DNA of 45,087 nt from a bacterium. GTDB taxonomy: Bacteria; Patescibacteriota; Minisyncoccia; Minisyncoccales; UBA10102. Below, piece after piece: positions 1-45,087 of the stretch. The translations under genes were made by a program, and so were the position numbers. Under the pieces are notes generated by a model that had not been told where the DNA came from, ran no database searches, and saw nothing but the letters and a program-made list of their open reading frames with translations. Where the stretch lies: NCBI GenBank assembly GCA_030647485.1, contig JAUSJT010000004.1, positions 1-45,087 of the forward strand. The letters are read 5' to 3'. The stretch's first letter is position 1; each line of letters starts with the position of its first letter.

Positions 1-3000
1 GGCAACGTCGGCATCAACGATACAACTCCTGATGGACTTTTGGATCTTGATAGCTCCGCAACTGCTACCAATGTACTTGGCATTACAAATACAGCAATAT
101 TCACAGGAACAGGAACCTCATCGGTAGCACAAATTACCGCAAACTCTCTCACCGCTGGTACTGGTATTACTCTTTCTATTACCGGCCTCACCACAGGCAC
201 AGGACTTTCCATTGCAGGAGGAGGAGCGAACCTCGCGGCAGGAGGCGAACTCATAGACCTTGTCATGGGGCTGGCAACCGCAGGCAACGGCATGAACATC
301 ACTTCAACAGGAGCATACGCTGGAACAGGACTTCTTCTCCTGACCGCAGACTCTGCAACCGGAGGCACCATACAGGCAATCACTGCCGACGCCCTTACCA
401 CGGGAACAGGCCTTGCGGTTTCTTCAGATTCCAATGAAGCGCTGGCAGCAGGCAGACTTGCGAGCTTTGTCCATTCCGCAGTTGGAACAGCCGTGGTTGC
501 AAAGACCGGCAGCTTATTCTCTCTCACCTCATCAATTACAGAATCCGGCACTAGCACCCAAGACTTTGACGCGGCGTCCTTCGTACGCACCAGCATTCAC
601 GACACAGCCGGAACCCTTACTGCCACAGGTTCAGTGTTGTACATTGAGAACGTAGCAACCCAGACTGCCGCAACCCTTGCAGACACCACGAAAGGCATTG
701 AGGTAGTAATGGATGCAGACGGCACAGGAGACGGCATTGAGGTTACGCACAACGCTCTTACCGGAGTTGCCCTTGACGTCATATCCCTTGCAAACACAGG
801 TTCGGGGCAGGTGATCACAGCCAACTCGCTGACCACAGGCACCGGCCTAAGAGTTATTTCCTCCGGAGTCATTGCAACCACAGGAGAGCTTGTGGAGTTC
901 ACTGCTTCAGGAGCAACCACGACAACAGGAGCTGTGCGTCTTACAACCGCTGTTCTCTCAACCGGAACAGCCTTGCTCGTGCAGACCAACACTGCAGCCT
1001 TTACCACAGGAGGCAAGGCAATAGAGATTGACCTTGTTGCCGCAGTAGCAGGAAACGGTCTTACCATTGCAACCACCGGAGTATATACCGGCACTGGCCT
1101 TCTCACCATCACAGCCAACGGCCTTACCACAGGCACAGGTCTTGCCATCAGTTCAACCGCTACAGGGCTCACCACAGGCAGTCTGCTCTCGGTCACCACT
1201 TCAACCACTGGAGCTGTTGCCACGAATGGCGTTGTGTCCATATCCTCTTCTGGAGCCTTTACCTCAACCTCTAATGCAGGTCTCTTGAATGTTGCAGCCA
1301 CAGGGCTTGTGGGCACAGGCACCATGGTAAACATCAATCCCTCAAACGTCTCTCAACTTACCAACACCGCCCTGAACATATCCCAAACAGGCGTGACAAC
1401 CGGATACACCGGCACCTTGGTTTCCATCAGCTCAACCTCAACAACAGGAGCTGCCACGTTCTTTGCAATCACTGACAACGTTGCCACTGTTGCCACTGGC
1501 CAAGCAATTTCCATGACAGGCCTCACCACAGGCACAGGACTTTCCATTGCAGGAGGAGGAGCGAACCTCGCGGCAGGAGGCGAACTCATAGACCTTGTCA
1601 TGGGAGCTGCTACTGCAGGGAATGGACTTACGGTGAGCACTACAGGCGCCTACACAGGAACAGGATTGGTGGTTCTCACTGCGAACAGTTTGACCACAGG
1701 CATTGCGTTGAGCATACCTCACACTACCTCGGTCATTGCCAGCGGAGGATCTCTTGCCAGAATATCCTCCACTTCCATAGATACCAGCACAACCACAGGA
1801 GTGCTGCTTGACCTCTCTTCCACCGCATCTCTTGCCGGAACCCAGTTCTTACAAACATACTCTGGTTTAACTACAGGCATTGGACAGTCCATAGTAACTA
1901 ACGCCTTGACCACAGGAACAGCGTTAAATATCAGTTCCACATCTACTGCAGGAGGAGCAAGCGGAGTTTCAAAACTTCTCAACCTTGCAAGGTCAGGGGC
2001 TAATGCCCAGCTTGCGCACACCGCATACGGTCTGTACTCCGCGGTTACCAATACCAACGCAACTTCTGGCACCAATGTCGCGGGATACTTTTCCGCATCT
2101 GGTGCAACCACTGCAAACTACGCCATTCAGGTGGCGCAGAACAACTGGATTGGCGGCATAGACAGCGCAACAACCGGAGTAGTGCGAATGTTTAAGATAA
2201 ACGCTTCAGATCAAATTCAAGTGGGAGCTGCCTTAAGCATGGACGGGGGCATTACCCTTCCAACAGACGCGGGAGCCGTAACGTTGGTTGACCTGCCCCT
2301 TAGTCTTACCTCGTCAACTGCGAATTCCTATACCTTCAAAATAGGTTCCGACAATATCTTAACAATATATGGGGAGTCTGGCGCAACAGCAGGCCTTTTG
2401 TATAACGGTAGGGTGGGCATTGGCGACATTACTCCAGATGCTATCTTTGACATAGACGGAACAGCAATATCCGGTGGCATTGGAACAGTTCTCGTCACCC
2501 CAGGAGCCCATACCGCAGTCGTTGCAGAAGTGATTGATATATCTGTTGCTGCGCATACAAATACCATCACAGGAGCTATTACAACTCAAAGATTCACTAA
2601 CTTTGCACAGCCAGTCATCTCTGCTGCTTCTGGCCTTACCGTCACTACCGCAGCCAATATTGCTATCGCAGGAACTCCCAACCCAACAGGAGCGGGGCCA
2701 GCTACTATTACTAATGCATTTGGCTTAATGCTTGGAACCGCCCTTGCAACTGTTCCTGCGTATAGCGCTTCTAACGCAACTACTATTACCAGTGCCGCCA
2801 TGCTCTATGTTGCTGGTGCTCCTGTAACAGGAGGTAATGTTACAGTAACCAATGGCTATGCTCTCTGGGTAGACGGGGGAAAGACGCGATTAGATGGAGG
2901 AGGCACATCTGCCCAAGCTAGCGCAGCAGGCGGAGTATTAGAAATACAAGCGTCCACCGTTAATGGAAACAATGCCAGTAGCACTATTGCCATTGGAGCG

Positions 3001-4731
3001 TCAGTGTCTATAGGCGTGACAACCTATACGAACAATACCGCTACCCTAACAATGACTAATGCCGCAAGTATGTATATTGCAGGAATACCTGTGGCAAGTA
3101 CAAATGTAGCGTTCACAAATCCTGCCTACGCCCTCTGGGTGGATGCGGGAACGAGCAGGTTTGACGGCGCAGTAACCTATGGCTCCCAAGCTACATTCAC
3201 CGATTCGGATGCCACTCCTGATGTTTCTGCGGGTTCCCATTTTATAACCAACACCACGGCAGTAACCATTACCGACTTTGACGCGGGGGCTGGAACCTTG
3301 CAGGCAGGCCATATTATATATGTAGAGAGTAATGGAACCATTACCTATGATGTTGACGGGGGTCTTCTTGAAGCTGGGGCAGTTGACTTGGTGACTGCAG
3401 CAGGAGATCTTACTACTTGGATATACGATGGAGTTGATGACTGGATCCTTGTTTCCTGGATGAAGAATTCTGCCACCCAAACCGGCGCTGACGTTGCAGA
3501 ACTTTTCCCAAGCCAAGAGCAGCTTGAACCAGGAGATGTGGTGTCTGCTGACACCGGATATCCAGTGAATGTGAAAAAGAGCGTGGCAAAGTATGAGAGA
3601 CAGCTTCTCGGTGTTGTGTCCACCCAGCCCCATATTACGCTTGGTCAAGGCACCGAAGGCACCACCTATCCTATAGCTCTTGCAGGACGCGTGCCAGTGA
3701 AGGTTTCGCTTGAGAACGGCCCGATTGTCATTGGCGATCATCTTACTTCTTCTACTATTCCTGGAGTTGCAATGAAAGCTACGTCTACGGGGAACACCAT
3801 AGGTATTGCCTTGGGAGCATACGACGGCACACAGCTAGAAGCAAAGATTATGGTGTTTATTCAGCTTGGCTGGCAAGGAGGGAGCGCCTTGAGCGTGTAT
3901 CAAAACGCAGACGGCACTCTTTCTTATGAGGCTCTTACGGTTAAGGCAGGCTTTGAAGAGCTCGGTTTTACAATAACAGGGCAGGGAGAGCTTCAGGTTA
4001 ACAAACTTACGACACAAGAACTTTGCGTGGGAGCAACCTGTATCACCGAAACCACCCTCTTAAACTTAATGGGATTAAGTTCTCCACAGCCTGGCACCAC
4101 ATTGGCGGTAGAAGAACAGAATAGCCAGCTTGTAAACACAACTCCTCTCCAGACGCAGTTAGCCGAGCTGGGCTTGGTAGTAAACACCAACGGGGCATTG
4201 GAGGTAAACATCTTAAAAGCCCAGCGGGTGGAGATTACCAGTCCTTATGGCCTTACTATATATGATGTAGTGACGGGTCAGCCCCAGTGCGTGTTCTCGC
4301 AAGAAGGCCAGCTAAGAACTATTGCAGGCAAATGCGACGGCATTGTAGCCAACGTACAGCCTAGTGGAAGTGAGACTTCACCCGGAGGGGGCAGTCTCAC
4401 TTCGGCCCCAATAGAGGAGCCAGTAGCCCCAGCTCCAAGCCCAGTTAGCAGTGAAGTCGAACCTCAATCAGCAGAGGGCGGTTCGACTTCGACACTAATA
4501 GAGCCAGAACCAGCTCCCGCGCCAGTGCCAAGCCCTGAACCAATCCTAGAGCCTGCCTCAGTCTTAGAGCCAACTCTTGAGCCCACGCCTACGCCAAGTC
4601 CTGAACCAGCTCCAACCCCAGAGTCTGTTCTAGAACCTGCCCCAGCCCCTGCCCCAGAACCAGCTCCTGCCCCAGCTCCTGAACCAACCCCCGAACCTAT
4701 TCCATCAGAAACCTCAGCAGTCATTCAGTAA
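1..4731 (+). CDS. Giant repeat-rich surface protein, 5' end outside window
   Basis: The reading frame is open from base 1, so the N-terminus lies outside the window. The first codons read GNVGINDTTPDG, a motif that recurs as GRVGIGDITPDA near base 2410 and is common in fibre-like surface proteins. Most of the chain (to about base 2160) is a Thr/Gly/Ala-rich repeat built on variants of LTTGTGL, probably a beta-helical stalk. Around 3480-3860 follows a non-repetitive domain (DVAELFPSQEQLEPGDVV), then two related segments near 3950 and 4160 (EELGFTITGQGELQVN and AELGLVVNTNGALEVN). The last 110 residues are Pro/Glu/Ala-rich and carry two in-frame palindromes. No C-terminal membrane anchor is visible. 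A cell-surface adhesin or fibre role is inferred from architecture only. Confidence 0.8.
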   Translation, partial: GNVGINDTTPDGLLDLDSSATATNVLGITNTAIFTGTGTSSVAQITANSLTAGTGITLSITGLTTGTGLSIAGGGANLAAGGELIDLVMGLATAGNGMNITSTGAYAGTGLLLLTADSATGGTIQAITADALTTGTGLAVSSDSNEALAAGRLASFVHSAVGTAVVAKTGSLFSLTSSITESGTSTQDFDAASFVRTSIHDTAGTLTATGSVLYIENVATQTAATLADTTKGIEVVMDADGTGDGIEVTHNALTGVALDVISLANTGSGQVITANSLTTGTGLRVISSGVIATTGELVEFTASGATTTTGAVRLTTAVLSTGTALLVQTNTAAFTTGGKAIEIDLVAAVAGNGLTIATTGVYTGTGLLTITANGLTTGTGLAISSTATGLTTGSLLSVTTSTTGAVATNGVVSISSSGAFTSTSNAGLLNVAATGLVGTGTMVNINPSNVSQLTNTALNISQTGVTTGYTGTLVSISSTSTTGAATFFAITDNVATVATGQAISMTGLTTGTGLSIAGGGANLAAGGELIDLVMGAATAGNGLTVSTTGAYTGTGLVVLTANSLTTGIALSIPHTTSVIASGGSLARISSTSIDTSTTTGVLLDLSSTASLAGTQFLQTYSGLTTGIGQSIVTNALTTGTALNISSTSTAGGASGVSKLLNLARSGANAQLAHTAYGLYSAVTNTNATSGTNVAGYFSASGATTANYAIQVAQNNWIGGIDSATTGVVRMFKINASDQIQVGAALSMDGGITLPTDAGAVTLVDLPLSLTSSTANSYTFKIGSDNILTIYGESGATAGLLYNGRVGIGDITPDAIFDIDGTAISGGIGTVLVTPGAHTAVVAEVIDISVAAHTNTITGAITTQRFTNFAQPVISAASGLTVTTAANIAIAGTPNPTGAGPATITNAFGLMLGTALATVPAYSASNATTITSAAMLYVAGAPVTGGNVTVTNGYALWVDGGKTRLDGGGTSAQASAAGGVLEIQASTVNGNNASSTIAIGASVSIGVTTYTNNTATLTMTNAASMYIAGIPVASTNVAFTNPAYALWVDAGTSRFDGAVTYGSQATFTDSDATPDVSAGSHFITNTTAVTITDFDAGAGTLQAGHIIYVESNGTITYDVDGGLLEAGAVDLVTAAGDLTTWIYDGVDDWILVSWMKNSATQTGADVAELFPSQEQLEPGDVVSADTGYPVNVKKSVAKYERQLLGVVSTQPHITLGQGTEGTTYPIALAGRVPVKVSLENGPIVIGDHLTSSTIPGVAMKATSTGNTIGIALGAYDGTQLEAKIMVFIQLGWQGGSALSVYQNADGTLSYEALTVKAGFEELGFTITGQGELQVNKLTTQELCVGATCITETTLLNLMGLSSPQPGTTLAVEEQNSQLVNTTPLQTQLAELGLVVNTNGALEVNILKAQRVEITSPYGLTIYDVVTGQPQCVFSQEGQLRTIAGKCDGIVANVQPSGSETSPGGGSLTSAPIEEPVAPAPSPVSSEVEPQSAEGGSTSTLIEPEPAPAPVPSPEPILEPASVLEPTLEPTPTPSPEPAPTPESVLEPAPAPAPEPAPAPAPEPTPEPIPSETSAVIQ
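184..269 (+). repeat. 86-bp perfect direct repeat, copy 1
   Basis: This stretch is identical at the DNA level to bases 1519-1604. It encodes the segment GLTTGTGLSIAGGGANLA and the residues after it. Identity at silent positions over 86 bases points to a recent duplication or gene conversion, not only selection on the protein repeat. Confidence 0.9.
1519..1604 (+). repeat. 86-bp perfect direct repeat, copy 2
   Basis: Second identical copy of bases 184-269 inside the same stalk region. The two copies are about 1.3 kb apart in direct orientation, so recombination between them would delete about 445 codons in frame. Confidence 0.9.
4367..4403 (+). repeat. In-frame inverted repeat, 11-bp arms
   Basis: GAAGTGAGACT (4367-4377) and AGTCTCACTTC (4393-4403) are perfect reverse complements around 15 bases. 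They lie in frame inside the surface protein at the start of the Pro/Glu tail and encode part of SGSETSPGGGSLTS. Confidence 0.9.
4453..4490 (+). repeat. Second in-frame inverted repeat, 11-bp arms
   Basis: GAAGTCGAACC (4453-4463) and GGTTCGACTTC (4480-4490) are perfect reverse complements around 16 bases. The architecture matches the inverted repeat at 4367-4403, but the arm sequence differs. It encodes part of SSEVEPQSAEGGSTSTL. Confidence 0.9.
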
Positions 4732-4737
4732 TATGCT

Positions 4738-4854
4738 ATGAGAAAACTTTTTCTTCGTTCACCCATCATAATTATTCTTCTTGGGGTATCCCTTTTGCTC
4801 GGTGGTGGGCTTGGCTATGCCTTCTTTTTCGGGGTGCTCCCCGTTAGAAATTAA
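4738..4854 (+). CDS. 38-residue single-TM peptide, possibly a gene remnant
   Basis: A short frame reads MRKLFLRSPIIIILLGV, continues through LGYAFFFG and ends PVRN. It is a basic start followed by one hydrophobic helix ending in FFFG. It closely resembles the first 30 residues of the LamG protein that starts at 5149 (MKKRLFTIPVIAIII ... MIFFGG). Its last codons lie inside the palindrome that bounds the GIY-YIG cassette. It is either a small membrane peptide or the amputated N-terminus of a second LamG-type gene. I favour the remnant. Confidence 0.45.
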   Translation: MRKLFLRSPIIIILLGVSLLLGGGLGYAFFFGVLPVRN

Positions 4855-5138
4855 TATATGATGTGGTACACTTATGTATTGAAAAGTAAAAAGGATAATC
4901 AATGGTATACAGGATATACCGAAGATTTGCGAAAAAGATTTTCAGATCACAACAAGGGCCTTGTCTATGCAACAAGAAAACGCAGACCTTTTACCCTCAT
5001 CTATTACGAAGCATGTATAGATGAACGCGATGCAAAAATGCGAGAGCAATATTTAAAATCAGGACAAGGTAAAAGGTATATTAAGAACAGGTTAAAATTC
5101 TTTTTCGCAAATCAATAATTTCTAACGGGGCTACCCCG
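4830..5138 (+). mobile_element. Putative GIY-YIG cassette with inverted palindromic ends
   Basis: The left end is a CGGGG/CCCCG hairpin (4830-4843) followed by TTAGAAATTA (4844-4853). The right end is TAATTTCTAA (5116-5125) followed by a CGGGG/CCCCG hairpin (5126-5138). The ends are thus inverted copies, each with its own hairpin, enclosing only the GIY-YIG gene. This suggests a small mobile or domesticated unit. No target-site duplication was identified. The 10-mer TCTAACGGGG also occurs at 43629-43638 without a hairpin. Confidence 0.55.
4858..5118 (+). CDS. Stand-alone GIY-YIG endonuclease-like protein
   Basis: The protein has 86 residues. It opens MMWYTYVLKSKKDNQWYTGYTEDLRKR, the YhbQ/URI-type single GIY-YIG domain in which the second motif is YTGYT. 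It carries the conserved downstream Arg and Glu (EQYLKSGQGKRYIKN). Family members are predicted metal-dependent nucleases and are often misannotated as UvrC subunit C. Start codons at 4858 and 4861 are both ATG. The gene lies alone between inverted palindromic repeats, so it may act on those ends, in the way RAYT enzymes act on REP hairpins. That role is inference. Confidence 0.85.
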   Translation: MMWYTYVLKSKKDNQWYTGYTEDLRKRFSDHNKGLVYATRKRRPFTLIYYEACIDERDAKMREQYLKSGQGKRYIKNRLKFFFANQ

Positions 5139-5148
5139 ATAAAAATCT

Positions 5149-6558
5149 ATGAAGAAGAGATTGTTTACTATTCCAGTTATTGCCATCATTATATTCGTCC
5201 TCATTGGAGCAGGTACTGCCTTTTCAATGATTTTTTTCGGGGGCACCAGCGTGAATCTCCAAAAAGGATTGGTAGGCTGGTGGAAAATGGATGGCAATGC
5301 CAAAGACGCAACCCCCAATAGTAATCATGGAACATTAGTTAACAATACAGTTCTAACAACAGACCGCAAAGGACAGACGGACAAAGCGTACAGCTTCCCC
5401 CAATCGGGGACTCTTGATTCTATAGGTCTGGGGACAGGCTCAATTCTAAACCCAGGAACAAGTGATTTCACTTATGCTTTTTGGGCTAACGGAACATCCT
5501 CTGGTTGGGGGGAAATTTTGAATAAAGCTAATGGTGATTATTCTGTCTTAACAGCTGGCTTTAATATCACTTTCAGGTCTGGCCCGCCTGCCTATATTGT
5601 ATATACGCATTCCGCCTATGACAATGGGGTGACGTGGTCAAATGTTACAAATATGACTGATGGTACTTGGCATCACTGGGCTATTGTCGGCAATAGAGCG
5701 GCAGGGACCGTTATATTATACAAAGATGGCGTGAGTCAAGGAGCGAATAGTCCTGGCGGCAGTTTTACCACGGCAAATATCACGACTTCTAGCCCAATGA
5801 ATTTTGGCAACCAAGTTCCATTCTGGACAAGCAGAGTATACACAGGTTCCATGGATGATGTTCGTATCTACAACCGCGCCCTGTCTGCAACTGAAATCAC
5901 CGCATTGTATGAATCCTACAACCCCGGCATCGTGATATCAGACCTCCAAAAAGGCCTTGTTGGAAACTGGAAAATGGACGGCAACGCCAAGGACTCAACC
6001 CCCAACAGCAACCACGGCACAGTAACAGGCGCAACTCTCACCACCGACCGCAAGGGCCAAACCAACAAGGCGTATAGTTTTAACGGAACGACTAATTATG
6101 TGAGTGTTCCTACGTCAAGTTCATTGCAAATTACAGGATCCGTTTCCATAAGCGTATGGGTTAATGCAGCTACCCAGGCAGGAGATGTCCGCATCGTGAA
6201 TAAAGAGAGCGCCGCGGATACTGATGGATACGCTCTTGGTTTGGCTTCAAACAATATTGCGGGGAAAATTGGCGATGGAACGAATTGTTATCTCAACTCG
6301 ACCAGCGCCGTTTCTACGGGTGCCTGGAATCATCTTGTTATGACGGGAGATGGCGTTACGATGAAAATGTATATCAATGGAGTACAAATTTCGCAAACAA
6401 AAAGCTGCGGTAGTGTAGCGTCAAATACTTCAATTCTCGCGATAGGCGCCCGTTACAGTGCTACCCAGTTTTTTACTGGAAGCATAGACGACGTTCGCAT
6501 CTACAACCGCGCGCTGTCTGCGACGGAAGTTTTGGCATTGTACGAAAGCTATCGCTAA
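5149..6558 (+). CDS. Membrane-anchored protein with two LamG domains
   Basis: The protein has 469 residues. A short basic N-terminus (MKKRLF) leads into one hydrophobic helix (residues about 8-30), so it is a membrane-anchored, outward-facing protein or has an uncleaved signal. Two concanavalin-like LamG/laminin-G-type domains follow. Each starts LQKGLVGxWKMDGNAKDxTPNSNHG and ends DDVRIYNRALSATE with ALYES. Their boundaries are also similar at DNA level, which suggests internal duplication. The fold usually binds glycans or proteins, so adhesion is a reasonable inference. The second copy is richer in C-ending codons than the first. The start follows the GIY-YIG cassette by 10 bases with no clear Shine-Dalgarno sequence. 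Confidence 0.85.
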   Translation: MKKRLFTIPVIAIIIFVLIGAGTAFSMIFFGGTSVNLQKGLVGWWKMDGNAKDATPNSNHGTLVNNTVLTTDRKGQTDKAYSFPQSGTLDSIGLGTGSILNPGTSDFTYAFWANGTSSGWGEILNKANGDYSVLTAGFNITFRSGPPAYIVYTHSAYDNGVTWSNVTNMTDGTWHHWAIVGNRAAGTVILYKDGVSQGANSPGGSFTTANITTSSPMNFGNQVPFWTSRVYTGSMDDVRIYNRALSATEITALYESYNPGIVISDLQKGLVGNWKMDGNAKDSTPNSNHGTVTGATLTTDRKGQTNKAYSFNGTTNYVSVPTSSSLQITGSVSISVWVNAATQAGDVRIVNKESAADTDGYALGLASNNIAGKIGDGTNCYLNSTSAVSTGAWNHLVMTGDGVTMKMYINGVQISQTKSCGSVASNTSILAIGARYSATQFFTGSIDDVRIYNRALSATEVLALYESYR

Positions 6559-6582
6559 AGCGCATGAATCCTCCGTTTCCAA

Positions 6583-6640
6583 CTAAATTCCATTTAGTTA
6601 TCCACAGCTAAACGTCCACAGCTAAACGAGATTTAAGCAC
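6583..6640. repeat. Double-hairpin repeat, copy A, with partly duplicated core
   Basis: The hairpin CTAAAT-TCC-ATTTAG (6583-6597) is followed by the core TTATCCACAG (6598-6607). Then come CTAAAC, a second partial core (TCCACAG) and an imperfect hairpin CTAAAC-GAG-ATTTAAG. This is the family architecture of two 3-nt-loop stems around a 10-nt core, read in the reverse orientation. The core contains the exact sequence TTATCCACA, the E. coli consensus DnaA box. Confidence 0.8.
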
Positions 6641-6682
6641 TAGCAAAACATTTGCACATAAACTTATAATAGAATGGCACTA

Positions 6683-6698
6683 CTAAATCTCATTTAAG
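6683..6698. repeat. Single hairpin before the RAYT remnant
   Basis: CTAAAT-CTC-ATTTAAG is a half-element with the family's CTC triloop. It lies 11 bases upstream of the start of the truncated RAYT at 6710, like the hairpin that precedes the intact RAYT at 6967. Confidence 0.7.
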
Positions 6699-6709
6699 AA
6701 TAACAAGAA

Positions 6710-6796
6710 ATGATAAGGAAAAAGTTTGAGCAAGGTAATATTTATCACGTGTATAATAGAGGCGTTGAAAAACGCGACGTTTTTCTTCTGCTTTAG
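6710..6796 (+). pseudogene. RAYT transposase remnant (N-terminal 28 codons)
   Basis: A frame reading MIRKKFEQGNIYHVYNRGVE, then KRDVFLLL, stops at a TAG. It aligns closely with the start of the intact transposase at 6967 (MKRVRFEKGKIYHVYNRGVE, then KRSIFL). The homology ends exactly where the hairpin-rich cluster begins, so the gene has lost its HUH motif and catalytic Tyr region. The remnant and the complete copy lie in tandem in the same orientation. Confidence 0.85.
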
Positions 6797-6966
6797 AATC
6801 CTGCCTAAGTCAATCCTGCCTAAGCCTCGCTCAATCCTGCCTAAGCCTCGCTTAGTTATCCCCACCTAAGCGAGGCTTAGGTGGTAGCCAGGACCCTTTC
6901 TTTAAGATTATAATTATGAATATAAGAGAATCCTAAGCCTCGCTTAGGCAAGCTTAGACGATTGTT
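6797..6966. repeat. REP-like hairpin cluster
   Basis: Several variants of CCTAAGC(CTC/GAG)GCTTAGG fill this non-coding stretch. The best unit is CCTAAGCCTCGCTTAG (6840-6855), core TTATCCCCA (6856-6864) and CCTAAGCGAGGCTTAGG (6865-6881), again two triloop hairpins around a core. Partial units (CCTAAGT and CCTAAGCCTCGC, each preceded by AATCCTG) precede it from about 6800. A further hairpin, CCTAAGCCTCGCTTAGG (6932-6948), lies 18 bases before the intact RAYT. Confidence 0.85.
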
Positions 6967-7686
6967 ATGAAACGGGTTCGATTTGAAAAAGGGAAAATTT
7001 ATCACGTATATAATCGAGGCGTTGAGAAACGGTCCATTTTTCTCTCCGAGGGCGATCGCTGGAGATTTCTTCAAGGTCTGTATTTATTTAATGATGAAAC
7101 TGGATCTGCCAATCTTTTGTATCGTCTTGAACAAGAAAAAGGCAAGATGCACTTTGGTATTTTGCGCGAGTATATGGCCCGGCACGGCGCTAAACGGAAA
7201 CCATTGGTTCGCATTATGGCAGATTGCTTGAAATCAAATCACTTTCATATGGCAATTGAAGAAACAACGGAAAACGGCATTTCAAGATTTATGCAGAAAT
7301 TGGGCACTGGTTATACAAAGTACTTTAATACTAAGTACGAACGAGTAGGTCCTTTATTCCAGGGCCCATTCAAGGCAGTAGAGGTGAAGAGCGATGAACA
7401 GCTTATGTATCTTCTTGCGTACATAAACGCAATCAATCCAGGACAGGAACTGGAACCGGAACTGAAGTCTGCCGCGCAAAACCCCGAAGAAATATTGAGT
7501 TTTATAGAGGATCATTTTCTGTGGAGCACGCACTTGGAATATCTTGGGAAGCGCGATTCTATTATCGTTGACAAGGGTATTGCAGGTGAGCTTTTTTCTA
7601 GCCCTGTACGATACAGGAAGTTCATAGCAGATATTATACGAGGTAAACAAAGATCGGGATTGCAGGATAATCTCCTGTTAGATTAA
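6967..7686 (+). CDS. REP-associated tyrosine transposase (RAYT, Y1/IS200-like)
   Basis: The protein has 239 residues. The N-terminal motif FEKGKIYHVYNRGVEKR and the HUH motif NHFHM (His92, His94) identify the Y1 transposase superfamily. The helix around residues 109-119 (MQKLGTGYTKYF) supplies the candidate catalytic tyrosine (Tyr116 or Tyr119). RAYTs nick single-stranded hairpins, and this gene is embedded in such hairpins (6932-6948 upstream, a half-element at 7688-7712 downstream). Its paralogue at 26416 has the same length, but its flanking hairpins have an unrelated stem sequence. The gene appears intact, whereas the tandem copy at 6710 is broken. Confidence 0.9.
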   Translation: MKRVRFEKGKIYHVYNRGVEKRSIFLSEGDRWRFLQGLYLFNDETGSANLLYRLEQEKGKMHFGILREYMARHGAKRKPLVRIMADCLKSNHFHMAIEETTENGISRFMQKLGTGYTKYFNTKYERVGPLFQGPFKAVEVKSDEQLMYLLAYINAINPGQELEPELKSAAQNPEEILSFIEDHFLWSTHLEYLGKRDSIIVDKGIAGELFSSPVRYRKFIADIIRGKQRSGLQDNLLLD

Positions 7687-7687
7687 T

Positions 7688-7712
7688 TTGTTGATAACTT
7701 AACCAGGCTAAG
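7688..7712. repeat. Half double-hairpin repeat (core plus one arm)
   Basis: Core-like TTGTTGATAA (7688-7697) is followed by an imperfect CTTAAC-CAG-GCTAAG hairpin (7698-7712). It starts immediately after the RAYT stop codon and ends 3 bases before the comF start codon. AAGGA at the end of the arm could double as a closely spaced ribosome binding site. Confidence 0.6.
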
Positions 7713-7715
7713 GAT

Positions 7716-8501
7716 ATGAGAGAGATGTTGGAAAAAGTGAGGAATGGGGTGCTTGGAACAAACGGAGTACTGGGCAGAGTAGGCAGGGGTATTTTAGACG
7801 TGGTGTTTCCGGTACGATGTGTTGGGTGTGGAGAAGAAGGACACTATATATGTAGGAGATGTGAAGGTTTTACAAGTGAAGCTGCTTTGATTTGCCCTTT
7901 GTGCCAGCAATCTAGCTTGACTGGAGAACGCCACGAGAATTGCAGGTCACTGTATGGGTTAGAGGGTTTGGCAAGCGTGTGGGAATACGAGGGGGTGGTG
8001 AAAAGTCTTCTTCATAATATAAAGTACAATGGCATGACCCATGCGATTGCAGAAACAGTTCAGAGCGCATATATAAGCATGGCAGGCGATACAATGCGAT
8101 TTAAAACATTTCTCTCTTATTTGTTTTCCAAAGACACCTGCATAACATATGTGCCAATGTTTAAGAGAAAAGAAAAGTTCCGCGGTTTTAACCAGGCTAC
8201 TGTATTTGCAAGAGAAATGGGAAAAGTAGTTAAGAGGGAGGCGGTTTCTTTACTCGAAAAAATAGTAGATACAAAACCGCAGGTAGATCTTACAAAAGAA
8301 GAACGGTTGCAAAACCTGAAAGGGGCCTTTCAAGTAAAATTCGAAATCCCTGCCTCGCCGGCAGGCAGGCGAATCCCCAAAAACGTTGTACTTGTTGATG
8401 ACGTCTGGACTACCGGTGCTACTATGAAAGAGTGTTGCAAAGTTTTGAAAAAGTCGGGAATCCAGCAGGTATGGGGTTTTACGGTGGCGAGAACACCTTG
8501 A
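7716..8501 (+). CDS. comF: ComF-type phosphoribosyltransferase-like competence protein
   Basis: The protein has 261 residues. An N-terminal zinc ribbon has the CVGC, CRRC and CPLC pairs (residues about 33-68). It is followed by a PRTase fold with the PRPP-binding loop VVLVDDVWTTGATM near residues 224-237. ComF family proteins are needed for uptake and processing of transforming DNA, together with DprA. The next genes are dprA and comM, which fits one competence block. A palindrome (8349-8369) is embedded in frame just before the PRPP loop and adds the residues PASPAGRR. The ATG at 7716 is the first start after the preceding repeat. Confidence 0.9.
   Translation: MREMLEKVRNGVLGTNGVLGRVGRGILDVVFPVRCVGCGEEGHYICRRCEGFTSEAALICPLCQQSSLTGERHENCRSLYGLEGLASVWEYEGVVKSLLHNIKYNGMTHAIAETVQSAYISMAGDTMRFKTFLSYLFSKDTCITYVPMFKRKEKFRGFNQATVFAREMGKVVKREAVSLLEKIVDTKPQVDLTKEERLQNLKGAFQVKFEIPASPAGRRIPKNVVLVDDVWTTGATMKECCKVLKKSGIQQVWGFTVARTP
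8349..8369. repeat. In-frame palindrome in comF
   Basis: CCTGCCT (8349-8355) and AGGCAGG (8363-8369) pair around CGCCGGC. The palindrome encodes residues 212-218, a loop between the PRTase core strands just before the PRPP-binding motif. An inserted palindromic element is the likely source. Confidence 0.75.
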
Positions 8502-8724
8502 TAGAGAACTAAAACCGAGCACCCAATTGAGTGCTCGGCACTGGCGATCTCGCACAGTACGAGATTCCGGCTTGCCATCCATTATTATTCTACCAACCCC
8601 GGGCATAGCTGTCAAATTATACCCCGGGGCATTTTATACGCTCACCACGGAGGGCTCGCTAAAATGCCCGTTGAAGACAAGCAGTTGTCTTCAACCCCCG
8701 CGGGTCCACTGCCAGGTAAACTAT
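8502..8724. other. comF-dprA intergenic region with serial hairpins
   Basis: No gene is supported here; the dprA frame stays open upstream, but that part is not DprA-like. Hairpins follow one another: CCGAGCAC/GTGCTCGG (8515-8522/8531-8538), ATCTCG/CGAGAT (8547-8552/8560-8565), CCCCGGG/CCCGGGG (8597-8603/8623-8629) and a perfect 11-bp stem GTTGAAGACAA/TTGTCTTCAAC with loop GCAG (8670-8695). None has a clear U-tract. They look like accumulated palindromic repeats. One may weakly terminate comF transcription. Confidence 0.65.
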
Positions 8725-9627
8725 ATGACTACAATTATACAAAGAGAAAATAAAAAGTATCCAAAGCTGTTGGCTCAGATTGGAGACGCGCCAAAGCAGC
8801 TGTATTATAAAGGTACTTGGGATGCTACGATTTTTGAACATTGTCTTGCGGTGGTAGGTACGAGAAAAATGACAACGTATGGCAAGCGCATGACAGAGCA
8901 GCTGGTAGGGGAAATTGCCAGCGCAGGAATCACCATTGTTTCTGGATTCATGTATGGTATTGATGCTGCCGCTCACAAAGCCGCGCTACGGGCTGGCGGT
9001 AGAACCATTGCGGTAATGCCATGTGGTATTGACATGATTCATCCTTCAGACCAAGCAGACCTGTACAAAGAAATTGTAGACATGGGAGGGCTTGTGCTTT
9101 CTGAATACGAAGGGAATTTTCAGCCTTTACTCTGGACATATCCAAAGCGAAACCGCATTGTGGCAGGCCTTTCTCAAGCAACGCTTGTGGTAGAGGCGGG
9201 AGAAAAATCTGGTTCTCTGATTACTGCACATTTTGCCAAGAAATACAGAAGAAAACTTTTTGTGGTGCCAGGCCCACTTACCAGCAGCGTATCAGTCGGA
9301 ATTATGCAGCTTATCAAAGAAGGGGCAGAAGTGGTTGGCGGCGCAAAAGATGTGCTGGATTTTTATCGCTCGAATCTTGGATTTTCTTTGCGCTTTATCC
9401 CGCCAGCTGGCGGGAGCCCTACGCGTCTGCAGAAAACCCAAGATCCTCGCTCTCTTTCTACTCTCGAAGAAAAAGTTCTAGAGGAGTTGCGAGCGGAGCC
9501 AAAAGAAGTTGACGAATTGGCTCGTTTGTTTGGCGCTTCAGCTGCTCACATTGGAAGCGTTCTCTCTTTTCTTGAATTATCTGGTGCGATAACAAATGAA
9601 AATGGAAAGTACGGTATCATTTCCTAA
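8725..9627 (+). CDS. dprA: DNA processing protein DprA
   Basis: The protein has 300 residues. The Rossmann-like DprA core includes VVGTRKMTTYGKRM, SGFMYGIDAAAHKAAL, YPKRNRIVAGLS and VVEAGEKSGSLITA. A C-terminal winged-helix-like segment (residues about 240-300) ends the protein. DprA binds incoming single-stranded DNA and loads RecA; recA is also in this window. The N-terminal SAM-like domain seen in many DprA proteins is essentially missing. I chose the ATG at 8725 because the upstream in-frame extension is made of hairpin repeats. A perfect palindrome at 9398-9415 inserts IPPAGGSP between the core and the winged helix. The stop overlaps the comM start by one base. Confidence 0.92.
   Translation: MTTIIQRENKKYPKLLAQIGDAPKQLYYKGTWDATIFEHCLAVVGTRKMTTYGKRMTEQLVGEIASAGITIVSGFMYGIDAAAHKAALRAGGRTIAVMPCGIDMIHPSDQADLYKEIVDMGGLVLSEYEGNFQPLLWTYPKRNRIVAGLSQATLVVEAGEKSGSLITAHFAKKYRRKLFVVPGPLTSSVSVGIMQLIKEGAEVVGGAKDVLDFYRSNLGFSLRFIPPAGGSPTRLQKTQDPRSLSTLEEKVLEELRAEPKEVDELARLFGASAAHIGSVLSFLELSGAITNENGKYGIIS
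9398..9415. repeat. Perfect 18-bp palindrome inside dprA
   Basis: TCCCGCCAGCTGGCGGGA is fully self-complementary. It lies in frame in the linker between the DprA Rossmann core and the C-terminal winged helix, encoding residues from about 225. That is a tolerant site for an inserted element. Confidence 0.85.
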
Positions 9628-11159
9628 TGCTTATTAAAGTTTCATCTGCGGCAAATTCCGGTTTGGAAGCAATAGGAGTAGATGTTGAAGTAAGCGTTTC
9701 AAACAGGGGACTGCCCGGTTTTGACATTGTTGGCTTGGCGGGCAAAGCGGTAGAAGAAAGCAAGGAGCGCGTACGAGCTGCGATTGGCAACTCGCGCATG
9801 GAATTTCCACAGCGAAAAATCACGGTAAATCTTGCGCCGGCAGATATTCTTAAGGAGGGCTCTTTTTACGATTTGCCCATTGCCGTTGGCATTATGGCTT
9901 CTGTTCTTCAATACGAAGTTCCTAAAGACAGTTTATTTTTTGGAGAGCTTTCGCTCGACGGCTCTTTGCGCCACACCAGGGGAGCGGTGCTTATGGCGTT
10001 TTTTGCAAAAGAGCAGGGGCTGAAAAACATTTTTGTACCGTTTCCATCGGCAAATGAAGCGGCAATTATCAAGGGCGTTCATGTATATGCAGTAGAAAAT
10101 CTTTCACAATTGGCTGGGTTTTTATTAGGTAAAGTTGTATTGCAGCCCATCGTGTATGAGGAGCACGTTGAACACATTGAAGATATAGAGTTTGATATGG
10201 CAGAGGTGCTTGGCCAGGAGTATGCCAAACGAGCCATAGAAATTGCAGCTGCCGGAGGGCATAATATTTTAATGATAGGAAGTCCTGGTTCTGGAAAAAC
10301 TATGCTGGCGCGGGCATTGCCAGGCATTCTGCCGCACCTTAACGAAGAGGAGTCGTTAGAGGTGACAAAATTATATTCTGTTGCAGGGTCTATGCCTCCG
10401 CAAGGTTCGCTTATTACTACGCGTCCGTTTCGTTCTCCGCATCACACTATTTCTCAAATTGGGTTAATCGGCGGAGGTAGTAAGCCCCAGCCAGGCGAAG
10501 TGAGCTTGGCGCACAGGGGGGTACTGTTTTTAGATGAATTTAATGAGTTCCCTCGATCAGTGTTAGAATCTTTGCGCCAGCCCGTAGAAGACGGTGTGCT
10601 CACCATATCAAGAGCCAGAGAGCGGGTAACGTATCCATGCCGCTTTATGCTTGTGGCGTCATCTAACCCTTGCCCTTGCGGTTATTTAGGTCATTCAAAA
10701 AAACCGTGCGTGTGTTCTCCACGAGAAATAAGAAAATACAGAAAACGGGCATCCGGCCCTATTCTTGACCGCATTGATCTTCATGTGGATGTTCCAGAAG
10801 TTGATATTGAGAAATTTGCAGAAAATCAGAGAGCTTCTTCATTGTCCGAGCCGTCGTCTGTTATTCGAGAAAGAATAGCAGCGGTTCGCCGCAAGCAGAC
10901 AATGCGCCTTGAGGGGGAGCACATTTTTACCAACGGGGAGATGAAAAACTCTCACATCAAAAAATACGCGAAACTTTCTAGGGAGGCGGAGTTGATTCTG
11001 ACGAGAGCGGGGTTGCAGTATCAGTTGTCTGCCCGGTCGTACATGAAGTTAATAAAGATTTCACGCACCATAGCAGATTTGGCAGACGCAGAGCATATTG
11101 AGAGGGATCATGCGCTAGAAGCGCTACAGTATCGTCCAAAAACATACGAACTTGACTAA
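9627..11159 (+). CDS. comM: ComM/YifB Mg-chelatase-like AAA+ helicase
   Basis: The protein has 510 residues, the usual ComM/YifB length. The N-terminal Lon-protease-like ChlI domain starts MLIKVSSAANSGLEAIGVDVEV. The AAA+ core has Walker A GSPGSGKTML and Walker B VLFLDEF. A cysteine-rich insertion (SSNPCPCGYLGHSKKPC) and the C-terminal Mg_chelatase_C region follow. In Vibrio, ComM is a hexameric branch-migration helicase that extends heteroduplex during transformation. It is translationally coupled to dprA (TAATG overlap). Confidence 0.93.
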   Translation: MLIKVSSAANSGLEAIGVDVEVSVSNRGLPGFDIVGLAGKAVEESKERVRAAIGNSRMEFPQRKITVNLAPADILKEGSFYDLPIAVGIMASVLQYEVPKDSLFFGELSLDGSLRHTRGAVLMAFFAKEQGLKNIFVPFPSANEAAIIKGVHVYAVENLSQLAGFLLGKVVLQPIVYEEHVEHIEDIEFDMAEVLGQEYAKRAIEIAAAGGHNILMIGSPGSGKTMLARALPGILPHLNEEESLEVTKLYSVAGSMPPQGSLITTRPFRSPHHTISQIGLIGGGSKPQPGEVSLAHRGVLFLDEFNEFPRSVLESLRQPVEDGVLTISRARERVTYPCRFMLVASSNPCPCGYLGHSKKPCVCSPREIRKYRKRASGPILDRIDLHVDVPEVDIEKFAENQRASSLSEPSSVIRERIAAVRRKQTMRLEGEHIFTNGEMKNSHIKKYAKLSREAELILTRAGLQYQLSARSYMKLIKISRTIADLADAEHIERDHALEALQYRPKTYELD

Positions 11160-11161
11160 AA

Positions 11162-11202
11162 CTAAACCGAGTTTAGTTGTGGAGAACTAAACTCGGTTTA
11201 AG
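11162..11202. repeat. Double-hairpin repeat, copy between comM and yraN
   Basis: The hairpin CTAAAC-CGA-GTTTAG (11162-11176), the core TTGTGGAGAA (11177-11186) and the hairpin CTAAAC-TCG-GTTTAAG (11187-11202) show the two-stem family architecture with a diverged core. It starts 2 bases after the comM stop and ends 6 bases before yraN. Confidence 0.85.
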
Positions 11203-11208
11203 CAACAT

Positions 11209-11592
11209 ATGGCGGAACATAATACAATAGGGGAAGAAGGGGAAGAGACTGCTAAGAGGTATTTGGAGAGCAAGGGATATAAAATTATTGCAAGAAATTG
11301 GAAGACTAAACGAGCGGAAATTGACATTATTGCTTGTCTTAACCAGGGGTTTTTGGGGCTAGGCAAGAGCCTGCTTGTCTTTGTAGAGGTGCGGACAAAA
11401 CGTCATGAACAGTACGGCACGCCGGAAGAAACCATTGATTATGAAAAACGCATGAGACTGCGGCGAAACGCAACAGCATATATTCATCGAACAAAATACC
11501 GCGGTCCATACCGTATAGACGCCATTTGTTTGATTATTGGGAGCAACGGACTTCAACGTATAGATCACTACGAAAGTATTGTCGAAACTTAG
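11209..11592 (+). CDS. yraN: UPF0102 (YraN) nuclease-fold protein
   Basis: The protein has 127 residues. It starts MAEHNTIGEEGEETAKRYLES and contains the YraN/UPF0102 core: NWKTKRAEIDIIA, then VFVEVRTKRHEQYGTP. The Glu, Asp and E-x-K/R residues match the restriction-endonuclease-like (PD-(D/E)XK) fold. The biochemical role is unknown; the family is often next to DNA-processing genes, as here after comM. The stop codon lies inside the first arm of the next double-hairpin repeat. Confidence 0.85.
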   Translation: MAEHNTIGEEGEETAKRYLESKGYKIIARNWKTKRAEIDIIACLNQGFLGLGKSLLVFVEVRTKRHEQYGTPEETIDYEKRMRLRRNATAYIHRTKYRGPYRIDAICLIIGSNGLQRIDHYESIVET

Positions 11593-11627
11593 TCTCACTA
11601 AGGTGTGAATAACTTAACCTGGTTAAG
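11588..11627. repeat. Double-hairpin repeat overlapping the yraN stop
   Basis: CTTAGT-CTC-ACTAAG (11588-11602), core GTGTGAATAA (11603-11612) and CTTAAC-CTG-GTTAAG (11613-11627) form the family architecture. The first arm supplies the yraN TAG stop. The core's reverse complement, TTATTCACA, fits the DnaA-box consensus TTATNCACA. The second arm's TTAACC lies 18 bases before TATACT (11638-11643), so the repeat may also donate a -35-like element to the next gene. Confidence 0.88.
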
Positions 11628-11655
11628 GATATAATGGTATACTGATACATTATAT

Positions 11656-13902
11656 ATGCGCAAGATTCTGAATTTTATTACGAGTATAAGCATTTGGGGA
11701 GTGGTGTTTCTGGTTCCTCTAGCTTTTTCCCCATGGACCTTTGAGGCGTTTGAGTTCAACAAGCTGTACCTTCTTTTCTTTCTGGTTCTTATAGGAACCA
11801 TTGCGTGGTTGGCAAAGATGGTGTTCGTGGACCGGGAGATACGACTCAAGAGAACTCCCTTGGATATTCCAATCATTCTTTTTGCAACCCTGGCGAATAT
11901 CTCGTCATTCTTCTCTTCTGACCGCTGGTCTTCTATGTTTGGGTATTATGGGAGGTTCTCTGACAGCGCAATGGCCTTGGGAAGCTTTGTGGGCCTTTAC
12001 TTCTTGATTATCAATACCGTAGAAAAGCCCCAGCGCCTTCTTAACTGGTTTTTGGGAGCTGTGGCTATTGTTATTGCTACAAGCTATCTCTCTTTGTTCC
12101 AGGTATGGCAGCAGTTTTCCGTCTCTGTGTGGCCGATGATAAAGCAGGTAGGATTTAACCCTGTTTCAGCAAGTCTGGAAGGATTCTCGGTTTTTCTTGC
12201 AGCCATTGCGGCTTTTTTGGCTTTTCAGAGCGTAAAACCAGAGGTACGGGTTTTTTCTAGGATAGGGTATGGAGTGCTTGCCTTGGGGGGCTTGGGGATT
12301 TTGCTTTTGGCAGATATCTCAAAAGCGTGGGTTGTGCTATTGCTTGGTCTCTTGTTCGCGCTTGTAGCCGGCTTCATGGTTCACTTTCGTGCTAGCAAAA
12401 AAGGAGGGATGTGGAATCTATGGTTTCCTTTCTCGTTATTGCTGTTCGCAGTCGTCTTCCTCTTTTCTCCTGCTTTTGTAAGCACGAGTATCCGCATGCC
12501 AGCAGTTCCTCAAGAACCAATGCTTTCCCAGGAATTATCCTGGAGTATTGCATGGAACACGGCGACAGAGGACATAAAGCATATACTGGTAGGATCTGGT
12601 CCTGGAACCTTTGCCATTGATTTTTCAAAATATCGGCCAGCAGAATTCAATACGGGAGGCCTCTGGCAGACTCGTTTTGACCGATCGCAAAGCCACTGGA
12701 GCGAAATACTCGCTACCACAGGATTTCTCGGCATTCTTTCATATATTCTTTTAATAGGATTTTTCTTGCTGGCTTCTTGGTTGCTGCTTTCTAAAAAGAA
12801 TATGTGGCCGTTCTTGGTAGTACTTCTTTCTCTTCTTGTTTCCCAGTTTGTCTATTATCAGACCTTGAGTCTTGGTCTTGCGTTTTGGCTATTTTTGGCA
12901 TTGGGCGTGTTGTCGTGGGAACGTCCAGTTCAAGAATTCGTGTTTTCTTTGCGCAAGTTCCCGGAGTTTGAGATTGGGGCAAAAGTGCTGTTTTTGGCTG
13001 TTGCTTTGGTGGCAGGAGGAATGTCGTACAATGCCGCGAGATTTTACCTTGCCGATACGCATTATCTCCTAGCGCAGAATACAGGCCGTTCAGGCTCAAA
13101 AGATCCTTCAGGCTCGATGAGAGGAGTAAATATTGCGAGGAGTATTGACCATGGGTTAGAGGCGATACGCCTGAATCCGTATCAGGCAGAGTATAAAATG
13201 TTTGCTAGCCGTTCGTATCTTTCTCGTGCATTGGCGGAATTGCAAAAACCAGAGAGTGAACGCGACCAAGCTGGAATTTCAAGAGACGTGCAGCTTGCCA
13301 TTGCTCATGCCACCAGAGCAACCCAGATGAGCCCAAAAAGGGTGGCAACATGGGAGACTCAGGGTTCTGTGTATCGGGATATCAAGCTTGCAGCCGGAGC
13401 CTTAGAGTGGGGGATCAGTTCTTTTGAAACAGCCATTGTTTTGGAACCCACCAACCCTATACTGCATACTGAATTAGGCAAGCTTTATGCAGCAAACGAA
13501 CAGAACGACAAGGCAAAGGAGCAGTTTGAGAAAGCAGCAGCGCTAAAAGCCGATTACGTGGAGGCGCAGCTGCAGCTTGCCCTTATCTTTGAGAAAGAGA
13601 AGGATGTGCCTGGCGCTATTGCAAAGATAAAAGCTATTGCGCTACAATATCCTTTAGACGCAGAGTCTTTGTTCCAGTTGGGGCGGCTGCAATACAACAA
13701 CGGGCAGGTTCAAGAAGCGGTTTCGCAGTTTGAGCAGGTTCTCTTGTTGGCTCCCGCGAATTCTAATGCTAGATTCGCCTTGGGCGTTGCCTTAGAAAAG
13801 CAGGGGAAGATTGAGCAGGCAGTACAAGAGTTTAAAAGGGTTTTAGAGCTCAACCCCGGGAACGAAGCAGTCCTGCAGAAGTTGCAGGGGCTGGAGAAAT
13901 AG
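11656..13902 (+). CDS. O-antigen ligase/polymerase-like membrane protein with C-terminal TPRs
   Basis: The protein has 748 residues. About ten or more hydrophobic segments fill residues 1-455. The region GSGPGTFAIDFSKYRPAEF and then SHWSEILATTGFLGI matches the periplasmic-loop signature of the Wzy_C/WaaL superfamily, including its conserved His. The C-terminal third is soluble, with TPR-like units (for example NSNARFALGVALEKQGKIEQAVQEFKR). A role in glycan polymerisation or ligation, or protein glycosylation, at the envelope is likely. The substrate cannot be read from sequence. It is followed by a paralogue at 14063. Confidence 0.75.
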   Translation: MRKILNFITSISIWGVVFLVPLAFSPWTFEAFEFNKLYLLFFLVLIGTIAWLAKMVFVDREIRLKRTPLDIPIILFATLANISSFFSSDRWSSMFGYYGRFSDSAMALGSFVGLYFLIINTVEKPQRLLNWFLGAVAIVIATSYLSLFQVWQQFSVSVWPMIKQVGFNPVSASLEGFSVFLAAIAAFLAFQSVKPEVRVFSRIGYGVLALGGLGILLLADISKAWVVLLLGLLFALVAGFMVHFRASKKGGMWNLWFPFSLLLFAVVFLFSPAFVSTSIRMPAVPQEPMLSQELSWSIAWNTATEDIKHILVGSGPGTFAIDFSKYRPAEFNTGGLWQTRFDRSQSHWSEILATTGFLGILSYILLIGFFLLASWLLLSKKNMWPFLVVLLSLLVSQFVYYQTLSLGLAFWLFLALGVLSWERPVQEFVFSLRKFPEFEIGAKVLFLAVALVAGGMSYNAARFYLADTHYLLAQNTGRSGSKDPSGSMRGVNIARSIDHGLEAIRLNPYQAEYKMFASRSYLSRALAELQKPESERDQAGISRDVQLAIAHATRATQMSPKRVATWETQGSVYRDIKLAAGALEWGISSFETAIVLEPTNPILHTELGKLYAANEQNDKAKEQFEKAAALKADYVEAQLQLALIFEKEKDVPGAIAKIKAIALQYPLDAESLFQLGRLQYNNGQVQEAVSQFEQVLLLAPANSNARFALGVALEKQGKIEQAVQEFKRVLELNPGNEAVLQKLQGLEK

Positions 13903-14062
13903 AATATACTATATGTAGGGAATTCCCCCGACCCCCCACTTTTCACAACCCTCGGTTTTGAATAATTTCCTACACGGGGGCATTCCAAAATTTCTTTGAG
14001 AAATTTTCAGTGCAACGTCGTTACTAATGCATTTATAATTAACTCATTAATTCACGCCCACT
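13903..14062. other. Intergenic region with two inverted repeats
   Basis: TGTAGG (13914-13919) pairs with CCTACA (13969-13974), with further pairing inward (GAATT with AATTT). Then AAAATTTCT-TTG-AGAAATTTT (13987-14007) forms a 9-bp triloop hairpin that may end the upstream transcript. A lone TATAAT (14034-14039) lies 23 bases before the next start. No gene is evident. Confidence 0.55.
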
Positions 14063-16393
14063 ATGCAGTCAGCAAATCTTTTAGAGGGGGTTCGCAAGGT
14101 CAGTCTATATCTCGTTCTTTTACTCATTCCACTGTGGTTCCTGCCCTTGACCCAGGATCCGCTCGTGTACCAAAAACAAGCTCTTTTAATTGTTTTGGTT
14201 TTTCTTGCGTTACTGTCCTGGCTGGGCCGTGCGGTCCAGCAAGGAGAGGTATCGTTCCGAGTGACATGGCTTTATCTTCCTATAGCCCTGGTTGTTGGCG
14301 CAGTAGGGGCTTCCACGATGTTTTCTTTGTGGCGGTATGGAAGTTTCTGGGGCTTTCCCCTTAACGTTGCAGACAGTTTTCTTACCATTGCGTTTTTCGC
14401 GCTCTTGTCTGTGGTGATTATGAATAGCGTGGAGCGGGTGGCTCAGCTTGCAAAGCCCCTATTTCTTCTCTTGGTTTCAGGAGCGGTTGCGGGTATATTT
14501 GCGCTTTTGCAGGCATACGGCGTGTTCTTGGTGCCTGCGGCTTTTGCAAAAGCAGCAACCTTCAATACCGTGGGAGCCATGAATAGCGTTGCTATTCTTT
14601 CTGCGGCGCTCTTGCCATTAGCTCTTGCGCTTGCGGTAGGCGCCCAGTCTTTGAAAAAGTGGGTCTTATGGGGAACCGTTGCGGCATTCTTTGCCGTTCT
14701 GGCAGTTATCAACTTCTTTGATGCCTGGGTTGCCTTGGCAGTCGGGCTCTTGATTTTGCTTGCTTTTGGCATGTGGAATTTGAAAAAGCAAGCGCAGTCA
14801 GGATGGGTTTCAGTTCCCATGGCGCTTATCATTGTTGCTTTGTTCTTCACCATGTTCAGATTCTCTTTACCAGGTTCTCCCCAGATGCCCGTGGAGGTAA
14901 GCCCAAGCATGCAGGGGGAGTGGGGAATTGCCAAAGAAGTGTTAAAAGAGCGTGCCATTACAGGATCTGGTCCCGGCACCTTTGTATTTGATTACGCAAA
15001 GTATCGCCCCGAGTCCTTGAATCAGACCGTATTTTGGGGGACGAGATTCTCAAGTGGAGCTTCAGAGATATTGGGATGGCTTTCCCAAAAGGGCATTCTT
15101 GGGGTTCTCTCTCTTATCTTCCTTATAGCCGCCTCGGTATTCCTGGGCGTGAAGGCGCTTTTGCGCTCTTCACAAGATAGTTCTTCCTGGATGATAGGCC
15201 TGGGGCTGTTGGCATCCTTTGGAGCAACGATTGCCGCATTTGTCTTGTATCCTTCTACGCTTGTTCTTTCTTTCGTATTCTGGGTGCTTGTAGGAGGGCT
15301 TGGGGTGTTTGTAGCCGAGAATGTTAAAAAGGTTCAAGTTGCTTCCCAATCTGTTGTTGCTTTAGGTTCCTCATTTGCATTCTTGCTCGTGTTAATATTC
15401 GGTCTTGGCCTTTTGTTTGTAGGGGGACAAAAGTATATTGCAGAAGCAAAGTATCTCCAGGGAGTACGGGCTTCACAGCAGGGAAACATACAGGGGGCAA
15501 TTGAAGGTGTGGCTGGTGCCGCGACCTTGAACCCTTCGGTGGATTTGTATTGGAGAGATCTTTCCCAGTTGTATCTTTCAAGGCTTAACGAAATAAGCCA
15601 GGATGCGTCATTGTCTCAAGATCAAAAGCGCGAGCAGAGCCAGGCTGTCATACAGAACGCAGTGAATGCAGTCCAGAAGGCGGCAGCGGCAGCTCCCGCA
15701 AACATCGCAAACTGGAATGTGCAGGGATTCGTGTACCGCAGTCTTATTGGAGTTCCCGGGGCTGATACTCTTGCATTTGCTGCGTATGAGAAGGCAAAGG
15801 AGTTGGAACCATCGTCTCCTTTCAGCTGGACTGAATTGGGAAGGGTGTATATTCTTCAGGCTCAAAGCTTGACAAGCCAGAAGGGGAAAGAGGTAGAGCG
15901 CGAGACCGCATTGGCCAAAGCATTGGAGAATCTTCAGAGAGCAATTGAGTTGAAAGCGGATTATGCTCCAGCCCATTTCTTGACTGCGGCGGTATATGAG
16001 CAGCAAGGGAAAGAAGACGAAGCCATTGCAAAGCTGGAAGAAACCAAGCAGGTTGCTCCAAACGACACAGGCTTGGCATTCCAGTTGGGTACCGTGTATT
16101 GGCAAAAGAAAGACTTAGACAAGGCCCAGGCAGAGTTGGAGCGCGCCATCTCGCTTAATGCAAACTACTCTAATGCCAGGTATATTCTTGGCTTGGTGTT
16201 TGACGCAAAGAAAGATAAGGCAAAGGCATTGGAACAGTTCAATAAAATCGCAGAGCTGAATCCTGACAACGAGGAAGTAAAGAAAATTATTGCAAATATT
16301 GAAGCAGGGAAGGCGCCTCTGGATGGCATTCAGGTAAGCCAGCCCCCTGTGCCAGAAGCGCCCCCCGAGATCCAGAAAGAGGAAGGAAGGTAA
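14063..16393 (+). CDS. Second O-antigen ligase-like/TPR membrane protein (tandem paralogue)
   Basis: The protein has 776 residues with the same design as the gene at 11656: a multi-TM N-terminal half to about residue 460, the signature GSGPGTFVFDYAKYRPESLN, and TPR repeats to near the end (for example PAHFLTAAVYEQQGKEDEAIAKLEE). A short Pro-rich tail (QPPVPEAPPEIQ) closes it. The motif that has His in the upstream paralogue (SHWSEIL) reads SGASEIL here, so the likely catalytic His is absent. It may have a regulatory or different activity. The start is the first ATG before the hydrophobic block. Confidence 0.75.
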   Translation: MQSANLLEGVRKVSLYLVLLLIPLWFLPLTQDPLVYQKQALLIVLVFLALLSWLGRAVQQGEVSFRVTWLYLPIALVVGAVGASTMFSLWRYGSFWGFPLNVADSFLTIAFFALLSVVIMNSVERVAQLAKPLFLLLVSGAVAGIFALLQAYGVFLVPAAFAKAATFNTVGAMNSVAILSAALLPLALALAVGAQSLKKWVLWGTVAAFFAVLAVINFFDAWVALAVGLLILLAFGMWNLKKQAQSGWVSVPMALIIVALFFTMFRFSLPGSPQMPVEVSPSMQGEWGIAKEVLKERAITGSGPGTFVFDYAKYRPESLNQTVFWGTRFSSGASEILGWLSQKGILGVLSLIFLIAASVFLGVKALLRSSQDSSSWMIGLGLLASFGATIAAFVLYPSTLVLSFVFWVLVGGLGVFVAENVKKVQVASQSVVALGSSFAFLLVLIFGLGLLFVGGQKYIAEAKYLQGVRASQQGNIQGAIEGVAGAATLNPSVDLYWRDLSQLYLSRLNEISQDASLSQDQKREQSQAVIQNAVNAVQKAAAAAPANIANWNVQGFVYRSLIGVPGADTLAFAAYEKAKELEPSSPFSWTELGRVYILQAQSLTSQKGKEVERETALAKALENLQRAIELKADYAPAHFLTAAVYEQQGKEDEAIAKLEETKQVAPNDTGLAFQLGTVYWQKKDLDKAQAELERAISLNANYSNARYILGLVFDAKKDKAKALEQFNKIAELNPDNEEVKKIIANIEAGKAPLDGIQVSQPPVPEAPPEIQKEEGR

Positions 16394-16404
16394 GGGAGTT
16401 GACA

Positions 16405-16429
16405 CTTCACCTTTGAAAAAAAAGTGAAG
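16405..16429 (+). other. Hairpin just upstream of the rpoB promoter
   Basis: CTTCAC (16405-16410) pairs with GTGAAG (16424-16429), with a partial A/T extension inward. It lies just after the upstream gene's stop and directly before the rpoB promoter. It could act as a weak terminator insulating rpoBC, although the A-rich loop is on the wrong side for a U-tract. Confidence 0.4.
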
Positions 16430-16431
16430 GG

Positions 16432-16460
16432 TTGACAAGAAATCCTTGCCGCTGTATACT
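16432..16460 (+). promoter_or_regulatory. Consensus sigma70-type promoter for rpoBC
   Basis: A perfect -35 TTGACA (16432-16437), a 17-base spacer and -10 TATACT (16455-16460, 5 of 6). The leader to rpoB is about 110 bases, unlike the leaderless promoters elsewhere in the window, so there is room for regulation of RNA polymerase synthesis. The leader contains a short inverted repeat, CCCTTTTTGG/CAAAAGGG, around 16541-16563. Confidence 0.85.
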
Positions 16461-16579
16461 AGGGTTTAGCTTAAATTACTCCCGATTTATTACCTTGCAT
16501 TATCTTCCTTTGCAACGGAATTAAGGCAGTGGATTCATTCACCCTTTTTGGGATTCAAAAGGGTATTTTATATTGAAGA

Positions 16580-19500
16580 ATGACCCAACCTCTCTACATC
16601 AAGAGTTTTAGCAAGGCAAAAGTTCATCTTGATTTTCCCTATCTTGTGGAAATCCAGCATGACAGCTGGAAGCGTTTCTGGAAACAAGACTTCAAGGAAC
16701 TTTTGCAAGAGCTTTCTCCTATACGTGATTACACGAAAAAGGAGTTTGAGCTTTGGTTTCTTGATTTCAAGCTTGGCGAGCAGAATTACAAGACAGATCT
16801 TGCCGCAAAAGAGAACGACGATTCCTTTGAGGCGCCCTTGAGGATTAAGGTCCGTCTCATCAATACAAAAACAAAAGAAATTAAAGAGCAGGAAGTGTTC
16901 CTTGCTGATTTTCCTTTGATGACAGAACGAGGCACTTTCATTATCAACGGGGTGGAGCGCGTCGCCATTTCCCAGCTCATCCGTTCTCCTGGAGCGTTCT
17001 TTACATCCCAGGTGGCACGGGCAAAGAAACTGTTTGGAGCGAAAATAATCCCAAACCGTGGCGCATGGCTGGAATTAGAAACTGAACCCTCCGGTTTTAT
17101 TGCAATTCGTATTGACCGAAAGAGAAAGGCTCCGGTCACTACGCTCTTGCGAGCTTTGGGGGTTCAGACAGAGGAAGAAATGTTGGCATTATTCAAGGAC
17201 GTAGACACGGGTGAAACCAAATACATTGAAGAGACCTTAAAGAAAGATTCTGCCAAGAACCAACAAGAGGCTTTAGTTGAGATTTACAGAAGATTGAGGC
17301 CGGGAGACTATGTTACTCCAGATACCGCAAAGGAACTTATATGGAACATGTTCTTTAACTTTGAACGGTATGATCTTTCTAGGGTGGGGAGGTGGAAAAC
17401 GCTTCAGCGTTTGCCTCAACTTCAGCCAAAGAACAAAACTCCCGAAGGGGAATATAGTATTGAAGACAGGGTGTTAAAACTCCAAGATGTGGTGGAAGTG
17501 GTGAGAGAGATAATCCGGTTGAATAACACTCCAGGAGCTTTGCCTGACCAAATAGATCATTTGGGGAACAGAAGAGTAAGGACATTCGCAGAGTTTTTGC
17601 AAAACAGGCTGCGCGTAGGATTCATGCGTATGGAACGCATCATCAAAGACCGCATGTCTACGTTAGACCCTTCTACCATTACTCCGGCCCAGCTGGTGAA
17701 CCCGCGGCCTGTCATGGCAATGATAAAGGAGTTCTTCACGTCTTCTCAAATCACACAGTTCATGGACAACGAGAACCCGTTAGCAGAGCTAGAGCACAAG
17801 AGGCGGGTGTCAGCCACTGGACCCGGGGGACTGACGAGAGAGAGGGCAGGGTTCGAGGTACGAGACGTGCAGCCTTCCCACTATGGAAGGATTTGCCCTA
17901 TTCAAACCCCAGAAGGCCCCAACATTGGCTTGGTGGGGCATTTGGCGTCGTTCGCAAAGATTAATTCGTATGGGTTTATTGAAACCCCGTACTTTAAAGT
18001 AGAAAAAGGGAAAGTGACCGACAAAGTTGAATATCTCAATGCATTTGAGGAAGAGCGGCACACCATTGCTCATGCAGGAGTTCTTCTAGACGACCATGGA
18101 AAGATTATTGCAGACAAGGTTGGGGCAAGAATCCACGGGGAGCCTGGCACTGCGTCAAGAGACCAGGTTGACTATATTGACGTATCTCCTAATCAATCCA
18201 TATCCGTGGGTACGGCCTTGATTCCGTTTTTGCGGAACGATGACGCGAACCGCGCGCTCATGGGCTCTAATATGCAGCGCCAAGCAGTCCCCTTAGTAAA
18301 GCCAGAGGCTCCATACGTTGGCACTGGATTGGAAGAGATTGTTGCCAAAGACTCGGGCCTTGCCATTGTGGCTAAAGAAGATGGCGTGGTCCTTGCGGTA
18401 GACGCTAGGCATATTGTTATCACGCCCCAAAAAGCAGGGGGGAAAGCGCACGAGTATGAGTTAAAGAACTTTGTGCGAACGAACCAGTATACTTCTTTCC
18501 ATCAAAAACCCATTGTTGCAAAAGGAGAAAAAGTGAAGACAGGGCAGGTCATAGCAGACGGAGGGGGAATCGATCATGGGCGTCTTGCCCTGGGACGCAA
18601 CCTGCTGGTCGCATTCGTGCCATGGCGGGGAGGGAACTACGAAGACGCCATTATTCTTTCAGAGCGTCTGGTCAAGGAGGACGCGTACACCTCCATTCAT
18701 TTGGAAGACTTTACGTGCGACGTGAGGGAAACCAAGCTAGGCCCGGAAGTCACCACAGGAGACATCCCCAACGTGGGAGAAGAAAAGCTCAAGGACTTAG
18801 ATGAGGAAGGCGTGGTGCGCATAGGAGCCCAAGTCCGACCTAACGATATTCTCGTAGGAAAGATTTCTCCAAAGGGAGAAGCAGACCTCACGTCAGAAGA
18901 GAGGTTGCTTCGCGCTATATTCGGAGAAAAAGCCAGGGATGTGAAAGACAGCTCCCTGAATATGCCCCATGGTAAAAGAGGGAGAGTGGTGAACGTGCGA
19001 GTCTTTACCAGGGAAGAGGGCCATAAACTGGATCCCGGCGTTATGAAGAGAATTCACGTGGAGGTAGCCGAGATAAGAAGGATTCAGCCTGGAGACAAGC
19101 TAGCTGGCCGCCACGGAAACAAAGGGGTGGTGTCTTTGGTGCTTCCGGAAGAAGATATGCCGTTCATGGAAGACGGCACTCCGGTTGATATCATATTGAA
19201 TCCTTTGGGAGTTGCGTCTCGTATGAATATAGGGCAGATTTTAGAGACTCACTTGGGATGGGCCGCCAAAAAGCTCGGATATTTGGCAGTTACCCCTGGA
19301 CTGGCAGGAGCGACAGAAGAAGATATTAAGGTGGAACTGAAGAAAGCCGGTCTTCCAGAAGACGGAAAGGTTGTTTTGTACGATGGAAGAGACGGCAAGG
19401 TGTTCCCCCAGAGAATAACGGTAGGCATCATATACATGATGAAGCTTATACATATGGTGGAGGATAAGATACACATGAGGTCTATTGGGCCGTACTCTTT

Positions 19501-19804
19501 GATTACGCAGCAGCCCTTGGGAGGGAAAGCGCAATTTGGAGGCCAGCGCTTTGGAGAAATGGAGGTATGGGCCCTGGAAGGATATGGCGCTGCCCACACT
19601 TTGCAAGAGATGCTCACTATAAAGTCTGACGACGTTCCAGGAAGAGCGGCAACATACGAGGCCATTCTGCGCGGGCAGAACATACAAACCCCTAACCTTC
19701 CTGCTTCTTTTAACTTGCTGCTAGCCGAGATGCGGTCATTAGGTCTGAATGTAGAAGTGAAAGAAAAAACAGTAAAGTCAAAGACTGAAAAAGAACAATC
19801 ATGA
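16580..19804 (+). CDS. rpoB: RNA polymerase beta subunit
   Basis: The protein has 1074 residues, short for RpoB but complete at both ends. It starts MTQPLYIKSFSKAKVHLDFP and contains the fork-loop/rifampicin region with SSQITQFMDNENP, HKRRVSATGPGGLTRERAG and GRICPIQTPEGPNIGLVGH. The C-terminal region has GDKLAGRHGNKGVVS and QPLGGKAQFGGQRFGEMEVWALEGYGA. It forms the catalytic centre with RpoC. The stop TGA overlaps the rpoC ATG (ATGA), so the two are translationally coupled. It lacks the long lineage-specific insertions of the 1342-residue E. coli protein. Confidence 0.97.
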   Translation: MTQPLYIKSFSKAKVHLDFPYLVEIQHDSWKRFWKQDFKELLQELSPIRDYTKKEFELWFLDFKLGEQNYKTDLAAKENDDSFEAPLRIKVRLINTKTKEIKEQEVFLADFPLMTERGTFIINGVERVAISQLIRSPGAFFTSQVARAKKLFGAKIIPNRGAWLELETEPSGFIAIRIDRKRKAPVTTLLRALGVQTEEEMLALFKDVDTGETKYIEETLKKDSAKNQQEALVEIYRRLRPGDYVTPDTAKELIWNMFFNFERYDLSRVGRWKTLQRLPQLQPKNKTPEGEYSIEDRVLKLQDVVEVVREIIRLNNTPGALPDQIDHLGNRRVRTFAEFLQNRLRVGFMRMERIIKDRMSTLDPSTITPAQLVNPRPVMAMIKEFFTSSQITQFMDNENPLAELEHKRRVSATGPGGLTRERAGFEVRDVQPSHYGRICPIQTPEGPNIGLVGHLASFAKINSYGFIETPYFKVEKGKVTDKVEYLNAFEEERHTIAHAGVLLDDHGKIIADKVGARIHGEPGTASRDQVDYIDVSPNQSISVGTALIPFLRNDDANRALMGSNMQRQAVPLVKPEAPYVGTGLEEIVAKDSGLAIVAKEDGVVLAVDARHIVITPQKAGGKAHEYELKNFVRTNQYTSFHQKPIVAKGEKVKTGQVIADGGGIDHGRLALGRNLLVAFVPWRGGNYEDAIILSERLVKEDAYTSIHLEDFTCDVRETKLGPEVTTGDIPNVGEEKLKDLDEEGVVRIGAQVRPNDILVGKISPKGEADLTSEERLLRAIFGEKARDVKDSSLNMPHGKRGRVVNVRVFTREEGHKLDPGVMKRIHVEVAEIRRIQPGDKLAGRHGNKGVVSLVLPEEDMPFMEDGTPVDIILNPLGVASRMNIGQILETHLGWAAKKLGYLAVTPGLAGATEEDIKVELKKAGLPEDGKVVLYDGRDGKVFPQRITVGIIYMMKLIHMVEDKIHMRSIGPYSLITQQPLGGKAQFGGQRFGEMEVWALEGYGAAHTLQEMLTIKSDDVPGRAATYEAILRGQNIQTPNLPASFNLLLAEMRSLGLNVEVKEKTVKSKTEKEQS

Positions 19805-22800
19805 GAGTCACCGATCTAGAATCATTGCGCATTAAGCTTGCTTCTCCAGACGATATTTTGTCATGGTCCCACGGAGAGGTAACCAAGCCTGAAACCATCA
19901 ATTACCGCACCCAGAAGGCGGAGAAGGACGGTCTTTTTGACGAGCGTATTTTCGGCCCCGAAAAGGATTTTGAGTGCTACTGCGGCAAGTACAGAAAGAT
20001 ACGGTACAAGGGCGTGGTGTGCGACCGGTGCGGGGTTGAGGTAACCAAGTCTTCTGTCCGCAGAGAGCGCATGGGCCATATCAAGCTTGCCGTTCCTTGT
20101 TCCCATATCTGGTTTTTGCGCGGAGTCCCTTCCCGCATGGGATTGATTGTAGATATTCCCGCTCAATCTCTAGAACGCGTCATCTATTTTGCTTCCTATA
20201 TCGTAACCAAGGTTGATGAGAAAGCAAAGGAGAGGGCGCAAGAAGAGATTGAGTCTGAATTCAAACAAAAGACAAAAGGGGTTGCAGACAAGGAAAAGCA
20301 GCAGCTCAAGGAAGCAAAAGAGCGCGCCCGCCAAGAGCTTCTCTCGCTAGAGCCCAGGAAGGTATTGTCTGAAGTTGAATACCAGGCGCTGTCTTTGAAA
20401 TACGGAGAGGTGTTTGAAGCTGGAACCGGAGCTGAAGTGTTGCGCAAGATATTCTGCGAGGTGGATATGAAGAAAGCGATAGGGGTAATGAAAAAACAGC
20501 TTGAAGAAGCATCTCCGTTAAACAGAAAGAAGATTTTGTCTCGGCTACGAGTATTCCAAGGCATGGTGAATGCGGGTATTAGGCCAGAATGGATGTTCTG
20601 GACCATGCTTCCCATTCTCCCTCCTGATTTGAGGCCCATGGTGCAGTTAGACGGAGGACGGTACGCGTCTTCCGACCTCAACGATTTGTACCGGAGGGTC
20701 ATTAACAGGAACAACAGGTTAAAATATCTTCTTGAGATAGGAGCTCCTGATGTTATTGTGCGCAATGAAAAGCGTATGCTCCAAGAGTCGGTGGACGCCT
20801 TGATAGACAATTCCATGAGAAAGGGGACCATGACGCAGGCCACCACTGGGGGCAAACGTTTGTTAAAATCCTTGGCTGATATGCTCAAGGGAAAGCAAGG
20901 AAGATTCCGTCAGAACCTCTTGGGCAAGCGCGTAGACTATTCGGGGAGATCTGTTATCGTGGTGGGGCCGGAACTCAAACTAAATCAGTGCGGGCTTCCA
21001 AAGCAAATGGCCTTAGAATTGTTTAAGCCTTTTGTCATCCAGAAGGTATTGGAGAAAGAGCTTGCGTTCAACGTGAGGGGAGCGAACCGCTTGATTGAAC
21101 AGGAGACCGATGATATCTGGGCCATTGTGGAAGAAGTGGTGGCGAATAAGGTTGTGTTGCTGAACCGCGCCCCTACGCTTCATCGTTTGGGCATCCAGGC
21201 CTTTTATCCAATACTAGTTGGAGGAGAGGCCATACGGCTGCATCCTTTAGTGTGTTCTGCGTTTAATGCGGATTTTGATGGAGACCAAATGGCGGTCCAT
21301 GTTCCTTTATCCAAGGAAGCGCAAGACGAGGCAAAAGAGCTTATGCTTTCTTCTTTGAATCTATTCAAGCCTGCAACAGGAAATCCCGTGGTGGGGCCCA
21401 GGCAAGACATGGTGCTGGGGTGCTACTATCTTACTGGCTTGGACGATATGAAGGAGGGGACTCCTTTGAAAGTTTTTAGCTCTGAAAAAGAAGCTACTTT
21501 GGCGCATGAATTGTATGACCTTTCGTTGAGAGAGAAGATAAAAGTGCTGTATAGGGGAGAGATGACTGAAACCACGCTGGGAAGAATGATATTCAATGGT
21601 TTTCTTCCAGACGGCATGCCCTTTCTTAACGACCAAATAAATGCAAAGAAAATGGAAGGGTTGGTTGGTCTTATCTTAAGACGGTATGAAAAAGAGGATG
21701 CCCATGAAGTGTTAGACAAGATAAAAACATTGGGATTTGAATACGCGACCAAGTCTGGCATCACATGGGGCATGGATGATTTACTTGTTCCTCCAGAAAA
21801 GGCAGGCCTCTTGGAACAGGCAGAAAAAGAAATTGAAATTGTAGACTCACATTGGAAACGAGGCTTGCTGTCTCGAGAGGAGAGGAGCGTGAAGGTTATT
21901 GGAATATGGCAGGGCGTGAAGTCTGCCATTGAAAAGCTGGTGCCCAAGATTTTGCCTCATGGAGGTTCGGTGTTCTCCATTATTGATTCAGGATCGCGCG
22001 CCTCCTGGTCCCAGCCGGTTCAAATGGCAGGCATGAAAGGGCTTGTGATAAATCCTGCAGGCAGAATCATTGAACTTCCCGTAAAGAGCTCTTTTAAGGA
22101 AGGATTTGACGTGTTGGAGTACTTTATCGCGACACATGGAGCCAGAAAAGGAACCGCGGACACAGCTTTAAGAACGTCTACCGCGGGGTACTTGACCCGC
22201 CGTCTCATTGATGTATCTCATGACGTGCTTATCACAGAGGCAGACTGCAAGGATGACAAGGGTATTGTTATCACAAAAGCTGCGGCGCTTGCCTTGGGGC
22301 AGAACCTTGGGTTTAAAATAGCGAGCAGGTTCGCTCTTGAAGATATTGAGGGAGTTGTGAAAAAAGGAGAGGTTATTGATTTAGAATCTGCGCAGAAAAT
22401 AGCAGAAATGGATGAAGTGAAGGAAATCCGAATTCGTTCCCCGCTGTCTTGTAAGATTGCCCGCGGCATATGCCAAAAGTGCTATGGTTGGGATCTCGGC
22501 CTGAACACCGAGGTTGCTTTCGGGTCTGCGGTAGGCATTGTAGCAGCCCAGTCCATTGGAGAGCCAGGAACCCAGCTTACTATGAGAACTTTTCATACAG
22601 GAGGCGTGGCAGGAGGAGGAGACATCACCCAGGGTCTGCCAAGGGTGGAGGAAATCTTTGAAGGGAGAGTCCCTTCGGGCAAGGCTCTTATCGCAGAGGC
22701 GGAGGGAATAGTCCAAGAGATTTCTCTGGAGGGAGTCATTAAGATATTGTCTACACAAGATTCTTCCCCAAAGTTAAAGGCAGGTAAGAAATCTACCTCC

Positions 22801-23406
22801 GCTGAAGCTCCCGCCTTCGCCAAGGCTTTAGCGGGCAAGACGGTAGAAAAGGAAACAAAAGAGTATACCGCTCCTTTAAAAAGAGCTATTTGGGTGAAGG
22901 TGGGTGATCTTGTACAGCAAGGGCAGCAGCTTTGCGAGGGGCATGTGGACTTGGGAGAGCTGTTCAAGAGCGCAGGAAAAGAAGCAACCGAGAAATACAT
23001 TGTGCAAGAGGTGCAGCGCATTTATACCTCCCAGGGAGCTTCCATACACGACAAGCACATTGAGGTCATATGCCGTCAGATGTTCTCAAGAGTCAGGGTC
23101 AAGGATACGGGAGACAGTAAGTTCACCGAAGGAGAGGTTGTAGAGCGCCCCGCCTTTGTGGAAGAGAATAGAAAGTTAAAGAAACAAGAAAAGAAGCTCG
23201 CGTCTGCTGTGCAGTTGCTTTTGGGAGTGTCTAAAATCGCGCTTACCACCGAAAGCTTCCTCTCTTCTGCTTCCTTCCAGGAAACGTCCCGCGTACTCAT
23301 TCGAGCCTCTCTTGAAGGAAAAGAAGACAAACTGCGAGGATTAAAGGAGAATGTGATTATAGGGAAGCTCATTCCCGCAGGCCGTGGATTCAGACCGCAG
23401 GCATAA
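19801..23406 (+). CDS. rpoC: RNA polymerase beta' subunit
   Basis: The protein has 1201 residues. The N-terminal zinc site has Cys59, Cys61, Cys74 and Cys77. The metal-binding active site NADFDGDQMAVH starts at residue 489. A second zinc site is formed by Cys816, Cys884, Cys891 and Cys894. The trigger-loop region contains GEPGTQLTMRTFHTGG, and the C-terminus ends GRGFRPQA. Residues about 998-1020 (STSAEAPAFAKALAGKTVEKE) are an insertion made by a palindromic element at 22810-22835. It falls in a variable region after the trigger loop. The gene is coupled to rpoB and followed by a terminator. Confidence 0.97.
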   Translation: MRVTDLESLRIKLASPDDILSWSHGEVTKPETINYRTQKAEKDGLFDERIFGPEKDFECYCGKYRKIRYKGVVCDRCGVEVTKSSVRRERMGHIKLAVPCSHIWFLRGVPSRMGLIVDIPAQSLERVIYFASYIVTKVDEKAKERAQEEIESEFKQKTKGVADKEKQQLKEAKERARQELLSLEPRKVLSEVEYQALSLKYGEVFEAGTGAEVLRKIFCEVDMKKAIGVMKKQLEEASPLNRKKILSRLRVFQGMVNAGIRPEWMFWTMLPILPPDLRPMVQLDGGRYASSDLNDLYRRVINRNNRLKYLLEIGAPDVIVRNEKRMLQESVDALIDNSMRKGTMTQATTGGKRLLKSLADMLKGKQGRFRQNLLGKRVDYSGRSVIVVGPELKLNQCGLPKQMALELFKPFVIQKVLEKELAFNVRGANRLIEQETDDIWAIVEEVVANKVVLLNRAPTLHRLGIQAFYPILVGGEAIRLHPLVCSAFNADFDGDQMAVHVPLSKEAQDEAKELMLSSLNLFKPATGNPVVGPRQDMVLGCYYLTGLDDMKEGTPLKVFSSEKEATLAHELYDLSLREKIKVLYRGEMTETTLGRMIFNGFLPDGMPFLNDQINAKKMEGLVGLILRRYEKEDAHEVLDKIKTLGFEYATKSGITWGMDDLLVPPEKAGLLEQAEKEIEIVDSHWKRGLLSREERSVKVIGIWQGVKSAIEKLVPKILPHGGSVFSIIDSGSRASWSQPVQMAGMKGLVINPAGRIIELPVKSSFKEGFDVLEYFIATHGARKGTADTALRTSTAGYLTRRLIDVSHDVLITEADCKDDKGIVITKAAALALGQNLGFKIASRFALEDIEGVVKKGEVIDLESAQKIAEMDEVKEIRIRSPLSCKIARGICQKCYGWDLGLNTEVAFGSAVGIVAAQSIGEPGTQLTMRTFHTGGVAGGGDITQGLPRVEEIFEGRVPSGKALIAEAEGIVQEISLEGVIKILSTQDSSPKLKAGKKSTSAEAPAFAKALAGKTVEKETKEYTAPLKRAIWVKVGDLVQQGQQLCEGHVDLGELFKSAGKEATEKYIVQEVQRIYTSQGASIHDKHIEVICRQMFSRVRVKDTGDSKFTEGEVVERPAFVEENRKLKKQEKKLASAVQLLLGVSKIALTTESFLSSASFQETSRVLIRASLEGKEDKLRGLKENVIIGKLIPAGRGFRPQA
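22810..22835. repeat. In-frame nested palindrome inside rpoC
   Basis: CCCGC (22810-22814) pairs with GCGGG (22831-22835). Inside, GCCTT (22813-22817) and AAGGC (22822-22826) can form an alternative stem. The element encodes APAFAKALAG, a low-complexity Ala/Lys segment unlike its surroundings. Confidence 0.75.
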
Positions 23407-23416
23407 AGAGACAAAG

Positions 23417-23439
23417 AATCGCCACGGGGGCGGTTTTTT
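23417..23439 (+). terminator. Rho-independent terminator after rpoC
   Basis: AATCGCC (23417-23423) pairs with GGCGGTT (23429-23435) with one T-G wobble and a 5-base loop, followed by a T-run. It lies 10 bases after the rpoC stop. Confidence 0.8.
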
Positions 23440-23527
23440 GATAGAGTAGTGATATGCAAGAGATGTATTTTTTGATAGATAAGAATAATACAGACAAGTT
23501 TTAACATCGTCCACGACACGGAGCAGA

Positions 23528-23556
23528 TTGACATGGACGAGTAAGAAAGATAGCAT
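23528..23556 (+). promoter_or_regulatory. Possible promoter for the DUF4258/DUF2283 pair
   Basis: -35 TTGACA (23528-23533), a 17-base spacer and a weak -10 TAGCAT (23551-23556). The start codon follows 14 bases later, preceded by AAGAAG, which could be a weak ribosome binding site. Confidence 0.45.
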
Positions 23557-23570
23557 AAGCATACAAGAAG

Positions 23571-23813
23571 ATGAACATCAAGATTCATCCCCATGCAAGA
23601 GTACGGATGCAGGAACGTGGGGCTACAAAACAAGAAGTGATAGCCACCGTGCAGCAGGGAGAACAATTTAGGGCAAAGTTTGGGAGAACTGGATTTCGTA
23701 TGAACTTTCCGATACCAGCCAAGAAAGGTTATCGAACAAAGCAGCTTGAAGTATACGGACTCGAAGAAAATAATAAATTTACTGTTATTAGCATCATTGT
23801 AAAGTACTTTTGA
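23571..23813 (+). CDS. DUF4258-like small protein (possible toxin)
   Basis: The protein has 80 residues. It begins MNIKIHPHARVRMQERGATKQEV, matching the DUF4258 pattern (His, then R-M-x-E-R-G near the N-terminus), with a beta-rich remainder. DUF4258 proteins resemble RelE/BrnT-like small toxins and are often encoded beside a small partner. Here the partner is a DUF2283 protein starting 5 bases after this stop. A toxin-antitoxin role is plausible but unproven. Confidence 0.65.
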   Translation: MNIKIHPHARVRMQERGATKQEVIATVQQGEQFRAKFGRTGFRMNFPIPAKKGYRTKQLEVYGLEENNKFTVISIIVKYF

Positions 23814-23818
23814 TTACC

Positions 23819-24061
23819 ATGAAGGTTACCTACGATTCAAAATATAATATTGCATATATCGTACTGCGAGAGAAACGAACCAAGATAAAAACAATCAGCC
23901 TGAGTGACGAGGTTAATGTTGATATTGCTCCCGACGGTACCTTGTACGGCATTGAACTTCTCAACGCCAACAAACAACTCAAAACTAGATCAAGGGGCGT
24001 TGGCTTTACTATTTCCAATATTTCTACCGGCAAGAGCGTTGTCGTTCCCTTGGGAGTATAA
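23819..24061 (+). CDS. DUF2283 family protein (possible antitoxin partner)
   Basis: The protein has 80 residues. MKVTYDSKYNIAYIVLRE is the typical DUF2283 start, and NVDIAPDGTLYGIELLNA is its central motif. The ATG at 23819 is preferred over the in-frame TTG at 23810 because family members start at this MKVxYD motif. It is the second gene of a two-gene unit with the DUF4258 protein. The unit ends at a terminator (24096-24129). Confidence 0.75.
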   Translation: MKVTYDSKYNIAYIVLREKRTKIKTISLSDEVNVDIAPDGTLYGIELLNANKQLKTRSRGVGFTISNISTGKSVVVPLGV

Positions 24062-24095
24062 AACCAATTATATTCTTTCTTCTTAAAACACAAAG

Positions 24096-24129
24096 AATCG
24101 TCCTGAGCGTTACCGAAGGACGGTTTTTT
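24096..24129 (+). terminator. Rho-independent terminator after the DUF2283 gene
   Basis: CGTCCT (24099-24104) pairs with AGGACG (24117-24122), followed by a run of six T. The loop (GAGCGTTACCGA) resembles a widespread bacterial intergenic palindrome, so this may be a repeat recruited as a terminator. Confidence 0.75.
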
Positions 24130-24151
24130 GTATGACAGTGCATAAGAATAT

Positions 24152-24180
24152 TTGTTTTTGTTCCGAATTTCCTTTATACT
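24152..24180 (+). promoter_or_regulatory. Promoter for ftsK
   Basis: -35 TTGTTT (24152-24157), 17-base spacer and -10 TATACT (24175-24180). The ATG at 24183 is only 2 bases after the -10 and the in-frame GTG at 24192 is 11 bases after it. Transcription from here would give a leaderless message starting near the GTG. Confidence 0.6.
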
Positions 24181-24182
24181 GT

Positions 24183-26345
24183 ATGAATACCGTGGCAAAA
24201 AAGAACAGATCAAAACATACCAAGGCTCCCGCAAGGAAATTATTCTCTGTTTCAGAGTACGCGCAACGCACAATGTTTGGCATTGGCATGATTGCGCTGG
24301 CTGGCATATTCCTTTTCTCTTTTTTTGAGAAGGCTGGAGGGGCGGGCCAGCTGTTTTTCTCTCTCTTCTCTTTTCTTATGGGGAAAATAGTATTTCTGGT
24401 TCCTTTATTGTGCATATTGGCCGGTCTTGTGTTCTTGGGCATGAAAGGCATGAAGGCGGGTTCTTTATTTTTTGCCATGCTGTTGCTTCTCGTAGGAGTA
24501 GAGGGCATAGTGGGAAGCGCGGCACGGGCAACCAGCTTGGACGTGGAGGCAACCTCGGGAATGCTGGGCCTTATTCTTTCCTGGCCTGTGTTTGGCGCGT
24601 TCGGATTTTGGGTTTCTGAAATTATTTTTTCTAGCGTAGCCGTGGCTGCAGCTTCTATGCTTTGGCATTTGCTGGATCACAGCCTCGCAGCACCGAGCGC
24701 GTTTTTCAAGAATCCTGTGGTGAAGGTAAAGAAGATTGAAGAAGAGCCGAAGTTTGAGGTGAATGGAGTACAAGACGAGCCTAAGATCATGAATGGAAAT
24801 GTTGATAAGAACGTGGAAGTAAAAGAAGAAAAGTCCTCAAAAGCCCCAAAGCCCTTTGAGCCCCTTCCCGTGGTGGGGGATTATCAGTTTCCTCCTTTAG
24901 ATCTTTTGGAGGCGGAGCACGGCACTCCTAATGCGGGAGATGTGAAAATATACTCTGCGATTATCAAGAAAACGCTTGCGAATTTTGATATTCCCGTAGA
25001 AATTTCAGAGGTGAATATCGGGCCTGCGGTCACGCAATACGCATTCAAGCCCGCGGAAGGCATTAAACTATCCCGTATTGTGGCGCTGTCCAATGATTTG
25101 TCTTTGGCCTTGGCAGCCCATCCTATACGCATTGAAGCGCCCATCCCTGGGCGATCTCTGGTTGGCATTGAAATCCCAAATCGCGTGAGGACCGTTGTGC
25201 GCCTGCGCAATATTATGGAGAATATGCAGTTTAAAGATTCTGTGTCTCCTCTATTGATTGGGTTGGGTAAGGATGTGGCAGGGAATCATATATTCGCAGA
25301 CTTGGCTCGCATGCCCCACTTGCTTATCGCAGGGGCAACGGGTACGGGAAAGACCATAGGATTGAACAATATTATCTTAAGCCTTATTTACCGCAACCCT
25401 CCTTCTCGCCTTCGGTTTATCTTGGTAGACCCAAAGCGCGTGGAGTTTCCCGTGTATAACGAGCTTCCGCATTTGCTGACTCCTGTGATTCTTGATACCC
25501 AGCGCGCTATAAACGCATTAAAGTGGCTCGTAAAGGAAATGGAAAGAAGGTTCCAAGTTCTTTCCCAGGCGCGGTGCCGCGACATTGGGTCATATCATCA
25601 GATGAGCCAAACTACGGCTAAGAGTGCTGAAGAATTTGAGCCCATGCCCTATATCGTGCTTGTTATTGATGAATTAGCAGATCTCATGGCTTCTCGGGGC
25701 AAGGAGTTAGAAGGAATGATTGTACGCTTGGCTCAAATGGCTAGAGCCGTGGGTATTCACCTTGTGCTTGCAACACAGAGGCCTTCTGTGGAGGTTATCA
25801 CCGGCCTTATCAAAGCGAATATTACGAGCAGAGTTGCGTTTCAGGTCGCCTCGCAAGTGGATTCCCGCACCATATTAGATGGCGCTGGAGCAGAAAAGCT
25901 CTTGGGTCAGGGAGATATGCTCTATGTCTCATCGGATTTTACCCGGCCAAGGAGAATCCAAGGAGCGTACGTGTCAGATAAAGACGTAAAGAAGGTTGCG
26001 AGCTGGATTTCCAAGGAATCAAAAGATTTTGTTGCCGACCATATCGGAGAAGACGAATTAAGCCAGAGCGCACAGGAAGGAGTTTTGGCTCCGGGCGTCT
26101 CACAAACGTCTGAATCAGACGACCCTTTGTATGAAGAGGCAAAGCGGGTAGTGATTGAGGCTAAAAAAGCTTCAGCTTCTCTTCTTCAGAGGCGTTTGAA
26201 AGTTGGATATGCAAGAGCGGCACGACTTCTTGATATTTTAGAGGAGCGGGGAGTTGTGGGCCCAGGAGAAGGGGCAAAACCCAGAGAGGTATATGGCATT
26301 TCTCAAGAAGAAGGAGGAGAAGCTTCCAATTGGTTCAGTCCTTAA
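24183..26345 (+). CDS. ftsK: FtsK/SpoIIIE DNA translocase
   Basis: The protein has 720 residues from the ATG at 24183. Four hydrophobic segments (residues about 25-170) anchor it in the membrane at the septum. An acidic/Lys-rich linker leads to the RecA-like motor with Walker A GATGTGKT (384-391) and Walker B VLVIDELADL. A C-terminal winged-helix gamma domain (ASASLLQRRLKVGYARAARL) recognises chromosome-orienting sequences in other bacteria. It pumps DNA during chromosome segregation. An ATG at 24132 is also in frame but lies upstream of the promoter's -10 and directly after a terminator. GTG at 24192 is an alternative start. Confidence 0.93.
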   Translation: MNTVAKKNRSKHTKAPARKLFSVSEYAQRTMFGIGMIALAGIFLFSFFEKAGGAGQLFFSLFSFLMGKIVFLVPLLCILAGLVFLGMKGMKAGSLFFAMLLLLVGVEGIVGSAARATSLDVEATSGMLGLILSWPVFGAFGFWVSEIIFSSVAVAAASMLWHLLDHSLAAPSAFFKNPVVKVKKIEEEPKFEVNGVQDEPKIMNGNVDKNVEVKEEKSSKAPKPFEPLPVVGDYQFPPLDLLEAEHGTPNAGDVKIYSAIIKKTLANFDIPVEISEVNIGPAVTQYAFKPAEGIKLSRIVALSNDLSLALAAHPIRIEAPIPGRSLVGIEIPNRVRTVVRLRNIMENMQFKDSVSPLLIGLGKDVAGNHIFADLARMPHLLIAGATGTGKTIGLNNIILSLIYRNPPSRLRFILVDPKRVEFPVYNELPHLLTPVILDTQRAINALKWLVKEMERRFQVLSQARCRDIGSYHQMSQTTAKSAEEFEPMPYIVLVIDELADLMASRGKELEGMIVRLAQMARAVGIHLVLATQRPSVEVITGLIKANITSRVAFQVASQVDSRTILDGAGAEKLLGQGDMLYVSSDFTRPRRIQGAYVSDKDVKKVASWISKESKDFVADHIGEDELSQSAQEGVLAPGVSQTSESDDPLYEEAKRVVIEAKKASASLLQRRLKVGYARAARLLDILEERGVVGPGEGAKPREVYGISQEEGGEASNWFSP

Positions 26346-26369
26346 CTTTTCAGCGGGCTGTGTGCAACT

Positions 26370-27177
26370 GGCTGGGCGAAACCGGGTTTCGCCCAGCCCA
26401 TCGGGCAGTAATATTATGAGAAGAAAAATTCCATTCGTCGTAGGGAAAATCTACCATATTTATAATCGAGGTGTTGCTAAGTGCCAAATTTGCAATGGAG
26501 AAGCGGACTGCTGGAGATTTATGCAAGGATTATGTTTATTTAATGATACTAAGAGTACAAGCAGTATACTCTGGCATCTTGAGCGAGATCGAAGTAGACT
26601 CACTATGAATGTGTTGAAGCAATATCTTGTTGATCACGGGAAAAGTAGAGAGCCGCTCGTGCGTATTATGGCGTATTGCCTTATGGGTAATCACTATCAT
26701 CTTATATCTGAAGAAATCCAGGAGGGCGGAATTACAAAATTTATGCACAAGCTCGGCGTTGGATATGCAAATTATTTCAATAACAAACATAAGCGAGTGG
26801 GAAGTTTGTTCCAGGGCAGGTTTAAAAACGTGTTAGTTGAAACCGACCAGCAGCTTCTTTACTTGCTGGTCTATATTAACGTGTTGAATCCTGCTGAGTT
26901 TGTTGCGCCAAATTGGAAAGAACAAGGAATACCAAATATAGGAAAAGTGTTACAATACGCAGAGAGTTACATCTGGGGTACGCATTTGGAGTATTTAGGA
27001 AAGCGGAAGTCACTGATTATTGATAAAGGAATTCTTGATGAGATGCTTCCCACGCCAGAAGCGTATCTTGAATTAGTATGTGGTGTGTTGAGGGGAAAGA
27101 AATACGAAGCAGTAGCTGAACTTATGCTCGAGTAAGGTTTAGGCTTGGGCTGGGCGAAACCCGGTTTCGCCCAGCCC
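26370..27177 (+). mobile_element. Complete REP-RAYT-REP unit
   Basis: The left hairpin (26370-26398) has a 13-bp perfect stem GGCTGGGCGAAAC and a CGG triloop. The right hairpin (27147-27177) has a 14-bp perfect stem GGGCTGGGCGAAAC and a CCG triloop. The two ends are inverted relative to each other and enclose one RAYT gene. The unit sits between ftsK and a pilin-like gene, both apparently intact. Its stem sequence is unrelated to that of the other RAYT's hairpins, but the long-stem/triloop design is the same. Confidence 0.85.
26416..27135 (+). CDS. RAYT-type IS200-like transposase, second copy
   Basis: The protein has 239 residues, the same length as the RAYT at 6967. It has the same framework: GKIYHIYNRGVAK, the HUH motif NHYHL (His93, His95), and the candidate catalytic helix MHKLGVGYANYF (Tyr117 or Tyr120). 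The frame is open upstream to 26254, but that part crosses the REP hairpin and overlaps ftsK, so I start at the ATG at 26416 in front of the family's first motif. It is flanked by inverted hairpins, its presumed substrates. Confidence 0.9.
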   Translation: MRRKIPFVVGKIYHIYNRGVAKCQICNGEADCWRFMQGLCLFNDTKSTSSILWHLERDRSRLTMNVLKQYLVDHGKSREPLVRIMAYCLMGNHYHLISEEIQEGGITKFMHKLGVGYANYFNNKHKRVGSLFQGRFKNVLVETDQQLLYLLVYINVLNPAEFVAPNWKEQGIPNIGKVLQYAESYIWGTHLEYLGKRKSLIIDKGILDEMLPTPEAYLELVCGVLRGKKYEAVAELMLE

Positions 27178-27189
27178 GAAAACACATGG

Positions 27190-28047
27190 ATGCAAAAAAC
27201 TCTGAACAAAAAAATATTGAACGGGGGGGGCGGATTTACTCTCATTGAACTGCTGGTGGTCATTGCGGTTATCGGTATGCTTGCTTCCATTGTGCTGGTC
27301 TCTCTCAAGGGCACGAGAGAAAAAACATCTATTGCAAAAGGGAAAAATCTTTCTTCTCAGATTGCTCATGTTCTCGGCATTGAGGCGCGCGGAATCTGGC
27401 ACTTTGAAGAAACAAGCGGTCCGTCCCTGGATTCCTCCGGATACGGAGGAAATGGAACATGGAATAACGTTCAAAGTAAGACGGTAGCGGAGTGTGGATT
27501 GGATTTAGGGGGGTGTCTGTATTTCAATGGGAATGCGAACGTAGATGTTGGCAGTTCTTCTGCTCAGGGCCTGCAGAACACCGTGACTGTTTCTGCCTGG
27601 GTGTATTATTCCGGGGACCCCTCTTGGAGAACATATTTTGGGAGAAAGAGTTGGGCTACGCAGCAGTTTTTCAATCTCGCGTACAATATTAATTGTGGCC
27701 CTACCGTCCCTTGGATGGTATACTACGGCAACTTCCAGAGTTTCTGTTGGGGTGATGATCTGCGGAATCAATGGGTGCATTTGGTTGTAACCTATGACAG
27801 TTCATTATCTTCGGCGAACTTCAAGACATATCAGAATGGTGTTGCAAAGCAAACAAGGAACTTTAACGGAATTGCAATCCTTGACGGTAGCGCCTCGTTG
27901 ATTGGAAACAGCGTTGACGTTCGTCCTTGGAATGGATATATAGATGAGGTTGCGATTTACGCAGCCACTTTCACTGCAGGCGAAATTCAGCAACTGTACG
28001 CGGAAGGCGCCCCGCGTCATCAAGTGGCCTCCGTTCCAGGGATGTGA
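27190..28047 (+). CDS. Type IV pilin-like protein with a LamG domain
   Basis: The protein has 285 residues. The prepilin motif [19 protein letters not shown] at residues 12-30 is the class III signal processed by PilD-type peptidase before Phe. A short helical stretch is followed by a LamG/concanavalin-like domain (IWHFEETSG to ENIAIYAATF-like end, seen as [19 protein letters not shown]). It is probably a pseudopilin-type surface display of a carbohydrate-binding domain. The ATG at 27190 lies 12 bases after the REP hairpin. An in-frame TTG at 27145 would translate the hairpin and is rejected. Confidence 0.8.
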
Positions 28048-28053
28048 TAAGAT
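28045..28053 (+). promoter_or_regulatory. Possible extended -10 promoter for recA
   Basis: TGA-TAAGAT (-10 at 28048-28053) lies 7 bases before the recA ATG, the spacing seen at leaderless genes elsewhere in this window. No good -35 is visible. It overlaps the stop of the pilin-like gene. Confidence 0.4.
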
Positions 28054-28060
28054 AAAAAAG

Positions 28061-29056
28061 ATGGTGAAGAAAAAAGAACCAAAACAGTACGCTGGAGACT
28101 TGAAGGAAGCTATTGAGGAAATCAAGCAGCGTTTTGGAGAGGGGGCGATTATGAAGCTGTCAGAGGCAAAAGCAATGGACGTGGAGATCATACCCACGGG
28201 ATCTGTTTCTATTGATATTGCCTTGGGAGCCGGAGGAGTGCCCAGGGGCAGGGTTATTGAGATTTACGGTCCAGAAGCTTCGGGAAAGACGACTCTTGCA
28301 CTCCATATTATTGCAGAAGCCCAAAAGCAGGGAGGAGTTGGAGCGTTTATTGACGCAGAGCATGCGTTAGACCCTGAATACGCCAAGCGCATCGGAGTCA
28401 ACGTGAACGAACTTCTCATATCCCAGCCAGACTCGGGCGAGCAGGCCCTGCAAATCTTGGAAACCCTGGTGCGCTCGGGAGAGGTTGATGTCATAGTGAT
28501 AGACTCGGTGGCAGCCCTGACCCCAAAGACCGAGATCGCAGGAGAAATGGGGGAATTCCAAATAGGGCTTCAGGCGCGGTTGATGTCTGCCGCTCTCAGA
28601 AAGTTGTCTTCCATTGTTTCTAAAACAAAAACATGCGTCATCTTTATTAATCAGATCCGCATGAAGATTGGAGTTTTCTTTGGGAATCCGGAAACTACTC
28701 CGGGAGGGTTGGCTTTGAAGTTTTATGCCTCGGTCCGTATTGAGCTGCGGAGAATAGCGCAGCTAAAGCACGGGGATGAGATTACGGGAAATAGGGTTCG
28801 CGCAAAAATAGTGAAGAATAAGGTTGCGGCTCCTTTCAGGACCTGCGAGTTTGATATCTATTACAACGAAGGTATTTCGTATAACGCGGATATTGTAAAC
28901 GCGGGGATACGAGACGGTATTATCAAAAAACAAGGCAGTTGGCTTCAGTTTGATGTTGTGAAACTCGGGCAAGGATTTGAGCAGGCGAGAACCTTCCTTG
29001 GGGAGAATCCAAAAGTTGTAAAGGAAATCCGAGACCGTTTGCTCGAGAAAAAGTAA
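28061..29056 (+). CDS. recA: Recombinase RecA
   Basis: The protein has 331 residues. It shows the core RecA features: GEGAIMKL, Walker [10 protein letters not shown] (70-78), [16 protein letters not shown] (Walker B region) and [23 protein letters not shown] (loop L2). The C-terminus is short compared with E. coli (353). RecA drives strand exchange and is the partner of DprA encoded in this window. I start at ATG 28061, which gives the normal N-terminus; the open frame upstream overlaps the pilin-like gene. Confidence 0.96.
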
Positions 29057-29067
29057 TAAGAATATTA

Positions 29068-29265
29068 CTACTTTGAGGTAGCAGAGAGCAATCCTATATG
29101 TCTTGCTCTTTTGATTGCGTTTGCAACATGTCTCTGGTGAGAAGAACAGAGTCCTGTCTTCTCTTTTGAGCGTATCTTGCCGAGTCCGGAGATATAGTTT
29201 CTCAATAGGTAGGTATCCTTAAAGTCTATATCCTGTATATTTTTTTTGCACAGATAGCAGTCCAT
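29068..29265 (-). CDS. rpsR: Ribosomal protein bS18
   Basis: The protein has 65 residues. It has the bS18 signature: FKDTYLLRNYISGLGKIRS and CSSHQRHVANAIKRARHIGLL. A CxxC pair (Cys3, Cys6) and a later Cys/His fit the zinc-containing form. It binds the 30S platform with bS6. It is the last gene of the rpsF-ssb-rpsR operon, 4 bases after ssb. Confidence 0.93.
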   Translation of the reverse strand: MDCYLCKKNIQDIDFKDTYLLRNYISGLGKIRSKEKTGLCSSHQRHVANAIKRARHIGLLSATSK

Positions 29266-29269
29266 GGTG

Positions 29270-29719
29270 TTAAAATGGTATATCTTTTACGTCTATTTCT
29301 TGGTTTTCTTCAATGATAGGAATTTCTTCTTGAATGGGCGCTTCTTCCTTTTCTTTTTTCTGATTTGATTCAGAGCTCATAGTTCCTCCACCTGACTTTG
29401 GGCCTAATTGCAGGCGGTCTGCAATGATTTCTGTTCGGTACTTTTTTGAGCCATCGGCTCCTTGCCAAGAGCGTGTCTCCAAGTGTCCTTCCACAAATAC
29501 GAGGCCTCCTTTTGCAAGATACTGGGATGCGATTTCCGCCAATCTGCGCCATGCTATCACGGTATGGTATTCTACTCGTTCTTGTTTTGTCCCCTGGCGA
29601 TCGGTCCATGCCCTATTGGTTGCCATGCGGAACGAGCATACTTGTTGTCCTCCTGGAGTAGTGCGGCTCTCTGGGTTATCGGTTAGTCTCCCCACTAAGA
29701 TGACAATGTTTACATTCAT
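29270..29719 (-). CDS. ssb: Single-stranded DNA-binding protein
   Basis: The protein has 149 residues. An N-terminal OB fold starts MNVNIVILVGRLTDNPESR and includes ATNRAWTDR and GLVFVEGHLETRSW. A Ser/Lys/Glu-rich linker leads to an acidic tip ending DIPF, the docking tail for SSB partners. Start and rpsF stop overlap (ATGA), so translation is coupled. Confidence 0.95.
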   Translation of the reverse strand: MNVNIVILVGRLTDNPESRTTPGGQQVCSFRMATNRAWTDRQGTKQERVEYHTVIAWRRLAEIASQYLAKGGLVFVEGHLETRSWQGADGSKKYRTEIIADRLQLGPKSGGGTMSSESNQKKEKEEAPIQEEIPIIEENQEIDVKDIPF

Positions 29720-30177
29720 GGCTGTTTGAAGATTTCCTCTAGCTTTTTATCTATTTCTCCAAGATCTATACTTCTTGTTTCTGTTTCTTTCTGTTCTTGC
29801 GGAATTCTTAAAGCAGACATTCGCCCCGAGGACTCAGTCCCGAGGAATCCTAGGGATGGAACGAGATGCGGGGTCTTATTTTTTGTTTTTCTAGAGATTG
29901 AGATAAGGCAGAGAAAACGGAGAATCTTTGTATTCTCTTTGAGGTGTTTTTCCAGGTCTTGCATATGTGAAGCATCTATGGTGAATTTTAACATTGCAAC
30001 GGTACCCTCTTTATGGTTCTTGATAGGAGCTAAAAGCGCTTTCTTTCCTTTTATATCCTGGCTTAACAGAATCCCGCCTTTCCCCTGGATGAGGGAAACA
30101 ACGCTTTCCACAGCCTGGGTAAGTTGTTCTGTTCCAAGGTCTGCGGCAAAGATAAGAGTAAGCTCGTAATTTCTCAT
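29716..30177 (-). CDS. rpsF: Ribosomal protein bS6
   Basis: The protein has 153 residues. MRNYELTLIFAADLG is the typical bS6 start and KKALLAPIKNHKEG lies in the core fold. The C-terminal part is longer than usual and contains an insertion-like segment (PHLVPSLGFLGTESSGRMSALRI) whose DNA includes GGACTCAGTCC. That suggests an embedded repeat. The ATG at 30177 is chosen over an upstream in-frame ATG at 30213 because it matches the family N-terminus and lies 7 bases after a good -10 box. First gene of rpsF-ssb-rpsR. Confidence 0.93.
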   Translation of the reverse strand: MRNYELTLIFAADLGTEQLTQAVESVVSLIQGKGGILLSQDIKGKKALLAPIKNHKEGTVAMLKFTIDASHMQDLEKHLKENTKILRFLCLISISRKTKNKTPHLVPSLGFLGTESSGRMSALRIPQEQKETETRSIDLGEIDKKLEEIFKQP

Positions 30178-30184
30178 ATCTTTA

Positions 30185-30213
30185 TATATACCATTTCTTT
30201 TCTTAGGGGTCAA
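30185..30213 (-). promoter_or_regulatory. Leaderless promoter of rpsF-ssb-rpsR
   Basis: On the minus strand -35 TTGACC (30213-30208), 17-base spacer, -10 TATATA (30190-30185), then 7 bases to the ATG at 30177. Transcription would begin at or next to the start codon. Confidence 0.75.
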
Positions 30214-30220
30214 CTCGTGG

Positions 30221-30226
30221 TAAAAT
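30221..30226 (+). promoter_or_regulatory. -10 box for the phosphohexomutase gene
   Basis: TAAAAT lies 7 bases before the ATG at 30234. The -35 region is poor. It is interleaved with the divergent rpsF promoter within about 50 bases. Confidence 0.5.
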
Positions 30227-30233
30227 AGGGTCT

Positions 30234-31649
30234 ATGAAGGTGAATCCCGGCATATTCCGTACATATGACATCAGGGGAAAGTACGGAGAGGAGATCTCGC
30301 AAGAGTTTGCGACGCAGCTTGCGCACGCCTTTTTAGTTCTCTATCCGCATATGAAAAAAATAGCAGTTGCGCACGATCCCGCGCCCAACTCTCCTTTACT
30401 TGCGGCAACTTTAAAAGAAGTTTTCCTACAGCAAGGTAAAGAAGTCATTGATCTTGGCTTGAGTCCTGATCCTCTATACTATTTCTCTTTATTTTTTTAC
30501 GGGTACGACGGAGGGGTAATGGTTTCCAGTTCTCACGTGATAGAGTTTAGCGGCTTTACCTTAACCGTGAGAAAGCCAGGATCTCCATACGTAGAAGATG
30601 TTGTTGAGGAAGAGTTAGAGAAAATTAAGGAATTGGTTGGAGCTGACGCAAAAACAAACATAGGAGAATCTCGCGGGAGCGTTACCGCCCTTGATCCCAG
30701 TAAAGACTACCAAGAATACGTGTCTTCGCGCATTCGTTTTGCGGCTCCCTTGAAGATTATTGTTGACTGTGGGAACGGAGCCATGGGATTTCTTCCAGAA
30801 CGTGTATTCAAGGCCTTAGGATGCGAAGTTATCACGCTCTATGGAGAATTTGATGGAACATATCCTAATCATATTCCCGATCCATACGTTGAGGCAAATC
30901 TCCAAGACCTCAAAAGGGCAGTGTTGAGAGAGCGTGCGGATGTTGGATTCGCATACGACGCAGACGGAGACCGCGTTGCCCTTATTGATAACCGAGGTAG
31001 GGTTGTGTCTGGAGATTTTTGCCTTCTCATGCTTGCTTTGCAAGCTATAGAAAAGAAGAAAGGCCCTGTAGTGCATGATATGAGGGTGTCGCAGGCGTTT
31101 CTTGATGAGGTGCGAAAACAGGGCGTGGAAACGTATTTTGCGGTTTCCCACCATAACGCCATTATACGCAAGCTAAGAGAGGTGAATGGGGTGTTCGGGG
31201 GGGAAGTAACCCTCCACTTCCTGTTTCCTTCAGATTACTACTTGTGCGATGACGCGCTGTTCGCTTCCTTAAAGCTGGCTGAAATTATGTCAGATAAAAA
31301 AGACTTCGCGGCGTTTGTTGATACCCTACCTCGATATGTTGCAAGCCCGGAGCTTTTCATTGCGACTCCCGATGACAAAAAGTTTTTGATTATTAATAAA
31401 CTCACCTTATACCTAAAAGAACATGGGTATGATGTTGTTGATGTGGACGGAGCGAGGATTCAATTCAAGAACGGATGGGCTTTGGCGCGCGCTGCAAACA
31501 CCTCGCCCTTCATCAAATGCCGCTTTGAAGGAAAAACAAAAGAAGACCTTTTTGTAATAGAGAAAGAATCCTTGGAGCTGTTCAAAAAACTCGGAATCCC
31601 CGTAGAGAAGAAACACTACGAAGAACTGGGATTAGAGTCAACTACTTGA
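30234..31649 (+). CDS. Phosphomannomutase/phosphoglucomutase family protein with altered loops
   Basis: The protein has 471 residues. Family landmarks are IFRTYDIRGKYGEEIS at the N-terminus, the metal loop AYDADGDRVALID, FDGTYPNHIPDPYVEANL, and the phosphate loop ARAANTSPFIKCRFEG. The active-site serine loop, normally TASHNP, reads SSSHVI, so Ser and His remain but Asn-Pro is lost. The sugar-specificity loop, normally GGExSGH, reads GGEVTLH. It may interconvert hexose 6- and 1-phosphates for glycan synthesis, possibly with changed specificity or low activity. Confidence 0.85.
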   Translation: MKVNPGIFRTYDIRGKYGEEISQEFATQLAHAFLVLYPHMKKIAVAHDPAPNSPLLAATLKEVFLQQGKEVIDLGLSPDPLYYFSLFFYGYDGGVMVSSSHVIEFSGFTLTVRKPGSPYVEDVVEEELEKIKELVGADAKTNIGESRGSVTALDPSKDYQEYVSSRIRFAAPLKIIVDCGNGAMGFLPERVFKALGCEVITLYGEFDGTYPNHIPDPYVEANLQDLKRAVLRERADVGFAYDADGDRVALIDNRGRVVSGDFCLLMLALQAIEKKKGPVVHDMRVSQAFLDEVRKQGVETYFAVSHHNAIIRKLREVNGVFGGEVTLHFLFPSDYYLCDDALFASLKLAEIMSDKKDFAAFVDTLPRYVASPELFIATPDDKKFLIINKLTLYLKEHGYDVVDVDGARIQFKNGWALARAANTSPFIKCRFEGKTKEDLFVIEKESLELFKKLGIPVEKKHYEELGLESTT

Positions 31650-31666
31650 CTCCAGCGGGTATTCTA

Positions 31667-31686
31667 GCAATTCGTCCTCGAATTGC
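31667..31686. other. Hairpin after the phosphohexomutase gene
   Basis: GCAATTCG (31667-31674) pairs with CGAATTGC (31679-31686) around TCCT, with weak outer pairing (ATTCT/AGAAT). There is no U-tract. It is either a weak terminator or another palindromic repeat. Confidence 0.5.
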
Positions 31687-31727
31687 GTTGCAGAATGCCC
31701 AGGGGTTTACCGAAGGTGAGCTACATA

Positions 31728-31755
31728 TTGACATAGGAGGTTAAAAGTTTACAAT
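31728..31755 (+). promoter_or_regulatory. Promoter of hicBA
   Basis: -35 TTGACA (31728-31733), 16-base spacer, -10 TACAAT (31750-31755), then 8 bases to the ATG. The message would be nearly leaderless. AGGAGG (31735-31740) lies upstream of the -10, so it cannot serve as a ribosome binding site from this promoter. Confidence 0.7.
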
Positions 31756-31763
31756 ACAAGTAT

Positions 31764-32024
31764 ATGAAAAGACAATCAAAAAAATCTGTGGAAGTACAGA
31801 CAAAATATGGGAAGCACGTGTGTCTTTTTGAGCCAGATGATCAAGAAGGATATATCGTAACTGTTCCGGGATTGCCTGGTACAGTAACATGGGGTAAAAC
31901 TACCGCACAGGCAAAAAAAATGGCTCAAGAAGCAATTGAGCTCTGCGTTGAGTGTCTTGCCCGAGAAACACTCATGCTAAAGAAGAAGACAACGAAAGGA
32001 TTGATGAGGTTGTCTGTTGCATGA
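31764..32024 (+). CDS. hicB: HicB-type antitoxin
   Basis: The protein has 86 residues. The partial RNase H-like HicB fold is seen in EGYIVTVPGLPGTVTWGKT and AQAKKMAQEAIELCVECL. HicB neutralises HicA and usually represses its own promoter. There is little room for a separate C-terminal DNA-binding domain. It comes first and overlaps hicA by ATGA, so antitoxin precedes toxin. Confidence 0.85.
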   Translation: MKRQSKKSVEVQTKYGKHVCLFEPDDQEGYIVTVPGLPGTVTWGKTTAQAKKMAQEAIELCVECLARETLMLKKKTTKGLMRLSVA

Positions 32025-32251
32025 GTATTATCCCAATCATTACTCCAAGGCAAATTCTTTTACTCCTGCTCAAAGCAGGGCTTAAAATTATTGGCCAGAA
32101 AGGAAGTCATATTCGTTTGAAGCATCCTGTCACGGGTAAACAGACTACCGTTGCCATGCATGCGAAAGATTTATCTAGGAGTTTGATTACTACAATTTTG
32201 AAACAAGCTGGGATTTCTATTCAAGAGTTCCTCCGCTTATTAGGAAAGTAG
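32021..32251 (+). CDS. hicA: HicA-type mRNA interferase toxin
   Basis: The protein has 76 residues. The double-stranded-RNA-binding-like HicA fold contains ITPRQILLLLLKAGLKIIGQKGSHIRLKHP, with the catalytic His in GSHIRL. MHAKDLSRSLITTILKQAGI completes it. I start at ATG 32021, which overlaps the hicB stop; the frame extends upstream within hicB, but that part is not HicA-like. Confidence 0.88.
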   Translation: MSIIPIITPRQILLLLLKAGLKIIGQKGSHIRLKHPVTGKQTTVAMHAKDLSRSLITTILKQAGISIQEFLRLLGK

Positions 32252-32255
32252 AAGA

Positions 32256-33248
32256 TTAAAAAGACAGGAGACCGATTTTTTCTCGCACTTCCTCCATGGT
32301 ATTTTGAGCAGTAGACTGTGCTTTCTTTTGCCCTTGCCGCAGGATTTCTTGGATATATAATTCTCTTCTTTTTAATTCCTCGTATTTTTTCCGAAAAGGC
32401 TCAAGTTTCTCAACGAGAAGTTCTCCCAGCGCTTTTTTAAAAGGAGCATATCCTTTCTTTTGGAATTTCTTTTCTACTTCTTTGATTGACTGTTCACTGA
32501 AAAGGGAAAAAATGACCAGGAGGTTTGAAATCCCTGGTTTCTCTGCAGGATTAAAAACGATCTGTTTCCCTGAGTCTGTTACTGCGTTTGCAATCTTTCT
32601 GCGAATGGAATCTGGATCTTCCAGCATTCCTAGTTGGCTATCCGGGGGATCGGATTTAGACATCTTTCTTTTAGGATCTTGCAAGGAAAGGATCTTTGCC
32701 CCCATCTCTAGGGAAGGGACCATGGCCTTGGGTACAGGAAAGGTATCGCCGAATTTCTGGTTAAATCTCTTTGCAAGATTTCTGGAAAGTTCAAGGTGCT
32801 GAACCTGATCCTTTCCAATCGGAACCCCCTCTGTCTTATACAGTAGAATATCCGCAGCCTGGAGAACGGGGTAGTTTAACAGCCCCATATTCGCACTTTC
32901 TTTTCCTTTCTTTTTTGATTTCTCTTTGTATTGGGTCATCCGTTCCAATTCTCCCACAGGGACTATGGTACTTAATATCCAGGCAAGCTCTGTGGGTTCT
33001 TTGATCTGGGATTGGACAAAGATGGTGGACCTTGCAGGATCCAAACCCAAGGCAACGAGTTCTATTGCCTTCTCTATGGTTGAGTTTCTAAGGATTTTAG
33101 GATCTTGGGGTTGGGTTAACGCATGCAGGTCTGCAATGAAAAAGAAGCATTCGTTGTCCTCTTGGAGCTTGACCCAATGCCTGATTGCTCCCAGATAGTT
33201 GCCAATATGGTAGGCTCCTGTAGGTTGTATGCCGCTCAAAATCCTCAT
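32256..33248 (-). CDS. trpS: Tryptophanyl-tRNA synthetase
   Basis: The protein has 330 residues. The class I signatures are HIGN at residues 14-17 and KMSKS at 195-199. MRILSGIQPTGAYHIGNYLG is a typical TrpRS start, so ATG 33248 is preferred over an in-frame ATG 18 bases upstream, which would overlap the rnj stop. It charges tRNA-Trp. It follows rnj by 7 bases on the same strand, so the two are probably co-transcribed. It converges with hicA. Confidence 0.95.
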   Translation of the reverse strand: MRILSGIQPTGAYHIGNYLGAIRHWVKLQEDNECFFFIADLHALTQPQDPKILRNSTIEKAIELVALGLDPARSTIFVQSQIKEPTELAWILSTIVPVGELERMTQYKEKSKKKGKESANMGLLNYPVLQAADILLYKTEGVPIGKDQVQHLELSRNLAKRFNQKFGDTFPVPKAMVPSLEMGAKILSLQDPKRKMSKSDPPDSQLGMLEDPDSIRRKIANAVTDSGKQIVFNPAEKPGISNLLVIFSLFSEQSIKEVEKKFQKKGYAPFKKALGELLVEKLEPFRKKYEELKRRELYIQEILRQGQKKAQSTAQNTMEEVREKIGLLSF

Positions 33249-33255
33249 ACGTGTA

Positions 33256-35001
33256 TTATACTTCAATGATGACGGGCAGCACCATAGGCCGCCGTTCGGT
33301 CTTAAGGAACAAGAAATCCGTTATCTTGTTCCTTACGTTGTCTCTCACATACACCCAGTTCACGGCTCCTCCTGTTCCCACGGATTTGTTTACAATATCA
33401 ATGACGTGCCTGCGAACCTGGTGCAAGAGATCCTTTGATTCTCGGAGATAGACAAAGCCCCGAGAGATGATGTCTGGAGATCCTTTCACTTCTCCTTTCT
33501 GGCGGTCCACCACGACAATAATTACAAACATGCCATCTTTAGCCAGGCTTTGGCGATCTCTCAATACTACTTCTCCAACGTCTCCTACTCCTAGTCCGTC
33601 CACCATGACGTAGTTTGCGGGCACCAACCTCTTCTCAATGACAATTTGATTTTTAGTAAGGCTAACTACGTTGCCGTTCTCTGGAACGATGACATTTTTT
33701 TCTGGCATCCCCGTGTTGCGCGCGAGCAAGGCATGGTTTACCAGCATGGAGAACTGGCCGTGAATAGGAATGAAGAACTTGGGCTTTAAGTACCCTATAA
33801 TCTCTTTCAGCTCTTCCTGATTTGCGTGCCCTGATGCGTGGATATCCATCATCTTGTAATGGAACACGTTTGCTCCCTGGCGGTAGAGGTTGTCTTTCAC
33901 GTATTGCACGGTCCGTTCGTTGCCTGGGATCACAGAAGAAGAGAAGATGGCCGTGTCTCCCTTTCGGATCTTTAGAAGCTTGTGCTCTCCGGTGATAATG
34001 CGCATTAAGACGGCCCGTTCTTCTCCCTGGGCTCCGGTGCACGCAATAGTTATCTTGGGGTCTGGGCTGTTCAGGATTTCTTTCGTGGTCACAATGGTGC
34101 CTTTCTTTGCCTTGATGTATCCTATCTGTCTTGCGATTTCCACATTTGTCTTCATGGAGAATCCTTCTAAGGCAACCCTCCTTCCGTATTTTTCAGAGAG
34201 AGTGATGATTTGCTGCACTCGATTAAGCAGAGATGCAAAGGTTGCGGTAATAATTCTTCCCTCCGCTTTTTTGAAGACCTCGTCCAAGTTCGCCATGATA
34301 TGCTTTTCTGACAGAGAATGGTTTGGCTCTTCCGAGTTCGTGGAGTCGGACATAAGCAAGAGAACGCCCTCCTGTCCCATGTGCTTGAGCCTATCATAGT
34401 CAGTGGAGGGTTCATTCACTGGAGCGTCGTCAAACTTAAAGTCTGATGTATGGACAATGGTGCCCACGGGGGTGGATATGGTAAAGCCGAAGTTGTCTGG
34501 AATATTGTGGTTCTGGCGGAAGGGTTCAATGTCAAAGGGGCCCAAGCGAAAGCGCTTTTTGTCTTGAATGAGAGCAATGTTGAGTTTCCCCTTGTTTGGG
34601 AAATCTTCCTGGCGCCGCAGGATGATTGCTTTTGCTATCTCTCCCGCAAAAAGCGGGGGATTCCCTAGTTGAGGGATAAGATAGGGTATGGCTCCGATGT
34701 GGTCATAATGTCCATGGGTGATGAGAACTCCTACAATATCTTTCTCCCTTCCTTTGAGGGAAGTAACATTGGGTATGATGTAGTCAATACCTGGCATGTC
34801 TTCTTCCGGCATGCGGAACCCCATGTCTATGATGAGGATTTTCCCTTCGTATTCCAACACCATCATGTTTCTGCCGACCTCTCCTAGTCCCCCCAAGGGG
34901 GTAATGTGCACAGCTCCTTCTTGAGTTGGCCTGTTGTGAAGTAATGGTTCAGCTTTCTGAACGCGCATTCCCTCGTTTCTTCTTACTGCTGTTCGCTCCA
35001 T
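33256..35001 (-). CDS. rnj: Ribonuclease J
   Basis: The protein has 581 residues. It is a metallo-beta-lactamase/beta-CASP nuclease with THGHYDHIG (His96, His98, Asp100, His101) and the downstream motifs SDSTNSEEP, ACTGAQGEERAVL and HASGHANQEEL. RNase J combines 5'-3' exonuclease and endonuclease activity in RNA maturation and decay. The N-terminal 28 residues are an unstructured-looking extension. A TATAAT-like -10 lies 22 bases upstream, but the tRNA-Leu gene just upstream on the same strand suggests read-through transcription as well. Confidence 0.94.
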   Translation of the reverse strand: MERTAVRRNEGMRVQKAEPLLHNRPTQEGAVHITPLGGLGEVGRNMMVLEYEGKILIIDMGFRMPEEDMPGIDYIIPNVTSLKGREKDIVGVLITHGHYDHIGAIPYLIPQLGNPPLFAGEIAKAIILRRQEDFPNKGKLNIALIQDKKRFRLGPFDIEPFRQNHNIPDNFGFTISTPVGTIVHTSDFKFDDAPVNEPSTDYDRLKHMGQEGVLLLMSDSTNSEEPNHSLSEKHIMANLDEVFKKAEGRIITATFASLLNRVQQIITLSEKYGRRVALEGFSMKTNVEIARQIGYIKAKKGTIVTTKEILNSPDPKITIACTGAQGEERAVLMRIITGEHKLLKIRKGDTAIFSSSVIPGNERTVQYVKDNLYRQGANVFHYKMMDIHASGHANQEELKEIIGYLKPKFFIPIHGQFSMLVNHALLARNTGMPEKNVIVPENGNVVSLTKNQIVIEKRLVPANYVMVDGLGVGDVGEVVLRDRQSLAKDGMFVIIVVVDRQKGEVKGSPDIISRGFVYLRESKDLLHQVRRHVIDIVNKSVGTGGAVNWVYVRDNVRNKITDFLFLKTERRPMVLPVIIEV

Positions 35002-35053
35002 ATATAGGTTGAGTAATTAGATAATTATATAGATGTAATGAGAATTACATTAG

Positions 35054-35135
35054 TGCCCTCGGTGGGACTCGAACCCACAAGCCTTGCGGCATAGCGTTCT
35101 GAACGCTACACGTATTCCGATTCCGTCACGAGGGC
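35054..35135 (-). tRNA. tRNA-Leu (CAG)
   Basis: Read on the minus strand, the 5' acceptor arm GCCCTCG pairs with CGAGGGC at the 3' end. The anticodon stem TAGCG/CGCTA encloses loop TTCAGAA, giving anticodon CAG. The variable arm is long (TGCC-GCAA-GGC type), as in class II tRNA-Leu. The T arm is GTGGG-TTCGAGT-CCCAC. The discriminator is A and CCA is not encoded. Confidence 0.95.
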
Positions 35136-35144
35136 TTAATTCTG

Positions 35145-35552
35145 TTAGGAGATAATCTCAAAAGTATCGTGATCCTTTTCAAATTTTATTCGATAAGAAT
35201 CAAAGAATCCTTCTTCCCCAAGCAGGAGTCCTACGGTGGGGCTTTGTATAAAACACACAGGAATTTTAATAGGTCGATCTATACCGTCTACTTTTATTTC
35301 TACCTCTGGCAAATAATAACTAGCAATGGTACCGCTAATACCTGTAAACTTCCTCTCTTTTGCTTTCGAGAGATCAATTTCTAACAATTCAGCGATTTCC
35401 AAGTTGAAGAGGGAACAGTCTGCACCCGAATCAACGAGTGCATCAAAAGCTCTTTTTGTCTTGGGTCCAAATACCTCTATTCTTATGAGAGGTCTTTTAA
35501 CCCATTTAAGTGTTTTTTCGGGAGGGAAGAAAGAGGTATAGCGATATTTCAT
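35145..35552 (-). CDS. Retropepsin-like aspartyl protease domain protein
   Basis: The protein has 135 residues. ALVDSGADCSLFN contains the D-S-G-A catalytic motif of retroviral-type aspartyl proteases, and GLLLGEEGFFD is the second conserved segment. Such single-domain proteins would have to dimerise to be active. It is the second gene of a two-gene unit with a DUF5678-like protein, overlapping it by ATGA. The open frame extends upstream through the partner gene, but the start at 35552 (MKYRYTSFFPPEK) gives a family-like N-terminus. The cellular substrate is unknown. Confidence 0.8.
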   Translation of the reverse strand: MKYRYTSFFPPEKTLKWVKRPLIRIEVFGPKTKRAFDALVDSGADCSLFNLEIAELLEIDLSKAKERKFTGISGTIASYYLPEVEIKVDGIDRPIKIPVCFIQSPTVGLLLGEEGFFDSYRIKFEKDHDTFEIIS

Positions 35553-35755
35553 ATTGTGCCGAGTGGCATATAGAAAGCATCTCCAGAGAACACCTTTAAA
35601 AAGATACCATCTTTTGGTCCCATTTTTTGTGCTACCTCTTTTAAAGTATTTCCATCTCCAAGTACTTTCTTTTGATCGCGAGACAATGCAACCCACTTAT
35701 TCGCATATGACTTAAGCAGTTTTCTAAAGTCGTAATTTACGTTTTGTGTTTTCAT
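35549..35755 (-). CDS. DUF5678-like small protein
   Basis: The protein has 68 residues. The pattern WVALSRDQKKVLGDGNTLKEVAQK, then IFLKVFSGDAFYMPL matches small DUF5678-type proteins, which pair with retropepsin-like genes in archaea and candidate-phyla bacteria as I recall. Here the stop overlaps the start of the protease gene. A partner or regulatory role is inferred from the coupling only. Confidence 0.65.
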   Translation of the reverse strand: MKTQNVNYDFRKLLKSYANKWVALSRDQKKVLGDGNTLKEVAQKMGPKDGIFLKVFSGDAFYMPLGTI

Positions 35756-35761
35756 GAGTAT

Positions 35762-35790
35762 ATTATATCAGATAAGAAGGAATCTTGCAA
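35762..35790 (-). promoter_or_regulatory. Leaderless promoter of the DUF5678-retropepsin pair
   Basis: On the minus strand -35 TTGCAA (35790-35785), 17-base spacer, perfect -10 TATAAT (35767-35762), and 6 bases to the ATG at 35755. Confidence 0.8.
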
Positions 35791-35793
35791 CCT

Positions 35794-37707
35794 TTATTTC
35801 AACACCCTTTTTGTCTCTATATACCAGCTTTTCATTCCTGCAAAGCGCTGAGACGGATCTCCTACGATATGCTCTTTAATGCCCTTTACTTCCTGCGCCG
35901 CTTCATACGTATACGGCATATCATACAAGAATAAAGCAGGAACGTCTTTGAGGAGCAATGCCTGAAGGCTTTCATACATTGTAGCGCGCGCTTGTTCGTC
36001 AAGTTCTTTCCTTATTGATCCTAAAAGCTTGTCTGCCTCTTTTGATTCATAGGAAGAAAGGTTTAGGCCAGGGTCCTTTTTTTGGGAAGAATGCCAGAAC
36101 GGGAAAGGATCGGGTATTTTCCCCACTATTTCTCCAAAGAGAAGCGTTTGATAATTCCTTGGCTTTATAACATCCCGTTCCAGTTCTACCTGGGGATATG
36201 TTTGAATAATAGTTTCAATGCCTAGCTCGTTCCATTGCGCCTGCAAGAATTTTGCAACATCGGTAAGAGGGGATTGGTCAAGCGTTGTTATAGTAATGGT
36301 TAAAGGTAAATCCTCTTTAAGTTTAACTCCGCAAAGCTCGTTGAGTTTTGCCCTTGTTCCTGCTTTGACCGCTCCTGTTCCCTTGGTTAGCCCTGAAGAG
36401 GTCAGGATTTCCGCCCTGTACTTTTCCTGGAATTTTATCACTGCTTTCTCGGTAAGAGCTCCAAATATTCCTGTGATGCTTTCTTCGGGGTACACCCCAG
36501 GATCCCTTGCCAGGCATTCTTGGAGCTTGCGTACTTCAGCCCCCTGGCTGCCCTTCACGAGATCAACGCGGAATTCTCCTATGGGATTCTGTTGCTGTAC
36601 GAGTTTGCCGTCCTTTTGCGCGTATCCTTCTCTGGCGAACAGAGAAAGAGCCTTTTCAATGTCTTTTCTTTGTGGTTGTTCAGGGGTCTTAAATCCAAAG
36701 AGGTCTGCTCGTACCGGAGAGTCTACCACGGTTCCGTCCCCTTTTAACACTTGCTCATTAAGAAGGTTTTTATCAATGGCGTAGTTTAACGCTTCTCGTA
36801 TATTCTTTTCTTTCACAACTGCCTGCTCTTTGGAAGCATCAAGATTAAAGAAAAGGGCAAAATACCTGGCAAGCGGGAATTGGTAGGTTATAGTGCGCTT
36901 GGAGAATTGTGTAGTGATAGAGCTTTCTTCCTTGTCAGAGAATGCGAAGAGGATTGAACCAATGAAGGGATCTTTTCCGTGGTATGCGCGGTATCGCTCC
37001 AGCCGTATCGTATTTACCCGTCCTGATTTGTCCTGTGAGATTTTCTCTAGCTTGTATGGTCCTGTCCCGATGGGCTGGAGGTTGTAGAAAGAAAGGGCAA
37101 AGTTTTCAGGATTAATGTTTTCCCAAATATGCGCGGGGATGATCTTTAATGTCAGCCGATCGGGAAACGCGGCGTAGGGCTGCGAAAGCGAGAACCGTAC
37201 TGTTTGAGCATTTACCTTCTCCACCTCAACTCCTACCCAGTTTGCTCGTATAGGGCTCTTATATTTTGGATCTTGTATGGTCTTTATTGTGAATACCACG
37301 TCATCTGCGCTGAACGGGTATCCGTCATGCCATTTCACATTTTCTTTCAGGTTGAATGCGAATACCTTCCCGCCTTCCTGAATCTCATAATCCTGCGCAA
37401 GGTCAGGTACTAGCACTCCTTCCTCATTATACTCCAACAGCCCCGAGAATAGGAACTGCACCAAATCTCGGTCCGCATCGTTCACGTCAGAGTACACAGG
37501 ATTCAAGAATCTGGGAGATCCTACGATATGTTCTTGGAGGAGTCCTCCATAAGCCGCAACTTCTTTGGTGAGCCTCAAATAGGATCCTTGTATAAGATTT
37601 CCAGAGCTTATGAGAAACACTGCGATGGCGAACAACGCCACCAGTTTCTCTCTACGAGAAAGAACCTCGGGAAGTTTTTTCCATTGAGAAAATGAAGGAA
37701 GTCGCAT
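35794..37707 (-). CDS. Peptide-type ABC substrate-binding protein with inserted peptidoglycan-binding domain
   Basis: The protein has 637 residues. One N-terminal hydrophobic helix (residues about 22-40) anchors or exports it. The SBP_bac_5 (DppA/OppA-type) fold spans residues 55-380 (for example PDLAQDYEI, VKWHDGYPFSADDVVFTI) and 460-637 (ITITTLDQSP, PDPFPFWHSSQ). Residues about 383-459 form a peptidoglycan_binding_1-like domain (LVKGSQGAEVRKLQECL, GIFGALTEKAVIKFQE) placed between the two. It probably binds peptides while attached to the wall. No permease gene lies nearby. It follows secG by 7 bases. The ATG at 37707 is preferred to an upstream in-frame ATG inside secG. Confidence 0.85.
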   Translation of the reverse strand: MRLPSFSQWKKLPEVLSRREKLVALFAIAVFLISSGNLIQGSYLRLTKEVAAYGGLLQEHIVGSPRFLNPVYSDVNDADRDLVQFLFSGLLEYNEEGVLVPDLAQDYEIQEGGKVFAFNLKENVKWHDGYPFSADDVVFTIKTIQDPKYKSPIRANWVGVEVEKVNAQTVRFSLSQPYAAFPDRLTLKIIPAHIWENINPENFALSFYNLQPIGTGPYKLEKISQDKSGRVNTIRLERYRAYHGKDPFIGSILFAFSDKEESSITTQFSKRTITYQFPLARYFALFFNLDASKEQAVVKEKNIREALNYAIDKNLLNEQVLKGDGTVVDSPVRADLFGFKTPEQPQRKDIEKALSLFAREGYAQKDGKLVQQQNPIGEFRVDLVKGSQGAEVRKLQECLARDPGVYPEESITGIFGALTEKAVIKFQEKYRAEILTSSGLTKGTGAVKAGTRAKLNELCGVKLKEDLPLTITITTLDQSPLTDVAKFLQAQWNELGIETIIQTYPQVELERDVIKPRNYQTLLFGEIVGKIPDPFPFWHSSQKKDPGLNLSSYESKEADKLLGSIRKELDEQARATMYESLQALLLKDVPALFLYDMPYTYEAAQEVKGIKEHIVGDPSQRFAGMKSWYIETKRVLK

Positions 37708-37714
37708 GAATGGT

Positions 37715-37933
37715 TCAGAACAAAAGGTTAGAGAGGGAAAGCGCGATGAAGAGAATGCCAAGGATAACGGTAGCTGCGTACAGCTTTTGCTGGATTCCTC
37801 TTCTTGTAGCAAAGAACGTCCCTTCGCCTCCCCCGAAAGAAGATCCTAAGGCCGTGCCTCTTTGTTGTAAGAGAATTGATGCTACGAGAAGGACTGCAAC
37901 AATAATTTGAGCGTATAGTGAATAAGAGTTCAT
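37715..37933 (-). CDS. secG: Preprotein translocase subunit SecG
   Basis: The protein has 72 residues. There are two hydrophobic helices (residues about 5-22 and 50-70) around a Gly-rich loop (GTALGSSFGGGEGTFF), which is the SecG pattern. SecG assists SecYE in protein export. Its start overlaps the stop of the upstream membrane protein by ATGA. The next gene in the operon encodes an exported binding protein. Confidence 0.9.
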   Translation of the reverse strand: MNSYSLYAQIIVAVLLVASILLQQRGTALGSSFGGGEGTFFATRRGIQQKLYAATVILGILFIALSLSNLLF

Positions 37934-38271
37934 AATTTTCCCCGCCCCAGAAGAGACAGGATAATGCTAGCTCCCCCTATTGCGAGGACTGTCCATGCCA
38001 AAGGAACGAGGCCTACGATATGCAGTTCGGGGAATACGATGTCTAATCCCCAGACTACTCCAAGCAATATAGCTCCCAGTACGATGATTTTTAGAAGAAA
38101 AGACAAAAGGCCAAGCACAGGTTTGACAACGATAAGGATGATTCCGAGAGCGCCTGCCATCATGAAAAAGGTCTGCCAGGATCCCTCAAAAGACACTCCT
38201 GGGATGAATTTCGTTGCTGCCCAGAGTCCTCCTATCCCTGCAACGAGGGAGAGAATTATAGTTTGAACCAT
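37930..38271 (-). CDS. Small four-TM membrane protein (holin superfamily IV-like)
   Basis: The protein has 113 residues with about four hydrophobic helices and few charged residues (MVQTIILSLVAGIGGLWAAT at the start; GRGKL at the end). It resembles the small phage-holin-superfamily-IV membrane proteins often found in bacterial genomes without a phage. There is no lysis gene or phage context, so a phage role is unlikely. It heads the operon with secG and the peptide-binding protein. Confidence 0.6.
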   Translation of the reverse strand: MVQTIILSLVAGIGGLWAATKFIPGVSFEGSWQTFFMMAGALGIILIVVKPVLGLLSFLLKIIVLGAILLGVVWGLDIVFPELHIVGLVPLAWTVLAIGGASIILSLLGRGKL

Positions 38272-38277
38272 TGAGCT

Positions 38278-38306
38278 ATGATATCACGAGGATTTAAGTG
38301 CGTCAA
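38278..38306 (-). promoter_or_regulatory. Leaderless promoter of the secG operon, inside the uvrC 3' end
   Basis: On the minus strand -35 TTGACG (38306-38301), 17-base spacer, -10 TATCAT (38283-38278), then 6 bases to the ATG at 38271. The -35 lies within the last codons of uvrC. Confidence 0.7.
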
Positions 38307-39618
38307 CCTTTCTAAGTTTCCTGTGATAGGTGACGGCAAAGCGATGGGCTTCGTCGCGCACGTGCAAAAGGAGGTTAGAAACCTCCTGGGGAAGGTTTCG
38401 GAGCAAGACCGGGTCTGCTTTCCCTGGAGAAAAGAGCTCATTATTCCGTTTTGCCAAAGCAACAACCTTAATTTTTTGCAACTTAATCTCATTAAGGTGT
38501 GGATAACTTAATTCCATTAAGTTTGAAATGGCTTTGAGGGCAGAAGAAAGCTGGCCTTTTCCTCCGTCAATGAGCATAAGATCGGGGTAGGGCCATTCCG
38601 TGTGTTTGAGGCGTCGGGAGATGAGCTCTTGCATCATGGCAAAATCATTCGGTTTGCCAGTGATATGGATCTTGAATTTTCGGTACCATTCTTTTGCGGG
38701 TTTTCCTTTTAGAAAGGTTACCATAGATCCCGTAGACTGTTTGCCCTGGATGTTGGATATGTCATACGCTTCTATTCTCGTATACCCTGACCAGGGTTTT
38801 GGGAGAGGAACATCCTGTGAGGGTTGCCAGCGCACTGCGTGAGATAGCACATTCTCTAAGGAGAAAATCTGGTCTCGCAATACTGCTGCTTTTTCAAAGT
38901 CTTGTTCTTTGCTTGCTTGCGCCATTGATTTCTTAAGGTTTTTGAGAACAGAGGTTCTACCTCCCCTAAGAACTGCAGCAAGGTTCTTAATATTCTGTTT
39001 GTATTCTTTTGGGTTAGGATTGGGCCCTGGGCACAGATCAATATGGCAATAAGGACAAGGGAGTATGGGATGTTTCTTTGCGGTGTAGTAAGGGAATGCC
39101 CGTCTCAAAAGGCGCAAGACCTGTTTGATTGCCTTTCCCTCAACGAAAGGCCCGATGTAGTTAAAATTCAAGTTAGTGTCCAAGCGGCTAGTGCCTAAGC
39201 TAGTGCCTAAGCGAGGCTTAGGCATTCCTAAGCCTCGCTTAGGCAGAAATCGCTTAGGCAGAAAGGGTTGATGGGTTAGAAATACTCGAGGGAATTTCTC
39301 TTTTGTGATGGCGACATAGAAATACTTCTTGTCGTCCTTCCACATAACGTTGTACTTTGGCTGGTGTGATTTTATAAGTTGGGATTCAAGTAATAGAGCG
39401 TCAATTTCAGATTGAGTTTCAAAGTATCCTACTCTGGTTACTTGGGATATGAAAAGATTGTCTCGGTATGAGGCTTTGGCAAAGTGGTTTTTTACGCGGT
39501 CTCGCAGGTTTGCAGCCTTTCCGATATACAAGATTTCTTTTCCTCCCAAGAAAGTATATACTCCCGCAGTTTTTGGGATTGGGTTGATGTTTTTTTTGGC
39601 GATATACCTGAATTTCAT
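38284..39618 (-). CDS. uvrC: UvrC-type nuclease, short, carrying two in-frame repeats
   Basis: The protein has 444 residues; typical UvrC has about 600. The order is a GIY-YIG domain (TAGVYTFLGGKEILYIGKA), a Cys-rich stretch (PCPYCHIDLCPGPNP), a UVR motif (EQDFEKAAVLRDQIF) and an RNase H-like domain (IEAYDISNIQGK, LMLIDGGKGQLSSAL, VVALAKRNNELF). The C-terminal HhH DNA-binding region is missing. Residues about 121-147 and 367-380 are insertions created by palindromic repeats. The UvrC role in making the dual incisions of excision repair is expected. The divergent neighbour across a 445-base gap is uvrA. Confidence 0.92.
   Translation of the reverse strand: MKFRYIAKKNINPIPKTAGVYTFLGGKEILYIGKAANLRDRVKNHFAKASYRDNLFISQVTRVGYFETQSEIDALLLESQLIKSHQPKYNVMWKDDKKYFYVAITKEKFPRVFLTHQPFLPKRFLPKRGLGMPKPRLGTSLGTSRLDTNLNFNYIGPFVEGKAIKQVLRLLRRAFPYYTAKKHPILPCPYCHIDLCPGPNPNPKEYKQNIKNLAAVLRGGRTSVLKNLKKSMAQASKEQDFEKAAVLRDQIFSLENVLSHAVRWQPSQDVPLPKPWSGYTRIEAYDISNIQGKQSTGSMVTFLKGKPAKEWYRKFKIHITGKPNDFAMMQELISRRLKHTEWPYPDLMLIDGGKGQLSSALKAISNLMELSYPHLNEIKLQKIKVVALAKRNNELFSPGKADPVLLRNLPQEVSNLLLHVRDEAHRFAVTYHRKLRKVDALKSS
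38482..38521. repeat. Double-hairpin repeat inside uvrC, archetype copy
   Basis: CTTAAT-CTC-ATTAAG (38482-38496), core GTGTGGATAA (38497-38506) and CTTAAT-TCC-ATTAAG (38507-38521). Both stems are perfect 6-bp pairs with triloops. The core's reverse complement contains the DnaA box TTATCCACA. Read on the uvrC strand it encodes LMELSYPHLNEIKL between the GKGQLSSAL motif and VVALAKRN, where UvrC proteins normally have only a short loop. Confidence 0.9.
39205..39243. repeat. Second hairpin pair inside uvrC
   Basis: GCCTAAGC-GAG-GCTTAGGC (39205-39223), spacer ATT, then CCTAAGC-CTC-GCTTAGG (39227-39243), with degenerate half-arms on both sides (39193-39202, 39251-39259). The stem sequence is the same as in the RAYT cluster at 6797-6966. 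It encodes PKRGLGMPKPRLG within uvrC and keeps the frame open. Confidence 0.9.
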
Positions 39619-39624
39619 AGTGCC

Positions 39625-39630
39625 ATTATA
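39625..39630 (-). promoter_or_regulatory. -10 box of leaderless uvrC
   Basis: Perfect TATAAT on the minus strand with only 6 bases to the uvrC ATG at 39618. No convincing -35 at 17 bases. Confidence 0.65.
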
Positions 39631-39665
39631 ACAAATTTATTTACGTCAAGAAGTCGTGAGGGAAT

Positions 39666-39716
39666 AAAAAGCACCTACTGAGACAATGTCTGTCTGAGAC
39701 AATGTCTGTTCGGTGC
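39666..39716 (-). terminator. Terminator-like end with tandem 16-bp repeat
   Basis: On the minus strand GCACC (39716-39712) pairs with GGTGC (39675-39671), followed by TTTTT (39670-39666). The loop holds two tandem 16-base units (39679-39694 and 39695-39710) that differ only in the last base, each with the small palindrome AGACAATGTCT. Confidence 0.55.
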
Positions 39717-39976
39717 GAAAATGAGTGCAGAGAGGGAGATGGGAGCGGGGTTGCCTTAAGGAGGTTATCGGCTCCTCTGCTCTGTGCTTTTTTTAGGTAA
39801 GCACGGTATGGCCTTTTGCACGGAGCCAATTGTCGTCCAAACAAAGCGTCTGAAGGCTTGAATCGACTGGTACTGGCGCGGTGTTCCTCTTTTTGCGCTG
39901 GCCTTCGCCCTAAAAGAGGAGTGGTGCCGCACGGTTCCGAGGTCATCTCATCTCCCCCTCTCATAATAACAAAGAA
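39666..39976 (-). ncRNA. Unidentified structured RNA candidate
   Basis: This GC-richer stretch between uvrC and uvrA has promoter-like boxes upstream and a terminator-like end on the minus strand. The RNA would have paired ends: AGAGGGGGAGATGAGA near its start with TCCCATCTCCCTCTCT about 230 bases later, with a few mismatches. Inside are the stems TCCTCTTTT/AAAAAGAGGA, GGCTCC/GGAGCC and GTGC/GCAC. I could not match it to tmRNA, RNase P RNA, SRP RNA or 6S RNA from conserved motifs. Frames across it are short and unconvincing. The limits are approximate. Confidence 0.5.
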
Positions 39977-39982
39977 CAGCTT

Positions 39983-40011
39983 ATATTATCTTTACACCCT
40001 AATTCGTACAA
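39983..40011 (-). promoter_or_regulatory. Possible promoter of the RNA candidate
   Basis: On the minus strand TTGTAC (40011-40006), 17-base spacer, TAATAT (39988-39983). It is divergent from the uvrA promoter 15 bases away. Confidence 0.4.
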
Positions 40012-40025
40012 TACAATAGCTAGCC

Positions 40026-40054
40026 TTGATTTCTTTTATGTTTGAATGTATACT
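40026..40054 (+). promoter_or_regulatory. Leaderless promoter of uvrA
   Basis: -35 TTGATT (40026-40031), 17-base spacer, -10 TATACT (40049-40054), then 9 bases to the ATG at 40064. The in-frame ATG at 40046 overlaps the promoter, so it is not the start. Confidence 0.75.
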
Positions 40055-40063
40055 AACGTCCTA

Positions 40064-42874
40064 ATGAAGACTAGGGACTCTATTAAAATCCGGGGAGCGA
40101 GAGTGCACAATTTAAAGAATATCAATGTTGATATTCCCAAGAATAAACTTGTGGTTATAACCGGGCTTTCGGGTTCTGGCAAAAGTTCTCTTGCATTTGA
40201 CACTTTGTATGCAGAAGGGCAGAGGAGATATGTAGAGAGTTTGTCTGCGTATGCCCGCCAGTTCTTGGGGGTTATGGATAAGCCGGATGTAGACAGTATT
40301 GAGGGTATTTCCCCTGCCATTGCCATTGACCAAAGAAAGGGATCACATAATCCAAGGTCCACGGTAGGGACCATTACGGAGGTATATGATTATCTCCGTT
40401 TATTGTTTTCCAGGATAGGAATTCCTCATTGCCCCAAGTGCAAGCGGGTGGTAAAACGCCAGAGCCCCAGTCAAATTGCCTTGCAGGTTGCCAGTTTGTC
40501 TCCTGGTTCTGAAGTTATGATTTTAGGTCCCGTAATCCGAGACAAAAAAGGAGAGCATCGGGGCATTCTGGAAGAAATACAGAAGGGAGGGTTCGTGAGG
40601 GTGCGTGTTGACGGTATTGTGTACCGCATAGAGGAAGCGTTGCAAAAAGAGCTAGACCGCAAGAAGAAGCACTCTATAGAAGTAGTGGTGGACCGTATTG
40701 TTGCGGGCACTGACTTGGACCGTCCTCGTTTGGTGGATTCTCTTGAGACCGCGCTCAAGCTTGGAAAGGGCATTGCGATTGTTGCCCGAATCGGAAAGTC
40801 AGATACAGTGTTCTCCGAGCACTTTGCATGCGAAAATTGCCACATCAGTTTACCTGACATTGAGCCTCGTCTGTTTTCTTTTAATTCTCCTTTTGGGGCG
40901 TGTTCTGCGTGCCAGGGGTTGGGAGCTAAGCTTCAGGTTGACCCTGCGTTGGTTATTCCAAACCCCCGTCTTTCTCTCGCAGAAGGCGCTGTGTTCCCTT
41001 GGGCGCATGCGTCTCATAAGATAGGAAGACAGGGGTTCTTTTGGTGGAAGCTGGAAGAAGTTGCAAAAAAGTACGGGTTTTCTCTAGATACTCCGGTGCA
41101 AGATTTATCAAAAAAATCCATTGACTTGGTACTCTATGGAGATAAAGGGTTTTCCGCCGAAGGCGGACCAGCCTCTGGCTGGGAAGGAGTGATTCCATGG
41201 TTGGAGCGTAGATACCATGAAACAGATTCTGACTGGGCCAGAGAAGAGATTGAACAGTACATGATAGAGAAGGTCTGCGAAGAATGCCGAGGCAAGAGAT
41301 TGAAGCCCGAAGTGCTGGCTGTGTTGGTGGGAGAGAAATCCATTGATGATATTGTGAGCATGCAGGTTAACGACCTTCAGAAATTCTTTAGGACTCTCAA
41401 GCTTTCAGAGCACGATAGAAAGATTGCGTCCCTCATTATTAAAGAGATCCTTAACCGTGTACAGTTTTTGGTTGACGTGGGCTTGGAGTACTTAACTTTG
41501 GGAAGAAAAGCAGGAACCTTGTCTGGGGGAGAAGAGCAAAGAATACGGCTGGCTACTCAAATAGGGTCAAAGCTTACCGGGGTGCTCTACATATTGGATG
41601 AGCCTTCTGTTGGTTTGCATGCAAGAGATCAGCATCGCTTAATAGCAACGCTTCATGAGTTGAGGGAATTGGGAAACACCATTGTGGTGGTGGAGCACGA
41701 TCCCCAAACCATACTTGCCGCAGACTGGGTCATAGACATAGGCCCTGGGGCAGGCAAGCAAGGGGGCAAGGTTATGTTCCAGGGAACTCCCAAAGCGTTA
41801 TTGAAATCAGCCACTCTTACTGGGGAATATCTTTCTGGCAGAAAGAGCATAGATATGAAGGGGTCTGCTCCTGCGGCAAAGCAGAGGTACCTGGTTGTGA
41901 AAGGAGCTAAGGAACATAATCTAAAAGATATTGACGTAAAGATTCCTCTAGAGAAGCTAGTATGCGTCACTGGAGTTTCAGGGTCTGGGAAAAGTTCTTT
42001 AGTAAACGACATCCTCGCAAAGGCGTTGCTTAAACATTTCTTTCACGCAAAAGATGAGCCAGGAACATATGACAAGATTGAAGGGCTTGAGCTTTTGAAT
42101 AAGGCAGTGGTGGTGGATCAGTCTCCCATTGGAAGAACACCCAGGTCTAATCCTGCCACATATACAGGAGCTTTCTCTGCTATTCGGGATTTATTCAGCT
42201 CTACCAAGGAGGCAAAGATACGGGGGTATGCTCCAGGCCGTTTCTCTTTCAATGTAAAGGGAGGAAGATGCGAGGTGTGCGAAGGCCAAGGGTTAAAGAA
42301 AATTGAGATGTATTTTCTTCCTGACGTGTATGTGGAATGTGAGGAATGTCAGGGGCAAAGGTATATGAAAGAGGTTTTGGAAGTGGATTATAGGGGGAAG
42401 AGTATTGCGCAGGTGCTCGGCCTTTCCGTGGAAGAGGCGTTAGAGTTCTTCAAGAATATTCCTTCTTTGGTGCAGAAATTTCAGACCCTCAAGGATGTGG
42501 GCTTGGGATATGTGCAGGTGGGGCAGTCAGCTCCTTCTTTGTCTGGGGGAGAAGCGCAGAGGGTAAAACTTGCGACAGAACTTTCCAAGAAGTCCACAGG
42601 CAAAACCATCTATATATTAGACGAGCCAACAACTGGGCTGCATTTTGAAGATATAAAAAAACTATTGTATGTTCTGCGGGAGCTGGTAAAGAAAGGTAAT
42701 ACAGTTATAGTTGTTGAACACAATTTGGACATTGTACGAAATTCAGACTGGGTAATAGATCTGGGTCCCGAAGGAGGAGAGAGGGGAGGAGAGATTGTTG
42801 CAGAGGGGATTCCAGAAGATATTGCAAAGGTAAAGAAAAGCTACACTGGGCAATACTTAAAGATGATCGTTTAG
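40064..42874 (+). CDS. uvrA: Excinuclease subunit UvrA
   Basis: The protein has 936 residues. It carries two ABC ATPase modules: GLSGSGKSSLAFDTLYAEGQ and LSGGEEQRIRLATQ with LYILDEPSVGLH; GVSGSGKSSLVNDIL and LSGGEAQRVKLATE with IYILDEPTTGLH. Zinc modules lie at CENC/CSAC and CEVC/CEEC. UvrA dimers find DNA damage and load UvrB. A double palindrome at 41153-41182 encodes FSAEGGPASGWEG in the loop before GVIPWLERRYHET. The ATG at 40064 is fixed by the promoter and by the family start (DSIKIRGARVHNLKNI). A terminator follows. Confidence 0.96.
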   Translation: MKTRDSIKIRGARVHNLKNINVDIPKNKLVVITGLSGSGKSSLAFDTLYAEGQRRYVESLSAYARQFLGVMDKPDVDSIEGISPAIAIDQRKGSHNPRSTVGTITEVYDYLRLLFSRIGIPHCPKCKRVVKRQSPSQIALQVASLSPGSEVMILGPVIRDKKGEHRGILEEIQKGGFVRVRVDGIVYRIEEALQKELDRKKKHSIEVVVDRIVAGTDLDRPRLVDSLETALKLGKGIAIVARIGKSDTVFSEHFACENCHISLPDIEPRLFSFNSPFGACSACQGLGAKLQVDPALVIPNPRLSLAEGAVFPWAHASHKIGRQGFFWWKLEEVAKKYGFSLDTPVQDLSKKSIDLVLYGDKGFSAEGGPASGWEGVIPWLERRYHETDSDWAREEIEQYMIEKVCEECRGKRLKPEVLAVLVGEKSIDDIVSMQVNDLQKFFRTLKLSEHDRKIASLIIKEILNRVQFLVDVGLEYLTLGRKAGTLSGGEEQRIRLATQIGSKLTGVLYILDEPSVGLHARDQHRLIATLHELRELGNTIVVVEHDPQTILAADWVIDIGPGAGKQGGKVMFQGTPKALLKSATLTGEYLSGRKSIDMKGSAPAAKQRYLVVKGAKEHNLKDIDVKIPLEKLVCVTGVSGSGKSSLVNDILAKALLKHFFHAKDEPGTYDKIEGLELLNKAVVVDQSPIGRTPRSNPATYTGAFSAIRDLFSSTKEAKIRGYAPGRFSFNVKGGRCEVCEGQGLKKIEMYFLPDVYVECEECQGQRYMKEVLEVDYRGKSIAQVLGLSVEEALEFFKNIPSLVQKFQTLKDVGLGYVQVGQSAPSLSGGEAQRVKLATELSKKSTGKTIYILDEPTTGLHFEDIKKLLYVLRELVKKGNTVIVVEHNLDIVRNSDWVIDLGPEGGERGGEIVAEGIPEDIAKVKKSYTGQYLKMIV
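41153..41182. repeat. Twin triloop hairpins inside uvrA
   Basis: TCCGCC-GAA-GGCGGA (41153-41167) is followed at once by CCAGCC-TCT-GGCTGG (41168-41182). Both have perfect 6-bp stems and 3-nt loops. They lie in frame at residues about 364-373. Confidence 0.85.
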
Positions 42875-42884
42875 ATATAAAATT

Positions 42885-42918
42885 AAAGACCCCCATCAGT
42901 TTCTGATAGGGGTCTTTT
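42885..42918 (+). terminator. Rho-independent terminator after uvrA
   Basis: AAAGACCCC and ATCAG (42885-42899) pair with CTGAT and GGGGTCTTT (42903-42917) with one internal mismatch and a TTT loop. It ends in TTTT. Confidence 0.88.
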
Positions 42919-42940
42919 GGTCTCCCCATTTTGAAATATG

Positions 42941-42949
42941 TGGTATAAT
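42941..42949 (+). promoter_or_regulatory. Extended -10 promoter for the HD gene
   Basis: TGG-TATAAT (-10 at 42944-42949) with a perfect hexamer, then 9 bases to the ATG at 42959. The -35 is not evident, as usual for extended -10 promoters. Confidence 0.7.
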
Positions 42950-42958
42950 GCAAAAAAC

Positions 42959-43633
42959 ATGAAAGAGATTACTCTTCAAGATGTAAAAAAGAATCCTCAC
43001 GTCCTCGCTTTTATTTCAGAGACCGAAAAGTCGCTTAAGGAGCTGAAATATACGAATCACGGCCTTTCTCACGCAAATTTGGTTGCAGACCGCGCCAGGA
43101 CAATTGCAAAAGAAGTTGGGTTAAAACAAAGAGATCAGGAGCTCGCGGCAATTGCAGGATTCTGCCACGACATGGGGAATTTTATCGGCCGTACACAGCA
43201 TCATTACTGGGGATCCTTACTATTTTTGCAGGTCTTTCAGAATATAATGATACCAGAAGAAATCGCAATGGTATCTCAGGCAATTGCAAATCATGACAAG
43301 GCAGAACACGAAATGCATTTTGTGAATAAAATTTCTGCGGTGGTAGTGCTTGCAGATAAATCCGACGTGCGAAGATCGCGCGTGGAACCTCAGCTCATAA
43401 AAACAATTAATACAGACATTTACCAAAGAGTGAATTACGGGGCGACGTTTTCAAAACTCGGTCTTGAAAAGAAAAAGAAGCGCGTGGTCCTGGAGCTTAC
43501 AATTGATACAGATTTTGTTCCTGTGATTGAGTATTTTGAGATTTTTATAGATCGCATGTCTTACTGTCGTCAGGCGGCAGAATACCTTGGGTGGAAATTT
43601 GGCCTTGTCATTAACAAGTTCAAACTTCTCTAA
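42959..43633 (+). CDS. HD-domain phosphohydrolase-like protein
   Basis: The protein has 224 residues. Metal-ligand motifs in order are HGLSHANLV, FCHDMGNF, NHDKAEH and ADKSDVRRSRV, the H...HD...D arrangement of HD hydrolases. The C-terminal part is beta/alpha and less conserved. Family members hydrolyse nucleotides or cyclic nucleotides; the substrate cannot be assigned here. An in-frame ATG at 42938 lies upstream of the -10 box, so the ATG at 42959 is the start. The gene is leaderless. Confidence 0.8.
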   Translation: MKEITLQDVKKNPHVLAFISETEKSLKELKYTNHGLSHANLVADRARTIAKEVGLKQRDQELAAIAGFCHDMGNFIGRTQHHYWGSLLFLQVFQNIMIPEEIAMVSQAIANHDKAEHEMHFVNKISAVVVLADKSDVRRSRVEPQLIKTINTDIYQRVNYGATFSKLGLEKKKKRVVLELTIDTDFVPVIEYFEIFIDRMSYCRQAAEYLGWKFGLVINKFKLL

Positions 43634-43639
43634 CGGGGC

Positions 43640-43668
43640 TTGACAAAATTGTTTTTGTTCTCTATAAA
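43640..43668 (+). promoter_or_regulatory. Consensus promoter of the unknown 137-residue protein
   Basis: Perfect -35 TTGACA (43640-43645), 17-base spacer, -10 TATAAA (43663-43668). A leader of about 28 bases contains a G-rich Shine-Dalgarno stretch, AGG followed by six more G (43688-43696), 7 bases before the ATG. Confidence 0.85.
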
Positions 43669-43703
43669 AGAAGTAGTTTAGCTCTTTAGGGGGGGGTATT
43701 CAT

Positions 43704-44117
43704 ATGGCAATAGCGCAAGTGAAGCGTGTGCTCGGTTGGTTTATGAGCGTTCAATACACTCATACCCGAATTGGCATTCTATGCCCAGTGTTTCGATGGG
43801 CTTATGGAATAAAGGACGGGATAGGTGGTGGAACGTTATACACCAGTCCCATTCACGGAACCCTGGTGTTTCAAGTTGCGAGGGAAGATGAAGAGGATGC
43901 CTTGGCATTTCTATCTGTAGACGCGGCCCTTCGAGCAATCGCTACGTATGGGTGGGGAGAGCCGCCCCATATCAGAGATGTCTTCACAGATGTTACTGGC
44001 GCCCATGAAAAATTCCTGGATATACGGGAAAACAGAGAAGGAATCACGGAAATTTTCACTGCCCTTACGGAAAAGTGGAAAACGCTCGTGCGCAATGAAC
44101 AAGCCTTGGCCATCTAA
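43704..44117 (+). CDS. Unknown 137-residue protein
   Basis: I do not recognise this protein. It begins MAIAQVKRVLGWFMSVQYTH. The middle is Gly-rich (GIKDGIGGGTLYTSPIHG) and the C-terminal half is predicted helical and charged (EDEEDALAFLSVDAALRAI, ENREGITEIFTALTEKW). No signal peptide or membrane segment is obvious. It has the best expression signals in the window after rpoBC: a near-consensus promoter, a strong ribosome binding site and a strong terminator. It is therefore a stand-alone, probably well-expressed gene. Confidence 0.7.
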   Translation: MAIAQVKRVLGWFMSVQYTHTRIGILCPVFRWAYGIKDGIGGGTLYTSPIHGTLVFQVAREDEEDALAFLSVDAALRAIATYGWGEPPHIRDVFTDVTGAHEKFLDIRENREGITEIFTALTEKWKTLVRNEQALAI

Positions 44118-44136
44118 TTTTCTTCTTTGGTCCGGC

Positions 44137-44168
44137 GAAGCCTTCTCGATTGAGAAGGCTTCTTTTTT
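44137..44168 (+). terminator. Strong rho-independent terminator
   Basis: GAAGCCTTCTC (44137-44147) and GAGAAGGCTTC (44152-44162) form a perfect 11-bp stem with loop GATT, followed by six T (44163-44168). Confidence 0.95.
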
Positions 44169-44175
44169 GCCCTAG

Positions 44176-44204
44176 TTGACATTTTTTTCGTTGTCAGGTA
44201 GAGT
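44176..44204 (+). promoter_or_regulatory. Promoter of groES-groEL
   Basis: -35 TTGACA (44176-44181), 17-base spacer, weak -10 TAGAGT (44199-44204). The CIRCE-like operator begins 11 bases downstream of the -10, in the transcript leader. A second TATACT (44267-44272) lies 3 bases before the groES start, but has a poor -35. Confidence 0.65.
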
Positions 44205-44215
44205 ACAGACAATAA

Positions 44216-44242
44216 TTAGCACTCAAAGGTCTAGTCTGCTAA
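44216..44242 (+). promoter_or_regulatory. CIRCE-like HrcA operator
   Basis: TTAGCACTC, 9 bases, then GTCTGCTAA. The left arm matches the CIRCE consensus perfectly, the spacing is exact, and the right arm matches GAGTGCTAA at 7 of 9 positions. It lies between the promoter and groES, the usual position for heat-shock repression by HrcA. No hrcA gene is in the window. Confidence 0.85.
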
Positions 44243-44275
44243 ACTTAAATATTATCATTATTACATTATACTCGT

Positions 44276-44578
44276 ATGAGAATACAGCCATTATCAGATC
44301 ACGTGTTGATTGAGCCTCTGAAACAAGAGGAGAAAACAAAGTCGGGCATATTGTTGCCAGATACCGCAGAAAAGGAAAAGCCAGAACAAGGCAAGATTAT
44401 TGCAGTGGGCCCCGGTAAGAAAACAGAAGACGGCAAGCTCATCCCTATGGAAGTAAAAGAGGGGGATGTTGTGTTGTTTACAAAATACGGCCCCAATGAA
44501 GTTAAGATTGAGATTAATGGGCAAGAGAAGGAATATCTCATTGCAAGAGAAGAAGATATTTTAGCAATTATTCAATAG
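44276..44578 (+). CDS. groES: Co-chaperonin GroES
   Basis: The protein has 100 residues. MRIQPLSDHVLIEPLKQEEKTKSGILLPDTAEKEKPEQGKIIAVGPG-type features are present: the mobile loop (KTKSGILLPD) and roof region. VVLFTKYGPNEVKI and the ending EEDILAII are typical. It caps the GroEL ring. It is followed by a structured 107-base gap and groEL. Confidence 0.96.
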   Translation: MRIQPLSDHVLIEPLKQEEKTKSGILLPDTAEKEKPEQGKIIAVGPGKKTEDGKLIPMEVKEGDVVLFTKYGPNEVKIEINGQEKEYLIAREEDILAIIQ

Positions 44579-44582
44579 CTTC

Positions 44583-45087
<505 letters not shown>

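Follow-up and report, generated by a model that had tools for sequence, protein, structure and literature searches.

REP dimers with a fixed DnaA-box core, linked to one RAYT clade, in a bacterial family

The palindromic repeats scattered over the window (the whole 45,087-nt stretch of DNA that was analysed) are REP dimers, miniature elements of the REPIN/BIME kind, arranged around a fixed, asymmetric 9-nt core, TTATCCACA. REP dimers themselves are already known; the new feature is the fixed DnaA-box core within them, and our literature searches returned no report of DnaA-box-cored REPs or MITEs, or of RAYT-DnaA links, beyond PMC6006769. In the explanation that we favour, with a probability of about 0.6, the dimers are mobilised by RAYT1, a REP-associated tyrosine transposase encoded in the window, and by its relatives; the core travels as part of the element and would be read during RAYT1 processing.

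Results

Anatomy and positions of the cored repeats

An element consists of two inverted palindromes with CTT...AAG (or CTAA...TTAG) feet, as in TCCTTAACCCCGTTAAG-TTATCCACAC-CTTAACGGGGTTAAGGA. As a single strand it is predicted to fold into two small hairpins, or into one hairpin of 15-17 bp with the core in its loop. The palindromes are present in high copy number both singly and as inverted dimers, as in REPs and REPINs.

The original prediction had placed DnaA-box words in three repeats of the window. All three were found, although its 10-nt spans were one base too long; the exact 9-mers are TTATCCACA at 6598-6606 (+), TTATTCACA at 11604-11612 (−) and TTATCCACA at 38498-38506 (−). The slightly deviating cores that it described are also present, namely TTATCCCCA at 6856-6864 (+), TTCTCCACA at 4080-4088 (+) and TTATCAACA at 7689-7697 (−), and to these we add one that had been missed, TTCTCCACA at 11178-11186 (−). 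Two more TTATNCACA words, at 26741 (+) and 43321 (−), lie outside the repeats.

The core at 38498-38506 sits in a REP dimer (38473-38531, −), made up of the H1 palindrome, TTATCCACA and the H2 palindrome, that lies in frame within uvrC. The TTATTCACA core belongs to an intergenic dimer (11579-11637, −), and the TTCTCCACA core at 11178-11186 to a further dimer (11162-11201, −). Upstream of RAYT1, the dimer with core TTATCCCCA (6841-6880, +) folds as a whole into one 17-bp stem with the core within a 10-nt loop. At 6581-6606 (+) the H1 palindrome AACTAAATTCCATTTAGTT and the core TTATCCACA precede a degenerate H2; within the ORF at 40-4731, H1 and the core TTCTCCACA stand without H2 (4063-4088, +). 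A palindrome with the core TTATCAACA is located at the 3' end of RAYT1 (7684-7717, −).

Abundance against chance

In the window the word TTATNCACA was counted 5 times, where 1.27 occurrences would be expected; 1 of 100 shuffles contained as many as 5. Genome-wide counts, taken from searches and fetched stretches, gave 39 occurrences in the 630-kb genome; Markov models predict 14-18, and the reversed pattern gave 7. This genomic excess is confined to TTATCCACA (27 found, about 4 expected), and the variants of TTATNCACA with A, G or T at position 5 are at background level. About 14 of the 39 lie inside the repeats. Roughly half of the 27 TTATCCACA words, among them two upstream of mraZ, are outside palindromes, so part of the excess may be due to ordinary host boxes.

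Palindromes like AACTTAATNNNATTAAGTT number 41 in the genome and 2 in the control. When they were scored blind to the core, 22 of the 41 had at least 7/9 positions of TTATCCACA in register, compared with 0.7% of random positions. The other 19 have no core, and the same is true of most of those sampled in the related genome G002; the core therefore cannot be strictly required for the spread of the palindromes.

Fixation of the core across the family

For a core-blind search, the arms and the spacing of the dimers were fixed and the ten spacer bases left free, with ten genomes per pattern. Dimers were counted once per element, and these counts are "at least" values because G018 and part of G017 were left out. 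Of the 126 elements among the matches listed, 101 differ from TTATCCACA at no more than two positions (at least 7/9 positions agree in 64 of the 84 CTT-type and in 37 of the 42 CTAA-type elements listed), and control counts were 0-2 per genome. The 101 near-TTATCCACA cores listed include 66 exact copies, 12 TTATTCACA and 11 TTATCCCCA. The hits without the core either match by chance or are dimers whose spacer is self-complementary, as TTTTGCAAAA is; in G002, G003, G006 and G008 a minority of dimers have fully self-complementary spacers (TTTTGCAAAA, TTAACGTTAA, GAGCTC) in place of the core.

At least 28 different stems, with loops of varying size, share the core TTATCCACA, and the cores listed deviate from it by 4.5% per site. 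These deviations fall at particular positions only (chi-square p = 5e-10, a value that ignores shared descent): among the 101 cores listed, position 5 varies in 15 and position 7 in 14, positions 2 and 6 never vary, and A or G is found at position 5 in none. The tenth spacer base is free (C 49 and A 15 in the first set, with G also common in the second), and the conserved block is exactly the 9-mer. A structure-only dimer scan over 180 kb of the relative G012 recovered the same core: where same-family dimers there have a gap of 7-9 nt, most carry TTAT[C/T]CAC[A/G] or something close to it. When 246 genomes of the order were compared, cored dimers were numerous only in the family of the window, and the repeat had no match in a phage collection. 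Most of the relatives identified by sequence probably belong to the Patescibacteria. The preference of the cores for a DnaA-box word that the original prediction assumed thus holds both genome-wide and family-wide, for TTATCC[A/C]CA or TTATTCACA and not for TTATNCACA generally.

One could suppose that AT-rich palindrome feet give TTAT... and that the core, coincidentally matching a DnaA box, is merely copied along. The stem often includes the TT of positions 1-2, paired with AA, and CCAC may represent a RAYT tag (GTGG); perhaps only about three positions would then need to coincide. Unconstrained positions would, however, have drifted along with the stems, whereas one core, little altered and variable only at certain sites, is found between all these stems. 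We regard such a coincidence as very improbable.

RAYT1 as the likely mobiliser

RAYT1 (6967-7686, +) is a Y1 HUH transposase that scores above the Pfam cut-off for Y1_Tnp and contains the HUH motif NHFH and the invariant tyrosines, including the catalytic one. Among PDB structures, its predicted fold (mean pLDDT 78) best matches 4er8, the complex of a RAYT with a REP hairpin (E 9e-4, probability 1.00, TM by target 0.64), which assigns it to the RAYT-REP fold. As expected of RAYT genes, RAYT1 and its relatives are flanked by genome-recurrent palindromes. A truncated duplicate of the RAYT1 5' end (6713-6787, +) is followed by an array of CCTAAGCCTCGCTTAG repeats.

The RAYT1 clade comprises 10 loci with 70-76% identity (support 98/86), found only in the family of the window. 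A copy of the core lies near all 10 genes by eye and near 6 in a strict automatic test; these nearby cores are canonical or TTTTCCACA, the latter at the truncated G016 locus. Sister RAYTs from the same and other families (44-59% identity) have plain flanking palindromes, often TTGCTT...AAGCAA, with an automatic near-core call in L137 as the single exception, and the link of the core is exclusive to the RAYT1 clade. Since sister RAYTs have plain palindromes and cored dimers occur in one family only, the core is a derived add-on of one RAYT lineage, and it was probably added in the ancestor of the family to an older, coreless RAYT/palindrome system. The genome encodes four other RAYTs, each with its own flanks. 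One of them, at 26422-27135 (+), is framed by a perfect 31-nt inverted repeat (26370-26400 and 27146-27176) that is itself palindromic (GGCTGGGCGAAACCGGGTTTCGCCCAGCC) and represents a different, coreless REP family.

Mobilisation of the dimers by RAYT1 and its relatives, most probably as single-stranded DNA, is likely. A point against it is that G010, G011 and G012 contain elements and no detectable RAYT; these genomes are 80-91% complete, so loss of the RAYT and a missing contig are both conceivable. The cored copies of G012 are nearly identical among themselves. A DnaA-like domain in RAYT1 was also considered and rejected, as no match to a DnaA_C/HTH domain was obtained in its C-terminus with E up to 10.

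Copies inside uvrC

The uvrC gene (38284-39618, −) contains two separate in-frame REP-derived inserts. The cored dimer at 38473-38531 is translated as ISNLMELSYPHLNEIKL; the other insert, in the UvrC linker, consists of coreless REP palindromes (39204-39261, +) with in-frame translation on the − strand. The insert is present in G000, G002, G004 and G008, with related versions in the same loop in the last three, and absent in G005 and others; G003 has its own coreless REP in this loop. Relatives have repeatedly received inserts in this loop, which belongs to the RNase H domain, and each of them has a REP type of its own there. Earlier work already described uvr genes with in-frame REPs (PMC3733652).

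These empty versions bear on another proposal of the original prediction, that the transposase targets a DnaA-like sequence and inserts the palindromes at pre-existing sites. The word is indeed present in every cored dimer. It lies, however, inside the element between the element's own two palindromes, coreless palindromes are common, and the insert-free uvrC orthologues have no such word at the site, which indicates that the box arrives with the element. We consider targeting scarcely credible and regard the core as a part of the element that would travel with it.

The DnaA of the organism and its native boxes

The dnaA gene (C3:27260-25900, −) lies beside dnaN and rpmH, and the DNA-binding domain IV of its product carries GGKDHTTAIYAC, conserved in relatives. 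Upstream of dnaA, at C3:27409-27439, are three boxes, TTGTTCACA, TTATCCCCA and TTCTCCACA, in tandem with an 11-bp period and 2-bp spacing, a layout shared by several relatives. The native origin boxes fit TTNTNC[A/C]CA, and together with the organism's DnaA they make the core a plausible DnaA site. The pattern TT[A/T]TNCACA is matched by 79 of the 101 cores listed, and 11 more are TTATCCCCA, which also stands at native origin positions. The original prediction was to be abandoned if the cores showed no preference or if the DnaA box of this organism differed; neither is the case, and the native boxes are compatible with the core.

Some sites outside the elements may serve the host. Two TTATCCACA and one TTATCCCCA lie just upstream of the mraZ/division cluster (L017 about 1286-1326; C2:217285-217325), with a similar motif pair in G006 (C5:16522-16558), and could mark a DnaA-regulated promoter. 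AAGTTATCCACAGCTT (L028 1367-1382; C4:98866) overlaps a promoter-like TTGACA; many genomes of the order have this 16-mer exactly once, and it may therefore be a conserved host DnaA site.

The original prediction further suggested that palindrome-framed boxes titrate DnaA, the host keeping dispersed sites as a sink. The density of TTATCCACA, 27 in 0.63 Mb compared with 32 in the whole E. coli genome (PMC11317965), would suit this idea. The distribution in G002, a single contig whose origin is placed near 510 kb by GC skew and dnaA, does not: between ori and ter its 18 elements are uniformly distributed (KS p = 0.56), and they have no strand bias (9 co-directional with the fork, 9 opposite), so neither origin-proximal clustering nor bias was seen. 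The boxes are single and isolated, and some copies lie inside uvrC and the ORF at 40-4731. In E. coli, by contrast, a region of high box density lies near the origin (PMC12371093) and DnaA prefers paired boxes in vivo (PMC11317965). Host titration is quite unlikely on these grounds.

RAYT tag or DnaA site

The core is most likely read during RAYT1 processing, as a tag or a spacer between the two hairpins, and is by its sequence also a good DnaA box. In known REPs a GT[AG]G tag stands 0-2 nt away from the foot of the hairpin, and cleavage requires it or is guided by it (PMC6006769, PMC8266576). On the reverse strand the core reads TGTGGATAA, with GTGG 2-4 nt from the hairpin foot, and with this reading a likeness to a DnaA box is not as improbable as it first seems. 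That a GT[AG]G guide alone accounts for the conservation does not fit the pattern of variation: such a guide predicts change at position 6, which is invariant (0/101), and the guide positions 5 and 7 are the most variable. GTGG is absent from 29 of the 101 cores listed, which show no A/G-type degeneracy at position 6, and in these cores the tag positions 5-8 vary more (30/404) than the remaining positions (11/505). With shared descent as a caveat, the greater variation of the tag positions and the invariant position 6 speak against a simple GT[AG]G guide and slightly in favour of DnaA. The misfit at position 6 and the 19 coreless palindromes also count against the explanation that we favour.

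The core could be fixed through RAYT reading or through DnaA binding; possibly DnaA binds it as well, under selection for this binding. A mobile element that carries a selected DnaA-binding site, coupled to replication initiation or aiding single-strand exposure at forks, is a tentative alternative that we hold to be less than likely. It agrees with the conserved block being exactly the 9-mer with a free tenth base, with the variability of positions 5 and 7 in the native boxes of the family as well (the dnaA-dnaN box, for instance, has A/C at position 7), with the core having been added later to a RAYT system that functions in its absence, and with the persistence of intact-core elements in G010 and G011, where no RAYT was found. 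Against it, the native boxes vary freely at position 3 (T being commonest) and use G at position 5, which the cores almost never do, and the native origin boxes are tandem with 2-bp spacing, whereas the box of the element is single. A DnaA box in the IS50 end has been reported to help Tn5.

Discussion

The elements resemble the REPIN/BIME REP dimers and their RAYT (TnpAREP) (PMC3116915, PMC2817692, PMC8266576) in having short palindromes, alone or as inverted pairs, that are dispersed over the genome and also flank the gene of a Y1 transposase, in the 4er8-like predicted fold and in palindromes whose sequence changes between genomes. They differ in that the hairpins do not each have a GTAG/GTGG tag at one foot but share one asymmetric 9-nt core with the sequence of a DnaA box. 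The GTAG- and CGTC-tagged REP super-families (PMC3733652) likewise have a conserved unpaired tag beside variable stems and intragenic in-frame copies, including those in nucleotide-excision-repair (uvr) genes; in place of the two described tags we find TTATCCACA, in which the reverse-strand GTGG positions are not the most conserved.

TIRYT, or TnpA subclass 2.1 (PMC6006769), is also a Y1 transposase with inverted-repeat flanks, which its authors compared with DnaA boxes. There the protein has a Bac_DnaA_C-like C-terminal domain and the repeats lack boxes, whereas here the box is in the repeats and RAYT1 has no DnaA_C match. The E. coli DnaA titration boxes (PMC12371093) are similarly dispersed and of consensus type; ours are single, part of a repeat and not concentrated near the origin. 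Rickettsia palindromic elements (RPE; cited in PMC3733652) are translated in frame within genes as well, and the present elements differ from them in the RAYT link and the DnaA-box core.

REP/RAYT systems are common, and why their repeats persist is unsettled. A lineage with the recognition word of the initiator as its repeat core, kept while the stems change, offers a testable link between REPs and DnaA, and the gained and missing sites form a natural set for such tests. The sequences leave some room, at less than even odds, for a REP dimer with a working DnaA box as cargo, which might let the element draw on DnaA. If DnaA binding is selected, RAYT-driven spread could be tied to replication initiation in these very small genomes.
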